Shown one piece after another: positions 1-64,000 of a DNA stretch of 64,000 bases. Where the stretch lies: the NCBI RefSeq assembly GCF_000832305.1, contig NZ_CP010536.1, positions 1,240,001 through 1,304,000 of the forward strand. The letters are read 5' to 3'. The position numbers and the translations under genes are program-made. Positions within the stretch are counted from its first letter, which is position 1. Each line of letters opens with the position of its first letter. Origin of the DNA: Cupriavidus basilensis. GTDB lineage: Bacteria; Pseudomonadota; Gammaproteobacteria; Burkholderiales; Burkholderiaceae. Under the pieces are notes generated by a model. It ran no database searches. It saw only the letters and a list, made by a program, of their open reading frames with translations, and had not been told where the DNA came from.

Positions 1-807
1 CAGGCCATTCCCGCGGTGGAATACCTGATGAGCAAGGAAGGCGGCGGCGCCAAGCGCTTCTTCCTGCTTGGCACCGACTACGTCTACCCGCGCACCACCA
101 ACAAGATCCTGCGTGCCTTCCTGAAGAGCAAGGGCGTGGCGGACAAGGATATCGAAGAGGTCTACACGCCGTTCGGACACAGCGACTACCAGACCATTGT
201 CGCCAATATCAAGAAGTTCTCGCAAGGCGGCAAGACCGCTGTGATCTCCACCATCAACGGCGACTCCAACGTGCCCTTCTACAAGGAACTGGGCAACGCT
301 GGCCTGAAGGCCAAGGACGTGCCGGTGGTGGCGTTCTCGGTGGGCGAGGAAGAACTGCGCGGCATCGACACCAAGCCGCTGGTGGGCCACCTGGCCGCAT
401 GGAACTACTTCATGTCGGTCAAGAACCCGGAAAACGAAGCCTTCAAGAAGCAATGGGCGGCGTGGGTCAAGGCGAACAACCTGCCGGGCGGCGACAAGCG
501 CGTGACCAACGATCCGATGGAAGCCACCTACGTGGGCATCCATATGTGGGCGCAAGCCGTCAAGAAGGCCGGCACGACCGATCCCGACAAGGTGCGTGCC
601 GCGATGTATGGCCAGACCTTCAAGGCGCCGGACGGCTTCACCTTGACCATGGGCGAGAACCATCACCTGTACAAGCCGGTGATGATCGGCGAGATCAAGG
701 GCGATGGCCAGTTCACGGTGGTGTGGAAGACGCCCAAGGCTGTGCGTGCGCAGCCGTGGAGCCCGTTCATCGCGGGTAACGAAGGCAAGCCGGACAAGGT
801 GATGTAA
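1..807 (+). CDS. urtA: Urea ABC transporter substrate-binding protein UrtA, 3' part
   Basis: This is the carboxy-terminal 268 residues of a periplasmic type I solute-binding protein. The frame is open from base 1 (QAIPAVEYLMS...), so the true start lies upstream of the window; the family is usually about 400 residues. The stretches DYVYPRTTN and FKAPDGFTLTMGENHHLYKPV are typical of UrtA/FmdD-type amide and urea binding proteins. It is followed after about 180 bases by urtB, C, D and E, the remaining parts of the high-affinity urea importer, and then by the urease genes, which supports urea as ligand. The protein would deliver urea to UrtBC at the inner membrane. Confidence 0.93.
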   Translation, partial: QAIPAVEYLMSKEGGGAKRFFLLGTDYVYPRTTNKILRAFLKSKGVADKDIEEVYTPFGHSDYQTIVANIKKFSQGGKTAVISTINGDSNVPFYKELGNAGLKAKDVPVVAFSVGEEELRGIDTKPLVGHLAAWNYFMSVKNPENEAFKKQWAAWVKANNLPGGDKRVTNDPMEATYVGIHMWAQAVKKAGTTDPDKVRAAMYGQTFKAPDGFTLTMGENHHLYKPVMIGEIKGDGQFTVVWKTPKAVRAQPWSPFIAGNEGKPDKVM

Positions 808-990
808 GCCGGGCTTCCGCTTGGCGCTCTCCCGCTCTCCCGCTTGCCTCGTGGCCGGTGAGACAGGGGAGGGCGCCAGGCCGTGTCCTTGCCGCTTCGC
901 ATGCTGTCCGCCGCTTCGGTGCGGTGGCGGCAAATCGTCACGCCGATCAAGGTGACGCGCGCGCTTCGCCGCGCGCGACTCGCAAACCTT

Positions 991-2628
991 ATGCACCGAC
1001 CCTTATCGTTCTCTCTCGCTTCTCGGTTGCGCGCCATGCTGGCCGCGCTGCTCCTGCTGGCCGCGTGCCCGCTGTGGGCCGCGCCGCTCACGCAGGCCGA
1101 CCTGAAGCCGCTGGCCGAAGACGACTTCGACGCCAAGACCGCCGCGATCACCGCGCTGATCAAAGCGCCGGTGGCGCAGGCCGGCCCCATCCTCAAGGCC
1201 TTGCAGGACGATACGCTGCAGTACGCGCCCGGCGTCGGCATGGTGCGCCAGGACGGCGACAAGCTGGTGGACGCGATCAGCGGCACGCCGGTCACGGTCA
1301 AGCCCGATGCGCTCGAAGCGCTCACCCTGAACAACAGCCTGCGCGCAATGGTGGACAGCGCCGCCAGCAGCACGCTGCTGCAATCGCCTGATGCGGCGGT
1401 GCGCACGCAGGCCGTCAATACGCTGCTGGACCAGCCGGGCAGCGCATCGCGCCCGGTGGTGGAGGCCGCGCGCAAGGCCGAGGCCGATGCCGGCCTGCGC
1501 TCCAAGCTCGATGTAATCTGGGCCAATATCGTGCTGGCCGATGGCAACCGCGACGATCGTCTCGAAGCCATCCGCATCCTCGGCCGCGACAGCAATCCGC
1601 AGAGCCGCCAGAAGTTGCAGCCGCTGCTGGAAAAGGACGCCGCCGGCAACTTTCGCGAGCCCGACGCCGAACTGCGCGGCGCCGCGCAGCAGGCCCTCGA
1701 CGCCCTGCGCGGCGACCAGCGCCGCGCCGAGCTGATCGGCAACCTCTTTGCCGGCTTGAGCCTGGGCAGCGTGCTGCTGCTCGCCGCGCTGGGGCTGGCC
1801 ATCACTTACGGCCTGATCGGCGTCATCAACATGGCGCACGGCGAATTCCTGATGATCGGCGCGTACGCCACGTACATGGTGCAGGGCGTGTTCCGCGCGC
1901 ACTTCGCCAGCGCGTTCGACTGGTACCTGCTGTTCGCGCTGCCCGCGTCGTTCCTCGCCTCCGCCGTGGTCGGCTTCGTGCTGGAGCGGCTGGTGCTGCG
2001 CCATCTCTACGGCCGCCCGCTGGAAACCCTGCTGGCCACTTTCGGCGTGAGCCTGCTGCTGATGCAGGCGGTGCGCACGCTGTTTGGCGCGCAGAACGTG
2101 GAAGTGGCCAATCCATCCTGGATGAGCGGCGGCATCGAATGGCTGCCCGGCATGGTGCTGCCGTACAACCGCATGGTCATCATCGTGTTTGCGCTGGCGG
2201 TGGTGGCGGTGGCCTGGGCCGTGCTCAACCGCACCCGCCTTGGCCTGTTCGTGCGCGCCACCACGCAGAACCGCACCATGGCGGCGTGCGTGGGCGTGCG
2301 CACCTGGAAGGTGGACAGCTACGCCTTTGCCTTTGGCGCGGGCATTGCCGGCCTGGGCGGCTGCGCGCTGTCGCAGATCGGCAATGTCGGCCCCGACCTC
2401 GGCCAAGCCTACATCATCGACTCCTTCATGGTGGTGGTGCTGGGCGGCGTGGGGCAGCTCGCGGGCACCATCATCGGTGCTTTCGGGCTGGGCCTGATCA
2501 ACAAGTTCATCGAGCCGTTCTATGGCGCGGTGCTGGCCAAGATCTTTGTCCTGGTGCTGATCGTGCTCTTCATCCAGAAGCGCCCGCAGGGACTGTTCGC
2601 GCTCAAAGGGCGCAGCGCGGAGGCATGA
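991..2628 (+). CDS. urtB: Urea ABC transporter permease UrtB
   Basis: LivH-type permease with the long amino-terminal extension usual for UrtB. From the ATG at 991 the product is 545 residues: a signal peptide (about 1-32, hydrophobic core MLAALLLLAACPLWA), a soluble helical periplasmic region (about 33-245), then a hydrophobic permease domain with INMAHGEFLMIGAY and LAGTIIGAFGLG. The frame is open further up to a GTG at 883, and an ATG at 1036 is also possible; 991 is preferred because it gives a clean signal peptide, though no strong ribosome binding site is seen. The stop overlaps the urtC start (ATGATGA at 2625), so the two are probably translationally coupled. Confidence 0.92.
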   Translation: MHRPLSFSLASRLRAMLAALLLLAACPLWAAPLTQADLKPLAEDDFDAKTAAITALIKAPVAQAGPILKALQDDTLQYAPGVGMVRQDGDKLVDAISGTPVTVKPDALEALTLNNSLRAMVDSAASSTLLQSPDAAVRTQAVNTLLDQPGSASRPVVEAARKAEADAGLRSKLDVIWANIVLADGNRDDRLEAIRILGRDSNPQSRQKLQPLLEKDAAGNFREPDAELRGAAQQALDALRGDQRRAELIGNLFAGLSLGSVLLLAALGLAITYGLIGVINMAHGEFLMIGAYATYMVQGVFRAHFASAFDWYLLFALPASFLASAVVGFVLERLVLRHLYGRPLETLLATFGVSLLLMQAVRTLFGAQNVEVANPSWMSGGIEWLPGMVLPYNRMVIIVFALAVVAVAWAVLNRTRLGLFVRATTQNRTMAACVGVRTWKVDSYAFAFGAGIAGLGGCALSQIGNVGPDLGQAYIIDSFMVVVLGGVGQLAGTIIGAFGLGLINKFIEPFYGAVLAKIFVLVLIVLFIQKRPQGLFALKGRSAEA

Positions 2629-3833
2629 TGAAGACTTCACTCCCGAATTCATCCACGGCGGGCTTCCGGCTGGCCGTGCCGGAGCGCCAGCCGCTGTTCT
2701 CCGGGCGCAGCTGGACGGCGTTGCTGATGATCGCATTGGTGGTGGGCATCGGCGTGCCGGTGTGCGCGCTGCTGGTGCCCGAAGGCCATCCCATGCATCT
2801 GTCGGCCTATGCGCTGACGCTGATCGGCAAGATCATGTGCTTCGCGCTGGCCGCCATCGCGCTGGACCTGGTGTGGGGCTACTGCGGCATTCTCAGCTTG
2901 GGCCACGGTTTGTTCTTCGCGCTTGGCGGCTATGCCATGGGCATGTACCTGATGCGCAGCATTGGCCGCGAAGGCGTCTACAAGAGCGACCTGCCGGACT
3001 TCATGGTGTTCCTCGACTGGAAGGAGATGCCGTGGTTCTGGCACGGCACCGAGCATCTCGGTTACGCGATGCTGCTGGTGGTGCTGGTGCCTGGCGTGCT
3101 GGCGTGGCTGTTCGGCTTCTTCGCTTTTCGCTCGCGCATCAAGGGCGTGTACCTGTCCATCATCACCCAGGCCATGACGTACGCCGCCATGCTGCTGTTC
3201 TTCCGTAACGAGACGGGTTTTGGCGGCAACAACGGTTTCACGGATTTCAAGCGCGTCGCCGGTTTTGCCGTGGCTGCGCCGCAGACCCGCACGGCGCTGT
3301 TCGTGCTGACGTTCCTTGCCCTGCTGGCCGGCTTCATCGCCTGCCGCTACATCGTGACGTCCAAGCTCGGCCGGGTCGTGACCGCGATCCGCGATGCCGA
3401 GATGCGCGTGATGTTCTCGGGCTATAACCCGCTTGGCTACAAGCTGTTCGTGTGGACCTTCTCGGCCGTGCTGTGCGGCATCGCCGGCGCGCTCTACGTG
3501 CCGCAGGTGGGCATCATCAACCCGGGCGAGATGTCACCGGCCAACTCCATCGAGATGGCCGTATGGGTGGCCGTGGGCGGACGCGGCACGCTGATCGGCC
3601 CGATCATCGGCGCCTTTATCGTCAACGGCGCCAAAACCATGTTCACGGCTTACTTCGCGGAGTACTGGCTGTTCCTGCTGGGCGCGATGTTCGTGCTGGT
3701 CACGCTGTACATGCCGGATGGCGTGATCGGCCTGCTCAAGCGCGCGCGTGCCATGCGCGCAAGCCCGCAGGCCGCGCCGGGCAACGCGGCGACTGCGCCG
3801 GCGGCCGCCACTCGCAGCGGAGGGGAAGCATGA
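2625..3833 (+). CDS. urtC: Urea ABC transporter permease UrtC
   Basis: LivM-type permease of 402 residues, the second membrane subunit of the urea importer. Multiple hydrophobic segments run from about residue 27 to 375. The motif GYCGILSLGHGLFFALGGYA and the later LCGIAGALYVPQVGIINPGEM are characteristic of UrtC. Two ATG codons at 2625 and 2628 overlap the urtB stop; either may be used. The end overlaps the urtD start (ATGA at 3830). It is expected to pair with UrtB in the membrane and be energised by UrtD and UrtE. Confidence 0.93.
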   Translation: MMKTSLPNSSTAGFRLAVPERQPLFSGRSWTALLMIALVVGIGVPVCALLVPEGHPMHLSAYALTLIGKIMCFALAAIALDLVWGYCGILSLGHGLFFALGGYAMGMYLMRSIGREGVYKSDLPDFMVFLDWKEMPWFWHGTEHLGYAMLLVVLVPGVLAWLFGFFAFRSRIKGVYLSIITQAMTYAAMLLFFRNETGFGGNNGFTDFKRVAGFAVAAPQTRTALFVLTFLALLAGFIACRYIVTSKLGRVVTAIRDAEMRVMFSGYNPLGYKLFVWTFSAVLCGIAGALYVPQVGIINPGEMSPANSIEMAVWVAVGGRGTLIGPIIGAFIVNGAKTMFTAYFAEYWLFLLGAMFVLVTLYMPDGVIGLLKRARAMRASPQAAPGNAATAPAAATRSGGEA

Positions 3834-4678
3834 ACGCGGCACTGGGAGCACAACAGGCGGAAAGCGGCGGCACCACGGGCCTTGGCCGCGTCATGGAGCC
3901 GGGCGTCATCGACGTCTCGCATGGCCCCATCCTTTACCTGGAAGACGTGACCGTGCAGTTCGACGGTTTCCGCGCGCTGAACAACCTTACGCTGTCGATC
4001 GACCACGGCGAGCTGCGTTGCGTGATCGGGCCCAATGGCGCGGGCAAGACCACCATGATGGACGTGATCACCGGCAAGACCGGGCCGCGCAACGCCAACG
4101 TGAGCGGTCGCGTGTTCCTCGGCCAGAGCATCGACCTGATGCGCATGACCGAGCCCAAGATCGCGCAGACCGGCATTGGTCGCAAGTTCCAGAAGCCCAC
4201 CGTGTTCGAGCAGCACGAAGTGTGGGAGAACCTGGAACTGGCGACGAAAGGCGACAAGCGCTGGTTCACTTCATTGCGCGCGCGCCTGGGCGCGCAGGGG
4301 CATCGCCGCATCGAGGAAACGCTGGCGCTGACGGGGCTGGAGGACGAGGCTTATCGCCCGGCCGGCTTGCTGTCGCACGGGCAGAAGCAGCGGCTGGAAA
4401 TCGGCATGCTGCTGATGCAGCAGCCGCAGTTGCTGCTGCTGGACGAGCCTGTGGCCGGCATGACCGATGAAGAAACCATGCAGCTGGCCAAGCTGCTCAA
4501 CAGCCTGCGCGGCACCTGCTCGATGATGGTGGTGGAGCACGACATGGAGTTCGTCGCCGCACTGGCCGGCGATGCGGGCAAGGTGACGGTGCTGGCCGAG
4601 GGCAGCGTGCTGGCCGAAGGCACGCTCGACGCCGTCAAGCGCGAGGAGCGCGTGATCGAATCCTATCTCGGCCGCTAG
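3830..4678 (+). CDS. urtD: Urea ABC transporter ATP-binding protein UrtD
   Basis: ABC ATPase of the LivG type, 282 residues. The Walker A motif GPNGAGKTT is at residues 67-75, the signature region LSHGQKQRLEIG near 180, and Walker B LLLLDEPVAGM near 203. The SHGQ form of the signature is usual for UrtD. The amino-terminal 35 residues before the ATPase fold are poorly conserved in appearance. The start overlaps the urtC stop by ATGA, giving a contiguous urtBCD reading cassette. Confidence 0.93.
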   Translation: MNAALGAQQAESGGTTGLGRVMEPGVIDVSHGPILYLEDVTVQFDGFRALNNLTLSIDHGELRCVIGPNGAGKTTMMDVITGKTGPRNANVSGRVFLGQSIDLMRMTEPKIAQTGIGRKFQKPTVFEQHEVWENLELATKGDKRWFTSLRARLGAQGHRRIEETLALTGLEDEAYRPAGLLSHGQKQRLEIGMLLMQQPQLLLLDEPVAGMTDEETMQLAKLLNSLRGTCSMMVVEHDMEFVAALAGDAGKVTVLAEGSVLAEGTLDAVKREERVIESYLGR

Positions 4679-4711
4679 GCGCAGGACCAGATCGAAAAGA
4701 GGAATGAGACT

Positions 4712-5404
4712 ATGTTGCAGGTCAATGCACTCAACCAGTTCTACGGCGGCAGCCACATCCTGCGCAACGTCACCTTCGAGGTGCCACAAGGCAAGCTGAC
4801 GACCTTGCTCGGCCGCAACGGCGTGGGCAAGAGCACCCTGCTCAAATGCCTGATGGGCGTGGTGCCTACCAAGAGCGGCAGCATCAGCTGGGCGGGGCAG
4901 GCGCTGGAGAAAAAGCCGCCGTACGAGCGCGTGACAGCGGGGCTGGCCTACGTGCCGCAGGGCCGCGAGATCTTCCCGCGCCTGACGGTGGAAGAGAACC
5001 TGCTGATCGGCGCGGCCAGCCTGAAGAGCCCGTCGGGCGTGCCGGACCGTATCTACCAGTTGTTCCCGGTGTTGCGCAGCATGCGCCAGCGCCGCGGAGG
5101 CGATCTCTCCGGGGGGCAGCAGCAACAGCTGGCGATCGGCCGCGCGCTGATGAGCGAGCCGGAACTGCTGATCCTGGACGAGCCGACCGAAGGCATCCAG
5201 CCCTCGATCATCCAGGACATCGGGCGCGCGCTGCGCCTGCTGGTGGATGAGTTCGGCATGACGGTGCTGCTGGTGGAGCAATATTACGAATTCGCCCGGC
5301 ACCTGGCGGATCATTACGTGGTGATGAGCCGCGGCGAAGTGGTGGCAAGGGGCGAGGGCGCGAAGATGGAAGAGGAGGGCGTGCGGGAGCTCATCGCGGT
5401 GTGA
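4712..5404 (+). CDS. urtE: Urea ABC transporter ATP-binding protein UrtE
   Basis: ABC ATPase of the LivF type, 230 residues, second nucleotide-binding subunit of the urea importer. Walker A is GRNGVGKST (34-42), signature LSGGQQQQLAIG near 131, Walker B LLILDEPTEGIQ near 151, with LLVEQYYEFA after it as in the family. A GAGG-type ribosome binding site (aaaagaggaatgag) precedes the ATG. The gene ends the transporter part of the cluster; 240 bases separate it from ureD, including a REP-like palindrome. Confidence 0.93.
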   Translation: MLQVNALNQFYGGSHILRNVTFEVPQGKLTTLLGRNGVGKSTLLKCLMGVVPTKSGSISWAGQALEKKPPYERVTAGLAYVPQGREIFPRLTVEENLLIGAASLKSPSGVPDRIYQLFPVLRSMRQRRGGDLSGGQQQQLAIGRALMSEPELLILDEPTEGIQPSIIQDIGRALRLLVDEFGMTVLLVEQYYEFARHLADHYVVMSRGEVVARGEGAKMEEEGVRELIAV

Positions 5405-5446
5405 TGCGACACGCGGTGCCGCATGATCGTAGTGCTGGTGTGTTCC

Positions 5447-5469
5447 CCTCTCCCGCTGTGCGGGAGAGG
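5447..5469. repeat. REP-like palindrome upstream of ureD
   Basis: Inverted repeat CCTCTCCCG / CGGGAGAGG with a 5-base loop, in the 240-base gap between urtE and ureD. The same core occurs in four more copies between ureE and ureF, so it is a dispersed element rather than a site private to this promoter. A hairpin in the transcript could attenuate or stabilise mRNA, but there is no T tract. The rest of the gap holds no recognisable gene. Confidence 0.7.
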
Positions 5470-5644
5470 ACGCACGCTTGCCGGCGGCCGCTTGAGTACC
5501 GTCCCGAAAGTGGTCTCGGATGTGGTCTCGAGTGCGGCCCCGGAAGCCGCCGCGAATACCACTTCCAGTGCTCCTGGCCGCGCGCTATGATGCCCGCATC
5601 CTGCGCACGATGCATTGCCGGACGCCTTTGCCATTCCAACATTC

Positions 5645-6517
5645 ATGCGTCATCCAGACTTTCCTTCGACCCTCGCCGCGCCACCCGCATGGGAGGCCAG
5701 CCTGCGCCTGCGCTTTGCCGCGCGCGCCGAGCGCAGCGCGCTGGTCGAGCGCCGCCACCAGGGGCCGTTGCTGGTGCAAAAGCCACTCTATCCGGAGGGA
5801 TCGATCTGCCACGTGGTGATCCTGCATCCGCCCGCGGGCGTGGCCGGCGGCGACAGCCTGGACATCGACGTGACGGTGGGCGCCGGCGCCCATGCGGTGC
5901 TGGCGACGCCCGGCGCCACCAAGTGGTACAAGTCGCTCGGCCGGGAGGCGGCGCAGCGCGTCACGCTGACGCTGGAAGCCCGCGCGCGGGTGGACTGGCT
6001 GCCGCAGGAGAACATCGTTTTTGACGACGCGCACGCGCGCCTTGCCACCACCGTGACGGTGGCGCCCGGTGCCAGCGCGATCGGCTGGGATGCGGTCGTG
6101 CTGGGCCGGCAGGCCAGCGGCGAGACCTGGAGCCGCGGCACGCTGGGCATGCAGACCCGGGTGCAGGGCGGCGGCAAGCGCGCGCTGTGGATCGAGAGCG
6201 CGCAACTGGACGCGGCGTCTGCGCTGCGCCAGGCGGTGGCCGGGCTGGACGGGCTCAATGTCATGGGCACGCTGTGGGCGGTAGGTGACGGTGCCACGCA
6301 GGAACTCGCCGAGACGCTGGCCGAGCAGTTGCCGTATCGGCCGGACCTGCGCGCCGGCGTGACGCGGCTCGAGCAGGACGGCCAGTCGATGTTGCTGCTG
6401 CGCGTGCTGGGTGCGCAGATGGAAGCGGTCAGGCACTTGATGGCGACGGCGTGGAGCGCGCTGCGCGAACCGATCCACGGTGTGCCGGCCAGGCCCCTGA
6501 GGCTGTGGGCGACGTAG
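5645..6517 (+). CDS. ureD: Urease accessory protein UreD
   Basis: UreD (UreH) scaffold, 290 residues, which binds apo-urease and with UreF and UreG forms the nickel-insertion complex. Family features are EGSICHVVILHPPAGVAGGDSLDI, TPGATKWYKS and the DWLPQENIVFD stretch. A TTG ten codons upstream (5615) is in frame, but the ATG at 5645 gives the usual MRHPDF-type start and family length, so it is preferred. It is the first gene of the urease operon; ureA begins 66 bases after its stop. Confidence 0.93.
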   Translation: MRHPDFPSTLAAPPAWEASLRLRFAARAERSALVERRHQGPLLVQKPLYPEGSICHVVILHPPAGVAGGDSLDIDVTVGAGAHAVLATPGATKWYKSLGREAAQRVTLTLEARARVDWLPQENIVFDDAHARLATTVTVAPGASAIGWDAVVLGRQASGETWSRGTLGMQTRVQGGGKRALWIESAQLDAASALRQAVAGLDGLNVMGTLWAVGDGATQELAETLAEQLPYRPDLRAGVTRLEQDGQSMLLLRVLGAQMEAVRHLMATAWSALREPIHGVPARPLRLWAT

Positions 6518-6583
6518 GTGCTGACGCAGGCATTGTTCATCGCGCGCCGCACGGACAACACAAAAAACAACGGGAATACCAAG

Positions 6584-6886
<303 letters not shown>

Positions 6887-6930
6887 AAAAAAGTCTGAAC
6901 AAAAGTTTGAACAAGACACGAGGTCAAGAC

Positions 6931-7563
6931 ATGAACCACGCTGAACACGCTAACCGCTCGCGCGCCGTGAGGCTCGCCACCGTGGGTGCTTCGCTGGCGC
7001 TCGCCAGCGCCGCCGCCGTCGCGCATCCGGGCCATGACGCCACCACGGTTGGCGCCAGCCTGTTTGCCGGCTTGCTGCATCCCTTCACTGGCATGGATCA
7101 CTTGCTCGCCATGGTGGGCGTGGGTGTGTGGAGCGCGCTGGGTGCGCGCTCGCCGCGCGAAGCCTTGCGCATGCCCTTTGCCTTCGTGGCGTTGATGCTG
7201 GCCGGCGCGGTGCTCGGCCTCGCCGGCATGAGCCTTGCGCTGGTGGAGCCGATGATTGCTGCGTCGCTGCTGGTGATCGGCTTGCTGGTGGCACTGCGCG
7301 CCAAACTGCCGGCATGGGCGGGGATGGCCATCGTGGGCGGCTTTGCCGTCTTCCACGGCTATGCGCACGGATCCGAGTTGCCGGCCACGGCCGGCGCCTT
7401 GCCCGCGGTAGCGGCCTATGTGGGCGGCTTCAGCGTGGCCACGATGGTGCTGCACGCGGCCGGCATCGGCCTGGGCGGCGCGCTGCGCCGCCACGCGGGC
7501 TGGCTGGCGCGGCTGGCCGGTGCGGGCGTGGCGCTGTATGGCGTTGGCCTGATGGTTGCCTGA
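6931..7563 (+). CDS. ureJ: HupE/UreJ family nickel permease or metal chaperone
   Basis: Predicted inner-membrane protein of 210 residues with a signal-like amino terminus ending in VAHPGHD and about six hydrophobic segments. The motif [20 protein letters not shown] is the HupE/UreJ signature, with His and Asp suited to nickel binding; GYAHGSELP is a second conserved patch. Members are associated with hydrogenase (HupE) or urease (UreJ) loci and thought to supply nickel. Its position between ureA and ureB fits that. The ATG at 6931 follows an ACGAGGTCAAGAC region with a ribosome binding site. Confidence 0.93.
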
Positions 7564-7591
7564 GCGCACTGACCTCGACAAGGAACCCATC

Positions 7592-7896
7592 ATGATCCCC
7601 GGTGAACTGATGCCCGCTGAGGGCGAGATCGAACTGAACGCCGGCCGTGCCACGGTCAGCGTCGTGGTGGCCAACACCGGCGACCGCCCGGTCCAGGTCG
7701 GCTCGCATTTCCATTTCTACGAGACCAACCCCGCCCTGGATTTTGACCGCGAGGCCACGCGCGGCTTCCGCCTGAATATCGCCGCCGGCACCGCCGTGCG
7801 CTTCGAGCCGGGCCAGAGCCGCACGGTGGAACTGGTGGCGCTCGCCGGGGCGCGCATCGTCTACGGCTTCAACGGCAAGATCATGGGAGCACTGTG

Positions 7897-7897
<1 letters not shown>
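7592..7897 (+). CDS. ureB: Urease beta subunit UreB
   Basis: The 101-residue beta subunit. [19 protein letters not shown] at the start and [18 protein letters not shown] in the middle are diagnostic, as is the end [11 protein letters not shown]. An in-frame codon 12 positions upstream exists, but the family starts at this ATG. The stop shares its last base with the ATG of ureC, indicating translational coupling of the structural subunits. Confidence 0.97.
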
Positions 7898-9615
<1,718 letters not shown>

Positions 9616-9624
9616 AGGGCCGCT

Positions 9625-10260
9625 TTGCAAAAGATCGACAAACACCTCGCCGCCCCGCACGGCATCGCCGCCGTGCTGGTGCGCCGCGCGCCCAAGCTGG
9701 TGCTGCCTTTTTCCGACCGCAGCAAAAGCCGCCTGCGCGCCACCCTCGACAACGGCGAAGAAGTGGCGCTGTTCCTTGCGCGCGGCACCGTGCTGCGCGG
9801 CGGCGACCTGCTGGTCACCGAAGGCGGCGTCTTTGTCGAAGTGCAGGCCGCGCCGGAATCCGTGCTGCAAGTCGGCGCCAGCGATCCGCAGGCACTGATG
9901 CGCGCGGCCTACCACCTCGGCAATCGCCACACGCCGGTGGAAGTAGGCCGCGACTACCTGCGCCTGGAATTCGACCCGGTGCTCGCGGACATGCTGGCCC
10001 GCCTCGGCGTACAGGCCGAACGCGCGGAACTGCCCTTCGAGCCGGAAGCCGGCGCCTACGGCGGCGGGCACAAGCATGGGCACGATGCGACGTTTGCCGA
10101 GGACTATGCCGCGGCGCAGGCCGTGTTCCGTGAGCATCACGGGCACGAGCACGATCATGGCCATGCGCACAGTCATGACCACGGCGATGAACATGGCCAC
10201 AAACATGGCCACGACCACGCTGCGCATGTGCATGACGAGAACTGCGGGCACAAGCATTGA
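9625..10260 (+). CDS. ureE: Urease nickel metallochaperone UreE, His-rich tail
   Basis: UreE of 211 residues using a TTG start ([12 protein letters not shown]...) after a GAAGGG ribosome binding site. Residues 1 to about 147 are the two-domain core, with [12 protein letters not shown] and [13 protein letters not shown] (the conserved metal-site histidine). From about 148 on, the protein is a His/Asp/Gly-rich tail with roughly twenty histidines, which should bind several nickel ions as in enterobacterial UreE. It delivers nickel to the UreDFG complex. The stop overlaps a TTG in frame with the following DUF559 gene. Confidence 0.95.
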
Positions 10261-10316
10261 GGCTTGGTTCCACACGCATGAGCAAGCCACCGCGCACCCA
10301 ACCTCCTATGCCCGAA

Positions 10317-10358
10317 CTCCCCTCTCCCGCTTGCGTGGGAGGGTTGGGGGAAGAGGGT
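10317..10358. repeat. Degenerate REP-like element after ureE
   Basis: A decayed copy of the CTCTCCCGC palindrome (CCCTCTCCCGCTTGCGTGGGAGGG) followed by a GGGGGAAGAGGG arm. It lies just before the DUF559 core and mirrors the element found after that gene, so the DUF559 reading frame is bracketed by related repeats. Confidence 0.6.
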
Positions 10359-10364
10359 GAGCGC

Positions 10365-11006
10365 GTGCCGAAACCCCGGTTCGCCAAATTGCTCCGTGCC
10401 AGCCAGACCGATGCCGAGCAGCGACTCTGGTATCGCCTGCGCGCCTATCGCTTCATGGGCCTCAAGTTCAAACGCCAGAAGCAGATCGGCCCTTTTATTG
10501 CCGACTTTGTGTGCATGGAATTGAAGCTGGTGATCGAGGCTGACGGCGGGCAACATGGCGATGCGTCCGATGGCGCGCGCGACGCATGGTTCAAGCGCAG
10601 CGGTTATACGCTCCTGCGTTTCTGGAATAACGAAGTGCTGGCGCAAACGGATGCCGTGTTGGAAAGAGTGCGTGAGGTAGTTTTGGAGCTGGGGCACGTG
10701 GATGCGCCCGCCCTCTCCCCCAGCCCCTCTCCCGCAGGCGGGAGAGGGGAGCAAACCGGCTGCTCATCGGAGCATGCTGGATCGATATCGTCCACCTCGC
10801 CAACACTCACCTCTCCCGCGAGCGGGAGAGGGATGCAAACCGGTCGCTCATCGGAGCATGCTGGATCGATATCGTCCACTTCGCCAACACTCCCCTCTCC
10901 CGCGAGCGGGAGAGGGGCTGGGGGAGAGGGCGGGCGCTCGCCGAAGCCAGCGGCCTCCGAGCCCTCGGGAGACGCAAGTCGGCGCCCTATGCGCAAGCGC
11001 CCATGA
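10365..11006 (+). CDS. DUF559 endonuclease-like protein with repeat-encoded tail
   Basis: From the GTG at 10365 (after GAGGGTGA) the product is 213 residues. Residues 1-110 are a DUF559 domain, a Vsr/very-short-patch-repair-like nuclease fold: [16 protein letters not shown], then [21 protein letters not shown], with D47, E58, D60, Q63 and H64 as likely catalytic core, and [12 protein letters not shown]. Residues from about 112 on are translated REP-like DNA, including two 28-residue repeats ([18 protein letters not shown]). Starts at 10278 (ATG) or 10257 (TTG) are possible but add only repeat-derived residues. The gene interrupts ureE and ureF and its TGA overlaps the ureF ATG. DNA repair or mobile-element function is not established. 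Confidence 0.75.
10704..10937. repeat. REPIN-like element with 32-bp terminal inverted repeats
   Basis: The left end 10704-10735 and right end 10906-10937 are perfect reverse complements over 32 bases, by direct reading. Inside are three palindromes with core CCTCTCCCGC / GCGGGAGAGG (10724-10749, 10810-10831, 10892-10917). The element lies within the 3' coding part of the DUF559 gene, just upstream of ureF. It resembles paired inverted REP sequences rather than a transposon, and carries no transposase. Confidence 0.85.
10751..10917. repeat. Two tandem 84-bp direct repeats
   Basis: Unit 1 starts at 10751 and unit 2 at 10835 (GCAAACCGG...). They differ at only a handful of positions over 84 bases and each ends in a REP-like palindrome. 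Because 84 is divisible by three, the repeat keeps the frame and yields two 28-residue peptide repeats in the DUF559 product. The spacer contains a GGATCGATATCG tract. Confidence 0.9.
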
Positions 11007-11695
11007 CCCAGCTCTCCCAACTCATCTCCCTGCTGCACCTTGCCTCGCCGGCGCTGCCGATCGGTGGCTTCAGCTATTCGCAAGGGCTGGAGGCTGCCAT
11101 CGAGTGCGGCATGGTGCGCGATGCCGGCAGCGCGGAGCAGTGGGTGCGCAGCAACCTGCTGGACGTGCAGGCGCAGTGCGAAGCGCCCGTGTGGCTGCTG
11201 CTGTATCGCCATTGGCGCACGCTGGATGCAACGCGCCTGGCCGAATGGAACGACTGGTTCCACGCCACGCGCGAAAGCGCCGAGTTGCGGCTGGAGACGG
11301 AGCAGATGGGCTGGTCGCTGGCGCGGCTGGTGGCGCAGATGGAGTGGGGCGATGCCGCGCTGCGCGTGCAGTTGGCGGTGTTGTCGCCGGTGTGCCTGCC
11401 TACCGCTTTTGCCGCGGCTTGCGTGGCGCTGGACGTGAATGAGCGCGACGGCCTGGCGGCCTATTGCTTCAGCTGGGCGGAGAACCAGGTGTCGGCGGCG
11501 CTCAAGGCGGTGCCGCTGGGGCAGGTGGCCGGGCAGCACATCCTGCGCAGGCTGCATCCCGCGGTGCTGGAGACCGTCGACGAGGCCGTGCGGCGCGCCG
11601 CTGCCGAGCCGCCGCTGCTGTCCACTTTTTCCCCGATGCTGGGGCTGCTGTCCGCGCGCCATGAGACGCAGTACTCGCGGCTGTTCCGTTCCTGA
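11003..11695 (+). CDS. ureF: Urease accessory protein UreF
   Basis: UreF of 230 residues, an all-helical protein that gates GTP hydrolysis by UreG in the nickel-insertion complex. [21 protein letters not shown] at the start and [22 protein letters not shown] in the second half are family motifs. It starts by ATGA overlap with the DUF559 gene, so its translation now depends on that inserted frame or on ribosomes initiating afresh; the upstream ribosome binding site is weak. ureG follows after 42 bases. Confidence 0.95.
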
Positions 11696-11737
11696 GCGCG
11701 GCCGTGCGCGAAACACACAACGATTTCCCAAGACAAG

Positions 11738-12376
11738 ATGTCCACCATGACCCAGGCTCGTACCAAGAAGAATCCTCCGTTGCGCGTCGGCGTGGGCGGC
11801 CCCGTCGGTTCCGGCAAGACTACCTTGCTGGAGATGCTGTGCAAGGCCATGCGCGAGCGCTATGACCTGGTCGCCATCACCAACGATATCTACACCAAGG
11901 AAGACCAGCGCTTGCTGACCATCTCCGGCGCCTTGCCGGCGGAACGCATCATGGGCGTGGAAACCGGCGGCTGCCCGCACACCGCGATCCGCGAGGATGC
12001 CTCGATCAACCTCGAAGCGGTCGACCGCATGCTGGGCAAGTTTCCCGATGCCGACATTGTCTTCATTGAGTCCGGCGGCGACAACCTCGCGGCCACCTTC
12101 AGCCCGGAGCTGTCGGACCTGACCATCTACGTGATCGACGTGGCCGGCGGCGAGAAGATCCCGCGCAAGGGCGGACCGGGCATCACCAAGTCGGACCTGC
12201 TGGTGATCAACAAGACCGACCTGGCCCCTTATGTTGGCGCCAACCTGGAAGTGATGGAAAGCGATGCGCGCAAGATGCGTGGCGCCCGCCCGTTCGTGAT
12301 GGGCAGCGTGAAGTCGGGGCAGGGACTGGCTGAGGTGATCGCATTCATCGAGCGCCAGGGCATGCTGGGGGTGTAG
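11738..12376 (+). CDS. ureG: Urease accessory GTPase UreG
   Basis: SIMIBI-class GTPase of 212 residues that powers nickel insertion into urease. The P-loop [11 protein letters not shown] is at residues 20-30. [29 protein letters not shown] (with the nickel-binding Cys-Pro-His), [15 protein letters not shown] and [11 protein letters not shown] (guanine recognition) are all present. A second in-frame ATG three codons in is possible. It is the last gene of the urease operon. Confidence 0.97.
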
Positions 12377-12785
12377 CGCCGGGCTGCCGCATGCCGCGCC
12401 GTCGGCGGCGGCGGGCGTTGCGTGCACCGGGCATGGACGGCGCGCGACGCCCTCGCCGTCCATGCATGCCGCCGCAGCGCCGCGGCTTGTGGCATACTTT
12501 GCGCTCCATGACGTTCCCATCGCTCGCCCCTTCCTGGCTGTGCCGCACCACCGATACCGGTGGCGTTGCTGCACGCGCGGGCGCCGAGCTGCCGGCGGGG
12601 CTTGCCTCCACGTCCGGCGCGTCGTCGATTTCCGCCTCGATTTCCTTCTCGTTCTCCATTATTCGAATTATCCGGGGTCGCTGAGCTGCGGCTTTGGCTG
12701 GTGCTCGGTGGCCCGTGGTCCCTCCCTTGCCGTGCACGGCCACAGGGGCCTGCACGCGACCAACCGATTCGATGGAGAACACCCG
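12377..12785. other. Intergenic region after ureG
   Basis: About 400 bases without a convincing gene. It holds a strong inverted repeat (listed separately) just after ureG. The remainder is CT-rich and then GC-rich. I see no clear sigma-70 promoter, although the dehydratase gene at 12786 has its own GGAGAAC ribosome binding site. Confidence 0.5.
12431..12465 (+). terminator. Hairpin after ureG, possible terminator
   Basis: Inverted repeat GCATGGACGGCG / CGCCGTCCATGC with an 11-base loop, 54 bases after the ureG stop. The stem is a perfect 12 bp. There is no T tract, so it may be a Rho-dependent or mRNA-stabilising structure rather than a classical terminator. Confidence 0.45.
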
Positions 12786-13805
12786 ATGTCCGATCTTTCC
12801 GACCTGCGCGCGCACGCCCGCTATCCCTCGCTGCCCGAAATCCAGAGCACCGCGCGGCGCTTGCAAGGCAAGGTGCTGGAGACGCCCGTGTGGCGCTGGC
12901 AGACCGGGGCGGCCCTGCAACTCGATGCCGGCACGCAGGTCTGGCTCAAGCTGGAGCTGTTCCAGATCACCGGCACTTTCAAGGTGCGTGGCGCGCTCAA
13001 CAGCATCGAGCACATGGATGCATCTGCGCGGGCGCGCGGCGTGGTGGCAGCCAGCGCGGGCAACCATGCCATGGCGGTGGCCTACGCGGCCAAGGTGGCT
13101 GGCGTGGGCGCCAAGCTGGCCATGCCGGCCACCGCCAGCCCTGCGCGCGTGGCGGCCTGCCGTGAGGCGGGCGCCGAGGTGCTGTTGCTGCCGGACGTGC
13201 ATGCCGCTTTTGCCCACGCGCTGCAGCTGGTGGCCGACGAAGGCCGCACCATGGTGCACCCCTACGACGGCCCGCTGATCGCGCAAGGCACCGCAACGGT
13301 CGGGCTTGAGCTGATGCGCCAGGTGGCTGGGCTGGATGCGGTGGTGGTGCCGGTGGGCGGTGGCGGCCTGTGCGGCGGCATCGCCGCGGCTGTCAAGCAG
13401 ATCAATCCGGCTTGCCGGGTCTATGGGGTCGAGCCGGAGGGCGCCGATGCCATGAACCGCAGCTTCGAGGCCGGGCGGCCGCAAACGCTGGAGCGCGTCG
13501 CGACGGTTGCCGACAGCCTGGGCGCGCCTTATGCGCTGGACTACAGCTACGGCGTGTGCCGCCAGTTTGTCGACGGCATGGTGCGCGTCTCCGACGAGGC
13601 GATACGCGCGGCCATGCGCATCCTCTATCGCGACATGAAGCTGGCAACGGAGCCGGCTACCGCGGTGTCCACCGCGGCGCTGCTGGGGCCGCTGCGCCAG
13701 ACACTGGCGGGCAAGAAGGTCGCGCTGATCGTGTGCGGTTCCAATCTCGACGCAGCGCGCTTCGCCGAACTGCTGGCAGTGGACGAGCCCGCGGGCGCCA
13801 GCTGA
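12786..13805 (+). CDS. PLP-dependent threonine/serine dehydratase family protein
   Basis: Fold-type II PLP enzyme of 339 residues without the ACT regulatory domain of biosynthetic IlvA. K66 in TGTFKVRGA is the likely Schiff-base lysine, SAGNHAMA (90-97) the substrate loop, and GGGG at 191-194 the phosphate cup. This matches catabolic threonine dehydratase, serine dehydratase and related ammonia-lyases; the precise substrate cannot be read from sequence. The start follows GGAGAACACCCG. It converges on the XRE gene with an 11-base gap. Confidence 0.85.
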   Translation: MSDLSDLRAHARYPSLPEIQSTARRLQGKVLETPVWRWQTGAALQLDAGTQVWLKLELFQITGTFKVRGALNSIEHMDASARARGVVAASAGNHAMAVAYAAKVAGVGAKLAMPATASPARVAACREAGAEVLLLPDVHAAFAHALQLVADEGRTMVHPYDGPLIAQGTATVGLELMRQVAGLDAVVVPVGGGGLCGGIAAAVKQINPACRVYGVEPEGADAMNRSFEAGRPQTLERVATVADSLGAPYALDYSYGVCRQFVDGMVRVSDEAIRAAMRILYRDMKLATEPATAVSTAALLGPLRQTLAGKKVALIVCGSNLDAARFAELLAVDEPAGAS

Positions 13806-13812
13806 ACCCGAT

Positions 13813-13840
13813 GCCGTCAGGCCTGCACGGCCCTGACGGC
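13813..13840. terminator. Inverted repeat between convergent genes
   Basis: GCCGTCAGG / CCTGACGGC with a 10-base loop, covering the 3' end of the XRE gene and its boundary with the dehydratase gene. It could act as a two-way terminator, but there is no T run. Confidence 0.35.
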
Positions 13841-14206
13841 GATCGTGCGCGCCACCGATGCGATCACGTCCTGCTCTGCATCGGTCATCAAGGCCATATG
13901 GCGCACCGTGACGCGCTGTGCCGGCGTGATGTTGAACTCGGCGCAGCGTTGTTCCAGCACGAGTGCGCCGCCGCGGCCACCGCTGTCGGCCTCGCTGAAG
14001 TTGAGCATCTCGCTGGCGTCCACGCCCAGTGTGCCGGCCAGCGCGCAGATATTGATCAAGGAGACATTGCGCACGCCGCGCTCGATGCCGCTGAGGTAGG
14101 AGCGCGCCATGCCGCTTTCGAGAGCGAGCTTTTCCTGTGACCAGCCACGTTGTTTGCGCAGCTCGGCAAGGTGCAGCCCGAAGCGCTTGAGAGGATCGGC
14201 GACCAT
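13817..14206 (-). CDS. XRE-family helix-turn-helix regulator
   Basis: Small DNA-binding protein of 129 residues. An XRE/Cro-type helix-turn-helix fills about residues 8-62 (LHLAELRKQRGWSQEKLALESGMARSYLSGIERGVRNVSL). The carboxy-terminal half contains QRVTVRHMALMTDAEQDVIASVARTIAVRAV and is not recognised. The ATG at 14206 is chosen because it puts the usual seven residues before helix 1. It is divergent from the gene at 14621, and a palindrome overlaps the -10 of the promoter between them, so it may repress that gene or itself. Confidence 0.85.
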   Translation of the reverse strand: MVADPLKRFGLHLAELRKQRGWSQEKLALESGMARSYLSGIERGVRNVSLINICALAGTLGVDASEMLNFSEADSGGRGGALVLEQRCAEFNITPAQRVTVRHMALMTDAEQDVIASVARTIAVRAVQA

Positions 14207-14245
14207 GGCTCTGTACGTGATTGAGAACAGATCGAGGCTAAGGGT

Positions 14246-14274
14246 TTGACCTCTTTGTAGCGACGCCTTATAGT
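14246..14274 (+). promoter_or_regulatory. Sigma-70 promoter, rightward
   Basis: TTGACC (14246-14251), a 17-base spacer and TATAGT (14269-14274): nine of twelve or better matches to consensus with ideal spacing. It points to the gene at 14621. The -10 is one arm of the inverted repeat TATAGT / ACTATA (14269-14287), so a bound dimer would block it. Confidence 0.6.
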
Positions 14275-14287
14275 AGTACGCACTATA
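14269..14287. promoter_or_regulatory. Palindrome over the -10 box, possible XRE operator
   Basis: TATAGT-N7-ACTATA, a six-base inverted repeat about 65 bases from the start of the divergent XRE gene. Size and place suit a Cro-like dimer site, but the assignment to this regulator is an inference from proximity. Confidence 0.4.
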
Positions 14288-14297
14288 GGTCACTGGC

Positions 14298-14342
14298 CCG
14301 GCACTCGGTACTCGGCACTCGGTATCGGGTACCCGGTACTCG
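14298..14342. repeat. Short CTCGGTA/CTCGGCA repeat cluster
   Basis: Several copies of the heptamer ACTCGGT/ACTCGGC in head-to-tail order, ending in the palindrome CGGGTACCCG (14326-14335). It lies in the leader region of the gene at 14621. Confidence 0.55.
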
Positions 14343-14620
14343 TCACGCGTCTCCGTACGTCGTTGCGTGCCAGGCGAGACGCGGCAAACACGTTGCTGAC
14401 AACCTGGCAACCTGCGGATGATGCCCGTCGGCGCAGGGTAAAACCTTGTCCAAGTGTTACTAATGGGTTTCGTGGCCACAAGGAAAGAGGCGGCCCGCCT
14501 CGGCATCTTGTCAAGGCGGCGAGGCACCAGGCTAAAAAGATCACGACCTCGACATAGAGGCACTCCAATCCCCGGGGAAGCGCGGCGCTGTATTTTTCCA
14601 CTACGCGGAGAGTGAGTGCC

Positions 14621-15382
14621 ATGCGTATTTTTTCGTTGTTCGACGCGCAGATGCGCGGCGAAATCCTGACAGGCGGAACCGCGTCGCAGTTGCGCGTGGG
14701 CCTGCAGGTAAGGGTGGTGCCGGAAGCTGCCGGCCTGGGCAGCAGCGGGGACTACATCTTCTTGCGGCAGGGCGCGATGCAGTCCGGCATTGTCACCACG
14801 CGCGCCGAGTGGTGGGCTTGCCTGCACGGCACGATCAAGCTGACGCCGGTGGGCGGCGAGCCGGTGCTGGTGTCGGTGGGTGGCGTGTATGCGCTGCGCC
14901 AGGCCGAGCGCGTGCATCTGGCGGCGCTGCAGGACACGGTATTGATCCGTGCGATCCTGGACCCGAATGCCGTCGGGCTGGTGGGAGCGGGCGTGACCAG
15001 CAGCTACGATGCCTTTGCCGAGGGCCAGGCGGATCTCTGGCAGGCCGATGGCGCGCAGCACGGTGAGCATGATGTGCCGCGCGCCAACGCGGCCTTTGTC
15101 TGTCTGGCCGAGGGTGAGCCTGAATGGGCGCTGCGCTTGCGCGCGGCCGGGCTGAACTGGGCGGCCTGCCATGCGGGCACGCTATGCTTGCAGTGGCATT
15201 CGCCATGGCCGCATGTCGAGCGGCAGGTGGCGTACCTGCAGCCGGGCATGGTCTTCGCGCCGGATGCGGATGAGGCGTACCGGATCGAGGCGCTGCATCC
15301 CGCAGCGAGCCTGCTGTGCTGCCTGCAGGCGCCGGCGCGCGTGGCCGGCGCGGGCGAGATGCAGGTGGTTTCCCTGCATTGA
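14621..15382 (+). CDS. Uncharacterised protein, possibly double cupin-like
   Basis: 253 residues beginning MRIFSLFDAQMRGEI; I do not recognise the family. The ATG at 14621 has GGAG at a spacing of nine bases. No signal peptide or membrane segment is apparent. The sequence is rich in short beta-prone stretches with Gly turns (GTIKLTPVGGEPVLVSVGGVYALRQAERVHL, later GTLCLQWHSPWPHVERQVAYLQPGMVF), which recalls a two-domain beta-barrel such as a cupin, but the metal-binding HxH pattern is not clear. It sits divergent to an XRE regulator and behind a long leader. Confidence 0.7.
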   Translation: MRIFSLFDAQMRGEILTGGTASQLRVGLQVRVVPEAAGLGSSGDYIFLRQGAMQSGIVTTRAEWWACLHGTIKLTPVGGEPVLVSVGGVYALRQAERVHLAALQDTVLIRAILDPNAVGLVGAGVTSSYDAFAEGQADLWQADGAQHGEHDVPRANAAFVCLAEGEPEWALRLRAAGLNWAACHAGTLCLQWHSPWPHVERQVAYLQPGMVFAPDADEAYRIEALHPAASLLCCLQAPARVAGAGEMQVVSLH

Positions 15383-15415
15383 CAGCCTGGCGCCATGGCC
15401 GCGCCGGCGGGCTGC

Positions 15416-16108
15416 TCAGCGGCGCTGGTACTGCGTGGCGCCGAACAGGATTTCCCGTTCCTTGTCGCCGCTCAGCGGCTTGCGTTCCTGCGCCAGCACC
15501 GCGACGCCGCGCTGCACGGCGGGCCGCTCGGCGATCTCAAGGAACCAGCGCTTCAGGTGCGGATAGTCGTCGAGCTCCACGCCCTGGTTCTGCCAGCTGC
15601 GCAGCCACGGGAAGGTCGCGATATCGGCCACGGAGTATTCGCTGCCGGCCAGCCAGGCATGTTCCGACAATTGCTTGTCGATGACGCCGTACAGGCGCTT
15701 GGCCTCGTTGGTGTAGCGGTTGATGGCGTACTCGATCTGCTGTGGCGCATACATGCGGAAATGGTGCGCCTGGCCGAGCATCGGGCCGACGCCGCCCATC
15801 TGGAACATCAGCCATTGCAGCGCGTCGTACTTGCCGCGCACGTCCTCGGGCAGGAACTTGCCGGTCTTGCCGGCGAGGTAAAGCAGGATGGCGCCGGACT
15901 CGAACAGCGAGATGGGTTTGCCGTCCGGGCCGTCGGGATCGACGATGGCCGGGATCTTGTTGTTCGGGCTGATCTTGAGGAAGTCCTCGCCGAACTGGTC
16001 GCCGGCGCCGATGTTGATGGGGTGGACCTTGTACGCGAGGCCGCACTCCTCGAGCATGATGTGGATTTTGTGGCCGTTGGGCGTGGGCCAGCTGTAGACG
16101 TCGATCAT
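15416..16108 (-). CDS. Glutathione S-transferase, Nu-class (YfcG/YghU-like)
   Basis: 230 residues. The thioredoxin-fold domain starts MIDVYSWPTPNGHKIHIMLEE; the T-P-N-G motif replaces the catalytic Tyr/Ser/Cys and is typical of the Nu class, which reduces disulfides with glutathione. NNKIPAIVDPDGPDGKP and LFESGAILLYLA bind glutathione; the helical domain follows with FMFQMGGVGPMLGQ-type residues. An upstream in-frame ATG (16162) would add 18 residues with no family similarity, so 16108 is used. Confidence 0.9.
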   Translation of the reverse strand: MIDVYSWPTPNGHKIHIMLEECGLAYKVHPINIGAGDQFGEDFLKISPNNKIPAIVDPDGPDGKPISLFESGAILLYLAGKTGKFLPEDVRGKYDALQWLMFQMGGVGPMLGQAHHFRMYAPQQIEYAINRYTNEAKRLYGVIDKQLSEHAWLAGSEYSVADIATFPWLRSWQNQGVELDDYPHLKRWFLEIAERPAVQRGVAVLAQERKPLSGDKEREILFGATQYQRR

Positions 16109-16201
16109 CGGGAAGGGCTCCTGGCTGCGATCGTGCAAACGGTGAATCGCCACATCGACCACACGCGTGGCGAACCGCGCGATTTAAGCACAGAAGAAAA
16201 A

Positions 16202-16224
16202 AACGCGCAGACTGGCTGCGCGTT
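16202..16224 (-). terminator. Intrinsic terminator of the acyl-CoA dehydrogenase gene
   Basis: AACGCGCAG / CTGCGCGTT with a 5-base loop. Read leftward, the stem is followed by an uninterrupted T tract (the run of A at 16194-16203 on the plus strand). It lies 72 bases past the stop of the acyl-CoA dehydrogenase gene. Confidence 0.8.
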
Positions 16225-16296
16225 TCCCATGTTGCCAGCAGGGCCGGCGGTGAGGCCGGTCGTGGCGGATTGCGGCTTGCTGCGGCTTGTTGCAGC

Positions 16297-17559
16297 TTAG
16301 AAGCCGCGTGTCACCGGCATGTTGATGTCGTCCGAGCTCACGCCCATGTGCTTGGCCAGCTCCAGCTTGGCGATGGCGTTGCGGTGCACCTCGTCCGGGC
16401 CATCGGCCAGGCGCAGGGTGCGCTGGTGCGCCCACCAGTTGGCCAGCGGGAATTCGTCCGAGACGCCAGCGGCGCCGTGCACCTGGATGGCCCAGTCGAT
16501 CACCTTCAGCGCCATGTTGGGGGCGACGACCTTGATCATGGCGATCTCGGCCTTGGCCACCTTGTTGCCGGCGGTGTCCATCATGTAGGCGGCCTTGAGC
16601 GTCAGCAGGCGCGCCATTTCGATTTCGCAGCGGGCTTCGGCGATGCGCTCGCGCGTCACGCCCTGGGCGGCCACCGGCTTGCCGAATGCGACGCGCGACA
16701 GGGCGCGCTTGCACAGCAGTTCCAGTGCGCGCTCGGCCACGCCGATGCTGCGCATGCAGTGGTGGATGCGGCCCGGGCCGAGGCGGCCTTGGGCGATCTC
16801 GAAGCCGCGGCCTTCGCCCAGCAGGATGTTGGCCGCCGGCACGCGCACGTCCTTCAGCTCGATCTCCATGTGGCCGTGCGGCGCGTCGTCGTAGCCGAAC
16901 ACCGGCAGGAAGCGCTTGATGGTGATGCCTGCGGTATCGGCCGGCACCACGATCATCGATTGCTGCTCATGGCGGCCCGCTTCCGGGTCGGTCTTGCCCA
17001 TCACGATATAGACCTCGCAACGGGGATCGCCCGCGCCCGACGACCACCACTTGGTGCCGTTGATCACGTACTCGTCGCCATCGCGGCGGATGCTGCAGCA
17101 GATATTGGTGGCGTCCGACGAAGCCACGGCCGGCTCGGTCATCAGGAAGGCCGAGCGGATCTCGCCGCGCAGCAGCGGCTCAAGCCACCTGTCCTTGAGT
17201 TCGTCCGACGCGTAGCGCTCCAGCGTCTCCATGTTGCCGGTATCGGGCGCCGCGCAGTTGAAGACTTCGGCCGACCAGGGCACCCGGCCCATGATCTCGC
17301 ACAGCGGTGCGTATTCCAGGTTGGACAAGCCTTCCGGGGCACGCTTGGAATGGGGCAGGAACAGGTTCCACAGGCCGGCTTCGCGCGCCAGCGGCTTGAG
17401 TTCCTCGATCACCTTGGTCGGGACCCAGGCGTTGCCGGCCTGGCGGTTGGCCTGAATCTCGGCGTAGAAGCGCTTCTCGTTCGGATAGATGTGCTTGTCG
17501 AAGAAGGCCAGCAGGCGAGCCTGCATTTCCTTGACCTTGGGGGTGTACTCGAATTGCAT
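16297..17559 (-). CDS. Acyl-CoA dehydrogenase family protein
   Basis: FAD-dependent acyl-CoA dehydrogenase of 420 residues, preceded by a strong GGAGGAGAC ribosome binding site. [17 protein letters not shown] and KWWSSGAG form the flavin site, [22 protein letters not shown] and [20 protein letters not shown] the helical domain, and [35 protein letters not shown] the carboxy-terminal part. The overall form is closer to the long-chain/ACAD10-11-like branch than to short-chain enzymes. A divergent LysR gene begins 184 bases away and is the likely regulator. Confidence 0.9.
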
Positions 17560-17674
17560 GTTGTCTCCTCCACCTCTGAATGAGGCCGGTATCGGTTGGG
17601 CCGCCGCGGGTTGCGGCGGGCCGTTTCCGGCACCGGCGGACGCGGTTTGCGCCGACTGGAGAGGACTGTACCGC

Positions 17675-17709
17675 AATCCAGGTAATTAGAAAAATGAATT
17701 TTCTGGATT
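17675..17709. promoter_or_regulatory. Inverted repeats in the acd-LysR divergent promoter region
   Basis: AATCCAG (17675-17681) and CTGGATT (17703-17709) form a 7-base inverted repeat, and AGAAAA / TTTTCT (17688-17704) a second within it. The AT-rich block stands out in a GC-rich region and lies 34 bases before the LysR start. It is a natural candidate for the LysR-binding site controlling both genes. Confidence 0.45.
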
Positions 17710-17742
17710 TGTCAGTATCAATACTGTGCATTCCATGCCAGA

Positions 17743-18687
17743 ATGCCCGACATGCAGCTATCCCGCATCGACCTGAATCTCTTCGTGGTGTTCGACGCTA
17801 TTTATAGCGAAGGCAGCATCACGGCCGCCGCCCGCCAGCTCAACCTGACCCAGCCCGCGGTCAGCCACGCGCTGGGGCGCATGCGCCTCTTGTTCGACGA
17901 CCCGCTATTCGAGCGGCGGGGGCAAGGCATGGCACCCACGCCGCTGGCGCGCTCGCTGGCCACCGAGGTGCGCACGGCCCTGCAATCCTTTGCCCGCACC
18001 TTGCAGGACACGCCGCACTTCGATCCGGCGGCCACGGTGCGCCGCTTCACCATTGGCATGCGCGATGCGCTGGAGTCCACCCTGCTGCCGCCGCTCATGG
18101 CGCGCGTGACCGCGATGGCGCCGCAGGTGGAGATCGCGGCGATCCGCTTCGACCGGCGCGAGATGGAGTCGGAACTGCTCGCCGGCACGCTCGACGCCGC
18201 CATCGATATCCTGCTGCCGGTGTCGCCGGCCATCCATCACACGCCTTTCATGGCCGACCCGATGGTGGTGCTGGCCCGCCGCGACCATCCGCTGATGAAG
18301 AAGGAGCTGACGCTGGAGCGCTACCTGGCCGCCGAGCATGTGCATGTGTCGTCCCGCCGGCGCGGGGCCGGACTGGAAGACCAGGCGCTGCACCGCATGG
18401 GCCTGACGCGCCGGGTGCGGCTGCGCTGCCAGCATTACGCCGCTGCCTGCAGGGTGGTGAGCTGCACCGACTTGCTGGCCACGCTGCCGCTGCGCTACGC
18501 GCGCATCGCCAACGAGCCCTATGCCAATCGCCTGCTCTCGCTGCCCTTCAAGGTGCCTACGTTGGAGCTGCACCTCTACTGGCATGCCGGCGGCGAGAAC
18601 GATGGCGCCAATCGCTGGCTGCGCGAGCAGCTGCTGGCGGTGATCAACGCGCTCGGCGGCGGTGTGGGCGAGGTGGCGCAGGACTGA
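17743..18687 (+). CDS. LysR-family transcriptional regulator
   Basis: 314 residues. The winged helix-turn-helix is at about residues 8-67 (LNLFVVFDAIYSEGSITAAARQLNLTQPAVSHALGRMR), followed by an effector-binding domain with RRFTIGMRDALESTLLPPL. The form resembles NodD/SyrM-like LysR proteins with the LNLFVVF start. Alternative ATG at 17752. It is divergent from the acyl-CoA dehydrogenase gene, which suggests it responds to an acyl-CoA or aromatic ligand; that ligand is unknown. Confidence 0.9.
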   Translation: MPDMQLSRIDLNLFVVFDAIYSEGSITAAARQLNLTQPAVSHALGRMRLLFDDPLFERRGQGMAPTPLARSLATEVRTALQSFARTLQDTPHFDPAATVRRFTIGMRDALESTLLPPLMARVTAMAPQVEIAAIRFDRREMESELLAGTLDAAIDILLPVSPAIHHTPFMADPMVVLARRDHPLMKKELTLERYLAAEHVHVSSRRRGAGLEDQALHRMGLTRRVRLRCQHYAAACRVVSCTDLLATLPLRYARIANEPYANRLLSLPFKVPTLELHLYWHAGGENDGANRWLREQLLAVINALGGGVGEVAQD

Positions 18688-18712
18688 ACGCGTCGAGCTT
18701 TGGTCCCTGAAC

Positions 18713-20221
18713 CTACCAAGGCGCGCTGTCGGCCTGGCGCTCGATGCGCACGGTGGCTGGCGGCAACGTGCTGTCGGCCTGCACCGCATAGGGCAGCGGC
18801 GGCCGGTATGGCGCCGGCACCGCCTGCCATAGCCGCTCGACCCACGCCCTGACCTCGGGGCTTGCCGGCGCCGACGCCGTGACACGCAGCGCCAGCTGCG
18901 CCCCGGCGGCGGGCTCGGCCCCCGACGGGGCGGACAGCAAGCGCTCCACCGCTAGCTGCGGTTCCTCCCGCAAGCTCATCGTCAACGTTCCCACTCTTTG
19001 CACGCGTGCGGCAGGCGCGGGTGCGCGTGCCGCATCGGCCTGCTGCGACGGGCTGGCACGCAGTGCCAGCCTGGGTGCATCGAAGGTGGGCGCTGGCGCC
19101 GGTGGCGCGATGGGTGCGATCGGGGCTGGCGGCGCTATGGCCGCCATCGGCGCGATCGGCGCCATGGATGCCATGGGTGCCGGGACACGTACCGCCGGCG
19201 CGGCCGCTGCGGCGGGAGGCGCTCCGGCGGAGAGCGAGCCCGCCATGCCTGCCGCGTTTTCCCTGGGTTCAGGTGCACGCCGCTGCGCTAGCCGGTCCGG
19301 CTCGCGCGGCGCGGCCTCGGCCGGTGCCTCGGCGGGCGGTGGGCGCAGGGGCTGTGCGTTGGCCGTGGCGGGCGGGCTGGCCGGCGCAGGCGCAGGCTGT
19401 GCGGCTTTAGTGGCGTTAGTGGCTTGAGCGGCGGGCGGAGGCACTGGCGCATCCGCGCGCGGCGACGCCGGCTGTCCCGCGGATTCCGCTTGCGGAACTG
19501 GGGCTGGGGCCGCTGGCTGCACCGCCGCTTGTGCAACCGGCTTGGCGGGTTCCGCCTGCTTTGCGGGCTTGTTCGCCGCCTTGTCCGCCTTGTCCGCCTT
19601 GTCCGCCGTGTCCGCCACGGGGGCCGGGGCTTGGGCGGGCAACGTGATTTCGCCGTTGCGCAGGTCAAGCTGGCGCATGACGATCTGCAGCGACAAGACG
19701 CCCACGCCGAGGGTGGCGGCGAGCGCGCCCAGCGCGGGCCACCAGCGCCGTGCGGGGCGGGCACGGGGCGGCTTGCCAGTTGACGCTTCGCCTTCGGCCG
19801 GTTGTGCGGACAGCGCCTGCTCACGCAGCCACGCCTGCGCAGCCTCGCTGACAGGCGCGCCGAGCACGCTTTGCGGCACGTCGCCGCGCCGGATTTCCTC
19901 CAGCACGGCATTGCGGCGCGTGGCCTGTGCCGCCTGGATCCGTGCGGCTTGCGCCATGACCGATGCCTGCAATCCCGCCGGCGGCGTGAAATCCAGCTCG
20001 TCATCGTCGGCGGGCGCCTCGGCTTGTTCGGCGTAGGCCCGGACCTTGGCCGGCAGCGAGGCAGGCGGCAGCGGCGCTGGCGCGTTGCGCGCCGCCTGCT
20101 CCGCACGCGCCGCGGCCAGCACCGAGGCCTCCAGCGAGGCGGGTGGTACAAAGGCGGGCAACTCGCGCAGCAATGCCGCGAGCCGGTCCTCGCCGGCGAT
20201 GAAGCGTTCGTCCGCGCTCAT
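18713..20221 (-). CDS. Membrane protein with Pro/Ala-rich domain, probable anti-sigma factor
   Basis: 502 residues. The amino-terminal cytoplasmic part carries three imperfect repeats of the form PPASLEASVLAAAR / PPASLPAKVRAYAE / PPAGLQASVMAQAA. One transmembrane segment lies at about 160-180 (WPALGALAATLGVGVLSLQI). A long Ala/Pro-rich linker follows, including a MAPIAP/IAPPAP run, then a folded carboxy-terminal region of about 120 residues (TLTMSLREEPQLAVERLL ... VRAWVERLWQAVPAPYRPPLPY). Its ATG overlaps the stop of the sigma factor gene, as expected for a cognate anti-sigma factor, but no zinc-binding anti-sigma motif is seen, so the role is inferred. Confidence 0.7.
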   Translation of the reverse strand: MSADERFIAGEDRLAALLRELPAFVPPASLEASVLAAARAEQAARNAPAPLPPASLPAKVRAYAEQAEAPADDDELDFTPPAGLQASVMAQAARIQAAQATRRNAVLEEIRRGDVPQSVLGAPVSEAAQAWLREQALSAQPAEGEASTGKPPRARPARRWWPALGALAATLGVGVLSLQIVMRQLDLRNGEITLPAQAPAPVADTADKADKADKAANKPAKQAEPAKPVAQAAVQPAAPAPVPQAESAGQPASPRADAPVPPPAAQATNATKAAQPAPAPASPPATANAQPLRPPPAEAPAEAAPREPDRLAQRRAPEPRENAAGMAGSLSAGAPPAAAAAPAVRVPAPMASMAPIAPMAAIAPPAPIAPIAPPAPAPTFDAPRLALRASPSQQADAARAPAPAARVQRVGTLTMSLREEPQLAVERLLSAPSGAEPAAGAQLALRVTASAPASPEVRAWVERLWQAVPAPYRPPLPYAVQADSTLPPATVRIERQADSAPW

Positions 20222-20838
20222 GGCAGCGGCTCCTGCGGCACCGTGGCCGCCAGGCTCTCGCGCAGCCGCGCAAAGGCGTAGCGCAGCCGGCTCTTGATGG
20301 TTTCGAACTTCTCGCCCAGCGTCAGGGCGATGTCCTCCACGCTCATCTCGCTGAAGAAGCGCAGCACGATCACCTCGCGCTGCGCCGCCGGCAGCGCCAG
20401 CAGCGCTTGCCGCACGCCCTGCAGGTTCTGGCGCAGCTGCGCCTCGGCCTCGGGGCTGAGATCGTCCGCCGGCAGGGCGAGGTGCGTCTCGTCGAGCATG
20501 TCGCGCTGGCGCTCGTAGGCACCGCGCAACTGGTCCAGCCAGGTATTGCGCGCGATCTGGAACAGGAAGGTGCGCAGGGCCGCGCTGGGCTGGTAGTCCG
20601 CGCAGCGGGTCATCAGCTTGACCCAGGTCTTCTGGGTCACGTCCTCGGCCTCGCCGGTGTTGCCCTGGCAAAGCCAGGCCACGTAGTTGTACAGCGCTGC
20701 GTTGTGGCGGCGGAACAGCTCGGCCACCGGCTGCTCGATCAGGCCGTTGGCGACCAGCAGCATCAGGTCGGTATCCGGCAGCGCGGACAGTCCGGCAGAG
20801 GATGGGGAGGGCGGGGCGCCACGTGGGGAGGCATGCAT
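20218..20838 (-). CDS. Sigma-70 family (ECF-like) RNA polymerase sigma factor
   Basis: 206 residues from the ATG at 20838. Region 2: ELFRRHNAALYNYVAWLCQGNTGEAEDVTQKTWVKLM with FLFQIARNTWLDQLRG. Region 4: ALLALPAAQREVIVLRFFSEMSVEDIALTLGEKFETIKSRLRYAFARLRE. The spacing fits an extracytoplasmic function sigma factor. Upstream in-frame ATG codons would add a basic segment without similarity. It is followed by a membrane protein with ATGA overlap and preceded by a VWA lipoprotein on the other side. Confidence 0.9.
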   Translation of the reverse strand: MHASPRGAPPSPSSAGLSALPDTDLMLLVANGLIEQPVAELFRRHNAALYNYVAWLCQGNTGEAEDVTQKTWVKLMTRCADYQPSAALRTFLFQIARNTWLDQLRGAYERQRDMLDETHLALPADDLSPEAEAQLRQNLQGVRQALLALPAAQREVIVLRFFSEMSVEDIALTLGEKFETIKSRLRYAFARLRESLAATVPQEPLP

Positions 20839-20936
20839 GCGCGGGAGTATATGACAGCCCCGCGCGCCGCTGCGAGGGGCTGTGCATGCCGGGTGCCTGC
20901 GCGCGGGCAACCCGGCGGATGGTGAGCGAGGCGGCC

Positions 20937-22739
20937 TCAGCGTGGCGGCTCCCTGGCAGGCTCGCCGCTTTGCGCCAGCGGGGCGCGCGTGGACAGGGCC
21001 TGCGCCAGGTCGACCAGCTTGATGAATTCGCCGCGGTAGCCAAAGCGGTCGGTGCCGCGCGCGCCGAGCGCCAGGGTGCGCGCGTCGGCATAGGTCCAGC
21101 CGTTGACATGATTGCCGCCACGCAGTATCTGGCCGAAGCCGGCTACCGCCGCGGCGAAGCGCAAGGCATCGTCGGCCTGCGCCAGCGGCCGCACCGCGCT
21201 GTCCTGCACGGTCAGGTCGATCAGCTCGCTGGCTTGCGCCTGCGGCAGCTTGTAGCGCAGCTTGATGTGGGCCAGCTCGCCAGCGGTGCCCTTGTCCGGC
21301 TGGGCGGCGGGGCTCGCCGGCTGGTAGCGCAGCGGCTCGATCAGGCCGGGCTGGCCCGCCAGCGTCAGTTCATAGAGCGCTGTCACGGTGTGGCCGGCGC
21401 CGATGTCGCCGGCGTCGACCTGGTCGTTGTTGAAATCCTCGCGCCTGAGCGCGCGGTTTTCATAGCCGATCAGGCGGTATTCCTTGACCGTGGCGGGGTT
21501 GAACTCGACCTGGATCTTGACGTCGCGCGCCACCGTCGCCAGCGTGGAGCTGAACTCTTCGACCAGCACCTTCTGGCCTTCCATCAGGTTGTCGATGTAC
21601 GAGTAGGCGCCATCGCCCGCGTCGGCCAGTTGCTCCATCATCTGGTCGTTGTAGTTGCCGGTGCCAAAGCCCAGCGTGGACAGAGACACGCCGGACTTGC
21701 GCTTCTCCGCGACCAGGGCCTTGAGCTGGCGCAAGTCGGTGATGCCCACGTTGAAATCGCCATCGGTGGCTAGCAGCACGCGGTTGATGCCGCCCGCGAT
21801 AAAGCTCTGCTGCGCAGCCTGGTAGGCCAGCGCGATGCCGCTCGCGCCGGCGGTCGAGCCGCCCGCTGCCAGGGAGTCGATGGCCGACGAGATGGTTGCC
21901 TTGTCGCTGCCCGACGTTGGCGGCAGCACCACGCGCGTGCCGCTGGCGTAGGTCACCAGCGTGATGCGGTCCTGCGCGCGCAGCGCGTTGGTCAGCAGCT
22001 TGAGCGAGGACTTCAGCAGCGGCAGCTTGTCGGGCGAATACATCGACCCCGACACATCGACCAGGAAGACCAGGTTGGCCGGCGGCAGGCTGTCGCGCGC
22101 CGCGTCGGCCGCCTTGATGCCGATGCGCAGCAGCACGTTGCGCGCTTGCCATGGCGCGGGCGCGGCGTCAGCGTGCACGGCAAAGGGCCGGCCGTCGCGC
22201 GGCTGCGCGTAGTCGTACGGGAAGTAGTTGACCATTTCCTCCACGCGCACCGCGTCGGCCGGCGGCAGGCGGCCGGCATTGAGCAGGCGGCGCACATTGC
22301 TGTAGCTGCCGGTGTCGACGTCGATGCTGAAGGTCGAGACAGGCGCTTGCGCTACCTGCTGCACGCCGTTCTCGTCGATGGCGCCATAGCGCTCACGGTC
22401 TGGCCCGGGCAGCTGCTGCGGATAGGGCTTGGGGCGTGCCATCAGGGTCATGGGCGGCGCAGGCATGGCGCGCATGGCAGGCGCGTAGGCATCGGCCATG
22501 GCGCCGGCGATCGCCTCCCTGGCGGCAGGCGCGGTATTGCGGGCCTGTGCCATGGGTACGGTGGGCACGGACTGCACGGGAGCGGCCGGGGCAACCGGGG
22601 GTGGTGCCACCGGCTGCGTGGCCGGTGCCGCGTTGTCGGCGCGCGCGGGCAGATCCGGCGGGGTAGGGGCAGTGGTGGAATGACCACCGCAAGCGGCCAC
22701 CGCAAAGGCGATGGCCAAGGCTCCCAAGCGCTTAAGCAT
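20937..22739 (-). CDS. VWA-domain lipoprotein (YfbK-like)
   Basis: 600 residues. The signal peptide ends in the lipobox AVAAC with Cys17, followed by a Pro/Ala-rich stretch to about 65. FSIDVDTGSYSNVRRLLNAGRLPPADAVRVEEMVNYF is the YfbK/DUF3520-associated amino-terminal domain; the MIDAS motif DVSGSM is at 228-233 in a von Willebrand A domain. The carboxy-terminal part (ALYELTLAG ... LKLRYKLPQ-like) matches DUF3520. A good AGGAGA ribosome binding site precedes the ATG. It runs in the same direction as the sigma and anti-sigma genes, with 98 bases between them. Confidence 0.88.
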   Translation of the reverse strand: MLKRLGALAIAFAVAACGGHSTTAPTPPDLPARADNAAPATQPVAPPPVAPAAPVQSVPTVPMAQARNTAPAAREAIAGAMADAYAPAMRAMPAPPMTLMARPKPYPQQLPGPDRERYGAIDENGVQQVAQAPVSTFSIDVDTGSYSNVRRLLNAGRLPPADAVRVEEMVNYFPYDYAQPRDGRPFAVHADAAPAPWQARNVLLRIGIKAADAARDSLPPANLVFLVDVSGSMYSPDKLPLLKSSLKLLTNALRAQDRITLVTYASGTRVVLPPTSGSDKATISSAIDSLAAGGSTAGASGIALAYQAAQQSFIAGGINRVLLATDGDFNVGITDLRQLKALVAEKRKSGVSLSTLGFGTGNYNDQMMEQLADAGDGAYSYIDNLMEGQKVLVEEFSSTLATVARDVKIQVEFNPATVKEYRLIGYENRALRREDFNNDQVDAGDIGAGHTVTALYELTLAGQPGLIEPLRYQPASPAAQPDKGTAGELAHIKLRYKLPQAQASELIDLTVQDSAVRPLAQADDALRFAAAVAGFGQILRGGNHVNGWTYADARTLALGARGTDRFGYRGEFIKLVDLAQALSTRAPLAQSGEPAREPPR

Positions 22740-22868
22740 GTTCTTTTCTCCTGAAGGGCCGCGCCGGCGATGCCGGCGGCAGGGCGCTGTCAGTGAAACG
22801 AGGCAGCCTGGAGCAAGGGGTTAAGCGCGAGCAAAAAAGTCAGAATTCGCCAAGACCCGGCATGCGGG

Positions 22869-23876
22869 TCAGTCGAGCCGGATGTCGGCCTGCTTCACCA
22901 CGGTTGCCCAGCGTGCCCGCTCGGCGACGAAGAACTTGTTTGTCTCCGGTGGCGTCATGGTCACCACTTCCGCCCCCTGGCCGGCGAGCTGCGCGCGCAC
23001 TTCCGGCGAGCGGATGATGCGGATCAGTTCGCTGCTGATGCGTGCCACCAGCGCATCGGGCATGCCCGCGGGCGCCATCACGCCTTGCCAGGTGCCAGAC
23101 TCGAAGCCCGGCACCCCTTGCTCGGCGATGGTAGGCACTTGCCCCACCAGCGGCATGCGGGTCTTCTTGGACACCGCGATCACCTTCAGCTTGCCGGCCT
23201 GCACCTGGGGCAGCGTCGCCAGCATGCCGTTCATCAGCACCTGGGCGGTGCCGCCCACGGTATCGGCCACCGCCTGCGCACCGCCTTTGTATGGCACGTA
23301 CTGCCACTTCGCGCCGGTAGCCTGCGCCACCGCCACGCCCGCCAGGTGCGGCGCGCTGCCGATGGCGGTCACGGCGAAGTTGAGCTGGGTGCGCTTGGAC
23401 AGGTCCACCAGTTCCTTGAGGTTACTGACCTGCACCGAGGGATGGACCACCAGCAGATGCGGCGAATACGCCAGCATGGAAACGCCCCTCAGGTCCTTGC
23501 CGGGATCGAACGTGAGTTTGGTGTAGACGGACGGGCTGATGGCCAGCGCGCCGACATCGCACAGCAGCAACGTGTGATTGTCGGCGCCGGCCTGCGCGAC
23601 CATGGCGGCGCCGATATTGCCGTTGGCGCCTGGGCGGTTATCCACCACGATGGGTTGGCCGAGCGCCTCGCCGAGCTGGCGGCTGATCAGGCGCGCAATG
23701 ATGTCGGATGAGCCGCCGGCGGGATAGGGTACAACCAGCCGGATCGGGCGGGTAGGCCAGTCGGCGGCTTTCGCCGTGGACGACAGCAGCGTGCCGGCTG
23801 CGCCCAGGCTGCCAAGCGTGGCGGTTGCGCCCAGGGTCGAGAGTTGGGTCAGGAAGGTGCGGCGGCTGCTTGGCAT
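22869..23876 (-). CDS. Bug-family (TctC) solute-binding protein
   Basis: 335 residues with a Tat-like signal (SSRRTFLTQLSTLG...) ending near AKAADWPTRP. Typical Bug motifs are RPIRLVVPYPAGGSSDIIARLI, VVDNRPGANGNIGA and the AKWQYVPYKGGAQAV loop. Such proteins bind carboxylates in the periplasm for TctAB-type carriers, but no tctA or tctB is near, so it is an orphan. The ATG at 23876 is chosen for the signal peptide; the frame remains open upstream to 24056. Confidence 0.9.
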   Translation of the reverse strand: MPSSRRTFLTQLSTLGATATLGSLGAAGTLLSSTAKAADWPTRPIRLVVPYPAGGSSDIIARLISRQLGEALGQPIVVDNRPGANGNIGAAMVAQAGADNHTLLLCDVGALAISPSVYTKLTFDPGKDLRGVSMLAYSPHLLVVHPSVQVSNLKELVDLSKRTQLNFAVTAIGSAPHLAGVAVAQATGAKWQYVPYKGGAQAVADTVGGTAQVLMNGMLATLPQVQAGKLKVIAVSKKTRMPLVGQVPTIAEQGVPGFESGTWQGVMAPAGMPDALVARISSELIRIIRSPEVRAQLAGQGAEVVTMTPPETNKFFVAERARWATVVKQADIRLD

Positions 23877-24082
23877 TGGCGTTGTCTCCGGCTTTGTCTT
23901 TGTTGTATGTTGTCGTATATGTTGAATCATAGCCGGAAGTACTGGGCGGGTCCAGGGCATTTTCTGGCAGCGCTCTGGGTGTGAGGGATGGCGAACCCGG
24001 TGCGGGTCGCAGTGAGGTGATTGGAGGTGATTGCCGAAAACAGGGCAACACATCATCTGATACGATAACTTGTCCCGTAAAA

Positions 24083-24113
24083 AAACCTCTTCCCCGCGCT
24101 TGGGAAGAGGTTT
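24083..24113 (-). terminator. Intrinsic terminator of the APH-like gene
   Basis: AAACCTCTTCCC / GGGAAGAGGTTT, a 12-base perfect stem with a 7-base loop, followed leftward by a T tract (plus-strand A run at 24079-24085). It sits 30 bases past the stop of the gene at 24143. Confidence 0.85.
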
Positions 24114-24142
24114 CCTGATGATTCCGGCGAAGTGTCGGATTG

Positions 24143-25219
24143 TTATTGCTTTGCCTTCTTTGCGTACTCCCAGCCCATTTCCGCCATCGGCCGGGCACGC
24201 TTTCCTGCATCCGCGGCCTGCGCGGAGGAGGCCGTCCCGTCCACCACGCGCTTCATGATCCCCTGCAGGATGCCGGCAATCCGGAACATGCTGAACGCCA
24301 GGTAGAAATTCCAGTCACCGGTGATCGGCCGGCCGGTGCGTTGCTCGTAGGTACGGCGGTAAGTGGCCTCGTCAGGGATGCCAAGTCCGGCATGGTCCAG
24401 GCCAGCGATGCCGCGGAACTGTCCCGGGGCGATGTGCCAGCTCATGCAGTGGTAGCCGAAGTCGGCCATCGGGTGCCCCAGCGTGGACAGTTCCCAGTCG
24501 AGGACGGCCAGCACGCGGGGCTCGGTGGGGTGGAACATGAGGTTGTCCAGCCGGTAGTCGCCATGCACGATGGACGTAAGATCGGCGTCTTCCTGCGGGA
24601 TATGCTCGGGCAGCCAGGCCATCAGCGAGTCCATGGCCGGGATGCTCTCGGTCTCGGACAGCTTGTACTGCTTGGTCCAGCGCTCGATCTGGCGCGAGAA
24701 GTAGTTGCCCGGCTTGCCGTAGTCGCCCAGGCCGATGGCCTTGTAGTCGACGGTGTGCAGCGCGGAGATGACGCGGTTCATCTCGTCGTAGATGGCGGCG
24801 CGCTCGGCCGGCGTCATGTCGGGCAGCGACTGGTCCCACAGCACGCGCCCGGCGACGAATTCCATGATGTAGAAGGCGCGGCCGATCACGGTTTCGTCTT
24901 CGCACAGCGCGTACATCCTGGCCACTGGCACATCGGTGCCGGCCAGTGCGGCCATCACGCGGTATTCGCGCTCGATGGCGTGGGCCGAAGGCAGCAGCTT
25001 GGACTTGGGGCCCGGCTTGGCGCGCATCACGTAGGTCTGGCCCGGCGTGATCAGCTTGAAGGTGGGGTTGGACTGGCCGCCCTTGAACTGCTCGATGGAG
25101 AGCGGGCCGGCAAAGCCGGCGACATGCTCGCGCATCCAGGCTTCCAGCGCGGCCATGTCAAAGCGTTGCTGCTCGGCTACCTCGCGGGTGCCTTCGAAAT
25201 TCGAAACGTTGGTGCTCAT
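24143..25219 (-). CDS. Phosphotransferase family protein (APH fold, ACAD10/11-like)
   Basis: 358 residues with a protein-kinase-like aminoglycoside phosphotransferase fold. GGQSNPTFKLITPGQTYVMRAKP is the nucleotide-binding part; IVHGDYRLDNLMF is the catalytic loop, and VLDWELSTLGHPMADFGYH the metal-binding DxD-like site. Close relatives are fused or adjacent to acyl-CoA dehydrogenases (ACAD10/11) and phosphorylate 4-hydroxyacyl-CoA; location in a beta-oxidation gene group agrees. The leader contains a 9-bp tandem repeat. Confidence 0.88.
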   Translation of the reverse strand: MSTNVSNFEGTREVAEQQRFDMAALEAWMREHVAGFAGPLSIEQFKGGQSNPTFKLITPGQTYVMRAKPGPKSKLLPSAHAIEREYRVMAALAGTDVPVARMYALCEDETVIGRAFYIMEFVAGRVLWDQSLPDMTPAERAAIYDEMNRVISALHTVDYKAIGLGDYGKPGNYFSRQIERWTKQYKLSETESIPAMDSLMAWLPEHIPQEDADLTSIVHGDYRLDNLMFHPTEPRVLAVLDWELSTLGHPMADFGYHCMSWHIAPGQFRGIAGLDHAGLGIPDEATYRRTYEQRTGRPITGDWNFYLAFSMFRIAGILQGIMKRVVDGTASSAQAADAGKRARPMAEMGWEYAKKAKQ

Positions 25220-25269
25220 GCTGTCTCCGTGTTTTCGGTATGTTCCGGGTTTTTCGAGATTCGATTACG

Positions 25270-25305
25270 TCTGTCTTGTCTGTCTTGTCTGTCTTGTCCG
25301 TCTTG
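25270..25305. repeat. Four 9-bp tandem repeats (TCTGTCTTG)
   Basis: Units at 25270, 25279, 25288 and 25297; the last has one change (TCCGTCTTG). They lie in the 117-base spacer between the histidine phosphatase gene and the APH-like gene. A minisatellite of this kind may vary in copy number between strains. Confidence 0.85.
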
Positions 25306-25336
25306 TCTGTTTCATCTTTATCTCTATGCGGCGTGG

Positions 25337-26071
25337 CTAGCTGGCCGGCCCGCGCAGGTCGCGAAAGCGCAGATATTGATGCAGCAACACTTCCATGGTG
25401 GTGTGGCGCGTACCGCTGTGCACTGGCGTGGGCGGCGAGTAGTTCATCATGCGCACCACCCAGTCCAGCGGATCGTCGCCCACGTCCAGCACATTGATGC
25501 AGCCGGCGGTTTGCATCAGGCTGCCGTAGAACACGCGGCGCCCGCAGGTGATGGCGTGGGAGAGGATGGCGCGGTTGGTGCCGCCATGCAGGACCAGCAG
25601 GGCGGTGTCCCAGTTCGGGTCGTCGCGCAGGCGGCGCAGCGCAGGCAGCACGCGGTCAAGGAATTCACCCACGCTCTCGCCATCGAGGAAGCGCTTGTCT
25701 TCGGGCACTTCGCCTTCGAAGGCGCCGATAAAGGCATCGCGCAGCTTGTCGTCGCTGATGCCTTGCAGCTTGCCGCCGCGGATTTCCTGCAGCTCGGGCC
25801 AGGTTTCCATCGCGGCATCGGCCATGCCGGGCAACGCCGCCACCACGCGCTCGGCGGTCTCCACCGTGCGCGGCAGCCCGCTGACGATGATGCGGTCAAA
25901 GCCAATGTTCTCGGCGGCAAAGGCACGGCCAGCCGCGCTGGCCTGCACGCGCCCGGTCTCGTTGAGCGGCACCAGCTCGGGCAGCGCGGGGCGCCCGGTC
26001 TCGTCGAAGTAGGTCACCGCGCCATGGCGCATCAGGTAGATGCGGCGGCGGGGCGAGGGCGGCAATTCCAT
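25337..26071 (-). CDS. Histidine phosphatase (phosphoglycerate mutase-like) family protein
   Basis: 244 residues. RRRIYLMRHGAVTYF holds the catalytic His of the RHG motif; the second His lies in LLVLHGGTNRAILS. PLNETGRVQASAAGRA and IIVSGLPRTVETAE are conserved around the pocket. The ATG at 26071 is preferred over that at 26119 because GGAGACTTGC precedes it. It travels with the APH-like gene upstream of it in acyl-CoA gene groups of this lineage; the substrate is unknown. Confidence 0.88.
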   Translation of the reverse strand: MELPPSPRRRIYLMRHGAVTYFDETGRPALPELVPLNETGRVQASAAGRAFAAENIGFDRIIVSGLPRTVETAERVVAALPGMADAAMETWPELQEIRGGKLQGISDDKLRDAFIGAFEGEVPEDKRFLDGESVGEFLDRVLPALRRLRDDPNWDTALLVLHGGTNRAILSHAITCGRRVFYGSLMQTAGCINVLDVGDDPLDWVVRMMNYSPPTPVHSGTRHTTMEVLLHQYLRFRDLRGPAS

Positions 26072-26176
26072 GCAAGTCTCCGGTGCTTGTGCTTCTGTGC
26101 CTGTCTGCGCGGGCATCATTGGCGTGGCATTGCGAGGCCGGGTACGCGCGTTGGCGAACCCGGCGGGCAGGGCGGC

Positions 26177-26956
26177 TTAGCGGTAGTTCGGCTTGCGCTT
26201 TTCCAGGAAGGCGCCGATGCCTTCACCGCCATCCTTGTGATGCAGCGCGGCCACGAAGTTGTCGCGTTCTTGCGCCAGGTGCTCGGTCAGGCTGGCGGTG
26301 GCGGCGTGGTTGATCAGGCCCTTGATGCGGCCCATGGCGTGCGGCGAGCGCGTGGCCAGCGATTCGCCCAGGCGCAGCGCTTCGGTCAGCGCCTGGCCGG
26401 GCGGCACCACGCGGTTGACCAGCCCGAAATGCGCCAGGCGCGCGGCATCCACGGGCTTGCCTTCCATGATCAGTTCGGAGGCGAGCTGCCGGGGCAGGGC
26501 GCGGGCCAGCTCGTACGAGCCACCGCCGTCAGGCGTCAGGCCAACGTTGACGTAGGCCATCACGAACTTGGCGTCGCTGGCGGCCACCACGAAATCGCAG
26601 GCGAGCACCAGCGAGAAGCCGGCGCCCGCCGCGGGGCCTTCCACGGCGGCGATGATCGGCTTGGGGAAGGCGTGCAGCGTTTCGATCCAGTGGTTCAGGA
26701 CTTCGATGCTCTCGGCTTGCACCTCGCGCGGCTTGGCGCGGTTGCCAAGCAGGCGGTTGAGGTTGCCGCCGGCGCAGAACACGCCATCGGCGCCGGTGAT
26801 CACCACCGCGCGGATTTCGTCGTCGCGCGAGGCCAGCTCAAGCGCTTGCTGCGAGGCCGCGTAGATGTCCGGATGCAGCGCGTTGCGTGCCTCGGGGTTC
26901 GAGATGGTCAGCACCAGGGTGGTGTCGACGCGTTCGGATAGCAGCTGTGCGGTCAT
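26177..26956 (-). CDS. Enoyl-CoA hydratase/isomerase family protein
   Basis: 259 residues of crotonase fold. GVFCAGGNLNRLL forms the first oxyanion-hole segment and AAVEGPAAGAGFSLVLACDFVVAA the second; VNVGLTPDGGGSYELARALPRQLASELIMEG follows with a Gly instead of one of the two usual catalytic Glu positions, so hydratase versus isomerase activity is open. Upstream residues in the open frame have no similarity, so 26956 is used. Same strand as the 3-hydroxyacyl-CoA dehydrogenase gene. Confidence 0.88.
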   Translation of the reverse strand: MTAQLLSERVDTTLVLTISNPEARNALHPDIYAASQQALELASRDDEIRAVVITGADGVFCAGGNLNRLLGNRAKPREVQAESIEVLNHWIETLHAFPKPIIAAVEGPAAGAGFSLVLACDFVVAASDAKFVMAYVNVGLTPDGGGSYELARALPRQLASELIMEGKPVDAARLAHFGLVNRVVPPGQALTEALRLGESLATRSPHAMGRIKGLINHAATASLTEHLAQERDNFVAALHHKDGGEGIGAFLEKRKPNYR

Positions 26957-27011
26957 GGCGGCCTGTGCGGATGAGCGAATGCAACGATGCAATGCGGTGT
27001 TGGATACGAAA

Positions 27012-27042
27012 CGACCGCAGGCCGGAAACAAGCCTGCGGTCG
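27012..27042 (-). terminator. Hairpin after the 3-hydroxyacyl-CoA dehydrogenase gene
   Basis: CGACCGCAGGC / GCCTGCGGTCG, an 11-base stem with a 9-base loop, directly after the stop at 27049. Only a short T-rich tail follows (TTTCGTAT), so termination may be partial and allow read-through into the hydratase gene. Confidence 0.6.
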
Positions 27043-27048
27043 CGGTTC

Positions 27049-28572
27049 TTACTGCTCTTCGGCCAGCAGCGACAGCTTGAGGCCGGCGCGGCGCCACAGC
27101 CACGGGCTAGGGCGGTAGCGCATGTCGCCGGTCAGGCGTTCCAGGTTGCGCAGCACGGTCAGTACCAGGTGCGGGCCGATCACGTCGCCCAGCGCCAGCG
27201 GGCCCTTGGGGTAGCCCAGGCCGAGGTTGACGGCGAGGTCGATGTCCACCGGCGTGGCAATGCGCTGTTGCGCGATGTCGCTGGCGATGTTCACGATGCA
27301 GCTGATGATGCGCTGGGCCACGAAGCCGGCCGAGTCGCGGATCACGGTCACGGGCACGCCGTCGCTGCCGAACAGGCCATGCGCGGCCTCGCGCATGGCG
27401 GCTGACGTGGCCGGCGTGGTCATCAGCGTGCGGCGCTTGGTGGCTTCGAACGGCAGCAGGGTGTCGATGGCGATTACGCGGGCCGGGTCAAGTCCTTCCT
27501 GCAGCGCGCAGGTGGTGGCGTCCAGGCCCAGCGGCGTGACCACGATCAGGGCGTCGCCGGAGGGATGGTTGCCGGCTTCCGGCGTCATGCCTAGCGCGAG
27601 GATCAGCTTGACGGCCATGTCATGGCCGCGCTCGTCGGCGCGGCTCACCCAGACACTGGCGGGGCGCGCCGCTGGCAGGGCGGCGGTGGCGGGCAGCTGC
27701 TTCTGGCCGTCGGCATAGCGGTAGAAACCGGCACCGGCCTTGCGGCCGATCAGGCCGCCCACCGAGCGGATCGCCGTGATGGGCGACGGCCGGTAGCGCG
27801 GCTCCTGGTAGAACTGGTTGTAGATGGATTCCATCACCGGGTGCGACACGTCCAGCCCGGTCAGGTCCATCAGCTCGAAGGGGCCCATGCGAAAGCCCGC
27901 CTGCTCGCGCATGATGGCGTCGATGTCGGCGAAGTCGGCCACGCCTTCCTGCGCGACCTTCAGGCCTTCGATATTCATGCCGCGGCCGGCATGATTGACG
28001 ATAAAGCCGGGCATGTCCTTGCAGCGCACCGGCGTATGGCCCAGGCGGCGCGACAGCGCCATCAGCGCGTCTCCCACGGCAGGGTCGCCGGACAAGCCGT
28101 CGATCACCTCGACCACCTTCATCAGCGGCACCGGGTTGAAGAAGTGGTAGCCGGCGATGCGGCCAGGTTGCTTGGCGCCCACCGCGATCGCGGTGATCGA
28201 CAGCGATGACGTGTTGGAGGCAATCACGGCATCCGCACGCAGGACGGCTTCGAGCCTGGCGACCAGGTCACGCTTGACTTCGAGCTTCTCGACGATGGCC
28301 TCGAGCACCATGTCGCAGCCGGCCAGGTCTTCCAGCACATTGCAGGGCAGCACGCGGGCCAGCGCGGCGGCGCCGTCCTCGGCGCTCATCTTGCCCTTTT
28401 CGGCGAGCTTGGCGAAGGTATCCTGCAGGTATTGCCGGGCGGCGGCCACGGCTTGCGGGTTGGTATCGTACAGGCTGACGGTCAGCCCGGCCTGCGCGGC
28501 GATCTGGGCAATGCCCCGGCCCATGGCGCCGGTGCCGACGATGCCAAGCGAGTCAATGGTGAAAGTGCTCAT
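27049..28572 (-). CDS. 3-hydroxyacyl-CoA dehydrogenase (PaaH/PaaC-like)
   Basis: 507 residues. An NAD-binding Rossmann fold begins GIVGTGAMGRGIAQIAAQAG; VIASNTSSLSITAIA and GYHFFNPVPLMKVVEVI contain the catalytic His/Glu region. The first dimerisation domain has GFIVNHAGRGMNIEGLK, and a second, carboxy-terminal 3HCDH domain has DSAGFVAQRIISCIVNIASDIAQQ. The two-domain length of about 500 is typical of PaaH/PaaC enzymes of phenylacetate and adipate-type beta-oxidation. It heads a leftward acyl-CoA gene group. Confidence 0.92.
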   Translation of the reverse strand: MSTFTIDSLGIVGTGAMGRGIAQIAAQAGLTVSLYDTNPQAVAAARQYLQDTFAKLAEKGKMSAEDGAAALARVLPCNVLEDLAGCDMVLEAIVEKLEVKRDLVARLEAVLRADAVIASNTSSLSITAIAVGAKQPGRIAGYHFFNPVPLMKVVEVIDGLSGDPAVGDALMALSRRLGHTPVRCKDMPGFIVNHAGRGMNIEGLKVAQEGVADFADIDAIMREQAGFRMGPFELMDLTGLDVSHPVMESIYNQFYQEPRYRPSPITAIRSVGGLIGRKAGAGFYRYADGQKQLPATAALPAARPASVWVSRADERGHDMAVKLILALGMTPEAGNHPSGDALIVVTPLGLDATTCALQEGLDPARVIAIDTLLPFEATKRRTLMTTPATSAAMREAAHGLFGSDGVPVTVIRDSAGFVAQRIISCIVNIASDIAQQRIATPVDIDLAVNLGLGYPKGPLALGDVIGPHLVLTVLRNLERLTGDMRYRPSPWLWRRAGLKLSLLAEEQ

Positions 28573-28603
28573 AGTGCGTCCAGAAAAGTGTGGTTAAATT
28601 AGC

Positions 28604-28611
28604 ACGATCGT
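28604..28611. promoter_or_regulatory. Short palindrome in divergent promoter region
   Basis: ACGATCGT within the AT-rich block TTAGCACGATCGTACGTTTT, 32 bases before the 3-hydroxyacyl-CoA dehydrogenase start. TetR-type regulators of acyl-CoA catabolism use palindromes of this sort; no such gene is in the window, so the assignment is tentative. Confidence 0.3.
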
Positions 28612-28804
28612 ACGTTTTTTGCATCATCCGCGACAGTGGGGCGATGCAGGCGGCGTGCGCTGATCGGCCAACGCGGACCGCCAGAGTCTGTCATGGCACA
28701 CAATGCCTGCTTGCCAGTGTGTGGGCAGGGTACCTTAGCCCCCGATTTCATCGCGATCCACCCGGTGGGTTGCCAATCAGGCCATAACGAGGAGAGAGAC
28801 AGAC

Positions 28805-29446
28805 ATGCTGAAGCTCTGTGGTTTTGCCGCCAGCAACTACTACAACAAGGTCAAGCTGGCCTTGCTGGAAAAGAACCTGCCCTTCGAGGAGGAGCTGGCC
28901 TGGATCGGCAAGACCGATCTCGACGCCACGCCCCTGGGCAAGGTGCCCTACATGATCACCGATCACGGCCCGCTATGCGAGTCCGAAGTACTGGACGCCT
29001 ACATCGAGGCGACCTACCCGCAAGCGCCGCTGCTGCCCGCCAGCCCCTACGAGGCGGCCAAGGTGCGCGAACTGGTGACTTTCCTGGAGCTGTACCTGGA
29101 GCTGACCGTGCGCGAGCTTTACCCTGAAGCGTTTTTCGGCGGCAAGGTCAGCGACGGCGTCAAGGAACGCCAGAAAAAGCTGCTGGAGCGCTATATCCCC
29201 GCCTTCGCCAAGCTGGCGAAGTTCTCGCCCTACCTGGCGGGCGACACCTTTACGCTGGCGGACTGCGCCGCGGTGGTGCACTTTCCGCTGATCTCGTCTT
29301 GCACCAAGATCATCTACGGCACGGACATGCTGGCCGACCTGCCGGTCAAGGAGTACCTCAAGCGCATGTCGGAGCGCCCGACGGTGCAGAAGGTGAATGA
29401 GGATCGCAAGGCGAATACCGAGCTGATGCTGAGCGGCCGGAAGTAA
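28805..29446 (+). CDS. Glutathione S-transferase family protein
   Basis: 213 residues. The thioredoxin-like domain starts MLKLCGFAASNYYNKVKLALLEK; GKVPYMITDHGPLCESEVLDAYIEATY carries the glutathione-binding Pro and the Glu-Ser pair. The helical domain ends with AGDTFTLADCAAVVHFPLI. A GAGGAGAG ribosome binding site precedes the start. It is divergent from the 3-hydroxyacyl-CoA dehydrogenase gene, 232 bases away. Substrate unknown. Confidence 0.9.
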   Translation: MLKLCGFAASNYYNKVKLALLEKNLPFEEELAWIGKTDLDATPLGKVPYMITDHGPLCESEVLDAYIEATYPQAPLLPASPYEAAKVRELVTFLELYLELTVRELYPEAFFGGKVSDGVKERQKKLLERYIPAFAKLAKFSPYLAGDTFTLADCAAVVHFPLISSCTKIIYGTDMLADLPVKEYLKRMSERPTVQKVNEDRKANTELMLSGRK

Positions 29447-29465
29447 GCGAAGGGTTTGCACAAGG

Positions 29466-29497
29466 AAAAGCGCCCGCGGCATGCCGCGGGCGCTTTT
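29466..29497. terminator. Bidirectional intrinsic terminator
   Basis: A perfect 32-base palindrome: AAAAGCGCCCGCGGC and its complement around an AT centre, with T tracts on both strands. It separates the GST gene (plus) from the aminotransferase gene (minus), ending both. Confidence 0.92.
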
Positions 29498-29520
29498 CTT
29501 TTCGCTGGCCAAAGCGGTGC

Positions 29521-30708
29521 TTACAGCGCCTTCAACCGCGCCAGGGCCAGCGCCAGCGTCTCTTCCTTCTTGGCAAAACAGAAGCGCACCACCCCAGACT
29601 CCCGCGGCTGCGAGTAAAACGCCGAAACCGGAATCGCCGCCACGCCGATCTCGCGCGTGAGCCACATCGAGAAATCCGCCTCGCTCATGTCCGAGATGGC
29701 GGAGTAGTCCACGCACTGGAAGTAGGTGCCGTCCGACGGCAGCAGCTTGAAGCGCGTGGCGGCCAGCCCGGCGCGGAAGAAGTCGCGCTTGGCCTGGTAG
29801 AAGGCCGCCAGGTCCAGGTAGGGCGCCGGGTCTGCCATGTAGTCGGCCAGGCCATGCTGCACCGGGGTGTTTACCGTGAACACATTGAACTGGTGCACCT
29901 TGCGGAACTCGGCCGAGAGCGCGGCCGGCGCGGCCACATAGCCCACTTTCCAGCCAGTCACGTGGTAGGTCTTGCCGAAGCTCGACACCACGAAGCTGCG
30001 GCGTGCCAGCTCGGGGTGACGCGATACCGACTGGTGCGGCTGGCCGTCGAACACCATGTGCTCGTACACCTCGTCTGACAGCAGCAGGATGTCGGTGCCG
30101 GCCAGCAGTCCGGCCAGGCGATCCATGTCGCCGGCGCGCCAGATGGTGCCGGTGGGGTTGTGCGGCGTGTTGATCAGCAGCATCCGCGTGCGCGGCGTGA
30201 TAGCGGCGGCAAGGCGGTCAAAGGGGATGTGGAAGTGCGGCGCGTCAAGGGCCACCGACACCACCTTGCCACCGGCCATTTCGATCGCGGGGATGTAGCT
30301 GTCGTAGCAGGGTTCCAGCACGATCACTTCATCGCCCGGATGCACGGCGCACAGGATGGTGGTCAGGATGCCCTGGGTGGCGCCCGCGGTGACCGTGATC
30401 TCGCTGTCCCAGTCGTAGGCATGGCCGTACAGCTTGCCGATCTTGCCGGCGATGGCCTGGCGCAGCTTGGGCACACCTGCCATCGGCGGGTACTGGTTCA
30501 GGCCAGAGCGCATGGCGTGCGCGACGGCATCGACGATCTTCGGGTCGCAGTCGAAATCCGGGAAGCCTTGGCCGAGGTTGACGGCATTGCGCTCGGCGGC
30601 CAGCGCCGACATCACGGTAAAGATGGTGGTGCCGACCTTGGGCAGGCGCGAAGCCGGCGGCGTGAGGGGAGCAAGGGTGCCGGGCTGGGCGGAGTGGTTC
30701 GTGGGCAT
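29521..30708 (-). CDS. PLP-dependent aminotransferase, class I (YbdL/KAT-like)
   Basis: 395 residues of fold-type [14 protein letters not shown] near residue 44 and [17 protein letters not shown] place it with methionine/kynurenine aminotransferases (YbdL, KAT/GTK). [22 protein letters not shown] and the PLP lysine K246 ([16 protein letters not shown]) are intact. YbdL-type enzymes transaminate methionine and aromatic amino acids with 2-oxo acids. The ATG at 30708 gives a usual length. Confidence 0.92.
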
Positions 30709-30762
30709 GGGAAGCTGCGTCAGGCTGGGCGGTCGGGATGGGCGGAAAACGATGCTGGCATT

Positions 30763-31317
30763 CTAGCGGGGATCGGCCGGCGCCTGCGCCGTGGTCTGCT
30801 CGCGCGTGGCCAGCCAGCCGGCGAAGGCCTGGGGCAGCAGGATATCCACGCCGCTCAGGCGGCGCAGGCGGCCTTTGAGCTTGAGCACGGCCTTGTCCTT
30901 GGAGACCAGGCAGGCGGCCTGGGCAAAGTGCGCCAGCTCGATGAACTTCTGGTCGTCGGTATCGCGGCAGCGCGGCAGGCGGGCCGCCGCGATGTCGGCT
31001 TGTTCCGGGATGGCGATGAGGGCGGTCAGCCGGTCGACCGTGGCCATGGCGGCGGGAATATCGACACCAAAATGGGCAAATTGCGGATAAGCCAGCACTC
31101 GGCGCAACTCCTCGCGGCAATCGGCGCGGATTACCGCGGCAATGGCGCCGGTGTCCAGCGCGGCCCGGATCGGCTCGACGTGCGGATCCGCAAAGACCAG
31201 CAGGTCGACCCAGATGTTGGAGTCGAGCACCACCCGCGGTGCCAGCGCGCCGGGGATGGGGTTGGCCTGTGGGGACGGCGGGGAATTGAGGGGTACTGCG
31301 GTGGAGTCGGGGTGCAT
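30763..31317 (-). CDS. PIN-domain protein (COG1569-type putative toxin)
   Basis: 184 residues. After a Pro-rich start, the PIN fold begins [18 protein letters not shown] with the first acidic residue; EELRRVL and [11 protein letters not shown] carry the further acids of the metal site; [13 protein letters not shown] completes it. Such proteins are annotated as toxin components of type II systems, but no antitoxin gene lies next to it. It is divergent from yaaA with 39 bases between the start codons. Confidence 0.82.
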
Positions 31318-31356
31318 TCGTTACAATCTGGCCTTTGTGTTTGCCGCGATTTTGCC

Positions 31357-32142
31357 ATGCTCATCGTCTTGTCCCCTGCCAAGTCGCTCGACTACGAGAC
31401 GCCCTCGCGTCTGAAGACCCATACGCTGCCCCGTTTCATCGACCGTTCGGCGGTGTTGATCGAGCGTCTGCGCAAGCTCGCGCCGCAGGATATCGGGGCG
31501 CTGATGGACATCTCCGACAAGCTCGCGGTGCTCAACGCCACCCGCTACGGCGACTGGTCGCCGGAATTTACCGCGGCCAACAGCAAGCAGGCCGTGCTCG
31601 CCTTCAACGGCGATGTGTACGAGGGGTTCGACGCATCCAGCCTGTCGGACGATGACCTTGGCTTTGCGCAGAAGCATGTGCGCATCCTGTCCGGCCTGTA
31701 CGGCGTGCTGCGCCCGCTCGACTGGATGCAGCCCTACCGGCTGGAGATGGGCACGCGCCTGGACAACGTGGCGGGCAAGGATCTCTATGCGTTCTGGGGC
31801 GATGACGTCACGCAGTTGCTCAACGATGACTTCAAGGCGCAGAAGGCAGAAGGCAGCCCGGCCCTGGTCAACCTGGCCTCCGAGGAATACTTCAAGGTGG
31901 TGCGTCCCAAGGTGCTCGGCGCCAGGATCGTCACGCCGGTGTTCGAGGACTGGAAGGGCGGCCGCTACAAGATCATTTCCTTCCACGCCAAGCGGGCGCG
32001 CGGCTTCATGGCCCGCTACGCGGTGACGCATCGCATCACCGAGCCGGCCAAGCTCAAGCGTTTCGCCGAGCATGGCTACGCCTTTGATGCCGCAGCATCC
32101 GACGATGCCCGCTGGGTTTTCCGCCGCCGCCTGGAAGACTGA
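31357..32142 (+). CDS. yaaA: Peroxide stress protein YaaA (DUF328)
   Basis: 261 residues starting [16 protein letters not shown], the hallmark of Yaa[35 protein letters not shown] and [15 protein letters not shown] are conserved blocks. In Escherichia coli YaaA protects from hydrogen peroxide by lowering free iron, and it binds DNA. A TACAAT box at 31322-31327 may be its -10 sequence, but no clear -35 is seen. The frame is open far upstream, overlapping the PIN gene, and is not coding there. Confidence 0.95.
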
Positions 32143-32241
32143 CGCACGCTCCGGCTACGCCCTATCGCCCTATCGCCCCCGAACCCAGCGCCAGGGATGG
32201 CCCGCAGGCATCCCGGCACGAACCCTCCGAGACGCCACATC

Positions 32242-33384
32242 ATGAGTTCAGCCCTGCATATTTCCGCCAGCTTCGATTCGGGCGCCATTGAAGTCGAATC
32301 GCTTGCGCAGGCAAGCGACATCCGCCTGCGCATCCGGGCCGACTCGCATGCAGCGTTCCGCCAGTGGTTCCATTTCCGGCTCCAGGGCGCGGCTGGCCAG
32401 GCATGCCGCCTGCAGTTCCTCAATGCCGGCGACTGCACCTACCCCGACGGCTGGCGCGGCTACCAGGCCGTGGCCTCCTATGACCGCGCGCACTGGTTCC
32501 GCGTGCCGACCAGCTTCGACGGCAGCACCATGACGGTGGCCTTCACGCCCGAGCATGACAGCGTGTGGCTAGCCTACTTCGAGCCGTACTCGGAGGACCG
32601 CCACCTCTGCCTGCTGGCCACTTGCCAGCGTTCGCCGCTGGCGCGGCTGTCGCACCTGGGCAGCACGGTGGACGGCCGCGACATGACCGCGGTCACGGTC
32701 GGCACGCCTGGCGACGGCAAGAAGGCCATCTGGATGATCGCGCGCCAGCATCCCGGCGAATCCATGGCGGAATGGTTCTGCGAGGGTGTGCTGCAGCGCC
32801 TGACGGGCACTGGCATGTGGGCCGGCGACCCGGTGGCGCGCCGCCTGCTGGAGCGCGCCGTGTTCCATATCGTGCCGAACATGAACCCCGACGGCTCGGC
32901 GCGCGGCAACCTGCGCACCAATGCGGCTGGCGCCAACCTCAACCGCGAATGGATGGCCCCCAGCGAGCAGACCAGCCCGGAGGTGTATTACGTGCGCCGT
33001 GCCATCGAAGCCACCGGCTGCGACATGTTCTTCGATATCCATGGCGACGAAGGCCTGCCCTATAACTTCGTCGCGGGCAGCGAGATGCTGCCCGGCTTTA
33101 CCGAGGTCCAGAAGGCTGAGCAATTGCGTTTCATCGACGCGTTCAAGCGCGCCACGCCGGACTTCCAGGATGTGCACGGCTACGCCGCCAGCAAGTACAA
33201 CCAGGATGCGCTCAAACTGGCCTCGAAGTACATCGGCCATACCTTTGGCTGCCTGTCGCTGACGCTGGAGATGCCGTTCAAGGACAATGCCGACCAGCCC
33301 GATCCGGCGGTGGGCTGGAATGGCGCGCGTAGCGCCTTGCTGGGCGCTGCGATGCTGCAGGCGGTGCTGGCGCAACTGGGCTGA
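32242..33384 (+). CDS. M14-family zinc carboxypeptidase (cytosolic CCP/AGTPBP1-like)
   Basis: 380 residues. An amino-terminal beta domain (MSSALHISASFDSGAIEVESL, WFHFRLQGAAG) precedes the catalytic domain. ARQHPGESMAEWF contains the zinc-binding His and Glu, VPNMNPDGSARGNLRTNAAGANLNREW the substrate Arg/Asn region, and FFDIHGDEGLPY the third zinc ligand. LTLEMPFKD holds the catalytic Glu. This is the bacterial counterpart of tubulin-deglutamylase-type carboxypeptidases; the substrate here is unknown. No signal peptide, so cytoplasmic. Confidence 0.9.
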   Translation: MSSALHISASFDSGAIEVESLAQASDIRLRIRADSHAAFRQWFHFRLQGAAGQACRLQFLNAGDCTYPDGWRGYQAVASYDRAHWFRVPTSFDGSTMTVAFTPEHDSVWLAYFEPYSEDRHLCLLATCQRSPLARLSHLGSTVDGRDMTAVTVGTPGDGKKAIWMIARQHPGESMAEWFCEGVLQRLTGTGMWAGDPVARRLLERAVFHIVPNMNPDGSARGNLRTNAAGANLNREWMAPSEQTSPEVYYVRRAIEATGCDMFFDIHGDEGLPYNFVAGSEMLPGFTEVQKAEQLRFIDAFKRATPDFQDVHGYAASKYNQDALKLASKYIGHTFGCLSLTLEMPFKDNADQPDPAVGWNGARSALLGAAMLQAVLAQLG

Positions 33385-33395
33385 GGATGTCCCGG

Positions 33396-33427
33396 GCACC
33401 TGGCCGCCGCTTGGACTGGCCAGGTGC
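33396..33427. terminator. Hairpin between convergent genes
   Basis: GCACCTGGCC / GGCCAGGTGC, a 10-base stem with a 12-base loop between the carboxypeptidase and the lipoprotein gene. A second hairpin, GGCCCCATGCGGGGCC, is at 33433-33448. Neither has a T tract. Confidence 0.4.
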
Positions 33428-33466
33428 AGGGCGGCCCCATGCGGGGCCGAAGCGCCCGGGCGGGCC

Positions 33467-34300
33467 TCAGTGCGGCTTCTTGGTGGTCGACTTGCCGGTG
33501 GTGGCCTTGCTGGTCTTGGCGCTGCTGCTCTTGGCCGTCGATTTGCTGCTGCTCGACTTGGACGAGGAGGTCGACTTGGTGGCCTTGCCGGAGCCGGACT
33601 TGCTTGCCTTGCTGCCCTTGTGGCCCTTGCTGCTGGTGGCCTGGCGCGTATTGCTGGCGCCGCTGCTGCGCACCGCGGGCGCTGCCGCCGGCTCGCTGAT
33701 GACGGTGCCGCTGCCATCGAGCAATTCATAGGCCAGCATCATGCCGTCGGCATAGCCGCAGCGCACCTTGACCGGTTCCCACAGGGCTTCGGCGTGGCGC
33801 TTGTGGGCGGTCGCGGAAAATGTCACCACCGAGCTGACCGGTACCGCTTGCTTGCCCTGTGAGAAGCGGCCGTCCCATGGCTCGACGGTCGCCTGGCCGG
33901 CGCCGAGCGCGCCGGTGGGGATCTTCAGGGCGTCGTAGGTGGCCGAGCGGGGCACGACCCAGCTGGCGTGCGCGGCGCAATCGGCCACATCCGCGCTGGC
34001 GTTCTCGGTCCGCATCAGTTGCTCGCGCATTTGCGCACGGTACTCGGCCAGGCTCACGCGGCCTTGCGCGGGCAGGGTCACGGTCTTGGTGGGCGGCGCG
34101 GCGGTGGCGGGCGGGGGCGGCGCGGGGCGGGTGGGCGCGGAGCTGGCAGCGGCTGCCGGCGTGGCGATGCCGGGGGACATCACGGCGTCGCGATCATTGA
34201 GCGGGGTATCGGCGCAGCCCACCAGGGCGATCGCACCTGCCACTGCAGCAGCGAGCGCACACAGCCGGCTGCTGAGGAGGTCAGAGATTCGTCGGATCAC
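33467..34300 (-). CDS. Lipoprotein with Ser/Lys/Thr-rich tail (BspC-like)
   Basis: 277 residues if the GTG at 34300 is used; this gives a compact lipoprotein signal, MIRRISDLLSSRLCALAA then AIALVGC. An ATG at 34363 would add 21 residues before it. A Pro-rich linker leads to the core VSLAEYRAQMREQLMRTENASADVADCAAHASWVVP ... WDGRFSQGKQAVPVSSVV ... VKVRCGYADGMMLAYEL, which resembles the BspC domain of Burkholderiaceae, a tentative match from memory. The last 55 residues consist almost only of Ser, Lys, Thr, Ala and Gly (SSKSSSSKSTAKSSSAKTSK), a strongly basic disordered tail. Confidence 0.7.
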   Translation of the reverse strand: MIRRISDLLSSRLCALAAAVAGAIALVGCADTPLNDRDAVMSPGIATPAAAASSAPTRPAPPPPATAAPPTKTVTLPAQGRVSLAEYRAQMREQLMRTENASADVADCAAHASWVVPRSATYDALKIPTGALGAGQATVEPWDGRFSQGKQAVPVSSVVTFSATAHKRHAEALWEPVKVRCGYADGMMLAYELLDGSGTVISEPAAAPAVRSSGASNTRQATSSKGHKGSKASKSGSGKATKSTSSSKSSSSKSTAKSSSAKTSKATTGKSTTKKPH

Positions 34301-34613
34301 GGGATCGTCTTGCTTTGGAGCGTAAGGGGTTGGCAAAGGTCTGCCATGATAGAGGAAACCCATGCGGCAAAGTTCCGAAATCTCCTGACTTAAGGGTTCT
34401 ACCCGAAGGGAACGCATGCGGGATGTGCAGCAGAGTGCAGCGCAGGGCAGTGTTTTGCCCGGCGGCACGGGCCGCCCGGGGATGGCGGCGCGAAGCGTGA
34501 TGCACGAGTGAGATACGTGTGAGGCAAGAGCGGGTGCCGGTTGGGCCCGCCACGCAATGCGCGGCGGGCCTCCCGGTGTTCAATGCCCTCAAATGCGAAA
34601 ACGCCGAACCCGC
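34301..34613. other. Intergenic region between the lipoprotein and hutG-like genes
   Basis: About 310 bases between two leftward genes. An inverted repeat GGCCCGCC / GGCGGGCC (34544-34570) lies 43 bases past the hutG-like stop and may end that transcript, though without a T tract. The remainder should contain the lipoprotein promoter; I see no clear consensus. A 103-codon frame on the minus strand here has no family features. Confidence 0.45.
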
Positions 34614-35486
34614 TCAGATTGTCTTGACGAAGGTCTTGAGGTCGTCCAGCAGCGCGTTGAGGTCTGCCTTCAGCTTGCCGAAGCCCGCGTTGTGCACCAG
34701 GCCGACTTCGTCCATGTACAGCTTGCGGTTGATCTCAAGCTGCAGGCTGTGGCGCTTTTGCGCCGGCTGGCCCACCACGCGCACGATTTCCACGCCCTTG
34801 TAGGGGTGGTTGCGCCAGACGTCGTAGCCCATCTCCTTGAGCACGCCTTCCACGCGGTCCGTGAAGCGCGTGTCGCAGGTGGTGCCGTCGCGGTCGCCCA
34901 CCACGAAGTCCGGATGCTGCAGCCCGGGATGCTCGGTGGCGTACTGCGCCGCCTGGCTGGGCATCGAGTGGCAGTTGATGTGCCAGGCGCTGCCGTGCGT
35001 GGCGATGGCCTGGTCGGCCAGCTTTTGCAGTTGCGCGTAGTAGGGCAGGTAGTACTGCGTAATGCGCGCCTGCACCTCGGCCACGCTCAGCTTGCGGTCG
35101 TAGATGGCCTCGCCGGTATCCAGCACGCGCCACACCAGGCCCTTGCCAAGACGGGTCTTGGAGGTTTCCTGGCGCGGGCCGGGCCAGGGCGCGTCGAGCA
35201 CGGCTTCGTCGATTTCCTCGATGCCGCGGTTGGCATCGAGGTAGCTGCGCGGAAAGCCCGCGCACAGCAGCGCAATGCCGCGTGCGGGAGCGTCGGCGTA
35301 CAGCTCGTCGACGAAGGTGTCTTCGGCCTGGCGCAGCAGCGGCAAGGGCAAGCCGGCCGCCGGCCGGAAATCAGCCGGGTAGCTGGTGGCGCTATGCGGC
35401 GAATCGAGAAAGAGCGGGCTGCTCTCGCCTTGCGGCAGTTGCAGGAGGTAAGGGCTGAGCCCGGTCTTTCGGTCTGCTTCCGTCAT
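34614..35486 (-). CDS. hutG: N-formylglutamate amidohydrolase family protein
   Basis: 290 residues. LFLDSPHSATSYPADF is the amino-terminal metal-binding motif; YADAPARGIALLCAGFPRSYLDANR, AWHINCHSMPS and VGDRDGTTCD supply the remaining residues. The family cleaves N-formylglutamate to glutamate and formate, or related N-acyl amino acids. There are no other histidine-degradation genes nearby. It is 12 bases downstream of a Bug-type binding protein, so the substrate may be imported by that system. The symbol denotes the family; the real substrate may differ. Confidence 0.85.
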   Translation of the reverse strand: MTEADRKTGLSPYLLQLPQGESSPLFLDSPHSATSYPADFRPAAGLPLPLLRQAEDTFVDELYADAPARGIALLCAGFPRSYLDANRGIEEIDEAVLDAPWPGPRQETSKTRLGKGLVWRVLDTGEAIYDRKLSVAEVQARITQYYLPYYAQLQKLADQAIATHGSAWHINCHSMPSQAAQYATEHPGLQHPDFVVGDRDGTTCDTRFTDRVEGVLKEMGYDVWRNHPYKGVEIVRVVGQPAQKRHSLQLEINRKLYMDEVGLVHNAGFGKLKADLNALLDDLKTFVKTI

Positions 35487-35498
35487 GATGTGCGTCGT

Positions 35499-36485
35499 TT
35501 AATCCAGGGTGATCTTGGCTGCTGCGGCGATGCGCTTGTTCTTCGCCACTTCGGACTTGATCTGCGCGGCGAACTGCGCCGGCGTGTTGCCAACCGGCAC
35601 CGCGCCCAGCTTCTCCAGCTTAGCCTTTACTTCGGGCAGCGCCAGTACCTTGACGGCGGCGTCGTGCAGCTTGGCTTGCACGTCGGCGGGCAGGTTGGCT
35701 GGCGCGATCAGGCCAAACCAGGCGGCGTCGTTGACTTCAGGCAGGCCGAGTTCGGCAAACGTCGGCACGTTGGGCAGGGCCGGCACGCGCTTGGGCGAGG
35801 CCACAGCCAGGGCGCGCAGCTTGCCGCCTTCGATGAACGGCAGCGACGACGGCAGGTTGTCGAACAGCACCTGCACCTGGTTGGCCAGCGCATCGTTGAG
35901 CGCCGGGCCCACGCCCTTGTACGGCACGTGCAGCAGCTCGGTCTTGCTGCTCATCTTGAACAGCTCGCCCATCATGTGCGAGACGCTGCCGTTGCCGGCC
36001 GAGCCGTAGGCCATCTTGTTCGGCTGGGCCTTGGCCAGCGCGATGAAGGCCTTCATGTCGTTGGCCTTCACCGCCGGGTTGATGCTCATCACGTTAGGCA
36101 CCGAAGCCAGGTTGGTGATGGTGGTGAAGTCCTTGGTGGCGTCGTACGACAGGCGCGGGTACACGGCCGGGTTGATGCCGTGCGTGGAAGCGGTGGCGAT
36201 GCCCAGGGTGTAGCCGTCCGGCGCGGCCTTGGCCAGGTAACCGGTACCGATGCTGCCGCCGGCGCCTCCGCGGTTGTCCACCACCACGGTCTGGCCCAGT
36301 TGCTGGCCGAGCTTGTCGGCCACGATGCGCGCCACGATGTCGGTGGTGCCACCTGCCGGGAACGGCACAACCAGCGAGATCGGCTTGGTCGGGTACGTGC
36401 CCTGGGCAGCGGCCGACAGCGACAGGCCGGCGGCGGCGGCGCCAGTGGCGGCGGCAAGGAGGCGGAGCATGTTACGGCGTTGCAT
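35499..36485 (-). CDS. Bug-family (TctC) solute-binding protein
   Basis: 328 residues with a signal peptide (MQRRNMLRLLAAATGAAAAG ... SAAAQG). PISLVVPFPAGGTTDIVARIVADKLGQ and VVDNRGGAGGSIG are the conserved Bug loops around the carboxylate ligand. ELLHVPYKGVGPALNDALA follows. No TctAB carrier is present. It is the promoter-proximal partner of the hutG-like gene, and a LysR gene is divergent, so the three form an inducible uptake-and-cleavage unit by inference. Confidence 0.9.
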   Translation of the reverse strand: MQRRNMLRLLAAATGAAAAGLSLSAAAQGTYPTKPISLVVPFPAGGTTDIVARIVADKLGQQLGQTVVVDNRGGAGGSIGTGYLAKAAPDGYTLGIATASTHGINPAVYPRLSYDATKDFTTITNLASVPNVMSINPAVKANDMKAFIALAKAQPNKMAYGSAGNGSVSHMMGELFKMSSKTELLHVPYKGVGPALNDALANQVQVLFDNLPSSLPFIEGGKLRALAVASPKRVPALPNVPTFAELGLPEVNDAAWFGLIAPANLPADVQAKLHDAAVKVLALPEVKAKLEKLGAVPVGNTPAQFAAQIKSEVAKNKRIAAAAKITLD

Positions 36486-36526
36486 GGTTCGGTTCCTGAA
36501 TGGAGGGAGGGGAGAAGGAGAGAAGG

Positions 36527-36553
36527 AAAGCGGTGAAAGCGGTGAAAGCGGGG
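36527..36553. repeat. Three 9-bp tandem repeats in a purine-rich leader
   Basis: AAAGCGGTG twice, then AAAGCGGGG, within a longer strand-biased GA tract (36500-36571). It lies in the leader of the Bug gene, which is pyrimidine-rich on the coding strand. Confidence 0.75.
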
Positions 36554-36654
36554 AAAAGAAAGGCTTCCCTGATTCTGCTTGTTCGTGCAGGCACACCGCA
36601 AACGAAATAAAATCGTGCGATCATTCCGTTTGGTAGTGAAGTAAGGGGTTATCT

Positions 36655-37557
36655 ATGCGACGCTTATGTCCGTCGCTGACTGAATTGCAGGCCTTCGAGG
36701 CCGCCGCACGCTACAACAGCTTCACCACCGCGGCGCGGGAGCTTCACGTCACCCAGGGTGCCGTGAGCAAGCAGGTGCGCAGCCTGGAGGCCTTCCTTGG
36801 CGTGGAACTGTTCGAGCGCGTGCGCCAGCGCCTGATGCTGACCGATGCCGGCCAGCGCTACCTGGACCGCATCCGCCCGAGCCTGACCGAGATCGAGGCT
36901 GCCACGGTGGAACTGATCGCCAAGCAGGGCCGCGGCGGCACCCTGCATATCGCCAGCATGCCCACGCTGGGCGCCAAATGGCTGATTCCGCGCTTGCCGC
37001 AATTCTTCGAGAAGCATCCCGACGTCAGCCTTGAATTCGTGCCGCACGCGCAGGGCTACGATTTTTCCCAGCCCGACCTTGATGCCGCCATCCGCTTCGG
37101 CGACGGTATGTGGCCTGGCAGCCTGGCCGACTACATGACTGGCCGCGAAGTGCTGCCCGTGTGCCGCCCGGCCCTGCTGGCCGGCGAGCCGGAAGGCATG
37201 GCGCGCGCGCCCTCGGCGCTGCTGCGTTTTCCCCTGCTGCATCACACCACCGTACCCGAAGCCTGGCCTGACTGGTTCGCCGAGCTTGGCGTGGCGAACC
37301 GCAAGGCTTGGAGCGGTGCGCGCTTCGACCAGTTCTCGCTGCTGACGCAGGCTGCGATGTCGGGGCTTGGCATCGCGCTGATCCCGCGCTGCCTGATCGA
37401 GGAGGAACTCGCCACCGGCGTGCTGGTGGTGGCGCATCCGGCGCGGGTGCTGAGCAAGAAGGGCTACTACCTTTGCTATCCCGAGCAGAAACAGCATCTG
37501 CCGGCGCTGCAGACCTTCCGCCAGTGGGTGATGGAAGGCGTCGATGTGGTGGCGTGA
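36655..37557 (+). CDS. LysR-family (GcvA-type) transcriptional regulator
   Basis: 300 residues. The helix-turn-helix runs LTELQAFEAAARYNSFTTAARELHVTQGAVSKQVRSLE, typical of the GcvA/AmpR branch. The effector domain contains LHIASMPTLGAKWLIPRLPQF and GLGIALIPRCLIEEEL. It is divergent from the Bug-hutG pair, with 169 bases between start codons, and is their likely activator. Confidence 0.92.
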   Translation: MRRLCPSLTELQAFEAAARYNSFTTAARELHVTQGAVSKQVRSLEAFLGVELFERVRQRLMLTDAGQRYLDRIRPSLTEIEAATVELIAKQGRGGTLHIASMPTLGAKWLIPRLPQFFEKHPDVSLEFVPHAQGYDFSQPDLDAAIRFGDGMWPGSLADYMTGREVLPVCRPALLAGEPEGMARAPSALLRFPLLHHTTVPEAWPDWFAELGVANRKAWSGARFDQFSLLTQAAMSGLGIALIPRCLIEEELATGVLVVAHPARVLSKKGYYLCYPEQKQHLPALQTFRQWVMEGVDVVA

Positions 37558-37697
37558 GCCGCGCGCCGACGCTGTAATCAAAACTTACGCTTTTCCGCGA
37601 CGGTTTTTTCCGCCCGCCTGCGTTTAAGAGACATGACAGACATGACGAGCCTGCGCGCAAACCGCGTCAGGCTGTGGATTGTGGACTGGAGCTTCTC

Positions 37698-37860
37698 ATG
37701 CGCAGATCAATGCCCCTCTCATCTAGCCTTGCCCGCCTGGGCGTCGCCGTGACGGCGGCGCCATTGGCGCCCGGTCAGGACGGGCTACCGCTGGGTGCCG
37801 GGGCACTGGGTGGCGCACGGCCCGCAATGGCGCTGGGTCGAAGGGCATTGGGCACCATGA
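37698..37860 (+). pseudogene. YXWXPGHW-type small exported protein, frameshifted
   Basis: A good ribosome binding site (ctggag) precedes the ATG at 37698, which opens MRRSMPLSSSLARLGVAVTA in frame 0. The conserved tail of the family, YRWVPGHWVAHGPQWRWVEGHWAP followed by TGA at 37858, is in the +1 frame (37753-37860) and has no start of its own. A single-base shift between 37753 and 37786 would join them. Either this is a decayed gene or the sequence has one error. The unshifted frame would end at 37910 with an unrelated tail. Confidence 0.5.
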
Positions 37861-37913
37861 GCGGCATGGCATTCGTCAAGCGCGATGGCAGTCACTACAG
37901 CAAGGGGTAACCG

Positions 37914-38024
37914 ATGAAAAGCCTTCTGGTCGCGGCGCTTGTCGCCGCCACGTTGTCTGGCTGTGTGATCGTACCGGCCCGACCCGCTTATTACCACTAT
38001 CGCGCGCCGGTCTTTGTGTACTGA
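37914..38024 (+). CDS. Small lipoprotein, 36 residues
   Basis: MKSLLVAALVAATLSGC gives a complete lipoprotein signal with the lipobox LSGC at residues 14-17, followed by only nineteen residues rich in Tyr (PARPAYYHYRAPVFVY). The ATG is three bases after the stop of the preceding frame. Tiny lipoproteins with Tyr-rich ends often precede YXWXPGHW proteins. No function is known. Confidence 0.6.
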   Translation: MKSLLVAALVAATLSGCVIVPARPAYYHYRAPVFVY

Positions 38025-38100
38025 CGAGGCAAGCCGCGCCCGCTCCAAGGGGGGGCGCGGCTTGCGAGAAGGACGAACCGGCAACGCGGAACCATACCCA

Positions 38101-38661
38101 TTGAGTGACACAGATCCGGACGATGCGCTGCTGGCGCGGATCGGCAGGCATGATGCAGCCGCGGTACGCGAGATGGTCGCGCGCAAGCTGCCGCGCGTGC
38201 TGGCGCTGGCTACGCGCATGCTGGGCGACAGCGGCGAAGCGCAAGACGTGGCACAGGAAGTCTTCATGCGGTTGTGGAAGCACGCCGCGCGCTGGCAACC
38301 CGGCCGGGCGCGCTTTGACACCTGGCTGCATCGTGTGGCGCTGAACCTTTGCTACGACCGCTTGCGCGGCGCGCGCGAGCAGGCCATGGAGCCGGTGCCC
38401 GAGCAGGCGGCGCCCGGGGCCGGGCCCGAGGAAGCGCTGGATGCGGCGGCGCAGGGCGCGCGCGTAGGCGCGGCGCTGGCGAAGTTGCCCGCGCGCCAGC
38501 GTGAGGCGTTGGTGCTGCAGTATTACCAGGAGTTGCCAAATGGCGAGGCCGCCGCGTTGATGGGCATCAGTATCGAGGCGCTGGAAAGCTTGCTCGCTCG
38601 CGCACGCCGCAACCTGCGCGATTTGCTCATGCAAGACGGCCATCATGAGGATTTGCGATGA
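38101..38661 (+). CDS. ECF-type RNA polymerase sigma factor
   Basis: 186 residues if the TTG at 38101 is used (LSDTDPDDALLARIGRHD); no ATG or GTG is available nearby, so the start is uncertain. Region 2 is ALATRMLGDSGEAQDVAQEVFMRLWKHA with FDTWLHRVALNLCYDRLR; region 4 is ALAKLPARQREALVLQYYQELPNGEAAALMGISIEALESLLARARRNLR. The next gene starts by ATGA overlap and is its probable anti-sigma factor. Confidence 0.88.
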   Translation: MSDTDPDDALLARIGRHDAAAVREMVARKLPRVLALATRMLGDSGEAQDVAQEVFMRLWKHAARWQPGRARFDTWLHRVALNLCYDRLRGAREQAMEPVPEQAAPGAGPEEALDAAAQGARVGAALAKLPARQREALVLQYYQELPNGEAAALMGISIEALESLLARARRNLRDLLMQDGHHEDLR

Positions 38662-39056
38662 CACCCGAGAGATTTCGCGCACTGACCGAGAGCTATGGTG
38701 CCGATCCGGCACGCTGGCCGGAAGGGGAGCGCGCCGCGGGCCAGGCCATGGCTGCCGCGTCCGGGCATCTTGGCGCGCTGGCCGAAGCTGCTGCGCTCGA
38801 CCGCTTGCTGGCCGCGCATCAGGTGGCCGCGCCGGACGCGGCGTTGCAGCGCCGCATTGCGGCGAGCGCACCCGCGCCGCGCGCGCCGTGGTGGTGGTCC
38901 GGGCTGGGCCTGGCCGGCGTCGGCCTGGCCGGCACCTTGGCGGGCGCGTTGCTGGTCTCGGCCGTGCTGGCCACGGTGCCGGCGCCGGCCGCTGTCGATC
39001 TGCCCTACGCCTCGACCGGCTTCGGTGGCATGGCGCATAACGGGAGCGAGGAATGA
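38658..39056 (+). CDS. Membrane protein, probable anti-sigma factor
   Basis: 132 residues. A cytoplasmic helical region (MTPERFRALTESYGADPARWPEGERAAG ... ALDRLLAAHQ) is followed by one transmembrane segment at about 78-105 (LGLAGVGLAGTLAGALLVSAVL) and a short periplasmic tail. Proteins with this GADPxRWPExER opening regularly sit next to ECF sigma factors. Its ATG overlaps the sigma factor stop, and its stop overlaps the next start. Confidence 0.78.
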   Translation: MTPERFRALTESYGADPARWPEGERAAGQAMAAASGHLGALAEAAALDRLLAAHQVAAPDAALQRRIAASAPAPRAPWWWSGLGLAGVGLAGTLAGALLVSAVLATVPAPAAVDLPYASTGFGGMAHNGSEE

Positions 39057-39538
39057 ACGAGCGTACGCCGAAGCGGCTCAAGGTGGCGCTGGCGGTTTCC
39101 GTGCTGGTCAACGTGTTCCTGCTGGGCGCGATTGGCGGCGGCGGCTATCGCTGGTACGCCGTGGAGCGCCAGGCGGCCGCGCAGCCGCGCGGCCTGCGTT
39201 TCGCCGCCGATGGGCTGGAGGCCGAGCAGCGCAGGCAATTCCTGCAAGGATTGCGCGCCGCACGCCGTGCCGCAGCGTCGGACGTGGACGCTGCGCGCGA
39301 CGGGCGCCACCAGGTGGAGCAATTGCTGCGGCAGCCGCAGTTCGAACGCGACGCGCTGGCGGCGGCATTGGCCCGCACGCGCGAGGCCGATGCCGCGGTG
39401 CGTGCCCGCCTGGAAAGCAGCGTGGTGGATTTCGCCGCCACGCTGTCGCCCGAGCAGAGACAGACGCTGGCCGATGCACTGGTCCAGCGCGGCCCGCTGC
39501 GCACCGGCCAGGCGCGGCCTGCGAAGGCGGCGCCATGA
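39053..39538 (+). CDS. Periplasmic Metal_resist (CnrX/ZraP-like) protein
   Basis: 161 residues with one amino-terminal membrane anchor (VALAVSVLVNVFLLGAIGGGGY) and a long helical periplasmic part. LRFAADGLEAEQRRQFLQGLRAARRAAASDVDAARDGRHQVEQLL and VVDFAATLSPEQRQTLADAL form the antiparallel hairpin of CnrX/Spy/ZraP-type proteins. No His/Met/Cys metal cluster is apparent, so it may sense stress rather than a metal. It overlaps its neighbours by four bases and probably acts on the anti-sigma factor. Confidence 0.8.
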   Translation: MNERTPKRLKVALAVSVLVNVFLLGAIGGGGYRWYAVERQAAAQPRGLRFAADGLEAEQRRQFLQGLRAARRAAASDVDAARDGRHQVEQLLRQPQFERDALAAALARTREADAAVRARLESSVVDFAATLSPEQRQTLADALVQRGPLRTGQARPAKAAP

Positions 39539-39624
39539 TGCGGCGATCGACCACGACAGCGATGGCCATTATCGTGGCAATGGCGACAAAGCCAACAGGC
39601 ACTTCCCAGGGGAGCAACGCATGA
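39535..39624 (+). CDS. Small ORF, 29 residues, between CnrX-like and DUF1800 genes
   Basis: Starts ATGATG, overlapping the stop of the preceding gene, and ends in TGA overlapping the DUF1800 ATG. The peptide MMRRSTTTAMAIIVAMATKP has a basic start and a short hydrophobic stretch. Four-base overlaps at both ends fit a translated coupling peptide, though it may be chance. No homology can be claimed. Confidence 0.35.
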   Translation: MMRRSTTTAMAIIVAMATKPTGTSQGSNA

Positions 39625-41006
39625 CAAACACCGCCATGACGGCCGCGGCTGTCGCGGTCAACCGGTTCGGGCTGGGCGCGCGCCCGGACGAGCCGCTGCC
39701 AGCCGATCCGCGTGGCTGGCTGCTGGGCCAGTTCGAGCACTACGAGGCCAGGCCCGCGGCCTGGAGCGCGCAGCCGGGCACGGCCGCGCTGGCCGGCGAG
39801 TTTGGCGCCCAGCAGCGCGAGGTGCGCCAGGCGCAGGCCGATGCAAAGACCGCGGCGCGCCAGCAATTGCAGCGCGAGACGCGCGAGGCCTATCGCGATG
39901 CCGTCGACGCGCGCGTGACCAGTGCGCTGGTGACGCAAGCGCCGTTCGTCGAGCGGCTGGTGCATTTTTGGTCCAACCACTTTGCGGTGTCGGTGGAGAA
40001 GCCGGCCGTCGCTGCGCTGGCCGGCGCCTTCGAGGCCGAGGCGATCCGTCCCCACGTGCTCGGACGCTTCGAGGACATGCTGGTCGCGGTGGAGCGCCAT
40101 CCCGCCATGCAGGTCTTTCTGGACCAGGTCCGCTCGATCGGCCCCGACAGCATGGCCGCGCGGGTGGCCGCGCAGCGCGCACCCGAGCGCCAGCTCGGAT
40201 TGAACGAAAACCTCGCGCGCGAAATCATGGAACTGCATACGCTCGGCGTGCGCAGCGGCTACCAGCAGGCCGACGTGACCGAGTTCGCGCGTGCGCTGAC
40301 CGGCTGGAGCATCGGCGGCCTGGGTGCACGCGAAGACGGCGAGCCCGGGCGCTTCCAGTTCCGCGCGCGCGTGCATGAGCCTGGCACCCGCACTATCCTC
40401 GGCCGCAGCTACCCGCAGCAGGGCGAGGCGCAGGCGCTGGCCGTGCTGCATGATCTTGCGCAGAGCGAGGCCACGGCCAATCACCTGGCCACCAAGCTGG
40501 TGCGCCACTTCGTTGCCGATGCGCCGCCGCCCGCGCTGGTGGCGCGCTTGTCGCAGGCGTACCTGCGTAGCGGTGGCATGCTGCCCGAGATGTACCGCGC
40601 GCTGGTGCAGTCGCCCGAGGCCTGGGCCAGCGCGCCGGCAAAATTCAAGACGCCGTGGGAGTGGACCCTTTCGTCCTTGCGCGGGTTGGGTCTGCGCGAG
40701 GCCGGCGCACAGCACTTCGCGCCCATGCTGACCCAGCTCGGACAGCCGGTCTGGCGGCCGGGCTCGCCGGCGGGCTACGACGACATTGCCGCAAGCTGGG
40801 CCGCGCCCGATGCGCTGGTGCGCCGGGTTGAGCTGGCGCAGCGGCTGGCGGCGCGCGTCGGCGACCGGATCGACGCGCGCGAGCTCGGCCCCAAGCTGCT
40901 TGCGGGCACGTTGTCGGCACCAACCGCTGCCGCCATCGCGCGTGCCGAAAGCGCGCAGACCGCACTGGCCTTGCTGCTGGTGTCGCCCGATTTCCAACGG
41001 AGGTGA
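39621..41006 (+). CDS. DUF1800 family protein
   Basis: 461 residues, preceded by AGGGGAGC. VNRFGLGARPDEP, FVERLVHFWSNHFAVSVEKP, GLNENLAREIMELHTLGVRSGYQQADVTEFARALTGWSI and KLVRHFVADAPPPALV are the conserved DUF1800 blocks. The family almost always precedes a DUF1501 gene, as here, and the pair is probably exported together, but its activity is unknown. No signal peptide is visible in this member; the partner has a Tat signal. Confidence 0.92.
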   Translation: MTNTAMTAAAVAVNRFGLGARPDEPLPADPRGWLLGQFEHYEARPAAWSAQPGTAALAGEFGAQQREVRQAQADAKTAARQQLQRETREAYRDAVDARVTSALVTQAPFVERLVHFWSNHFAVSVEKPAVAALAGAFEAEAIRPHVLGRFEDMLVAVERHPAMQVFLDQVRSIGPDSMAARVAAQRAPERQLGLNENLAREIMELHTLGVRSGYQQADVTEFARALTGWSIGGLGAREDGEPGRFQFRARVHEPGTRTILGRSYPQQGEAQALAVLHDLAQSEATANHLATKLVRHFVADAPPPALVARLSQAYLRSGGMLPEMYRALVQSPEAWASAPAKFKTPWEWTLSSLRGLGLREAGAQHFAPMLTQLGQPVWRPGSPAGYDDIAASWAAPDALVRRVELAQRLAARVGDRIDARELGPKLLAGTLSAPTAAAIARAESAQTALALLLVSPDFQRR

Positions 41007-41011
41007 TTGCC

Positions 41012-42184
41012 ATGTTTTCCCGCCGAGATTTCCTCCGCGTGACGGGCGGCGCTGCCGCCATGCTTGCGTTGCCGCGCCTCACGCTCGCCAGCGTCGATTC
41101 CGATCGCCGCTTCGTCTTTGTCATCCAGCGCGGCGCCGCCGATGGCCTGAACACGCTCATTCCCTACGCCGATCCTGGTTACGCCCGCCTGCGTGGCGCG
41201 CTGGCCATCGACATAGCGCAAGCCACCAAGCTCGATGGCACGTTCGCGCTGCATCCCGCGCTGACGGAAACGGCGCGGATGTACACCGCCGGGCAGGCGC
41301 TGTTCGTGCAGGCAGTGGCATCGCCCTACCGCGAGCGTTCGCACTTCGACGGCCAGAATGTGCTGGAGACCGGCGGCGCCGCGCCTTACCAGGTGAAGGA
41401 TGGCTGGATGAACCGGCTGGTGAGCCTGCTGCCCAAGCGGCCCGAGAATGCCATCGCCTTCGCGCCCACGGTGCCGGCGGCGCTGCGCGGGCCGGTGGAG
41501 GTCGGCTCCTATGCGCCATCGGCATTGCCGTCAGCGCCTGATGACCTGCTCGCGCGCGTCGGGCAGCTCTACGAGATGGATCCGCAGTTGCATCCGCTCT
41601 GGAGCGCGGCCATGCAGGCACGCGGGCTGGCAGGCGACGCCGGTGCGCGCCAGGACCCGGCCAGCCTTGGCCGTCTCGCCGCGGGCTTCCTGGCGCGCGC
41701 GGACGGGCCGCGCATTGCCATGATCGAGACCGGCGGCTGGGATACGCACAGTGCGCAAGCGCCACGCCTGGCGGCTCGCCTCAAGGCCCTGGACACCATG
41801 CTGGCAGCACTGCGCGACGGGCTGGGCCCGTCATGGGAGCGCACCACCGTGCTGGTGGCCACGGAGTTCGGGCGCACCGCCGCTGCCAACGGCACCGGCG
41901 GCACCGATCACGGCACCGGCGCGGCGGCGATGTTGCTGGGCGGCGGGGTCAAAGGCGGGCGCGTGCTGGCCGACTGGCCGGGGCTGGCGCAGGGATCGCT
42001 TTACCAGGGGCGCGACCTGGCGCCGACCACGGAACTGGATGGGTTGATCGCCGCGGCGGCGGCACAGAGCTTCGGGCTGGATAGCGAGCGCGTGGCGCGC
42101 ACGCTGTTCGGGCGCGGGCGGGGGGGCGGGCGGGGGAGTGGGGGCGAGCAGGGGGGAATGCTGGGCGGACTGCTGCGCGCCTGA
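41012..42184 (+). CDS. DUF1501 family protein, Tat-exported
   Basis: 390 residues with a twin-arginine signal, MFSRRDFLRVTGGAAAMLALPR. RFVFVIQRGAADGLNTLIPY, YRERSHFDGQNVLETGG and IETGGWDTHSAQAPRLAA are DUF1501 motifs with conserved Asp and His residues related to the alkaline phosphatase/sulfatase superfamily. The ATG at 41012 follows GGAGG at eight bases. The carboxy-terminal end is glycine/arginine-rich (RGRGGGRGSGGEQGG), encoded by a G-rich tract at 42109-42160. Confidence 0.92.
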   Translation: MFSRRDFLRVTGGAAAMLALPRLTLASVDSDRRFVFVIQRGAADGLNTLIPYADPGYARLRGALAIDIAQATKLDGTFALHPALTETARMYTAGQALFVQAVASPYRERSHFDGQNVLETGGAAPYQVKDGWMNRLVSLLPKRPENAIAFAPTVPAALRGPVEVGSYAPSALPSAPDDLLARVGQLYEMDPQLHPLWSAAMQARGLAGDAGARQDPASLGRLAAGFLARADGPRIAMIETGGWDTHSAQAPRLAARLKALDTMLAALRDGLGPSWERTTVLVATEFGRTAAANGTGGTDHGTGAAAMLLGGGVKGGRVLADWPGLAQGSLYQGRDLAPTTELDGLIAAAAAQSFGLDSERVARTLFGRGRGGGRGSGGEQGGMLGGLLRA

Positions 42185-42216
42185 AGCACAGGGGCAGCAG
42201 TCCAGGCCCGGTGGCG

Positions 42217-43392
42217 TTACTTGGAGAGCAGGCGCATCGCCTGCTCCAGTCCGCCGAGCGTGACCGGAAACATGCGCGACTTCATGATCTGGTTGATCAC
42301 CGTGACCGACTGCCGGTACTGCCACAGGCCTTCGGGCTCGGGGTTGAGCCAGACGAAGCGCGGGAACTGCTCGATCAGGCGGTTGAGCCATACCGCCCCG
42401 GCTTCCGGGTTGTTGTACTCCACCGAGCCCCCGGGCTGCAGGATCTCGTACGGGCTCATGGTGGCATCGCCGACAAAGATCACTTTGTAGTCCGGCGTGT
42501 ACTTGTGGATCAGATCCCACGTGGCGATCTTCTCCGCATGGCGGCGGCGATTGTTCTTCCACACGTAGTCGTACACGCAGTTATGGAAGTAGTAGTACTC
42601 CAGGTGCTTGAACTCGGTCTTGGTGGCCGAGAACAATTCCTCCACGCGCTTGATGTGGTCGTCCATCGAGCCGCCGACGTCCATCAGCATCAGCACCTTG
42701 ACCTTGTTGTGGCGCTCCGGGCGCAGCTTGATGTCGAGCAAGCCGGCATTGGCGGCGGTGGAGTGGATGGTGTCGTCCAGGTCCAGCTCGGTTTCCGCGC
42801 CTTCGCGCGCGAAACGGCGCAGGCGGCGCAGCGCCACCTTGATATTGCGCGTGCCGAGCTCGACCTGGTCGTCGTAGTCCTTGTAGGCGCGGGTTTCCCA
42901 CACCTTGATGGCGGTGCGGTTGCCCTTGGACGGGCCGCCGATGCGGATGCCTTCCGGGTTATAGCCGCCGTGCCCGAACGGCGAGGTGCCGCCGGTGCCG
43001 ATCCACTTGTTGCCGCCCTCGTGTTTTTCCTTTTGCTCGTCGAGCAGCTGCTTGAGCCGCTCCATCAGCTTGTCGAGTCCTCCCATGGCTTCGATCTTGG
43101 CTTTTTCCTCGGCCGAGAGCTCGCGCTCCAGCGTCTTTTGCAGCCAGTCCAGGGGGATGTCGGATTTCCAGTCGACCAGGCTTTCGATGCCCTTGAAGTA
43201 GGCGGCAAAGGTCTGGTCGAACTTGTCGAAGTGCTTCTCGTCCTTGACCAGCGTCATGCGCGACAAGTAGTAGAACTCGTCGATCGACGGCGTGATCACC
43301 TCGGCCTTGAGCGCTTCCAGCATGGTCAGGTATTCCTTGACCGAGACGGGCAGCTTGGCGTGGCGCAGCGAGAAGAAGAAATCGATCAGCAT
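42217..43392 (-). CDS. CoxE-type VWA domain protein
   Basis: 391 residues. An amino-terminal helical region (MLIDFFFSLRHAKLPVSVKEYLTMLEAL) leads to a VWA domain with an altered MIDAS motif DVGGSM (normally DxSxS), followed by YYFHNCVYDYVW and FVGDATMSPYEI. CoxE/YehP-type proteins work with MoxR ATPases in protein or cofactor maturation; a MoxR gene lies two genes upstream on the same strand. No signal peptide, so cytoplasmic. Confidence 0.9.
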   Translation of the reverse strand: MLIDFFFSLRHAKLPVSVKEYLTMLEALKAEVITPSIDEFYYLSRMTLVKDEKHFDKFDQTFAAYFKGIESLVDWKSDIPLDWLQKTLERELSAEEKAKIEAMGGLDKLMERLKQLLDEQKEKHEGGNKWIGTGGTSPFGHGGYNPEGIRIGGPSKGNRTAIKVWETRAYKDYDDQVELGTRNIKVALRRLRRFAREGAETELDLDDTIHSTAANAGLLDIKLRPERHNKVKVLMLMDVGGSMDDHIKRVEELFSATKTEFKHLEYYYFHNCVYDYVWKNNRRRHAEKIATWDLIHKYTPDYKVIFVGDATMSPYEILQPGGSVEYNNPEAGAVWLNRLIEQFPRFVWLNPEPEGLWQYRQSVTVINQIMKSRMFPVTLGGLEQAMRLLSK

Positions 43393-43444
43393 GGTGGGCT
43401 CGCTTAGAGTTTCCCGCAGCGGGTGCGGCGGTTTGCGTGCCGGT

Positions 43445-44059
43445 TCACGAGGCGCGCCCCGGCAGGTCCAGGCGGTATTGCAAGTGGCGTTTCACCGTCG
43501 GCCATTCGCTGGCGATGATGGAGAACACCACGGTGTCGCGCAGCGAACCGTCGGGCATGCGCTGGTGGTTGCGCAGCACGCCGTCCTGCTTGGCGCCAAG
43601 CCGGGCGATGGCGGTGCGGCTCTGGTGGTTCATCCAGTGCGTGCGGAACTCCACGGCGATGCATGCCAGCTGCTCGAACGCGTGCGAGAGCAGCATCAGC
43701 TTGCATTCGGTGTTCACGGCGCTGCGCTGCACGCGCTGCGCATGCCAGGTATGGCCGATCTCCAGGCGCCGGTTGGCACTGTCGACATTGAAGTAACGCG
43801 TCGCGCCCACCACCGCGCCCGGCACGCCGTCGCGGACCTCGCGGATCACGAACGGCATCGCGCCCTGCTGCTCGCGCATCTGCAGCGCGGTGTCGGTCCA
43901 CGCGCGCACCTGGTCCGGCGCCGGCACCGAGGTGTACCAGAGCTTCCACAGCTCACCGTCGGCGACGGCGGCCTGCACCTCGGCCTCATGCTCCGGGCGC
44001 AGCGGCTCAAGCAGGGCGTGCTGGCCGCGCAGGGTGACGGGTTCGATGAAGCGTGCCAT
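43445..44059 (-). CDS. GNAT-family N-acetyltransferase
   Basis: 204 residues, RimJ/RimL branch. MPFVIREVRDGVPGAVVGATRYF and RRLEIGHTWHAQRVQRSAVNTECKLMLLSHAFEQLACIAVEFRTHWMNHQSRTAIARLGAKQDG carry the acetyl-CoA binding strand and the typical N-x-x-S-R turn. It lies between the MoxR and CoxE genes with only short gaps (10 bases from the moxR stop). Substrate unknown. Confidence 0.88.
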   Translation of the reverse strand: MARFIEPVTLRGQHALLEPLRPEHEAEVQAAVADGELWKLWYTSVPAPDQVRAWTDTALQMREQQGAMPFVIREVRDGVPGAVVGATRYFNVDSANRRLEIGHTWHAQRVQRSAVNTECKLMLLSHAFEQLACIAVEFRTHWMNHQSRTAIARLGAKQDGVLRNHQRMPDGSLRDTVVFSIIASEWPTVKRHLQYRLDLPGRAS

Positions 44060-44069
44060 GGCGCGGCGC

Positions 44070-44948
<879 letters not shown>

Positions 44949-45358
44949 GGGGCAACCTGAAGGGGTTTGTGCGTGTCGGAATTGGCCAGTATAAAAGAGC
45001 TTTTCGGTTCGCGTGCGGCTCGCCGTGCCATGCTGGACTGCCACGTGCAGCGTGCTGTACAATGCGGCGGTTTGACGCGCCCCCCACGTCCAAGACTCCA
45101 CCCCCCTCGCTTCGTCCGCCTTGTCAATCCCGCGGTCCTTGCCGGGAGGCGGCGATGACAAGAGATGGTTACAGAATGAGGCGGAGACAACGCCGGGATG
45201 CACTGGCAGCGCTTACCATGGCGCCCGGGTATCCGGCCTACGCTGGCAGCACCGCATCTACCCGCGGGCAGATGCGGTCCGGCCGGACGCATTCTGAAGC
45301 CATTTCCGACCGGTTGGGCAGGTCACGCAGGGTTTAACACTTCCAATCAGCTACGACA
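44949..45358. other. Divergent intergenic region, moxR and cytochrome c
   Basis: 410 bases. A possible rightward promoter is TGGACT (45034-45039), 18 bases, TACAAT (45058-45063). The remaining 280 bases before the cytochrome gene are GC-rich with no feature I can name; a 57-codon frame starting at 45155 has no recognisable features. No riboswitch consensus was recognised. Confidence 0.45.
45034..45063 (+). promoter_or_regulatory. Possible sigma-70 promoter for the cytochrome genes
   Basis: TGGACT-N18-TACAAT. The -10 is a good match; the -35 matches four of six. The start codon of the first cytochrome gene is about 295 bases away, which would be a long leader, so a second promoter closer in cannot be excluded. 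Confidence 0.35.
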
Positions 45359-45706
45359 ATGAAAAAGCTCCTCACGATGGTGGTGCTGGGCGCGGCCGCA
45401 ACGGCTGCGCAAGCCCAGGAAGTCAAGGGCAATGTGGACGCCGCCAAAAACAAGGTCGCGATGTGTATTGGTTGCCATGGGATTCCCGGCTATCGCGCCT
45501 CCTTCCCCGAGGTGTACCAGGTGCCCCTGCTCGGCGGCCAGAACGCCAAGTACATCGAGAATGCGCTCAAGGAATACCAGAAGGGCGACCGCAAGCACCC
45601 GACCATGCGTGGCATTGCCGCGACCCTGACCGACCAGGACATCGCCGACGTGGCTGCCTACTACGCGCAGCAGTCTTCCAGCACGCAAAACAACACCCAG
45701 AAGTAA
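45359..45706 (+). CDS. Small exported cytochrome c
   Basis: 115 residues with a signal peptide cut near AAQAQ-EVKG. One haem-binding motif, CIGCH (C36, C39, H40). GIPGYRASFPEVYQVPLLGGQNAKYIENALKEYQKGDRKHPTMRGIAATLTDQDIADVAAYYA is a class I (c4/c553-like) fold with the axial Met probably in HPTMRG. Followed by a second cytochrome after 12 bases; the pair likely form periplasmic electron carriers. Confidence 0.92.
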   Translation: MKKLLTMVVLGAAATAAQAQEVKGNVDAAKNKVAMCIGCHGIPGYRASFPEVYQVPLLGGQNAKYIENALKEYQKGDRKHPTMRGIAATLTDQDIADVAAYYAQQSSSTQNNTQK

Positions 45707-45718
45707 GAGGACCCACCC

Positions 45719-46117
45719 ATGAATACGCTTAAGACGCTTTCGCTCGCGATCGGCGCACTCGTGCTGGGCGCCTCGGCCATCACCGCCTCGGCTGCCGACC
45801 TCGCGCACGGCAAGGCGCTGGTGGAGAAGGGCAACTGCGCGGCCTGCCACGGCGCCGGCTTGAATGCCCCGATCACCCCGGATTACCCGAAGCTGGCCGG
45901 CCAGCATGCCGACTACCTGTACCACGCGCTGGCTGCCTACCAGATCACCACCAACCCGCAGGTGGGCCGCTCCAACGCCATCATGGCTGGCCAGGTCAAC
46001 GCCAACCCCGGCGTGACGGGCAAGGATGGCAAGCCGCGTCCCTTCACCCGGGATGAGCTGAAGGATATCGCCGCCTACATTGAGTCGCTGCCGGGCGGCC
46101 TGGTGCTGAAGAAGTAA
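45719..46117 (+). CDS. Small exported cytochrome c
   Basis: 132 residues with a signal peptide (MNTLKTLSLAIGALVLGASA ... SAADL). Haem motif CAACH (C40, C43, H44). YPKLAGQHADYLYHALAAYQ and RPFTRDELKDIAAYIESLPGGL are c4/c5-type motifs, with a methionine in NAIMAGQV as candidate sixth ligand. It shares fold and operon with the cytochrome upstream, so a tandem duplication is likely. Confidence 0.92.
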   Translation: MNTLKTLSLAIGALVLGASAITASAADLAHGKALVEKGNCAACHGAGLNAPITPDYPKLAGQHADYLYHALAAYQITTNPQVGRSNAIMAGQVNANPGVTGKDGKPRPFTRDELKDIAAYIESLPGGLVLKK

Positions 46118-46160
46118 GCCAACTGGCGCCGGCGCCCACGCCGTGCGGGTCCGGAGCAAG

Positions 46161-46188
46161 AAAAAGCCGCTGGTTCCAGCGGCTTTTT
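46161..46188. terminator. Bidirectional intrinsic terminator
   Basis: AAAAAGCCGCTGG / CCAGCGGCTTTTT with a 2-base loop, T tracts on both strands. It ends the cytochrome operon and, from the other side, the DAHP synthase gene. Confidence 0.92.
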
Positions 46189-46237
46189 CTTTGCCCGCGC
46201 GCCCGGTGCGCAAGCGCCACGGGCCGCGTCAGGCGGC

Positions 46238-47317
46238 TCAGTTGCCGGTGCCCTTGGCCAGGCGGCGTGCCTTGACGGCGCTGGCCAGGGTTTCGAGCAC
46301 CTTTACCGAATCGTCCCATCCGATGCAGGCATCGGTCACCGACTGGCCGTAGGTGAGGTCTTCCACCGGCGTGCCCTGGGCGTGGTCCTGGCGGCCGCCC
46401 ACCAGGTGGGATTCCACCATCACGCCGACGATGCGCTCGTCGCCCGCGGCCATCTGGCGGCCGATGTCCTCGCAGACCGGGATCTGGTTCTCGTGCTTCT
46501 TGCTGCTGTTGGCGTGGGAGGCATCGATCATCAGGCGCGCGGCCAGGCCGGCCTTGGAGATCGCTTCGCAGGCTTCCTGCACGCTGGCGGCATCGTAGTT
46601 GGGCGTCTTGCCGCCGCGCAGGATGATGTGGCAATCCTCATTGCCCGAGGTCGACACGATGGCGGAGTGCCCGCCCTTGGTCACCGACAGGAAATGGTGA
46701 GGCTGCGAGGCGGCCTTGATCGCATCGACAGCGATCTTGACGTTGCCATCGGTGCCGTTCTTGAATCCGACCGGGCACGACAGTCCGGAGGCGAGTTCCC
46801 GGTGCACCTGGCTTTCCGTGGTGCGCGCGCCGATGGCGCCCCAGCTGACCAGGTCGGCGATGTATTGCGGGCTGATCATGTCGAGGTACTCGGTGCCGGT
46901 CGGCACGCCCAGCTCGCTGATGTTCAGCAGCAGTTCACGCGCGGTGCGCAAGCCGTCGTTGATCTTGAAGCTGCCGTCCATGTGCGGGTCGTTGATCAGC
47001 CCCTTCCAGCCCACGGTGGTGCGCGGCTTTTCGAAATACACCCGCATCACGACTTCCAGTTCCCCGGCGAAACGGTCGCGCTGGACCTTGAGCAGCTTGG
47101 CGTACTCGAGCGCGGCGCGGGTGTCGTGGATGGAGCAGGGGCCGATGATCACGATCAGGCGGTCATCCATGCCGTGCAGGATCCGGTGCATGGACTGGCG
47201 CGCGCCGTAGATCACGTCGGACGCCTTTTCGGAGCAGCCGAACTCGCGGATCAGGTGCGCCGGGGGCAACAATTCCTTGAGTTCGCGAATACGCAGGTCG
47301 TCGGTGTTCTTCAGCAT
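46238..47317 (-). CDS. aroG: 3-deoxy-7-phosphoheptulonate synthase, class I
   Basis: DAHP synthase of 359 residues: joins phosphoenolpyruvate and erythrose 4-phosphate, the first step of the shikimate pathway. IIGPCSIHD carries the metal-binding Cys; RVYFEKPRTTVGWKGLINDPHMDGSF, GARTTESQVHRELASG, KNGTDGN and DASHANSSKKHENQ are type I-alpha motifs. The ATG at 47317 has GGAG eight bases upstream. The frame runs on upstream in-phase to 47455 through a terminator hairpin, which is unlikely to be coding. The hairpin suggests attenuation. Confidence 0.95.
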   Translation of the reverse strand: MLKNTDDLRIRELKELLPPAHLIREFGCSEKASDVIYGARQSMHRILHGMDDRLIVIIGPCSIHDTRAALEYAKLLKVQRDRFAGELEVVMRVYFEKPRTTVGWKGLINDPHMDGSFKINDGLRTARELLLNISELGVPTGTEYLDMISPQYIADLVSWGAIGARTTESQVHRELASGLSCPVGFKNGTDGNVKIAVDAIKAASQPHHFLSVTKGGHSAIVSTSGNEDCHIILRGGKTPNYDAASVQEACEAISKAGLAARLMIDASHANSSKKHENQIPVCEDIGRQMAAGDERIVGVMVESHLVGGRQDHAQGTPVEDLTYGQSVTDACIGWDDSVKVLETLASAVKARRLAKGTGN

Positions 47318-47643
47318 GATGGCTCCGGATTTTGTAGGGTCGTGTGTTTGGGGTGTCTGGGCTAGAGCTGGGTGCGGGCCGGTATAAAAAAAGCCGCCAG
47401 GTTCGCTGGCGGCTTTTTTTGAATTCTGGAGGCACTTACGATCGTCCCTCTCCATCCGCCAGCGGTGCGAGATCGCTAAAAAAGTAAAAATAAAACTTAG
47501 CGGACATGGATGGGGTGCGGCTCAAATGGCGTCGGTTACTTGCGGCAACGCGTCACGAGATGGCAGAAAATTGCGCTGGCCTTGCCGATTCTGCCGGCGG
47601 AGGCTGTTGACCATCGGGTAACGAAGCATCTTTATAGCGCGTT
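47318..47643. other. Leader and promoter region of aroG
   Basis: About 325 bases between the LuxR-type gene and aroG, both leftward. It holds a terminator-like hairpin at 47385-47419 and an AT-rich block at 47476-47501 with CTAA/TTAG ends. I cannot place a promoter with confidence; the 67 bases between hairpin and start codon have no good -35. Confidence 0.5.
47385..47419 (-). terminator. Terminator hairpin in the aroG leader, possible attenuator
   Basis: A 15-base stem including AGCCGCCAG / CTGGCGGCT with seven A/T pairs at the base and a 5-base loop; a T7 tract follows on the minus strand. It is 68 bases before the aroG ATG and about 225 bases past the stop of the LuxR-type gene. It may terminate that gene or attenuate aroG. 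Confidence 0.75.
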
Positions 47644-47943
47644 TTAAGGGGCTTGGCAAGCGTCCGACATTGGCCCGGCCACAATTTCCGTCCGTCCCAT
47701 GGCGGGTCCCGGATCCAGTTCCAGGCCACGCATCACGGCGGCGGTGCGGTTCTCCACGCCCAGCTTCACGTACACATGCTGGAGGTGTTTTTGCACCGTG
47801 CGGGCGCTGATGCCGAGCATGCCCGCGATTTCACGGTCCGTCTTGCCGTGCGCCAGCCAGCGCAGCACCTGCTGCTCGCGCGCGGTCAGCCTGGCGAGCA
47901 TGGAGAGCGCCTGGTCATCCTGGCAGCGGCTGGATGTGAGCAT
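47644..47943 (-). CDS. LuxR-type helix-turn-helix protein
   Basis: 99 residues if the ATG at 47943 is right. The LuxR/GerE DNA-binding domain covers LARLTAREQQVLRWLAHGKTDREIAGMLGISARTVQKHLQHVYVKLGVENRTAAVMRGLEL. No receiver or ligand domain is present; the open frame continues upstream to 48126 with residues that look non-coding, so a longer protein is possible. It is divergent from a methyltransferase gene and may regulate it. Confidence 0.75.
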   Translation of the reverse strand: MLTSSRCQDDQALSMLARLTAREQQVLRWLAHGKTDREIAGMLGISARTVQKHLQHVYVKLGVENRTAAVMRGLELDPGPAMGRTEIVAGPMSDACQAP

Positions 47944-48152
47944 TGCGGCGGCTTTGGGCTGCGCGCCGGTACGCAATGCTGCGTATTGGCGCCTTCCCGT
48001 GCGTGAACCAACATGAATGAGGCCAGTATAGGCGTCGCCAGCGCGTACCGCAGTGCGGCGGCGGCACCTGCACCGGTTTGCCCGGGGGAAGACAGGCGAA
48101 CGCGGCGTGCCGGGCAGCTCAGGCACGCGGGGCTGAGGGGGAGGGAAACATC

Positions 48153-49208
48153 ATGGCGATCGATGAGGGGAGGCTAAACGCCTTCATGGGGCAGTTCGTC
48201 CAGGATCTGGGCGCGGTGATGCATGCTGCCACCATCGTGGTCGGCGATACGCTTGGCCTTTACAAAGCCTTGGCCGAGAAACCGATGACAGTGCAGGTGC
48301 TGGCCGAGAAAACCCATACCGATGAGCGCTATCTGCTCGAGTGGCTGTCCGCGCAGGCGGCCAGCGGTTATGTCGCGTATGACCCGGCCACCGGTCTGTT
48401 CAGCCTGACCGAGGAGCAGGCCTTCGCGCTGGCCCAGGAGGGCAGCCCCGCCTTTATTCCAGGCGCCTTCCAGATCGCGGTCGCGCAGTTCAAGGCGATT
48501 CCCAAGATCGTGGATGCCTTTCGCAACGGACGCGGGCTGGGCTGGCATGAACACGATCCGTCGCTGTTTCACGGCACCGAGCGGTTTTTCCGCCCGGGCT
48601 ATGCGGCGCACCTGACGGCGGAATGGATTCCCGCGCTGGAGGATGTGCAGGCCAAGTTGCAGGCTGGCGCTCGCGTGGCCGACGTGGGCTGCGGGCATGG
48701 CGCCTCCACCATCATCATGGCGCAGGCGTATCCGGCATCGGAGTTCTACGGCTTTGACTACCACGAGCCGTCGATCCGCCTTGCCACCGAGGCGGCGGCG
48801 CGCGCCGGCGTGCAGGGCCGCGTGCATTTCGAGGTGGCAAAAGCCAAGGAGTATGGCGGCAAGGATTACGACCTGGTGGCCGTGTTCGACTGCCTGCACG
48901 ATATGGGCGATCCGGCCGGCGCCGCCGCGCATGTGCGCGAGACCTTGCGCCCGGACGGCACCTGGATGATCGTCGAGCCTTTCGCCAACGACCGGCTCGA
49001 AGACAACCTGAACCCGGTCGGGCGGGTGTTTTACTCGGCCTCGACCTTCATCTGCACGCCAGCGTCGCGCTCGCAGGAGGTGGGGCTGTGCCTGGGCGCC
49101 CAGTCGGGCGAGGCACGCATGCGCTCGGTGGTGCAGCAAGGCGGTTTTTCGCGTTTTCGCCGGGCGGCGCAAACACCGTTCAACCTGATCTACGAGGCGC
49201 GGCCCTGA
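48153..49208 (+). CDS. Class I SAM-dependent methyltransferase with winged-helix start
   Basis: 351 residues. The amino-terminal 90 form a helix-turn-helix/dimerisation domain (LGLYKALAEKPMTVQVLAEKTHTDERYLLEWL) as in Rv2258c-like methyltransferases. The SAM-binding motif is VADVGCGHGASTIIMAQAYP; FDCLHDMGDPAGAAAHVRETLRPDGTWMIVEPF follows. A GAGGG ribosome binding site precedes the ATG at 48153. Substrate unknown. Confidence 0.88.
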   Translation: MAIDEGRLNAFMGQFVQDLGAVMHAATIVVGDTLGLYKALAEKPMTVQVLAEKTHTDERYLLEWLSAQAASGYVAYDPATGLFSLTEEQAFALAQEGSPAFIPGAFQIAVAQFKAIPKIVDAFRNGRGLGWHEHDPSLFHGTERFFRPGYAAHLTAEWIPALEDVQAKLQAGARVADVGCGHGASTIIMAQAYPASEFYGFDYHEPSIRLATEAAARAGVQGRVHFEVAKAKEYGGKDYDLVAVFDCLHDMGDPAGAAAHVRETLRPDGTWMIVEPFANDRLEDNLNPVGRVFYSASTFICTPASRSQEVGLCLGAQSGEARMRSVVQQGGFSRFRRAAQTPFNLIYEARP

Positions 49209-49253
49209 ACGGCAAGGGACCGCGCCCGGCCTGCCCGGCCAGCGGGACGGCAA

Positions 49254-50714
49254 TCAGGCCGTGCCGCCCACCGTCATGTTCTCGATGCGCAGGGTCGGCT
49301 GGCCCACGCCCACCGGCACGCTCTGGCCTTCCTTGCCGCACACGCCCACGCCCGAGTCCAGGCGCATGTCGTTGCCGATCATGGTGACGTCCTTGAGCGA
49401 TTCCGGCCCGTTGCCGACCAGCGTGGCGCCCTTGACCGGGGCGGTGATCTTGCCGTCCTCGATCAGGTAGGCCTCGCTGGCGGAGAACACGAACTTGCCG
49501 TTGGTGATGTCAACCTGGCCGCCGCCGAAGTTGACCGCGTAGAGGCCGCGCTTGACGCTGGCGATGATCTCCTGCGGGTCGCGGTTGCCGTTGAGCATGT
49601 AGGTGTTGGTCATGCGCGGCATCGGCAGCGCGGCGTAGCTCTCGCGGCGCGCGTTGCCGGTTACCGGCATCTTCATCAGGCGCGCGTTGAGCGTGTCCTG
49701 GATATAGCCCTTGAGGATGCCGTCCTCGATCAGTGTGGTGCACTGGGTCGGGTTGCCCTCGTCGTCAAGGTTGAGCGAGCCGCGGCGGTTGGCCAGCGTG
49801 CCGTCGTCCACCACCGTCACGCCTTTGGCCGCCACGCGCTCGCCCATGCGGCCGGCGAAGGCCGACGAGCCTTTGCGGTTGAAGTCGCCCTCCAGGCCAT
49901 GGCCGATGGCCTCGTGCAGTAGCACGCCGGGCCAGCCCGGGCCGAGCACGACGGTCATGGCACCGGCCGGGGCCGGACGCGCCTCCAGGTTGACGAGCGC
50001 CGAGGCCACGGCCTCGTCCACGTACTGGCGCAGCAGCTCATCGGTGAAATAGCCGTAGGCATAGCGCCCGCCGCCGCCGGAGGAGCCGATCTCGCGGCGC
50101 CCGTTCTGCTCGGCGATCACCGTGACGGAGACCCGCACCAGCGGGCGCACGTCGGCGGCGATGACGCCGTCGCTGCGCGCCACCAGCACCACGTCGTATT
50201 CACCGGCCAGGCCAGCCATCACCTGCACCACGCGCGGGTCCTTGGCGCGGGCCATGCGTTCCACGCGCTCGAGCAGCGCCACCTTTTCGGCGGCGTCCAT
50301 CGAGTCCAGCGGGTCATTGGGCGAGTACAGGTTGCGCCCGCCTTGTGAGGCCATCTTGCTCGCCACCTTGACGCGGCCGCTGCCGGCGCGGCCGATGGTG
50401 CGGGTCGCGGCGCCGGCCTTGAGCAAGGCGTCCAGGCTGATGTCGTCAGAGTAGGCAAAGGCGGTCTTGTCGCCGGACACGGCGCGCACGCCAACGCCCT
50501 GGTCGATGCTGAAGCTGCCCGACTTGACGATGCCTTCTTCCAGGCTCCACGCCTCGTTGCGGGTGTATTGGAAGTAGAGGTCGGCGTAATCGACCTTATG
50601 CGTGAAGATGTCCGCGAGCACGCGCTGCAGGTTGGTTTCGTCCAGGCCGTAGGGCGCCAGCAGCAGTTGCTGGGCGGTGGCGAGGTTGCGGATTCCGAGG
50701 TCGCCGGCGTTCAT
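49254..50714 (-). CDS. tldD: Metalloprotease TldD
   Basis: 486 residues. The zinc-binding motif [11 protein letters not shown] is at about 266-276, with HExxxH and downstream [83 protein letters not shown] completes the catalytic half. TldD works as a heterodimer with TldE/PmbA, which is not in the window. It degrades unfolded peptides and matures some ribosomal peptides. It is 104 bases downstream of a nitrilase-family gene. Confidence 0.95.
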
Positions 50715-50818
50715 GGTTGTCCTTTATCGTCGTGCCGCGGTGGCGAAATGGCGCCGCCGCGTAAAAATCTGGGATGCTGGCGATTCCGGGGAATCGGCCA
50801 GGTCATTGCTTGTACATG

Positions 50819-51676
50819 CTACAGCACCCGATGGCGCAGCGCAGGCAGGTTCTGACGCACCTCGTCCAGGCGCGCGGGGTCGATCAGCCCGCTCACCACG
50901 CCTTCGCCTTCCGGCAGCACCGCCATCACCTCGCCCCAGGGGTCGATCAGCATCGAGTGGCCCCAGGTGCGCCGTCCGTTCTCGTGCTTCCCGCCCTGTG
51001 CGGCGGCCAGCACATAGCACTGGTTTTCGATGGCGCGGGCGCGCAGCAGGATCTCCCAGTGCGCCTGGCCGGTGGTGTAGGTGAAGGCGGCCGGCATCAG
51101 AATCAAGCTGGTGCTGCCGCCCGCCGCGAGCTGTCGGTAGAGTTCCGGAAAGCGCAGGTCGTAGCAGACCGACATGGCGACCCGCCCACAGGGTGCTTCG
51201 AAGCTGACCGGAGTCTGGCCGGCCAGGATGGTACGCGATTCGTCGTAGCTTTCGCTGCCGCGGGTGAAGCCGAACAGGTGGATCTTGTCGTAGCGCGCCA
51301 CCCGTTCGCCGCGCGGGTCGTAGGCGAGCGACGTGTTGTAGACGCGGGCCTCGTCCTCGCACCACAAGGGCAGGGTGCCGCCGACCAGCCAGATCCGGTG
51401 GCGCCGCGCGGCATCGGCCAGGAATGACTGGATCGGCCCGTCGCCGTCGCGCTCGCGGATGGCGACCTTGTCGCCTTCGCGCAGGCCCATCATGCAGAAG
51501 TACTCCGGCAGCAGCACCAGCTCGGCGCCGCCCTTGGCGGCCTGCGCGATCAGCGCGTCGGCGCGGGCCACGTTGGCCTCGGGCGAAACACCGCTGACGG
51601 TCTGGATGGCAGCGACGCGAAAAGGGGGCGCGCCGTGGGCCGCGCTGGGTGTTGACGCGGAGGCGTTTGCGGTCAT
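50819..51676 (-). CDS. Carbon-nitrogen hydrolase (nitrilase/NIT-like)
   Basis: 285 residues. The catalytic triad is visible: Glu in LVLLPEYFC, Lys in RYDKIHLFGF, Cys in MSVCYDLRFPELYR. The form is that of NIT1/deaminated-glutathione amidase-like enzymes. The gene lies between yhdP and tldD on the same strand, an arrangement common in betaproteobacteria. Upstream residues of the open frame are not conserved; start at 51676. Confidence 0.92.
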   Translation of the reverse strand: MTANASASTPSAAHGAPPFRVAAIQTVSGVSPEANVARADALIAQAAKGGAELVLLPEYFCMMGLREGDKVAIRERDGDGPIQSFLADAARRHRIWLVGGTLPLWCEDEARVYNTSLAYDPRGERVARYDKIHLFGFTRGSESYDESRTILAGQTPVSFEAPCGRVAMSVCYDLRFPELYRQLAAGGSTSLILMPAAFTYTTGQAHWEILLRARAIENQCYVLAAAQGGKHENGRRTWGHSMLIDPWGEVMAVLPEGEGVVSGLIDPARLDEVRQNLPALRHRVL

Positions 51677-51736
51677 GAAGCGGTTTCCTTGGCTTGCGGC
51701 GGCTGCGCGGCGGGGCTCGCACGGCTGGGCCAGTCG

Positions 51737-54700
51737 CTACGGTGATGGCGCCGGGTAGACACGATTGAACAAACCCTGCACGGGCGGCGCATCGGTCTTA
51801 TTCTCCCCCACTTTGATGATCTGCGGGTTCGCCCAGCCACCGCTGATATGGAAGCGGCTGCTGAAGGCCTTGGAGAATTCGTCAGCGAACAGCAGCTGCG
51901 CCGCCAGTGTGCCGATGCCGAGCGCGGGATTGATGAACGCCGCCGCCACCGAGGCGGAAGTGGCGTTGATGCGGGGCACTACCGTCACGTCCAGGTCCTG
52001 CGTTTCGCGCGGGATGTTCGCGCTGCCAGTCATCGAGGCGCGCAGCTGTCCGCCCTTGAGCGCGAAGTCCTTGGTGCTGGCCACGCCGTTCTCGATCGTG
52101 CCGATGCCGGTGATCTCGTCGAACACCATGCCCTGGCCCGCCACGCCGCGGAAGTCGAAGGTGGCCAGCCGCATCAGGCCTTGCAGGCTGAGCACGCCCA
52201 GCAGCTTGGCCGCGCCCGGGTCCACGCTGAGGATCTGGCCATTCTCCAGTTGCAGCTTCATCCGGCCCGACAAGGTAGGGTAGTCGATCGACAGCGGCGA
52301 GCCGCGCCATCCGACTCGCCCTTCGAAGGTGCCGTGGCCATCAGCCAGCATGTGGGGCAGGCCCATACGTTCGAGCACCTGGCCGCCGTTGCGCACGTCG
52401 AGCTTGAAGTCGAGCAGCGTGCGGCGCTCGGCGGCAGCGCCTTCGCGCACCCGGCGCGGCAAGCGCCAGCTGCCGCTGCCGGTAAATGTCGCGCCCGGTT
52501 GCTCGATGACCAGGCGGTCCAGCGTCCATACGGGCTCGCCGCCGTCTTCGCTGGAGCGCGCCTTGACCTCCAGCTTGCCGAAGTCACGGCCATGCAGTTC
52601 GAACCGATCGGCGACCAGGTCCAGCGCGGGCAGGTCGCTGGTGCTGCCGTCGAGCGGATCGCCGGCGCTGGCGGCGTCGCCCGTGTCGGGAATGCTCAGG
52701 TGCGACAGGCGCAGCGTGAGCGCGCCTGCGGGGGTGGCGGCCTCGCTGCGCCAGCGCAGGTTCCCCGCCACCTGGCGGGACTCGATCTGCATGCCCCAGC
52801 CAGCGCTTTCGCGGGTGGCCTCGAGCACGACATCGTCAAACTCGCGGCCAAAGGCGTGCAGCGTGCGCGTGCGCGCTGCAATGTGTTCCGGCAGGTAGGC
52901 TGACACCGGTTCGGCATGGCCTGCACTGGCCTTGCCGGCTTCTACCAGCAGGGCGCGCCACGCGTCCAGGTCGAAGCGGCTTGCCGTGAGCGCCGCGGTG
53001 ACGCCGCTGGCGGGCTGCGGCGCTGGCTGCTCGATGCCGATCCCGCCGGCCTGCACCTCCACCGCGTCGCCATTGCGGCGCAGCAGGTAGCGTGCATTGA
53101 GCACGTTGCCATATTGCACCAGCATCTCCTCGCTGCCGGCGCGGGCGGCGGCCGGGCGCAGCTCAAAGCGCATTGGTACGGCTTGCGCCGCGCTCTTGGC
53201 CATGGGTGCGGGCAGGTTCACCGCCAGCCCGGCCAGTTCCGATGCGACCGTGATCTGGGGCTGGTGATCGCGCACGCCGATCACGGCGCTGTAGGCGGTG
53301 CTGCCTTCCAGCTTCTGTACCAGCCAGGCCGCCGGCGAGGCGCCAAGCGCCTCGCGGATGCCCTGGGCGGTGAGGTTGCCACCGGCATTGACCCGGATCG
53401 TGCCGTCGGGCTGGCTGCCCCCGCCGGCGCGAATCTCGCCGCCCAGGAAGCGGGCGCGCAGGTCGTTGAGCTGGAAGCCGTGCTCATTGAATGCGACGAC
53501 GCCGGTGGTGCCGGCCAGCACGGGCAATTGCGGGATCAGCACCACGTCGTTGCCGGGCAGCCGGAACTGGCCGTCGACCTTGGTCGCATGCGCCTCGGTC
53601 AGGGGCAGGTCAAGCTTGAGCCTAAGCTCGCCGTTGCCCTGGGCGCGCATATCCGTCAGCACCTGGCCGGTCCAGTCGCGCACCGGGCTGGCGGCGACGA
53701 AGCGCAGGAAGCCTGCCATCGACCCGTTGGCGCTGCCGTCCAGCACCAGGCGGCCATGCTCGCCGAGGTCTGCGATGCGGCCATTGACGTCCTGCAGCGT
53801 GACGCCGGCGGCGCCTTGCACGCCAGCACGCTGCGCGAGGAACGACAGGCCGCCGCGCTCGAACAGCAAGTGGCCGCTGATGTCGGTGAAGTTCGGCCAG
53901 GCCTTGCCGTCATTGCTGGCGCTGGCGACGCTGCCCGCCGGCGCGCTCACATGGGGCGCGATCTGGTAGCTGACATGCTGGATCGGCACTTCGACCCGAA
54001 AATCGCCGGCGCCCTCGAACGGGCTGTGGAAGGGAAAGTGCTCCAGGTCGCCCTTGAGCAGGAACCTGACGTCGCTGGCTTCGCCGCCTACCAGGGCGCC
54101 AGCCAGGTACTGGCGCGTGGAGGCGGGTATGCCCATGGGCAGGTAGCGCGGCACACGGCTGACCTGGGCGCGGGTCAGCTCGCCGGTCAGGTCGGCAATG
54201 CCGCCGTGCCCGTCGCCACCGGCATGCCATGTGCCGCGTACGCTGCCGGCGGTATCCGCGTTGGCGAACTGCACGCCGTCGGTGCGCACCGCCAGCTTGC
54301 CGTTGTCGTTGGTCCAGCGCACTTCGCCGTTGATCTGGTCGAACGACAGGCGCGGATCCTCGAACATGCCCGGCAGCATCAGCGCGGCATTGTTGCCTTC
54401 AAAACGGGCGCTGCCCTGGCGCTCGTCGAAACTGAAGCTGCCGGAGATCCGCGAAAAGCCCGGCACACCCAGGTGGGGCTTGCCATTCGCGCCGACGGGC
54501 GGGTTGGCGGGCTGGCCAAGCACCGAGACGCTGCGCAGCGTGCCCTGCACGTTGAAGTGGCGCTGGCCATCGCGGCGGCTCAGAATGCCCTGGCGATCCC
54601 GGGTCCAGTTTACGTCCAGGTTGTCGACATGGCCGGAGGGCTGGAGCGCACGCAACTGGCGCGACAAGGCGGTGTCGAGCGGCAGCGAGGTGGCCAGCGC

Positions 54701-56071
54701 GCGCACGGTGTTCAGGTCGAAGGTGGGTGCCTTGAGCGTGAACTTGCGCAATGCGCCCTTGTTGTCGGTGGCCCAGCCGACCACTACCTTGCGCATGCCT
54801 TCGCGCCAGGCGCCTTCGCCGCTGGCCAGGCCGGCGGCCGCGCTGGCGGCGCCGGGGGAGGCCGCGGCGGCGGAAGCCGCCTGCGCTTGCCGTGCCGGTG
54901 GCACGGCCGGCCCTTCGGCCGGCTCGGGCTGCCACAGCAGGGTGTCGATGGTGAGGATGTGGTCGCGGTCGCGCCCCGCGCGGTGCAGGACAAAGGCCTG
55001 GGCACTGGCGAGCTTGAGCGCTTCGGGCGCGCCGGAGAGCTTCAGGTCCACGCTGCTGGCGCGCAGCCGGGCCTGGCTGCGGGTGATCTGGCCGCCGCGA
55101 AACTCGATGGTGCCGTCGGTGCTGAAGGTGCCGCGCGTGACCCGGTCGAAGACCGCGAGATAGCGCTGCAGCACCGGGAGTTCCAGCCGGCCAAGGTCCC
55201 AGCTGGCCTGCCCGTACCAGTTGTGCCAGTCGCCGGTGCGGTGCAGGTATTCATGGCGGAAGTCCGCCTGTACCACCAGCGGGCGTGGCGCAAGCGTGGC
55301 CGACTGCGCTTCGAGCTTGAACGTGTGGCGCGAGCCGTGGCGCTGCACGCTGAGCTGGATATCGCCCACGTCCAGTTGCGGCAGTTTGTTCTTGTCGTCG
55401 AGCCAGCGCAGCTTGCCGTCGGTGAGCTCGACCTTGCCCTGGGCCAGCAGCCAGTCGAACAGCCGGTTGTCCTGCGGCTGGGCGCCGGTGGTATCCACGG
55501 CCATGCCGGCCACCTTGAGCTTGCCGTCGGCGGAGCGGCGGATCAGCAGGTCGGTCCGGCTGGCGGAGATGCGCTGGAACAGCACGTCCATGCTGAACAG
55601 CGAGCGCCATGACAGCTTGCCGTCAAGCTCGCCCGCGGCCAGCAGCACGCGCTGCTCGGCATCGACGGCCTTGACGTCACGGGCATGGAAAGCGGGGTGC
55701 CAGCCATCCCAGTAGGTATCCAGCTGGCCGATGCTCAGTTGGGCCGCGAGCGCCACCGAGCCGCGCTGCTCGAGCCAGGTGCGCGCGGCGGAGGCCTGCG
55801 GCCAGAGCACGAAGCGGATCAGGAGCCCGGCGAGCAGCGCCAGCAGCACCAGCGCCAGGGCCAGGCGCACCAGCACCCGTCCCAGGCCGCGCCAGACGGG
55901 ATGGCGCAAGCCTGCGAGCAGGGCGCGGCCGCAAGCACGCGCAAACGCAAGCGCGCGCAGGCTGCCTTGCAGCGATGGGGGGGAGCCTGCACCGGCGGCC
56001 CCTTCGAGTGCCGGCGTGCCGCCGGCGGCGGCGGCGGAGGGATCGGCAGGTGGGGTGGCGCGGCTGGACAT
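51737..56071 (-). CDS. yhdP: YhdP family AsmA-like protein (TIGR02099-type)
   Basis: 1444 residues. A short Ala/Pro-rich cytoplasmic start is followed by one transmembrane segment (LVRLALALVLLALLAGLLIRFVLW, about 70-93) and a very long beta-rich periplasmic part. LSIGQLDTYWDGWHPAFHARDV, the DUF3971 region, and the carboxy-terminal AsmA-like block (FKLDVRNGGQVLERMGLPHMLADGHGTFEG ... INATSASVAAAFINPALGIGTLAAQLLF) are typical. Such proteins form a bridge that carries phospholipids to the outer membrane. The ATG at 56071 gives a sensible anchor; the open frame beyond it runs antisense to glnE. Confidence 0.9.
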   Translation of the reverse strand: MSSRATPPADPSAAAAGGTPALEGAAGAGSPPSLQGSLRALAFARACGRALLAGLRHPVWRGLGRVLVRLALALVLLALLAGLLIRFVLWPQASAARTWLEQRGSVALAAQLSIGQLDTYWDGWHPAFHARDVKAVDAEQRVLLAAGELDGKLSWRSLFSMDVLFQRISASRTDLLIRRSADGKLKVAGMAVDTTGAQPQDNRLFDWLLAQGKVELTDGKLRWLDDKNKLPQLDVGDIQLSVQRHGSRHTFKLEAQSATLAPRPLVVQADFRHEYLHRTGDWHNWYGQASWDLGRLELPVLQRYLAVFDRVTRGTFSTDGTIEFRGGQITRSQARLRASSVDLKLSGAPEALKLASAQAFVLHRAGRDRDHILTIDTLLWQPEPAEGPAVPPARQAQAASAAAASPGAASAAAGLASGEGAWREGMRKVVVGWATDNKGALRKFTLKAPTFDLNTVRALATSLPLDTALSRQLRALQPSGHVDNLDVNWTRDRQGILSRRDGQRHFNVQGTLRSVSVLGQPANPPVGANGKPHLGVPGFSRISGSFSFDERQGSARFEGNNAALMLPGMFEDPRLSFDQINGEVRWTNDNGKLAVRTDGVQFANADTAGSVRGTWHAGGDGHGGIADLTGELTRAQVSRVPRYLPMGIPASTRQYLAGALVGGEASDVRFLLKGDLEHFPFHSPFEGAGDFRVEVPIQHVSYQIAPHVSAPAGSVASASNDGKAWPNFTDISGHLLFERGGLSFLAQRAGVQGAAGVTLQDVNGRIADLGEHGRLVLDGSANGSMAGFLRFVAASPVRDWTGQVLTDMRAQGNGELRLKLDLPLTEAHATKVDGQFRLPGNDVVLIPQLPVLAGTTGVVAFNEHGFQLNDLRARFLGGEIRAGGGSQPDGTIRVNAGGNLTAQGIREALGASPAAWLVQKLEGSTAYSAVIGVRDHQPQITVASELAGLAVNLPAPMAKSAAQAVPMRFELRPAAARAGSEEMLVQYGNVLNARYLLRRNGDAVEVQAGGIGIEQPAPQPASGVTAALTASRFDLDAWRALLVEAGKASAGHAEPVSAYLPEHIAARTRTLHAFGREFDDVVLEATRESAGWGMQIESRQVAGNLRWRSEAATPAGALTLRLSHLSIPDTGDAASAGDPLDGSTSDLPALDLVADRFELHGRDFGKLEVKARSSEDGGEPVWTLDRLVIEQPGATFTGSGSWRLPRRVREGAAAERRTLLDFKLDVRNGGQVLERMGLPHMLADGHGTFEGRVGWRGSPLSIDYPTLSGRMKLQLENGQILSVDPGAAKLLGVLSLQGLMRLATFDFRGVAGQGMVFDEITGIGTIENGVASTKDFALKGGQLRASMTGSANIPRETQDLDVTVVPRINATSASVAAAFINPALGIGTLAAQLLFADEFSKAFSSRFHISGGWANPQIIKVGENKTDAPPVQGLFNRVYPAPSP

Positions 56072-56179
56072 GCGCAGATTATCCGACAATACTAGGCGCT
56101 CTCCAATTCGGTGCCTGACCGGCCGTGCATAACGCGCGCGCCGGCCAAGGGCCGGCTCACGCGCTACCAAGTAACAGGA

Positions 56180-59140
56180 ATGACTTCCACTGATCCGACG
56201 AGTTCCGCAGCCGCGCCCGAGACCGCTGCAACCGATGGCGCTGCCGGCGAACGTGCGCCCGGCAACACTTCCGGCGCGGCCAGGCAGGCCGTGGCCGACA
56301 TGGCCACCGGCCCGTTCGCGGTGGTGGCCGCCGTTGAACTCGTGCCGGTCGATTGCGCCGGCATGGCATTGTACTCGCCCGCCTATTCCCATTACACCCG
56401 CCGCATGGTGCAGGCCCGTCCCGAGCTGGCCGAAATCGTCGCGCAAGCACGCGACCAGCCGCTCACGCGCGCCTGGATGGCGGCACGGCTCAAGGTCCTG
56501 CATGAGCCGTCGGCCGATGTGGACGACGCCATCAAGCGCGCGCTGCGCCGCTTGCGCGCAGAAGTGATGTGCGTGGTGATCGAGCGCGATCTGCGCGGGC
56601 AGTCGACGCTGGGCGAAGTCACCGGCGCGATGACGGATCTGGCCGAGCTCGGCATCCAGTATGGCCTGGCCATGCTGGAAGCGGACCTTGCCCCGACCTA
56701 CGGCCGTCCGGTCGGGGAGAGCAGCGGGGAAGTCCAGGAGCTGGTGGTGGTTGGCATGGGCAAGCTGGGTGGCCGCGAGCTCAATGTGTCGTCCGACATC
56801 GACCTGATCTTCCTGTACGACGAAGACGGCGACACGCGTGGCGGGCAACGCAGCCTGTCCAATCACGAGTACTTCATCCGCCTGGGACGGCGCCTGATCA
56901 ACCTGCTGGCCGACGTGACCGCAGACGGCTACGTGTTCCGCGTCGACATGCGCCTGCGCCCCAATGGCGACGCCGGGCCGCTGGCCTGCAGCTTCGGCAT
57001 GCTGGAGCAATACCTGATGGTGCAGGGGCGCGAGTGGGAGCGCTACGCCTGGATCAAGGGCAGGGTGGTATCGGCGCTGGATACCCCGCACGCGCAGCGT
57101 ACCGCCGCGCAACTGGCCAGCCTGACCACGCCCTTCGTCTTTCGCCGCTACCTCGACTACGGCGTGATTGCGGCGATCCGCTCGCTGCATGCGCAGATCC
57201 GCGCCGAGGCGGCCAAGCGCAGCGGCGGGCTGGCGGCGCCAGGCGGCGGCCAGCGCGTCAACCAGCGTGCCTTCAATATCAAGCTCGGCCGCGGCGGCAT
57301 CCGCGAGATCGAGTTCATGGCCCAGGTCTTCCAGCTGATCCGCGGCGGCCAGGACCCGGCGCTGCGCATCCGGCCCACCCTGGAGGTGTTGGCGGTGGCA
57401 GTGGAGCATGGGCTGTTGCCCGCGGGCCAGGCCGAGCAACTGGCGCACGCCTACCGCTTCCTGCGCCAGCTCGAGCATCGCCTGCAGTATCGCGACGATG
57501 CCCAGACGCACCACCTGCCAACCTCGGAAGAGGAGCAGCTGGCGGTGGCGAAGATGATGGGCTGCGCCGACTGGCCGGCCCTGCTCGAGCGGCTGGCATC
57601 GCTGCAGGATCCGGTGGCGCAACAGTTCGAGGCCACCTTCTCGGACCCCGATGAAGCGCACGCGCCGTGCGAGGCGTTGTGGCCGGCGTTGATCCAGGAA
57701 GAACAGGATGAGCCGCCGTGCGAACGCTTGGCCTCAGCCGGCTTCAGTGATTGCGCCGGGCTGCTCGACCGCCTGCGCGCCATTGGTGGCTCGCTGCGTT
57801 ACCGCGCGCTGTCCGAGCCCAGCCGGGTGCGCTTTGACCTGCTGGTCAACCGCGCGCTTGACCTGGCCTCGCGCCAGGAAGATGCCGACCGCACCATCGC
57901 CCGCTTTGTCGATTTCCTGGATGCCATCAGCCGCCGTGCGTCCTACCTTTCGCTGCTTTCCGAGTACCCGCAGGCGATGGCGCGCGTGGCCGACACGCTG
58001 CACGCGTCAAGCTGGGCCGCCGCCTATCTGACCCGCCACCCGCAACTGCTTGACGAACTGCTCGATAGCGATGCCCTGGCGGGCGCGCCCGACTGGGCCG
58101 GCTTTCGCAGCCGCCTGGCCACGCGCCTCGACGCGGCCGACGGGCAGATCGAAGCGCAGATGGACATCCTGCGCCGCGAGCACCACGCCGAGACGTTCCG
58201 CATCCTGTTGCAGGACCTGCAAGGCATGCTGACCGTGGAGCAGATCGCCGACCGGCTGTCGGACCTGGCCGACGCCATGCTCGAGGTGACCCTGCAGGCC
58301 GTCTGGCGCCAGCTGGCGACCCGGCATGCCGAGCAGCCGCGCTTTGCCGTGATCGCTTACGGCAAGCTGGGCGGCAAGGAGCTGGGCTATGCCTCCGACC
58401 TCGACATCATCTTCCTCTACGAGGACGAGCACGAGCGCGCGCCTGATGTCTATGCCGCCTACGCGCGCCGCCTGATCACCTGGCTGACCAGCCATACCGC
58501 CGCCGGCACGCTGTTCGATGTCGACACGCGCCTGCGCCCCAACGGCGAGGCCGGGCTGCTGGTGACCAGCTTCGAGGGCTTTCGCCGCTACCAGCAGCGC
58601 GAGGGTGACAACACCGCGTGGGTGTGGGAGCACCAGGCCCTTACCCGCGCGCGTTTTTGCGCGGGCGACCCCGGGATCGGCGCGCATTTCGAGAGCCTGC
58701 GCGACGAGATCCTGCGCCAGCCACGCGACGCCGCCACGCTGCGCGGCGAGATCGTCGTCATGCGCCACAAGGTGGCCGAGGGCCATCCCAACCCAAGCGG
58801 GTTGTTCGACCTCAAGCATGATCGCGGCGGCATGGTCGACATCGAGTTCACGGTGCAATACCTTGTGCTGCTGCACAGCCACGATCATCCCGCGCTCACG
58901 CGCAATGCCGGCAATATCGCGCTGCTGCGCACGGCCGGTGAAATCGGCCTGATCGATGCCACGCTGGCGCGCGAAGTGGGCGACGCCTATCGCCTGTTCC
59001 GTGCCCGCCAGCACCAGCTGCGCCTGGACGGGCAGGTCCACGCACGGGTTGCGCCGGCCGTGGTGGCGCAGCAGGCGGAACACGTGCGCACCCTCTGGCA
59101 AGCAGTGTTCGGCGAGCCGGTTGCCGCCGGCGGCAAATGA
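56180..59140 (+). CDS. glnE: Glutamine synthetase adenylyltransferase/deadenylase GlnE
   Basis: 986 residues. Two nucleotidyltransferase domains are present: the deadenylase with VGMGKLGGRELNVSSDIDLIFLYDED, and the adenylyltransferase with AYGKLGGKELGYASDLDIIFLYED. HDRGGMVDIEFTVQYLVLLH marks the carboxy-terminal regulatory part. It controls glutamine synthetase in response to PII and is divergent from yhdP (108 bases). The stop overlaps the rhombosortase start by ATGA, suggesting a shared transcript. Confidence 0.95.
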   Translation: MTSTDPTSSAAAPETAATDGAAGERAPGNTSGAARQAVADMATGPFAVVAAVELVPVDCAGMALYSPAYSHYTRRMVQARPELAEIVAQARDQPLTRAWMAARLKVLHEPSADVDDAIKRALRRLRAEVMCVVIERDLRGQSTLGEVTGAMTDLAELGIQYGLAMLEADLAPTYGRPVGESSGEVQELVVVGMGKLGGRELNVSSDIDLIFLYDEDGDTRGGQRSLSNHEYFIRLGRRLINLLADVTADGYVFRVDMRLRPNGDAGPLACSFGMLEQYLMVQGREWERYAWIKGRVVSALDTPHAQRTAAQLASLTTPFVFRRYLDYGVIAAIRSLHAQIRAEAAKRSGGLAAPGGGQRVNQRAFNIKLGRGGIREIEFMAQVFQLIRGGQDPALRIRPTLEVLAVAVEHGLLPAGQAEQLAHAYRFLRQLEHRLQYRDDAQTHHLPTSEEEQLAVAKMMGCADWPALLERLASLQDPVAQQFEATFSDPDEAHAPCEALWPALIQEEQDEPPCERLASAGFSDCAGLLDRLRAIGGSLRYRALSEPSRVRFDLLVNRALDLASRQEDADRTIARFVDFLDAISRRASYLSLLSEYPQAMARVADTLHASSWAAAYLTRHPQLLDELLDSDALAGAPDWAGFRSRLATRLDAADGQIEAQMDILRREHHAETFRILLQDLQGMLTVEQIADRLSDLADAMLEVTLQAVWRQLATRHAEQPRFAVIAYGKLGGKELGYASDLDIIFLYEDEHERAPDVYAAYARRLITWLTSHTAAGTLFDVDTRLRPNGEAGLLVTSFEGFRRYQQREGDNTAWVWEHQALTRARFCAGDPGIGAHFESLRDEILRQPRDAATLRGEIVVMRHKVAEGHPNPSGLFDLKHDRGGMVDIEFTVQYLVLLHSHDHPALTRNAGNIALLRTAGEIGLIDATLAREVGDAYRLFRARQHQLRLDGQVHARVAPAVVAQQAEHVRTLWQAVFGEPVAAGGK

Positions 59141-59772
59141 ACGTGCAGGCGGCTGGCGCGGCGCGCCGGCCGGGATGGCCGGGCGTGCTGGCCGTACTGG
59201 CGCTCACGGCCGCCCTGGGTGCCGCTTTTACCTTCATTCCGTGGCTGCGCGCGCACGGGCTCTATCTGCGCGATGCGGTCATGGGCCACGGCGTGGCGGG
59301 CCAGTGGTGGCGCCTGCTGACCGCAATGTGGGTCCACCTTGGCTGGCAGCACTGGCTGGCGGACCTGCTGGCCGCTGCGGGCCTGTTCCTGCTGATTGGC
59401 CGCGAGGCGCGCGCCGGCGCGATGTTGGCGGTCCTGTTCGCCTGCGGCGTTGCGGTGCAACTGGCGTTATGCCGGGTGCCGTCGGTGGGCTGGTACGGCG
59501 GATTGTCCGGTGCGTTGCACGGGTTGGCCCTGTGGGGCGGGCTGCGGCTGCTCTATGGCGGCGGCGTGTCGCGCGTGCTCGGCGTGGCGCTCTGCCTTGG
59601 CGTGTTGGTCAAGACCTGGCTTGAGCAGTCATGGCTCGCGCCCGTGGTGTTCGACGCGCAGTGGGGGTTCGGGGTCGTGCGCATCTCGCACGCGGCCGGC
59701 GCGTTGGCCGGCCTGGGGCTATGGCTGGTGCAGGAGTGGTGGCAGCGCCGGCGGGGCGGGCCACCGGCATAG
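59137..59772 (+). CDS. rrtA: Rhombosortase
   Basis: 211 residues, rhomboid-fold intramembrane serine protease with six hydrophobic segments. The serine motif is GGLSGALHG (S124) and the catalytic His is in RISHAAGAL (H185). WVHLGWQHWLADLLAAAGL is the conserved loop-1 region. Its length and the LHG/HAAGA pattern are those of rhombosortases, which process GlyGly-CTERM proteins. A GlyGly-CTERM protease gene lies directly next to it in convergent orientation. The ATG overlaps the glnE stop. Confidence 0.9.
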   Translation: MNVQAAGAARRPGWPGVLAVLALTAALGAAFTFIPWLRAHGLYLRDAVMGHGVAGQWWRLLTAMWVHLGWQHWLADLLAAAGLFLLIGREARAGAMLAVLFACGVAVQLALCRVPSVGWYGGLSGALHGLALWGGLRLLYGGGVSRVLGVALCLGVLVKTWLEQSWLAPVVFDAQWGFGVVRISHAAGALAGLGLWLVQEWWQRRRGGPPA

Positions 59773-59784
59773 GCGCGCTGGCAA

Positions 59785-59817
59785 GGGGCGCCGCCGGCGC
59801 AGGCCGGACGGTGCCCC
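59785..59817. terminator. Imperfect hairpin between convergent rrtA and subtilase genes
   Basis: GGGGCGCCGCCGGC / GCCGGACGGTGCCCC pairing with one mismatch and one bulge in the 71-base gap. There is no T tract, so only a possible terminator. Confidence 0.35.
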
Positions 59818-59843
59818 GCGTTCGCCGCGAATTCAGCGCGGTT

Positions 59844-61529
59844 TCAGCGCGACCGCGCCGGGCGCCGGCGGCGCCCGGCCCAGTTCAGCAGCAAGCCAAG
59901 CGCGCCCAGCCCGAGCGCGAGCGGCCAGGAAATCGCGCCGCCGCCGCCCGAGGAGGTGGCTGGCGCAGCGGGCGCGGGCGCCGGCTGGACCACCTGCGTG
60001 CCGGCCGCCACGGCAGCATTGGCATCGAGCAGGCCCGCGCCGCAGATGCCGGCATTGGCTGCGGCCGTGCAATAGGTGCCGGCCGGGTGGGGCCGCGCCG
60101 AACTCTTCAAGGTGGCAAGCACCTGGGCGGGCGTGAGCGCCGGGTTGGCGGCGAGCATCAACGACACCACGCCCGACACCAGCGGCGCGGCAAAGCTGGT
60201 GCCTTGCGAATTGATGACGTTGTAGTTGCCAAGCGAGGTGGTGCCGTCATTGGACAGGGTCCGGATGAACGATTCCGCCACCGAGCATTTGCCGCCCGAT
60301 ACCTTGGAGTTGCCGCAGCCGCCGCCCGGCGCGCTTAGCGCAACCTGTGGCCCCACGTTGGCATAGCTGGCGTTCTCGCCGTCGTTGGCATGTGCCGTTA
60401 CGGCGACCACGCCGGCGCAGTCGGCAGGCGCCTCGACCGCGCCGGCGCTGTTGCCCGTGGCGGCGACCACCACCACGCCATTCGCGGCGAGGTCGGTCAC
60501 GGCTTGCTGCTCGATGCTGGAGCAGGTCCCGCCGCCCAGGCTCACGTTGATCACGCGCGCCGGGGTGGGGTTGGCCGGCGCGTTGGGTACGGAGAGGCCG
60601 CCAGCCCAGCGCATGCCATCCACGGTGTCCGAGAGCAGCGCGCCGCAGCGGCCGGAGACGCGCACCGGCTGGATGCGGGCGTTCCAGTCCACACCGGCGA
60701 TGTTCACCCCGTTATTGGTGAGCGCGCCAAGCGTGCCTGCCACGCGGGTGCCGTGCCAGCTATTGTTGGTTGCGGTCGTGGTCGGCGTGGTGGTGCCCGG
60801 GCAGGTGAAGCCCGCCGGCACGCCGTCGCCGGCGTCGGTGGCATCCGCATCCCGTCCATCGCCGTCGTTGGCGATGGACGGATCGGTAATGAAGTCATAG
60901 CCGGGCACAATGCGGCCGGCGAGATCGGGGTGCGGCAGGTAGCCGGTATCGAGCACGGCGATCACCAGGCTGCTGCTGCCGCGCGTGCGGTCCCATGCGG
61001 GTGGCAGGTTCACGCCGCCCACCACCTGTGCGGGGGTACCGAGGTAGGGCTGGTTGAGCGCGAACTCGGGATCGTTGGGGATGGTGTCGTGCAGCCGCAG
61101 CCAGCGGTCCGGCACCACTTCCGCGATCCGCGGATCCTGGCGCAGCCGGGCGGCGGTGCCTTCCGGGTCGGCGGCATCGCTGCCGGAGACGCTCAGCAGT
61201 TGCAAGCTGCCGCCCATCTGGCGCTTGACCGAGAGCGCCACGCCGGTGCTCTGGCGCACGCTCAGCATACGCTCGGGCAGGCCGCTGGCAGCGGCGCTGT
61301 CGCTCGCGCTGGTGGCGTTCGTGCCGGCGATTGTGCTTGTGCTGCCGTCGCGCCAGCGCACGATGAAGTTGCCGGTGTAGCGCGGCGCGGGGCGCGCGGC
61401 GGGGTCGGGGGCTGCGCTGGCCGCGGCCGGCACGCCCAGCCAGAGGGCGGCGCCAAGCGCCAGCAGCAGGGCGGCATGGGATGCCACGCGCCGCGTTTCG
61501 CCAGATCGAAATCGAAGCTGTTCCTGCAT
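59844..61529 (-). CDS. S8 subtilisin-like protease with GlyGly-CTERM
   Basis: 561 residues. Signal peptide to about 40 (LLLALGAALWLGVPAAASA), prodomain about 52-148 (FIVRWRDG ... VKRQMGGS ... LRQDPRIAEVVPDR), catalytic domain with D194 (AVLDTGYLPHPD), H259 (SWHGTRVAGT), oxyanion N360 and S445 (SQGTSFAAPLVSG). A Pro/Ala linker leads to the sorting tail SSGGGGAISWPLALGLGALG with a membrane segment and Arg cluster (RRRRPARSR). Rhombosortase should cut at the glycine motif after type II secretion or membrane passage. The ATG at 61529 is chosen for the signal peptide. Confidence 0.93.
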   Translation of the reverse strand: MQEQLRFRSGETRRVASHAALLLALGAALWLGVPAAASAAPDPAARPAPRYTGNFIVRWRDGSTSTIAGTNATSASDSAAASGLPERMLSVRQSTGVALSVKRQMGGSLQLLSVSGSDAADPEGTAARLRQDPRIAEVVPDRWLRLHDTIPNDPEFALNQPYLGTPAQVVGGVNLPPAWDRTRGSSSLVIAVLDTGYLPHPDLAGRIVPGYDFITDPSIANDGDGRDADATDAGDGVPAGFTCPGTTTPTTTATNNSWHGTRVAGTLGALTNNGVNIAGVDWNARIQPVRVSGRCGALLSDTVDGMRWAGGLSVPNAPANPTPARVINVSLGGGTCSSIEQQAVTDLAANGVVVVAATGNSAGAVEAPADCAGVVAVTAHANDGENASYANVGPQVALSAPGGGCGNSKVSGGKCSVAESFIRTLSNDGTTSLGNYNVINSQGTSFAAPLVSGVVSLMLAANPALTPAQVLATLKSSARPHPAGTYCTAAANAGICGAGLLDANAAVAAGTQVVQPAPAPAAPATSSGGGGAISWPLALGLGALGLLLNWAGRRRRPARSR

Positions 61530-61651
61530 GTCTACGTTCTCCCGTTGAGCCCGCTTCGGACCGACCGCGGTTACAGCATTCAATCTTCAGTCTTCAACCT
61601 TCAACGTCCAAGCCATGCATTCCGACGACAGGAACCGGGCCGCCGCCGGAC

Positions 61652-62089
61652 TCAGCTCGCCGGCATGTCGCGGCCGACGGGCTGGGTGCGGTTCGGCTTG
61701 AGCACGCGATCAGGTTCGGCCAGCTCGATGCGAGGGGTGCCGCGCAGCGTGGCAAGCGCCTGGTCGATCGTGGCATCGGCCGACGCGGAGATCGCGGTGA
61801 CCAGCCACACGCCGCCCGACATGGGCCGCTTGACGACGAAGCGGATCGGCCCGGCAATCGACGCCAGCAAGCGATCGGCGTCTTCGGACACGGTGACGGG
61901 CGGCGCGGAGAACCGCACCATGATATCGCCTACGGTGCGATCGGCGCTGATGCTGTTGAGCGGTGGCGCAGACGGGCGCTGTTGCGCCTGGCAGGCGGTC
62001 AGCGCCAGCAAGGCCAGCAGGCCGCAGGCGGCGGTAATCCGCAGTGGGCGGGCCAGTGAGCGGGAGTGCGGCTGTTTGCCGAGTGACAT
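61652..62089 (-). CDS. Lipoprotein resembling a free-standing subtilase prodomain
   Basis: 145 residues. The signal peptide ends in LTAC (C33), so it is a lipoprotein. Residues 54-135 align with the prodomain of the neighbouring subtilase: GDIMVRF to GNFIVRW, VKRPMSGG (86-93) to VKRQMGGS, LRGTPRIELAEPDRVL (115-130) to LRQDPRIAEVVPDRWL. Such I9-like domains act as folding helpers and inhibitors. It lies 122 bases upstream of the subtilase on the same strand, so it may be made with it as a detached chaperone or inhibitor. The function is inferred. Confidence 0.8.
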   Translation of the reverse strand: MSLGKQPHSRSLARPLRITAACGLLALLALTACQAQQRPSAPPLNSISADRTVGDIMVRFSAPPVTVSEDADRLLASIAGPIRFVVKRPMSGGVWLVTAISASADATIDQALATLRGTPRIELAEPDRVLKPNRTQPVGRDMPAS

Positions 62090-62127
62090 GGGGAAACTCC
62101 TGAAAGGTTACGGGCCAGAGGCAGAGG

Positions 62128-62148
62128 GCGCAGGCTGTCAGCCTGCGC
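62128..62148 (-). terminator. Hairpin at the recN stop
   Basis: GCGCAGGCT / AGCCTGCGC with a 3-base loop, overlapping the recN stop region. No T tract follows, so it may be a weak terminator between recN and the lipoprotein gene. Confidence 0.35.
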
Positions 62149-63862
62149 TGCGCCGCGAGCGGCGCGCCTCCCGGGCCGTGCCGGTGGTGCCGCGCAGGCC
62201 TTGCGCGAGCATCTCCTCGGCGTGTTGCACCGTGGTCGCCGTCACGGTGGTCCCGCCCAGCATGCGTGCGGTTTCGACCACGCGGCCGGCGGCGTCGAGG
62301 CCGCGGATGCGCGAGCGGGTGACCGAGCCTGTGCCGTCGCGCTGGCTGGTCTCCTTGCTGACCAGCAGGTGGGCGCCGGCCTGGGCCGCCACCTGCGGCA
62401 GGTGGGTCACGCACAACACCTGGCGGGCGCGGCCGAGTTCCTGCAGGCGGCGGCCCACCACCTCGGCCACCGCGCCGCCGATGCCGGTGTCGACTTCGTC
62501 GAAGATCAGGGTGGGGGTGGGCGCGGCCTCGCTGGTAATGACGGAAATCGCCAGGCTGATCCGGGCCAGCTCGCCGCCCGACGCCACTTTGGCCAAGGGG
62601 CGCGCGCTGACGCCGGCATGGCCTGCCACCAGGAACTCGACTTGTTCCAGACCGTGGCTCTGCCCTTCGTCCAGCGGGTGCAGCGCCACCGCGAAACTGC
62701 CGCCCGCCATGGACAGGCCCTGCATGGCATCCGTCACGGCGGCCGACAGGCTCTCGGCCGCCACCTTGCGGGCAGCGCCGAGATGCTGGGCGATGGTGAG
62801 GTAGGCGGCGCGGGCCGCGGCCTCGCGCGCCATCGCCTTGTTCAGGTCCTGGGCGGACTGGAGATCGTCCAGTTGCTGGCGGCGCGCCATCAGTTCGTCC
62901 GGCAACTGCTCCGGCGGCATCCGGTACTTGCGCGCGGTGGTGTGCAGCGCCTGCATGCGCGCCTCCACCACCTGCAAGCGTTCGGGGTCCAGGTCGATCC
63001 GGTCGACGTAGCGGTTGAGCGAGTGCGCGGCCTCCTCGACTTGGACCAGCGCCGGGTCCAGCGCCGCCAGTACGTCGCCCAGCGCGGGGTCGACGTCAGC
63101 CATCTGCCGCAGGCGCTGCACCACGCTGTTCAGCCCGGACAGCACCGAGCCATCGGCCTCGGACAGCGCCTCGAGCGCGGCGCGGCTGCCCTCGATCAGC
63201 CCGGCGGCATGCGACAGCCGGTTGTATTCGGCCTGGATGTCTTCCCATTCGCCAGGTTGCGGCGCCAGCTTCTCGAGCTCGCCGACCTGCCATTCGAGCC
63301 GCTCGCGTTCCAGCTGCATCTCGCGCGAGCGGTGCTCGACGGTTTCGCGCTGGCGCACGCACGCACGCCACGAGCGCCAGGCTTCGGCCACCGCGCCGGC
63401 CTGCGCGGTGAGGCCGGCATGGGCATCGAGCAGCAAGCGCTGGGCATCCGGGCGCAGCAGTAGCTGATGGGCATGCTGGCCGTGGATATCGACCAGGCGG
63501 TCGCCGATGTCGCGCAACTGGCCCAGCGTGGCGGCGGCGCCATTGATAAAGGCCTTGCCGCGCCCGCTGGCGTCGACCGTGCGGCGCAGCAGCACCGTGC
63601 CTTCGTCGCCAGTGAGATCGTGTTCGGCCAGCCAGGCGTCGAGCCCGGCCGGGGTGGAAAAGGTGGCGCTGATGCTGGCCCGGGAGGCGCCTTCGCGGAC
63701 CACGCCGGCGTCGGCGCGCTCACCCAGCACCAGCGCCAGCGCATCGATCAGGATCGACTTGCCGGCGCCGGTCTCGCCGGTGAAGACGGTGAAGCCCGGG
63801 GAGAAGTCGAGGTCGAGGGTATCGACAATGACGAAATCGCGGATGGACAGGCTGCGCAGCAT
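62138..63862 (-). CDS. recN: DNA repair protein RecN
   Basis: 574 residues of SMC-like ATPase. FTVFTGETGAGKSILIDALALVLGERAD is the Walker A region, the middle is coiled-coil helical, and VASGGELARISLAISVI with LIFDEVDTGIGG are the signature and Walker B. RecN holds broken DNA ends for double-strand break repair. It sits next to nadK, a usual betaproteobacterial arrangement, and reads toward the lipoprotein and subtilase genes. Confidence 0.95.
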   Translation of the reverse strand: MLRSLSIRDFVIVDTLDLDFSPGFTVFTGETGAGKSILIDALALVLGERADAGVVREGASRASISATFSTPAGLDAWLAEHDLTGDEGTVLLRRTVDASGRGKAFINGAAATLGQLRDIGDRLVDIHGQHAHQLLLRPDAQRLLLDAHAGLTAQAGAVAEAWRSWRACVRQRETVEHRSREMQLERERLEWQVGELEKLAPQPGEWEDIQAEYNRLSHAAGLIEGSRAALEALSEADGSVLSGLNSVVQRLRQMADVDPALGDVLAALDPALVQVEEAAHSLNRYVDRIDLDPERLQVVEARMQALHTTARKYRMPPEQLPDELMARRQQLDDLQSAQDLNKAMAREAAARAAYLTIAQHLGAARKVAAESLSAAVTDAMQGLSMAGGSFAVALHPLDEGQSHGLEQVEFLVAGHAGVSARPLAKVASGGELARISLAISVITSEAAPTPTLIFDEVDTGIGGAVAEVVGRRLQELGRARQVLCVTHLPQVAAQAGAHLLVSKETSQRDGTGSVTRSRIRGLDAAGRVVETARMLGGTTVTATTVQHAEEMLAQGLRGTTGTAREARRSRRSAG

Positions 63863-63934
63863 CGTGGTCGACGGGTCGGGGCTGGGTGATGTCAGGGGAC
63901 GGATCTGGTCCGGATCGGTGCGGGCCGGGGCGGA

Positions 63935-64000
63935 TCAGAGCCGGTTGTCTTCGCTCGGGTACTCATGCCAGTGCAGCTTCTTGCGCAGCGTGGCGTAATA
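63935..64000 (-). CDS. nadK: NAD kinase, C-terminal end (partial)
   Basis: The last 21 codons of a leftward gene: YYATLRKKLHWHEYPSEDNR and a final Leu, then TGA. The YATLRxKLHWHE ending is that of betaproteobacterial NadK, and nadK-recN adjacency is common in this group. The gene continues beyond the window, so the call rests on a short stretch. Confidence 0.75.
   Translation of the reverse strand, partial: YYATLRKKLHWHEYPSEDNRL

Follow-up and report, generated by a model that had tools for sequence, protein, structure and literature searches.

The window analysed here, a stretch of 64,000 nucleotides of Cupriavidus basilensis, encodes a small lipoprotein that is, by its sequence, homologous to the prodomain of the S8 (subtilase) protease encoded beside it. 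With a probability that we put at roughly 0.6, this lipoprotein is a lipid-anchored second prodomain, acting in trans, that inhibits the protease in the cell envelope and perhaps also aids its folding. This reading rests on the homology, the predicted fold, a lipobox, conserved gene linkage and purifying selection. The locus contains the following features (positions in the window):

61652 to 62089, minus strand: lipoprotein of 145 amino acids, putative detached prodomain (lipobox, prodomain homology, predicted fold)
61991 to 61993, minus strand: lipobox Cys33 (LTAC at residues 30-33, by reading of the sequence)
61688 to 61939, minus strand: predicted prodomain fold, residues 51-134 (AlphaFold2 model, superposition on 1spb_P)
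61655 to 61687, minus strand: C-terminal extension TQPVGRDMPAS, present in Cupriavidus and absent in Ralstonia
59844 to 61529, minus strand: S8 (subtilase) protease of 561 amino acids, with its own N-terminal hydrophobic segment and its own prodomain (PF00082)
61086 to 61388, minus strand: attached (cis) prodomain, about residues 48-148 (structure alignments, profile match, model)
60030 to 61085, minus strand: catalytic domain, about residues 149-500 (PF00082, solved relatives, invariant motifs)
59847 to 59954, minus strand: GlyGly-CTERM-type tail of SSGGGG, hydrophobic segment and RRRR (sequence)
59137 to 59772, plus strand: rrtA, rhombosortase of 211 amino acids (TIGR03902 match)

The rhombosortase gene and the convergent S8 gene, both reported in a preliminary description of this DNA, were confirmed. 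The rrtA product scores 119.7 bits with TIGR03902 (cut-off 84), and its start codon overlaps the stop codon of glnE (ATGA; glnE identified by NF008292). On the opposite strand, the lipoprotein gene (ATG at 62089, with CAGGAG ahead) lies upstream of the S8 gene (ATG at 61529, with GGGAGA ahead); a promoter and terminator scan gave no signal above chance. The protease scores 143.2 bits with PF00082, and its catalytic motifs D194 (DTG), H259 (HGT) and S445 (GTS) are invariant in an alignment of 31 sequences. Its closest solved relatives (7w2a, 5yl7, 9grg and kin, 3ti7 and 3ti9) align only from residue 150-151 onward, and the cis prodomain region displays a prodomain-like strand-helix order in a protease model of low confidence. 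With a mean pLDDT of 58, this full-length model is too poor for an interface to be read from it. The tail was found as claimed, namely SSGGGG and a membrane segment, followed by the basic C-terminus GRRRRPARSR, with the rhombosortase gene adjacent. Among the curated NCBIfam tail models (E up to 10), TIGR03867 (MprA_tail) is matched by 26 of the 31 aligned homologues (best 2.5e-11), the window protease itself matching none. The genome also has a type II secretion gene, gspD, which scores 624.9 bits against a cut-off of 351. A second rrtA (G000:C2:1589136-1589579; 118.8 bits) adjoins an ExeM/NucH-type nuclease (614.5 bits), and neither a genome-wide search nor the list of open reading frames of at least 110 amino acids revealed a lipoprotein relative near it; that the lipoprotein simply follows rrtA was rejected on this ground.

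Several sequence comparisons link the lipoprotein to the protease prodomain. In a single BLASTP comparison, it matched the protease of its own locus at 38% over 56 amino acids (E 7e-5), and in ten related genomes it hit, as a query, the protease next to it at the N-terminus (E 9.9e-8 to 4.5e-4). Similarly, hhalign aligned the lipoprotein profile with that of 13 attached prodomains over 97 columns (probability 98.3%, E 1.1e-14), and with the prodomain of a second type of Ralstonia protease at E 2.2e-9. This similarity goes beyond chance and points to homology; the matching part spans about residues 45-142, and the resemblance noted earlier for residues 54-135 was right. A third match in the genome of the window (L003, G000:C1:2548613-2548906, E 0.63) is antisense to a 708-amino-acid open reading frame and was taken as chance; by eye, the latter frame resembles a DNA ligase. 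A profile match in L179 (11561-11947, E 8e-4), on the opposite strand and far from S8 genes, showed no prodomain by eye and was not counted. A search for prodomain-only proteins yielded 17 sequences; the 8 that were inspected look like protease pieces or truncated frames and include no new lipoproteins. The lipoprotein profile found no match below E 0.2 among PDB sequences. As to domain models, the lipoprotein has no match to PF05922 (Inhibitor_I9) at the gathering score, and this model is not listed for its 61 relatives; among attached prodomains it matches 2 of 21 (best E 0.059). The model hit by the largest number of relatives is PF22148 (Fervidolysin_NPro-like), though weakly (19 of the 61 at E up to 10, best 1.1e-4), the window lipoprotein itself not being among them, and a phage lipoprotein model, O_Spanin_T7, comes close to it (12 of 61, best 1.9e-4). 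The only Pfam line for the window lipoprotein, a CBS domain at E 0.21, is below the cut-off and was rejected as chance, no stretch passing.

A structure prediction, which the preliminary description had proposed as a check, gave a prodomain-like core. The AlphaFold2 model has block means of pLDDT of 95-98 for residues 51-120, 88 for residues 121-130 and 65 for residues 131-145, making the position of the tail uncertain. The core is predicted to be beta-alpha-beta-beta-alpha-beta, as in subtilisin prosegments, and hence I9-like. In VIA-align it superposes on the prosegments of 3whi, 3cnq, 1spb and 1scj with 2.2-2.6 Å over 63-70 residues (for 1spb_P, 2.5 Å over 69 residues, model residues 53-134 onto prosegment residues 7-77), the last prosegment residue being aligned with model residue 134 (1spb, 1scj) or 136 (3cnq). 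EF-1beta chains superpose with a higher Z than the prosegments (8.2 versus 7.8). Foldseek returned no match at E 0.001 or better, its best being EF-1 complex chains (5.6e-3), and no subtilisin prosegment was among its best 50 matches, prosegments appearing in VIA-align. As the ferredoxin-like fold class is common, the fold alone proves nothing, and the claim of a second prodomain is carried by the sequence link, with which the predicted fold agrees; to this extent, the earlier assignment was borne out.

The order recN, lipoprotein gene, S8 gene (one to three copies), rrtA and glnE is kept in Cupriavidus and Ralstonia. The lipoprotein was found in 39 of 200 family genomes, including the 22 same-genus genomes listed, and rrtA above the cut-off in 38 of 200, both sets being identical except for one genome (G166), whose locus reaches the contig end. 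In all 49 named Cupriavidus and Ralstonia loci, an S8 gene adjoins the lipoprotein gene on the same strand, its product carries a Gly-rich tail in 47 of them, and rrtA lies behind it on the opposite strand in 45. Among 17 Gly-tailed S8 loci inspected elsewhere in the order, only 4 include a detached prodomain, and the profile detects none at five or more loci in the order that combine a Gly-tailed S8 protease with rrtA above the cut-off. Related detached prodomains in the order also adjoin S8 proteases with JDVT-CTERM-type tails (JDVT-CTERM/MrtJ) or without a tag. The three-gene set is not exclusive, and the detached prodomain is not tied to rhombosortase. Of the three-part unit proposed earlier, the linkage stood in the Cupriavidus and Ralstonia loci, but not the dependence on rhombosortase; likewise, in the co-occurrence survey, the close lipoprotein family keeps to GlyGly-CTERM genomes, whereas its distant relatives do not.

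Cys33 is invariant in the 61 aligned relatives and is followed by QAQ. In Escherichia coli, lipoproteins that lack Asp at position +2 are expected to go to the outer membrane. The window lipoprotein would be exported by Sec and lipidated on Cys33, and it would be expected at the outer membrane, since Asp is absent at +2. The protease would fold with its own prodomain and then cleave itself, after which RrtA would cut it at the GlyGly-CTERM and it would exit by type II secretion. The I9-like fold of the lipoprotein would dock on the S8 catalytic domain in the manner of a cis prodomain, its last strand and tail (EPDRVLKPNR) occupying the substrate cleft and mimicking a product that is cut slowly or not at all. 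In this way, the tethered copy may capture prematurely active or periplasm-retained protease, sparing the envelope and the export machinery, and it might additionally assist folding. Binding, inhibition, compartment and every step of the protease route are given as we infer them for this organism, and so is the role of guarding or refolding the protease that the preliminary description had put forward. Trans inhibition is favoured by the Ralstonia lipoproteins, which stop at the residue aligned to R134, the prosegment end in 1spb and 1scj, in 16 of 16 loci read and in 18 of 22 Ralstonia-type database proteins, the other four ending one residue later. A precedent is ORF2, the external chaperone of the Aeromonas sobria serine protease ASP, which inhibits this S8 protease with an IC50 of 84.3 nM (PMC5638518). 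Against it, the window protease retains its own prodomain, so that the need for another copy is not evident, and the Cupriavidus tail of this protein, extending 11 residues beyond the product-like end, fits less well than the Ralstonia form. In addition, a partner of this sort is absent for many similar S8 proteases, as in 11 of 11 regions read in the family genera g11 and g25 and at most S8 loci read in the order.

Alternatively, the lipoprotein may mainly act as a foldase, a steric chaperone anchored in the membrane that the protease requires in order to fold for type II secretion, in the manner of Lif/LipB or CpaB; inhibition would then be incidental. The upstream gene on the same strand and the membrane anchor would suit such a foldase, membrane-bound chaperones of type II secretion substrates are documented for one lipase and one protease (PMC4713064), and maturation of ASP requires ORF2. 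However, ASP is called propeptide-deficient (PMC5638518), whereas the window protease keeps a complete prodomain region, and homologous S8 genes without a detected partner are many; we consider this alternative unlikely. A role as surface co-anchor or retention partner, keeping the protease at the outer membrane after sorting, is less probable still. It has been proposed for PrcB of the dentilisin complex, a lipoprotein encoded by an upstream gene that binds the S8 protease PrtP and is required for it (PMC8167434). In Vibrio cholerae, a protein of this type is already anchored through the GlyGly-CTERM/rhombosortase route (PMC6219818), and a further anchor would therefore be redundant, although anchoring could fit the related lipoproteins that adjoin untagged S8 proteases.

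The lipoprotein is under purifying selection, as dN/dS against 14 relatives is 0.13-0.50. The substitution rate of its core is about as low as that of the catalytic domain and half that of the attached prodomain (median dN of 0.175, 0.188 and 0.349, respectively, against 14 of the 49 loci). The Cupriavidus, Ralstonia and P0093 lipoproteins form a group distinct from the attached prodomains found in these genera (support 97/95), indicating that the lipoprotein is old and not a recent local copy. In a first tree (18 detached and 30 attached rows), the detached label takes two changes, a single change occurring in only 1% of bootstrap trees. A second tree (17 detached and 25 attached rows), from which one detached row (L230, with a long branch and an odd composition) and the attached rows L175, L177, L214 (4542-6761), L230 and L235 were omitted, takes one change, as do 87% of its bootstrap trees (support 84/87, not starred). 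Neither tree included L235, a weak candidate, as a detached row, and neither supports a recent local duplication. A fossil or neutral by-product, that is a prodomain duplicate retained by chance near its source gene, would account for the homology with the neighbour's prodomain, but the purifying selection, the presence in the 22 same-genus genomes listed and the age implied by the separate grouping make it most improbable.

Beyond this locus, lipid-anchored 'muzzle' prodomains may form a widespread, possibly single-origin family of the Burkholderiales, a generalisation to which we would give slightly less than an even chance. They would be paired with secreted subtilases and work with the intramembrane sorting enzyme of each lineage (for Cupriavidus, Ralstonia and one or more further families rhombosortase, for other lineages MrtJ), so that a membrane-bound trans inhibitor sits where sorted proteases await export. 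The proposed role of the lipoprotein would show one way in which Gram-negative cells could withstand a broad protease while it awaits cutting, lipid modification and export in their envelope, namely by a prodomain that is encoded as a separate gene and fixed to the membrane. It would also offer a likely function for proteins that the sources name 'hypothetical protein' or 'lipoprotein'.

Among known systems, yeast PBI2 and Pleurotus POIA1 are fungal stand-alone I9 inhibitors. They share with the window lipoprotein a prodomain fold that has become a gene product of its own, in their case one that inhibits a subtilase in trans; the latter, however, is a bacterial lipoprotein encoded next to the protease gene and lacks a PF05922 match. 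ORF2 (Pfam ORF_2_N) is likewise encoded by a separate gene adjoining an S8 protease gene and is both a chaperone and a nanomolar inhibitor, with its C-terminus at the ASP active site. Unlike the lipoprotein gene, orf2 lies downstream of the protease gene, and ASP is without the propeptide that the window protease possesses (PMC5638518). Of 21 attached prodomains of the window-protease kind, 3 match ORF_2_N (best E 6.1e-4); the 18 families listed for the 61 lipoproteins do not include it. PrcB, as described, resembles the window protein in being a lipoprotein that is encoded upstream of an S8 protease of the outer membrane and required for it; it is described as without homologues outside oral Treponema, and the word 'prodomain' does not occur in that text (PMC8167434). 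LipB/Lif and CpaB are membrane-tethered, specific partners of type II secretion substrates with adjacent genes, but they consist of other domains (lipase chaperone; SRPBCC by prediction) and have N-terminal transmembrane helices (PMC4713064), where the window lipoprotein has a lipobox. The titles and abstract openings listed in literature searches named no detached prodomain lipoprotein, in line with the earlier remark that no description of the three-part unit was known; part of it, the rrtA/GlyGly-CTERM pairs, is in print. Haft and Varghese in 2011 listed these pairs of adjacent or near-adjacent genes in Cupriavidus and Ralstonia; the word 'lipoprotein' does not occur in the main text of that paper, nor a detached prodomain in its passages on them (PMC3237569). 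To these pairs, the lipoprotein would add a third part.

The right end of the window carries glnE, rrtA, the protease gene, the lipoprotein gene and recN, in that order:

56111-59140, forward strand, glnE (NCBIfam, 1190.8 bits)
59137-59772, forward strand, rrtA, the rhombosortase gene (rhombosortase model passed)
61529-59844, reverse strand, S8 protease with its own attached prodomain (Pfam S8 passed)
62089-61652, reverse strand, small lipoprotein (ORF)
63862-62138, reverse strand, recN (NCBIfam, 539.6 bits)

Two assignments of the preliminary description were confirmed, namely a rhombosortase at 59137-59772, this ORF passing the corresponding model, and an S8 protease, which passed the Pfam model and has, at its C-terminus, SSGGGG followed by a hydrophobic segment and a cluster of basic residues. 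The lipoprotein had no significant match of its own in Pfam or NCBIfam, and the named relatives retrieved by protein search were from Cupriavidus, C. basilensis being the nearest. At 59137-59140, the glnE stop codon overlaps the rrtA start codon (ATGA); this overlap suggests that translation of both genes may be coupled.

Judging from sequence, the lipoprotein is related to the prodomain of the adjacent protease, and its predicted fold agrees with this. The likeness noticed earlier was upheld by BLASTP, lipoprotein residues 82-137 aligning with protease residues 97-151 (38% identity, E 7e-5 for that pair), and by profile alignment of 28 lipoproteins with 13 attached prodomains (probability 98.3%, E 1.1e-14, 97 columns). 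Similarly, the lipoprotein profile matched nine prodomains, from a second Ralstonia protease type and from genus g25 (96.2%, 2.2e-9, 50 columns). The Fervidolysin N-terminal prodomain of Pfam was weakly matched by 19 of 61 lipoproteins (best 1.1e-4), which counts little, because a phage spanin lipoprotein model scored nearly as well (12 of 61, best 1.9e-4).

Confidence in the AlphaFold2 model, based on 61 sequences, averaged 95-98 per block in residues 51-120, falling to 88 in residues 121-130 and to 65 beyond; the model has strands at residues 51-60, 82-89, 94-101 and 121-126 and helices at 68-76 and 108-116. A second look with VIA-align ranked the subtilisin prosegments 3whi, 3cnq, 1spb and 1scj 6th, 8th, 9th and 10th; their rmsd values (2.2-2.6 Å over 63-70 residues) were the smallest among the first ten matches. 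The fold predicted for the lipoprotein alone agrees with that of a prodomain, although EF-1beta chains had a slightly higher Z than these prosegments and no match reached E ≤ 0.001 with Foldseek alone. The attached prodomain of the protease ends near residue 148, since alignments with the closest solved relatives start at protease residue 150 or 151 (chain residue 2 or 3). The last prosegment residue was matched by lipoprotein residue 134 (1spb, 1scj) or 136 (3cnq), in the region with a pLDDT of 65. In all 16 Ralstonia loci, the last residue of the lipoprotein is the one that aligns with 134 (KIQR or KIQH); among 22 Ralstonia-type database proteins, the broken or odd P0078 and P0099 excluded, 18 end there and four one residue later. 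Cupriavidus lipoproteins extend past this point, usually with RDMP, the window protein by 11 residues. A free C-terminus at such a P1-like position would be what a product-like inhibitor has.

Of the 200 family genomes searched, 41 were matched by the lipoprotein at E 0.001. The matches in G106 and G122 were attached prodomains of proteases and were removed, leaving 22 genomes of Cupriavidus, 16 of Ralstonia and one of genus g4; the lipoprotein ORF was read in its locus for 38 of these 39, the other being the window itself. Of the 200 genomes, 38 have a rhombosortase that scores above cut-off, these being the lipoprotein genomes minus G166, of which the locus reaches the contig end; rhomboid matches below this cut-off occurred in 25 others. 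This co-occurrence reflects one inherited block and not independent events. One peptide pattern run against the genome collection yielded 49 named loci, from Cupriavidus, Ralstonia or Burkholderiaceae. Their S8 gene was always on the lipoprotein strand (49/49) and had a Gly-rich tail in 47 loci (exceptions L083 and L098), with rrtA on the opposite strand in 45; in those without rrtA (L097, L098, L110, L113), the sequence stops at the S8 gene or no more than 0.7 kb from it. The flanking genes were recN (47/49) and glnE (45/49). In 11 of the 12 Ralstonia-type loci L116-L127, a single lipoprotein gene is followed by two or three Gly-tailed S8 genes in tandem. The S8 gene of L045 (G131), L080 and L100 was in two reading frames beside a whole lipoprotein ORF, reflecting either sequencing error or decay.

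Within the family, the lipoprotein tracks the tagged protease and not rrtA, because neither untagged S8 regions nor a second rrtA have it. S8 relatives occurred in 28 more of the 200 genomes, without lipoprotein or rrtA above cut-off. In 11 regions read from ten of them (L075, L076, L132-L140), no Gly-rich tail was found and the S8 gene was adjoined by neither lipoprotein nor rrtA. The second rrtA of the window genome adjoins an ExeM/NucH-type nuclease (614.5 bits; L128 7086-10356, G000:C2:1582000-1597000) with a Gly-rich, hydrophobic and basic tail, and neither a genome-wide search nor the ORFs of that locus revealed a lipoprotein relative there.

Across 399 genomes of the order, the lipoprotein alignment, with up to 10 candidates scored per genome, retrieved at least eight, and a distant detached prodomain used as query 16. 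Lipobox-bearing detached prodomains, found with profiles built here and with the lipobox called by reading, adjoin S8 genes in G225, G215, G256, G362, G516, G252, G203, G542, G456 and G431. Relative to the S8 gene, their position is downstream in family f5 (G203, G252, G516, G542, G431) and upstream elsewhere. Single-sequence hhalign probabilities against the attached profile were 96.5 (G256), 79.5 (G362), 73.0 (G431) and 6.2 (G456; 65.6 against the detached profile); a detached version without lipobox in G442 reached 35.9, and the G350 candidate is weak (0.1, and 10.4 against the detached profile). In G256 (L172, G256:C1:288000-302000), an rrtA lies adjacent and exceeds the cut-off (104.8 bits), which makes this locus, from a different family, a second case of the trio of lipoprotein, Gly-tailed S8 protease and rhombosortase. 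Two Gly-tailed S8 genes occur in G456, together with an rrtA above cut-off some 40 kb away and two MrtJ genes above cut-off. JDVT-CTERM tails were found on the S8 proteases of G225 (30.1 bits; L150, G225:C29:1000-16000) and G215 (26.6 bits, cut-off 27; L171, G215:C6:30000-44000), with MrtJ above cut-off on another contig and directly behind the S8 gene, respectively. For the weak candidate G350 (L235, G350:C16:1-8500), the S8 tail is JDVT-like but scores below cut-off (17.2 bits), and an MrtJ-like gene lies behind the S8 gene (74.5, cut-off 75). Such loci may represent a parallel type of unit in which the sorting protease is unrelated. By eye, no sorting tag was seen on the S8 proteases of G362 and the f5 genomes; in L174-L177 and L228 of f5, detached lipoproteins lie downstream of such untagged proteases.

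The trio is not exclusive. Of 52 regions chosen for S8 relatives, the profiles picked out a detached prodomain in three (L214, L228, L230). From 69 regions (L150, L171-L238), 17 Gly-tailed S8 loci were drawn, four of them with a detached prodomain (L150, L171, L172, L214), three of these four having been preselected for it; none was found by profile in the others, where divergent copies may be missed. Among the latter, rrtA was above cut-off in L179 (121.3 bits), L187 (96.7), L191 (84.3), L197 (100.8) and L220 (86.3) and just below it in L203 (81.2), L225 being excluded from this tally. The proposed association of the lipoprotein with rrtA and Gly-tailed subtilases thus stood in the family, apart from G166, but not across the order, where related detached prodomains also accompany untagged or JDVT-tagged S8 proteases.

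When 18 detached and 30 attached prodomains were placed in one tree, the lipoproteins of Cupriavidus, Ralstonia and P0093 (g4-like) formed one clade (97/95), and the attached prodomains of these genera fell outside it. Two changes were needed for the detached label, a number equally low in 0 of 500 shuffles, and one change in a reduced tree (support 84/87). The detached form may have a single old origin. Median dN, taken against 14 hand-picked loci of the 49, was 0.175 (lipoprotein core), 0.188 (catalytic domain), 0.349 (attached prodomain) and 0.228 (rrtA), with a lipoprotein dN/dS of 0.13-0.50. Constraint on the detached copy is similar in strength to that on the enzyme, which would be expected if the copy has to retain its binding to the catalytic domain as a separate protein.

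The pairing of rrtA with GlyGly-CTERM proteins has been published for Cupriavidus and Ralstonia (PMC3237569); the titles and abstract openings searched did not describe a detached prodomain lipoprotein. A GlyGly-CTERM protease of Vibrio cholerae is reported to be cleaved by rhombosortase, modified and transferred to the surface by the T2SS (PMC6219818), and gspD was found in the window genome. Premature activity of the S8 enzyme in the periplasm would be an assumption, as the V. cholerae authors place activation after export (PMC6219818). Inhibition is the more likely role of the lipoprotein, rather than folding, because the protease retains its own prodomain. ORF2, the external chaperone of ASP, is described as both chaperone and inhibitor (IC50 84.3 nM; PMC5638518). 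The reading that fits best is that the lipoprotein would act as a tethered counterpart of ORF2, and it adds a variant to the known external prodomains.
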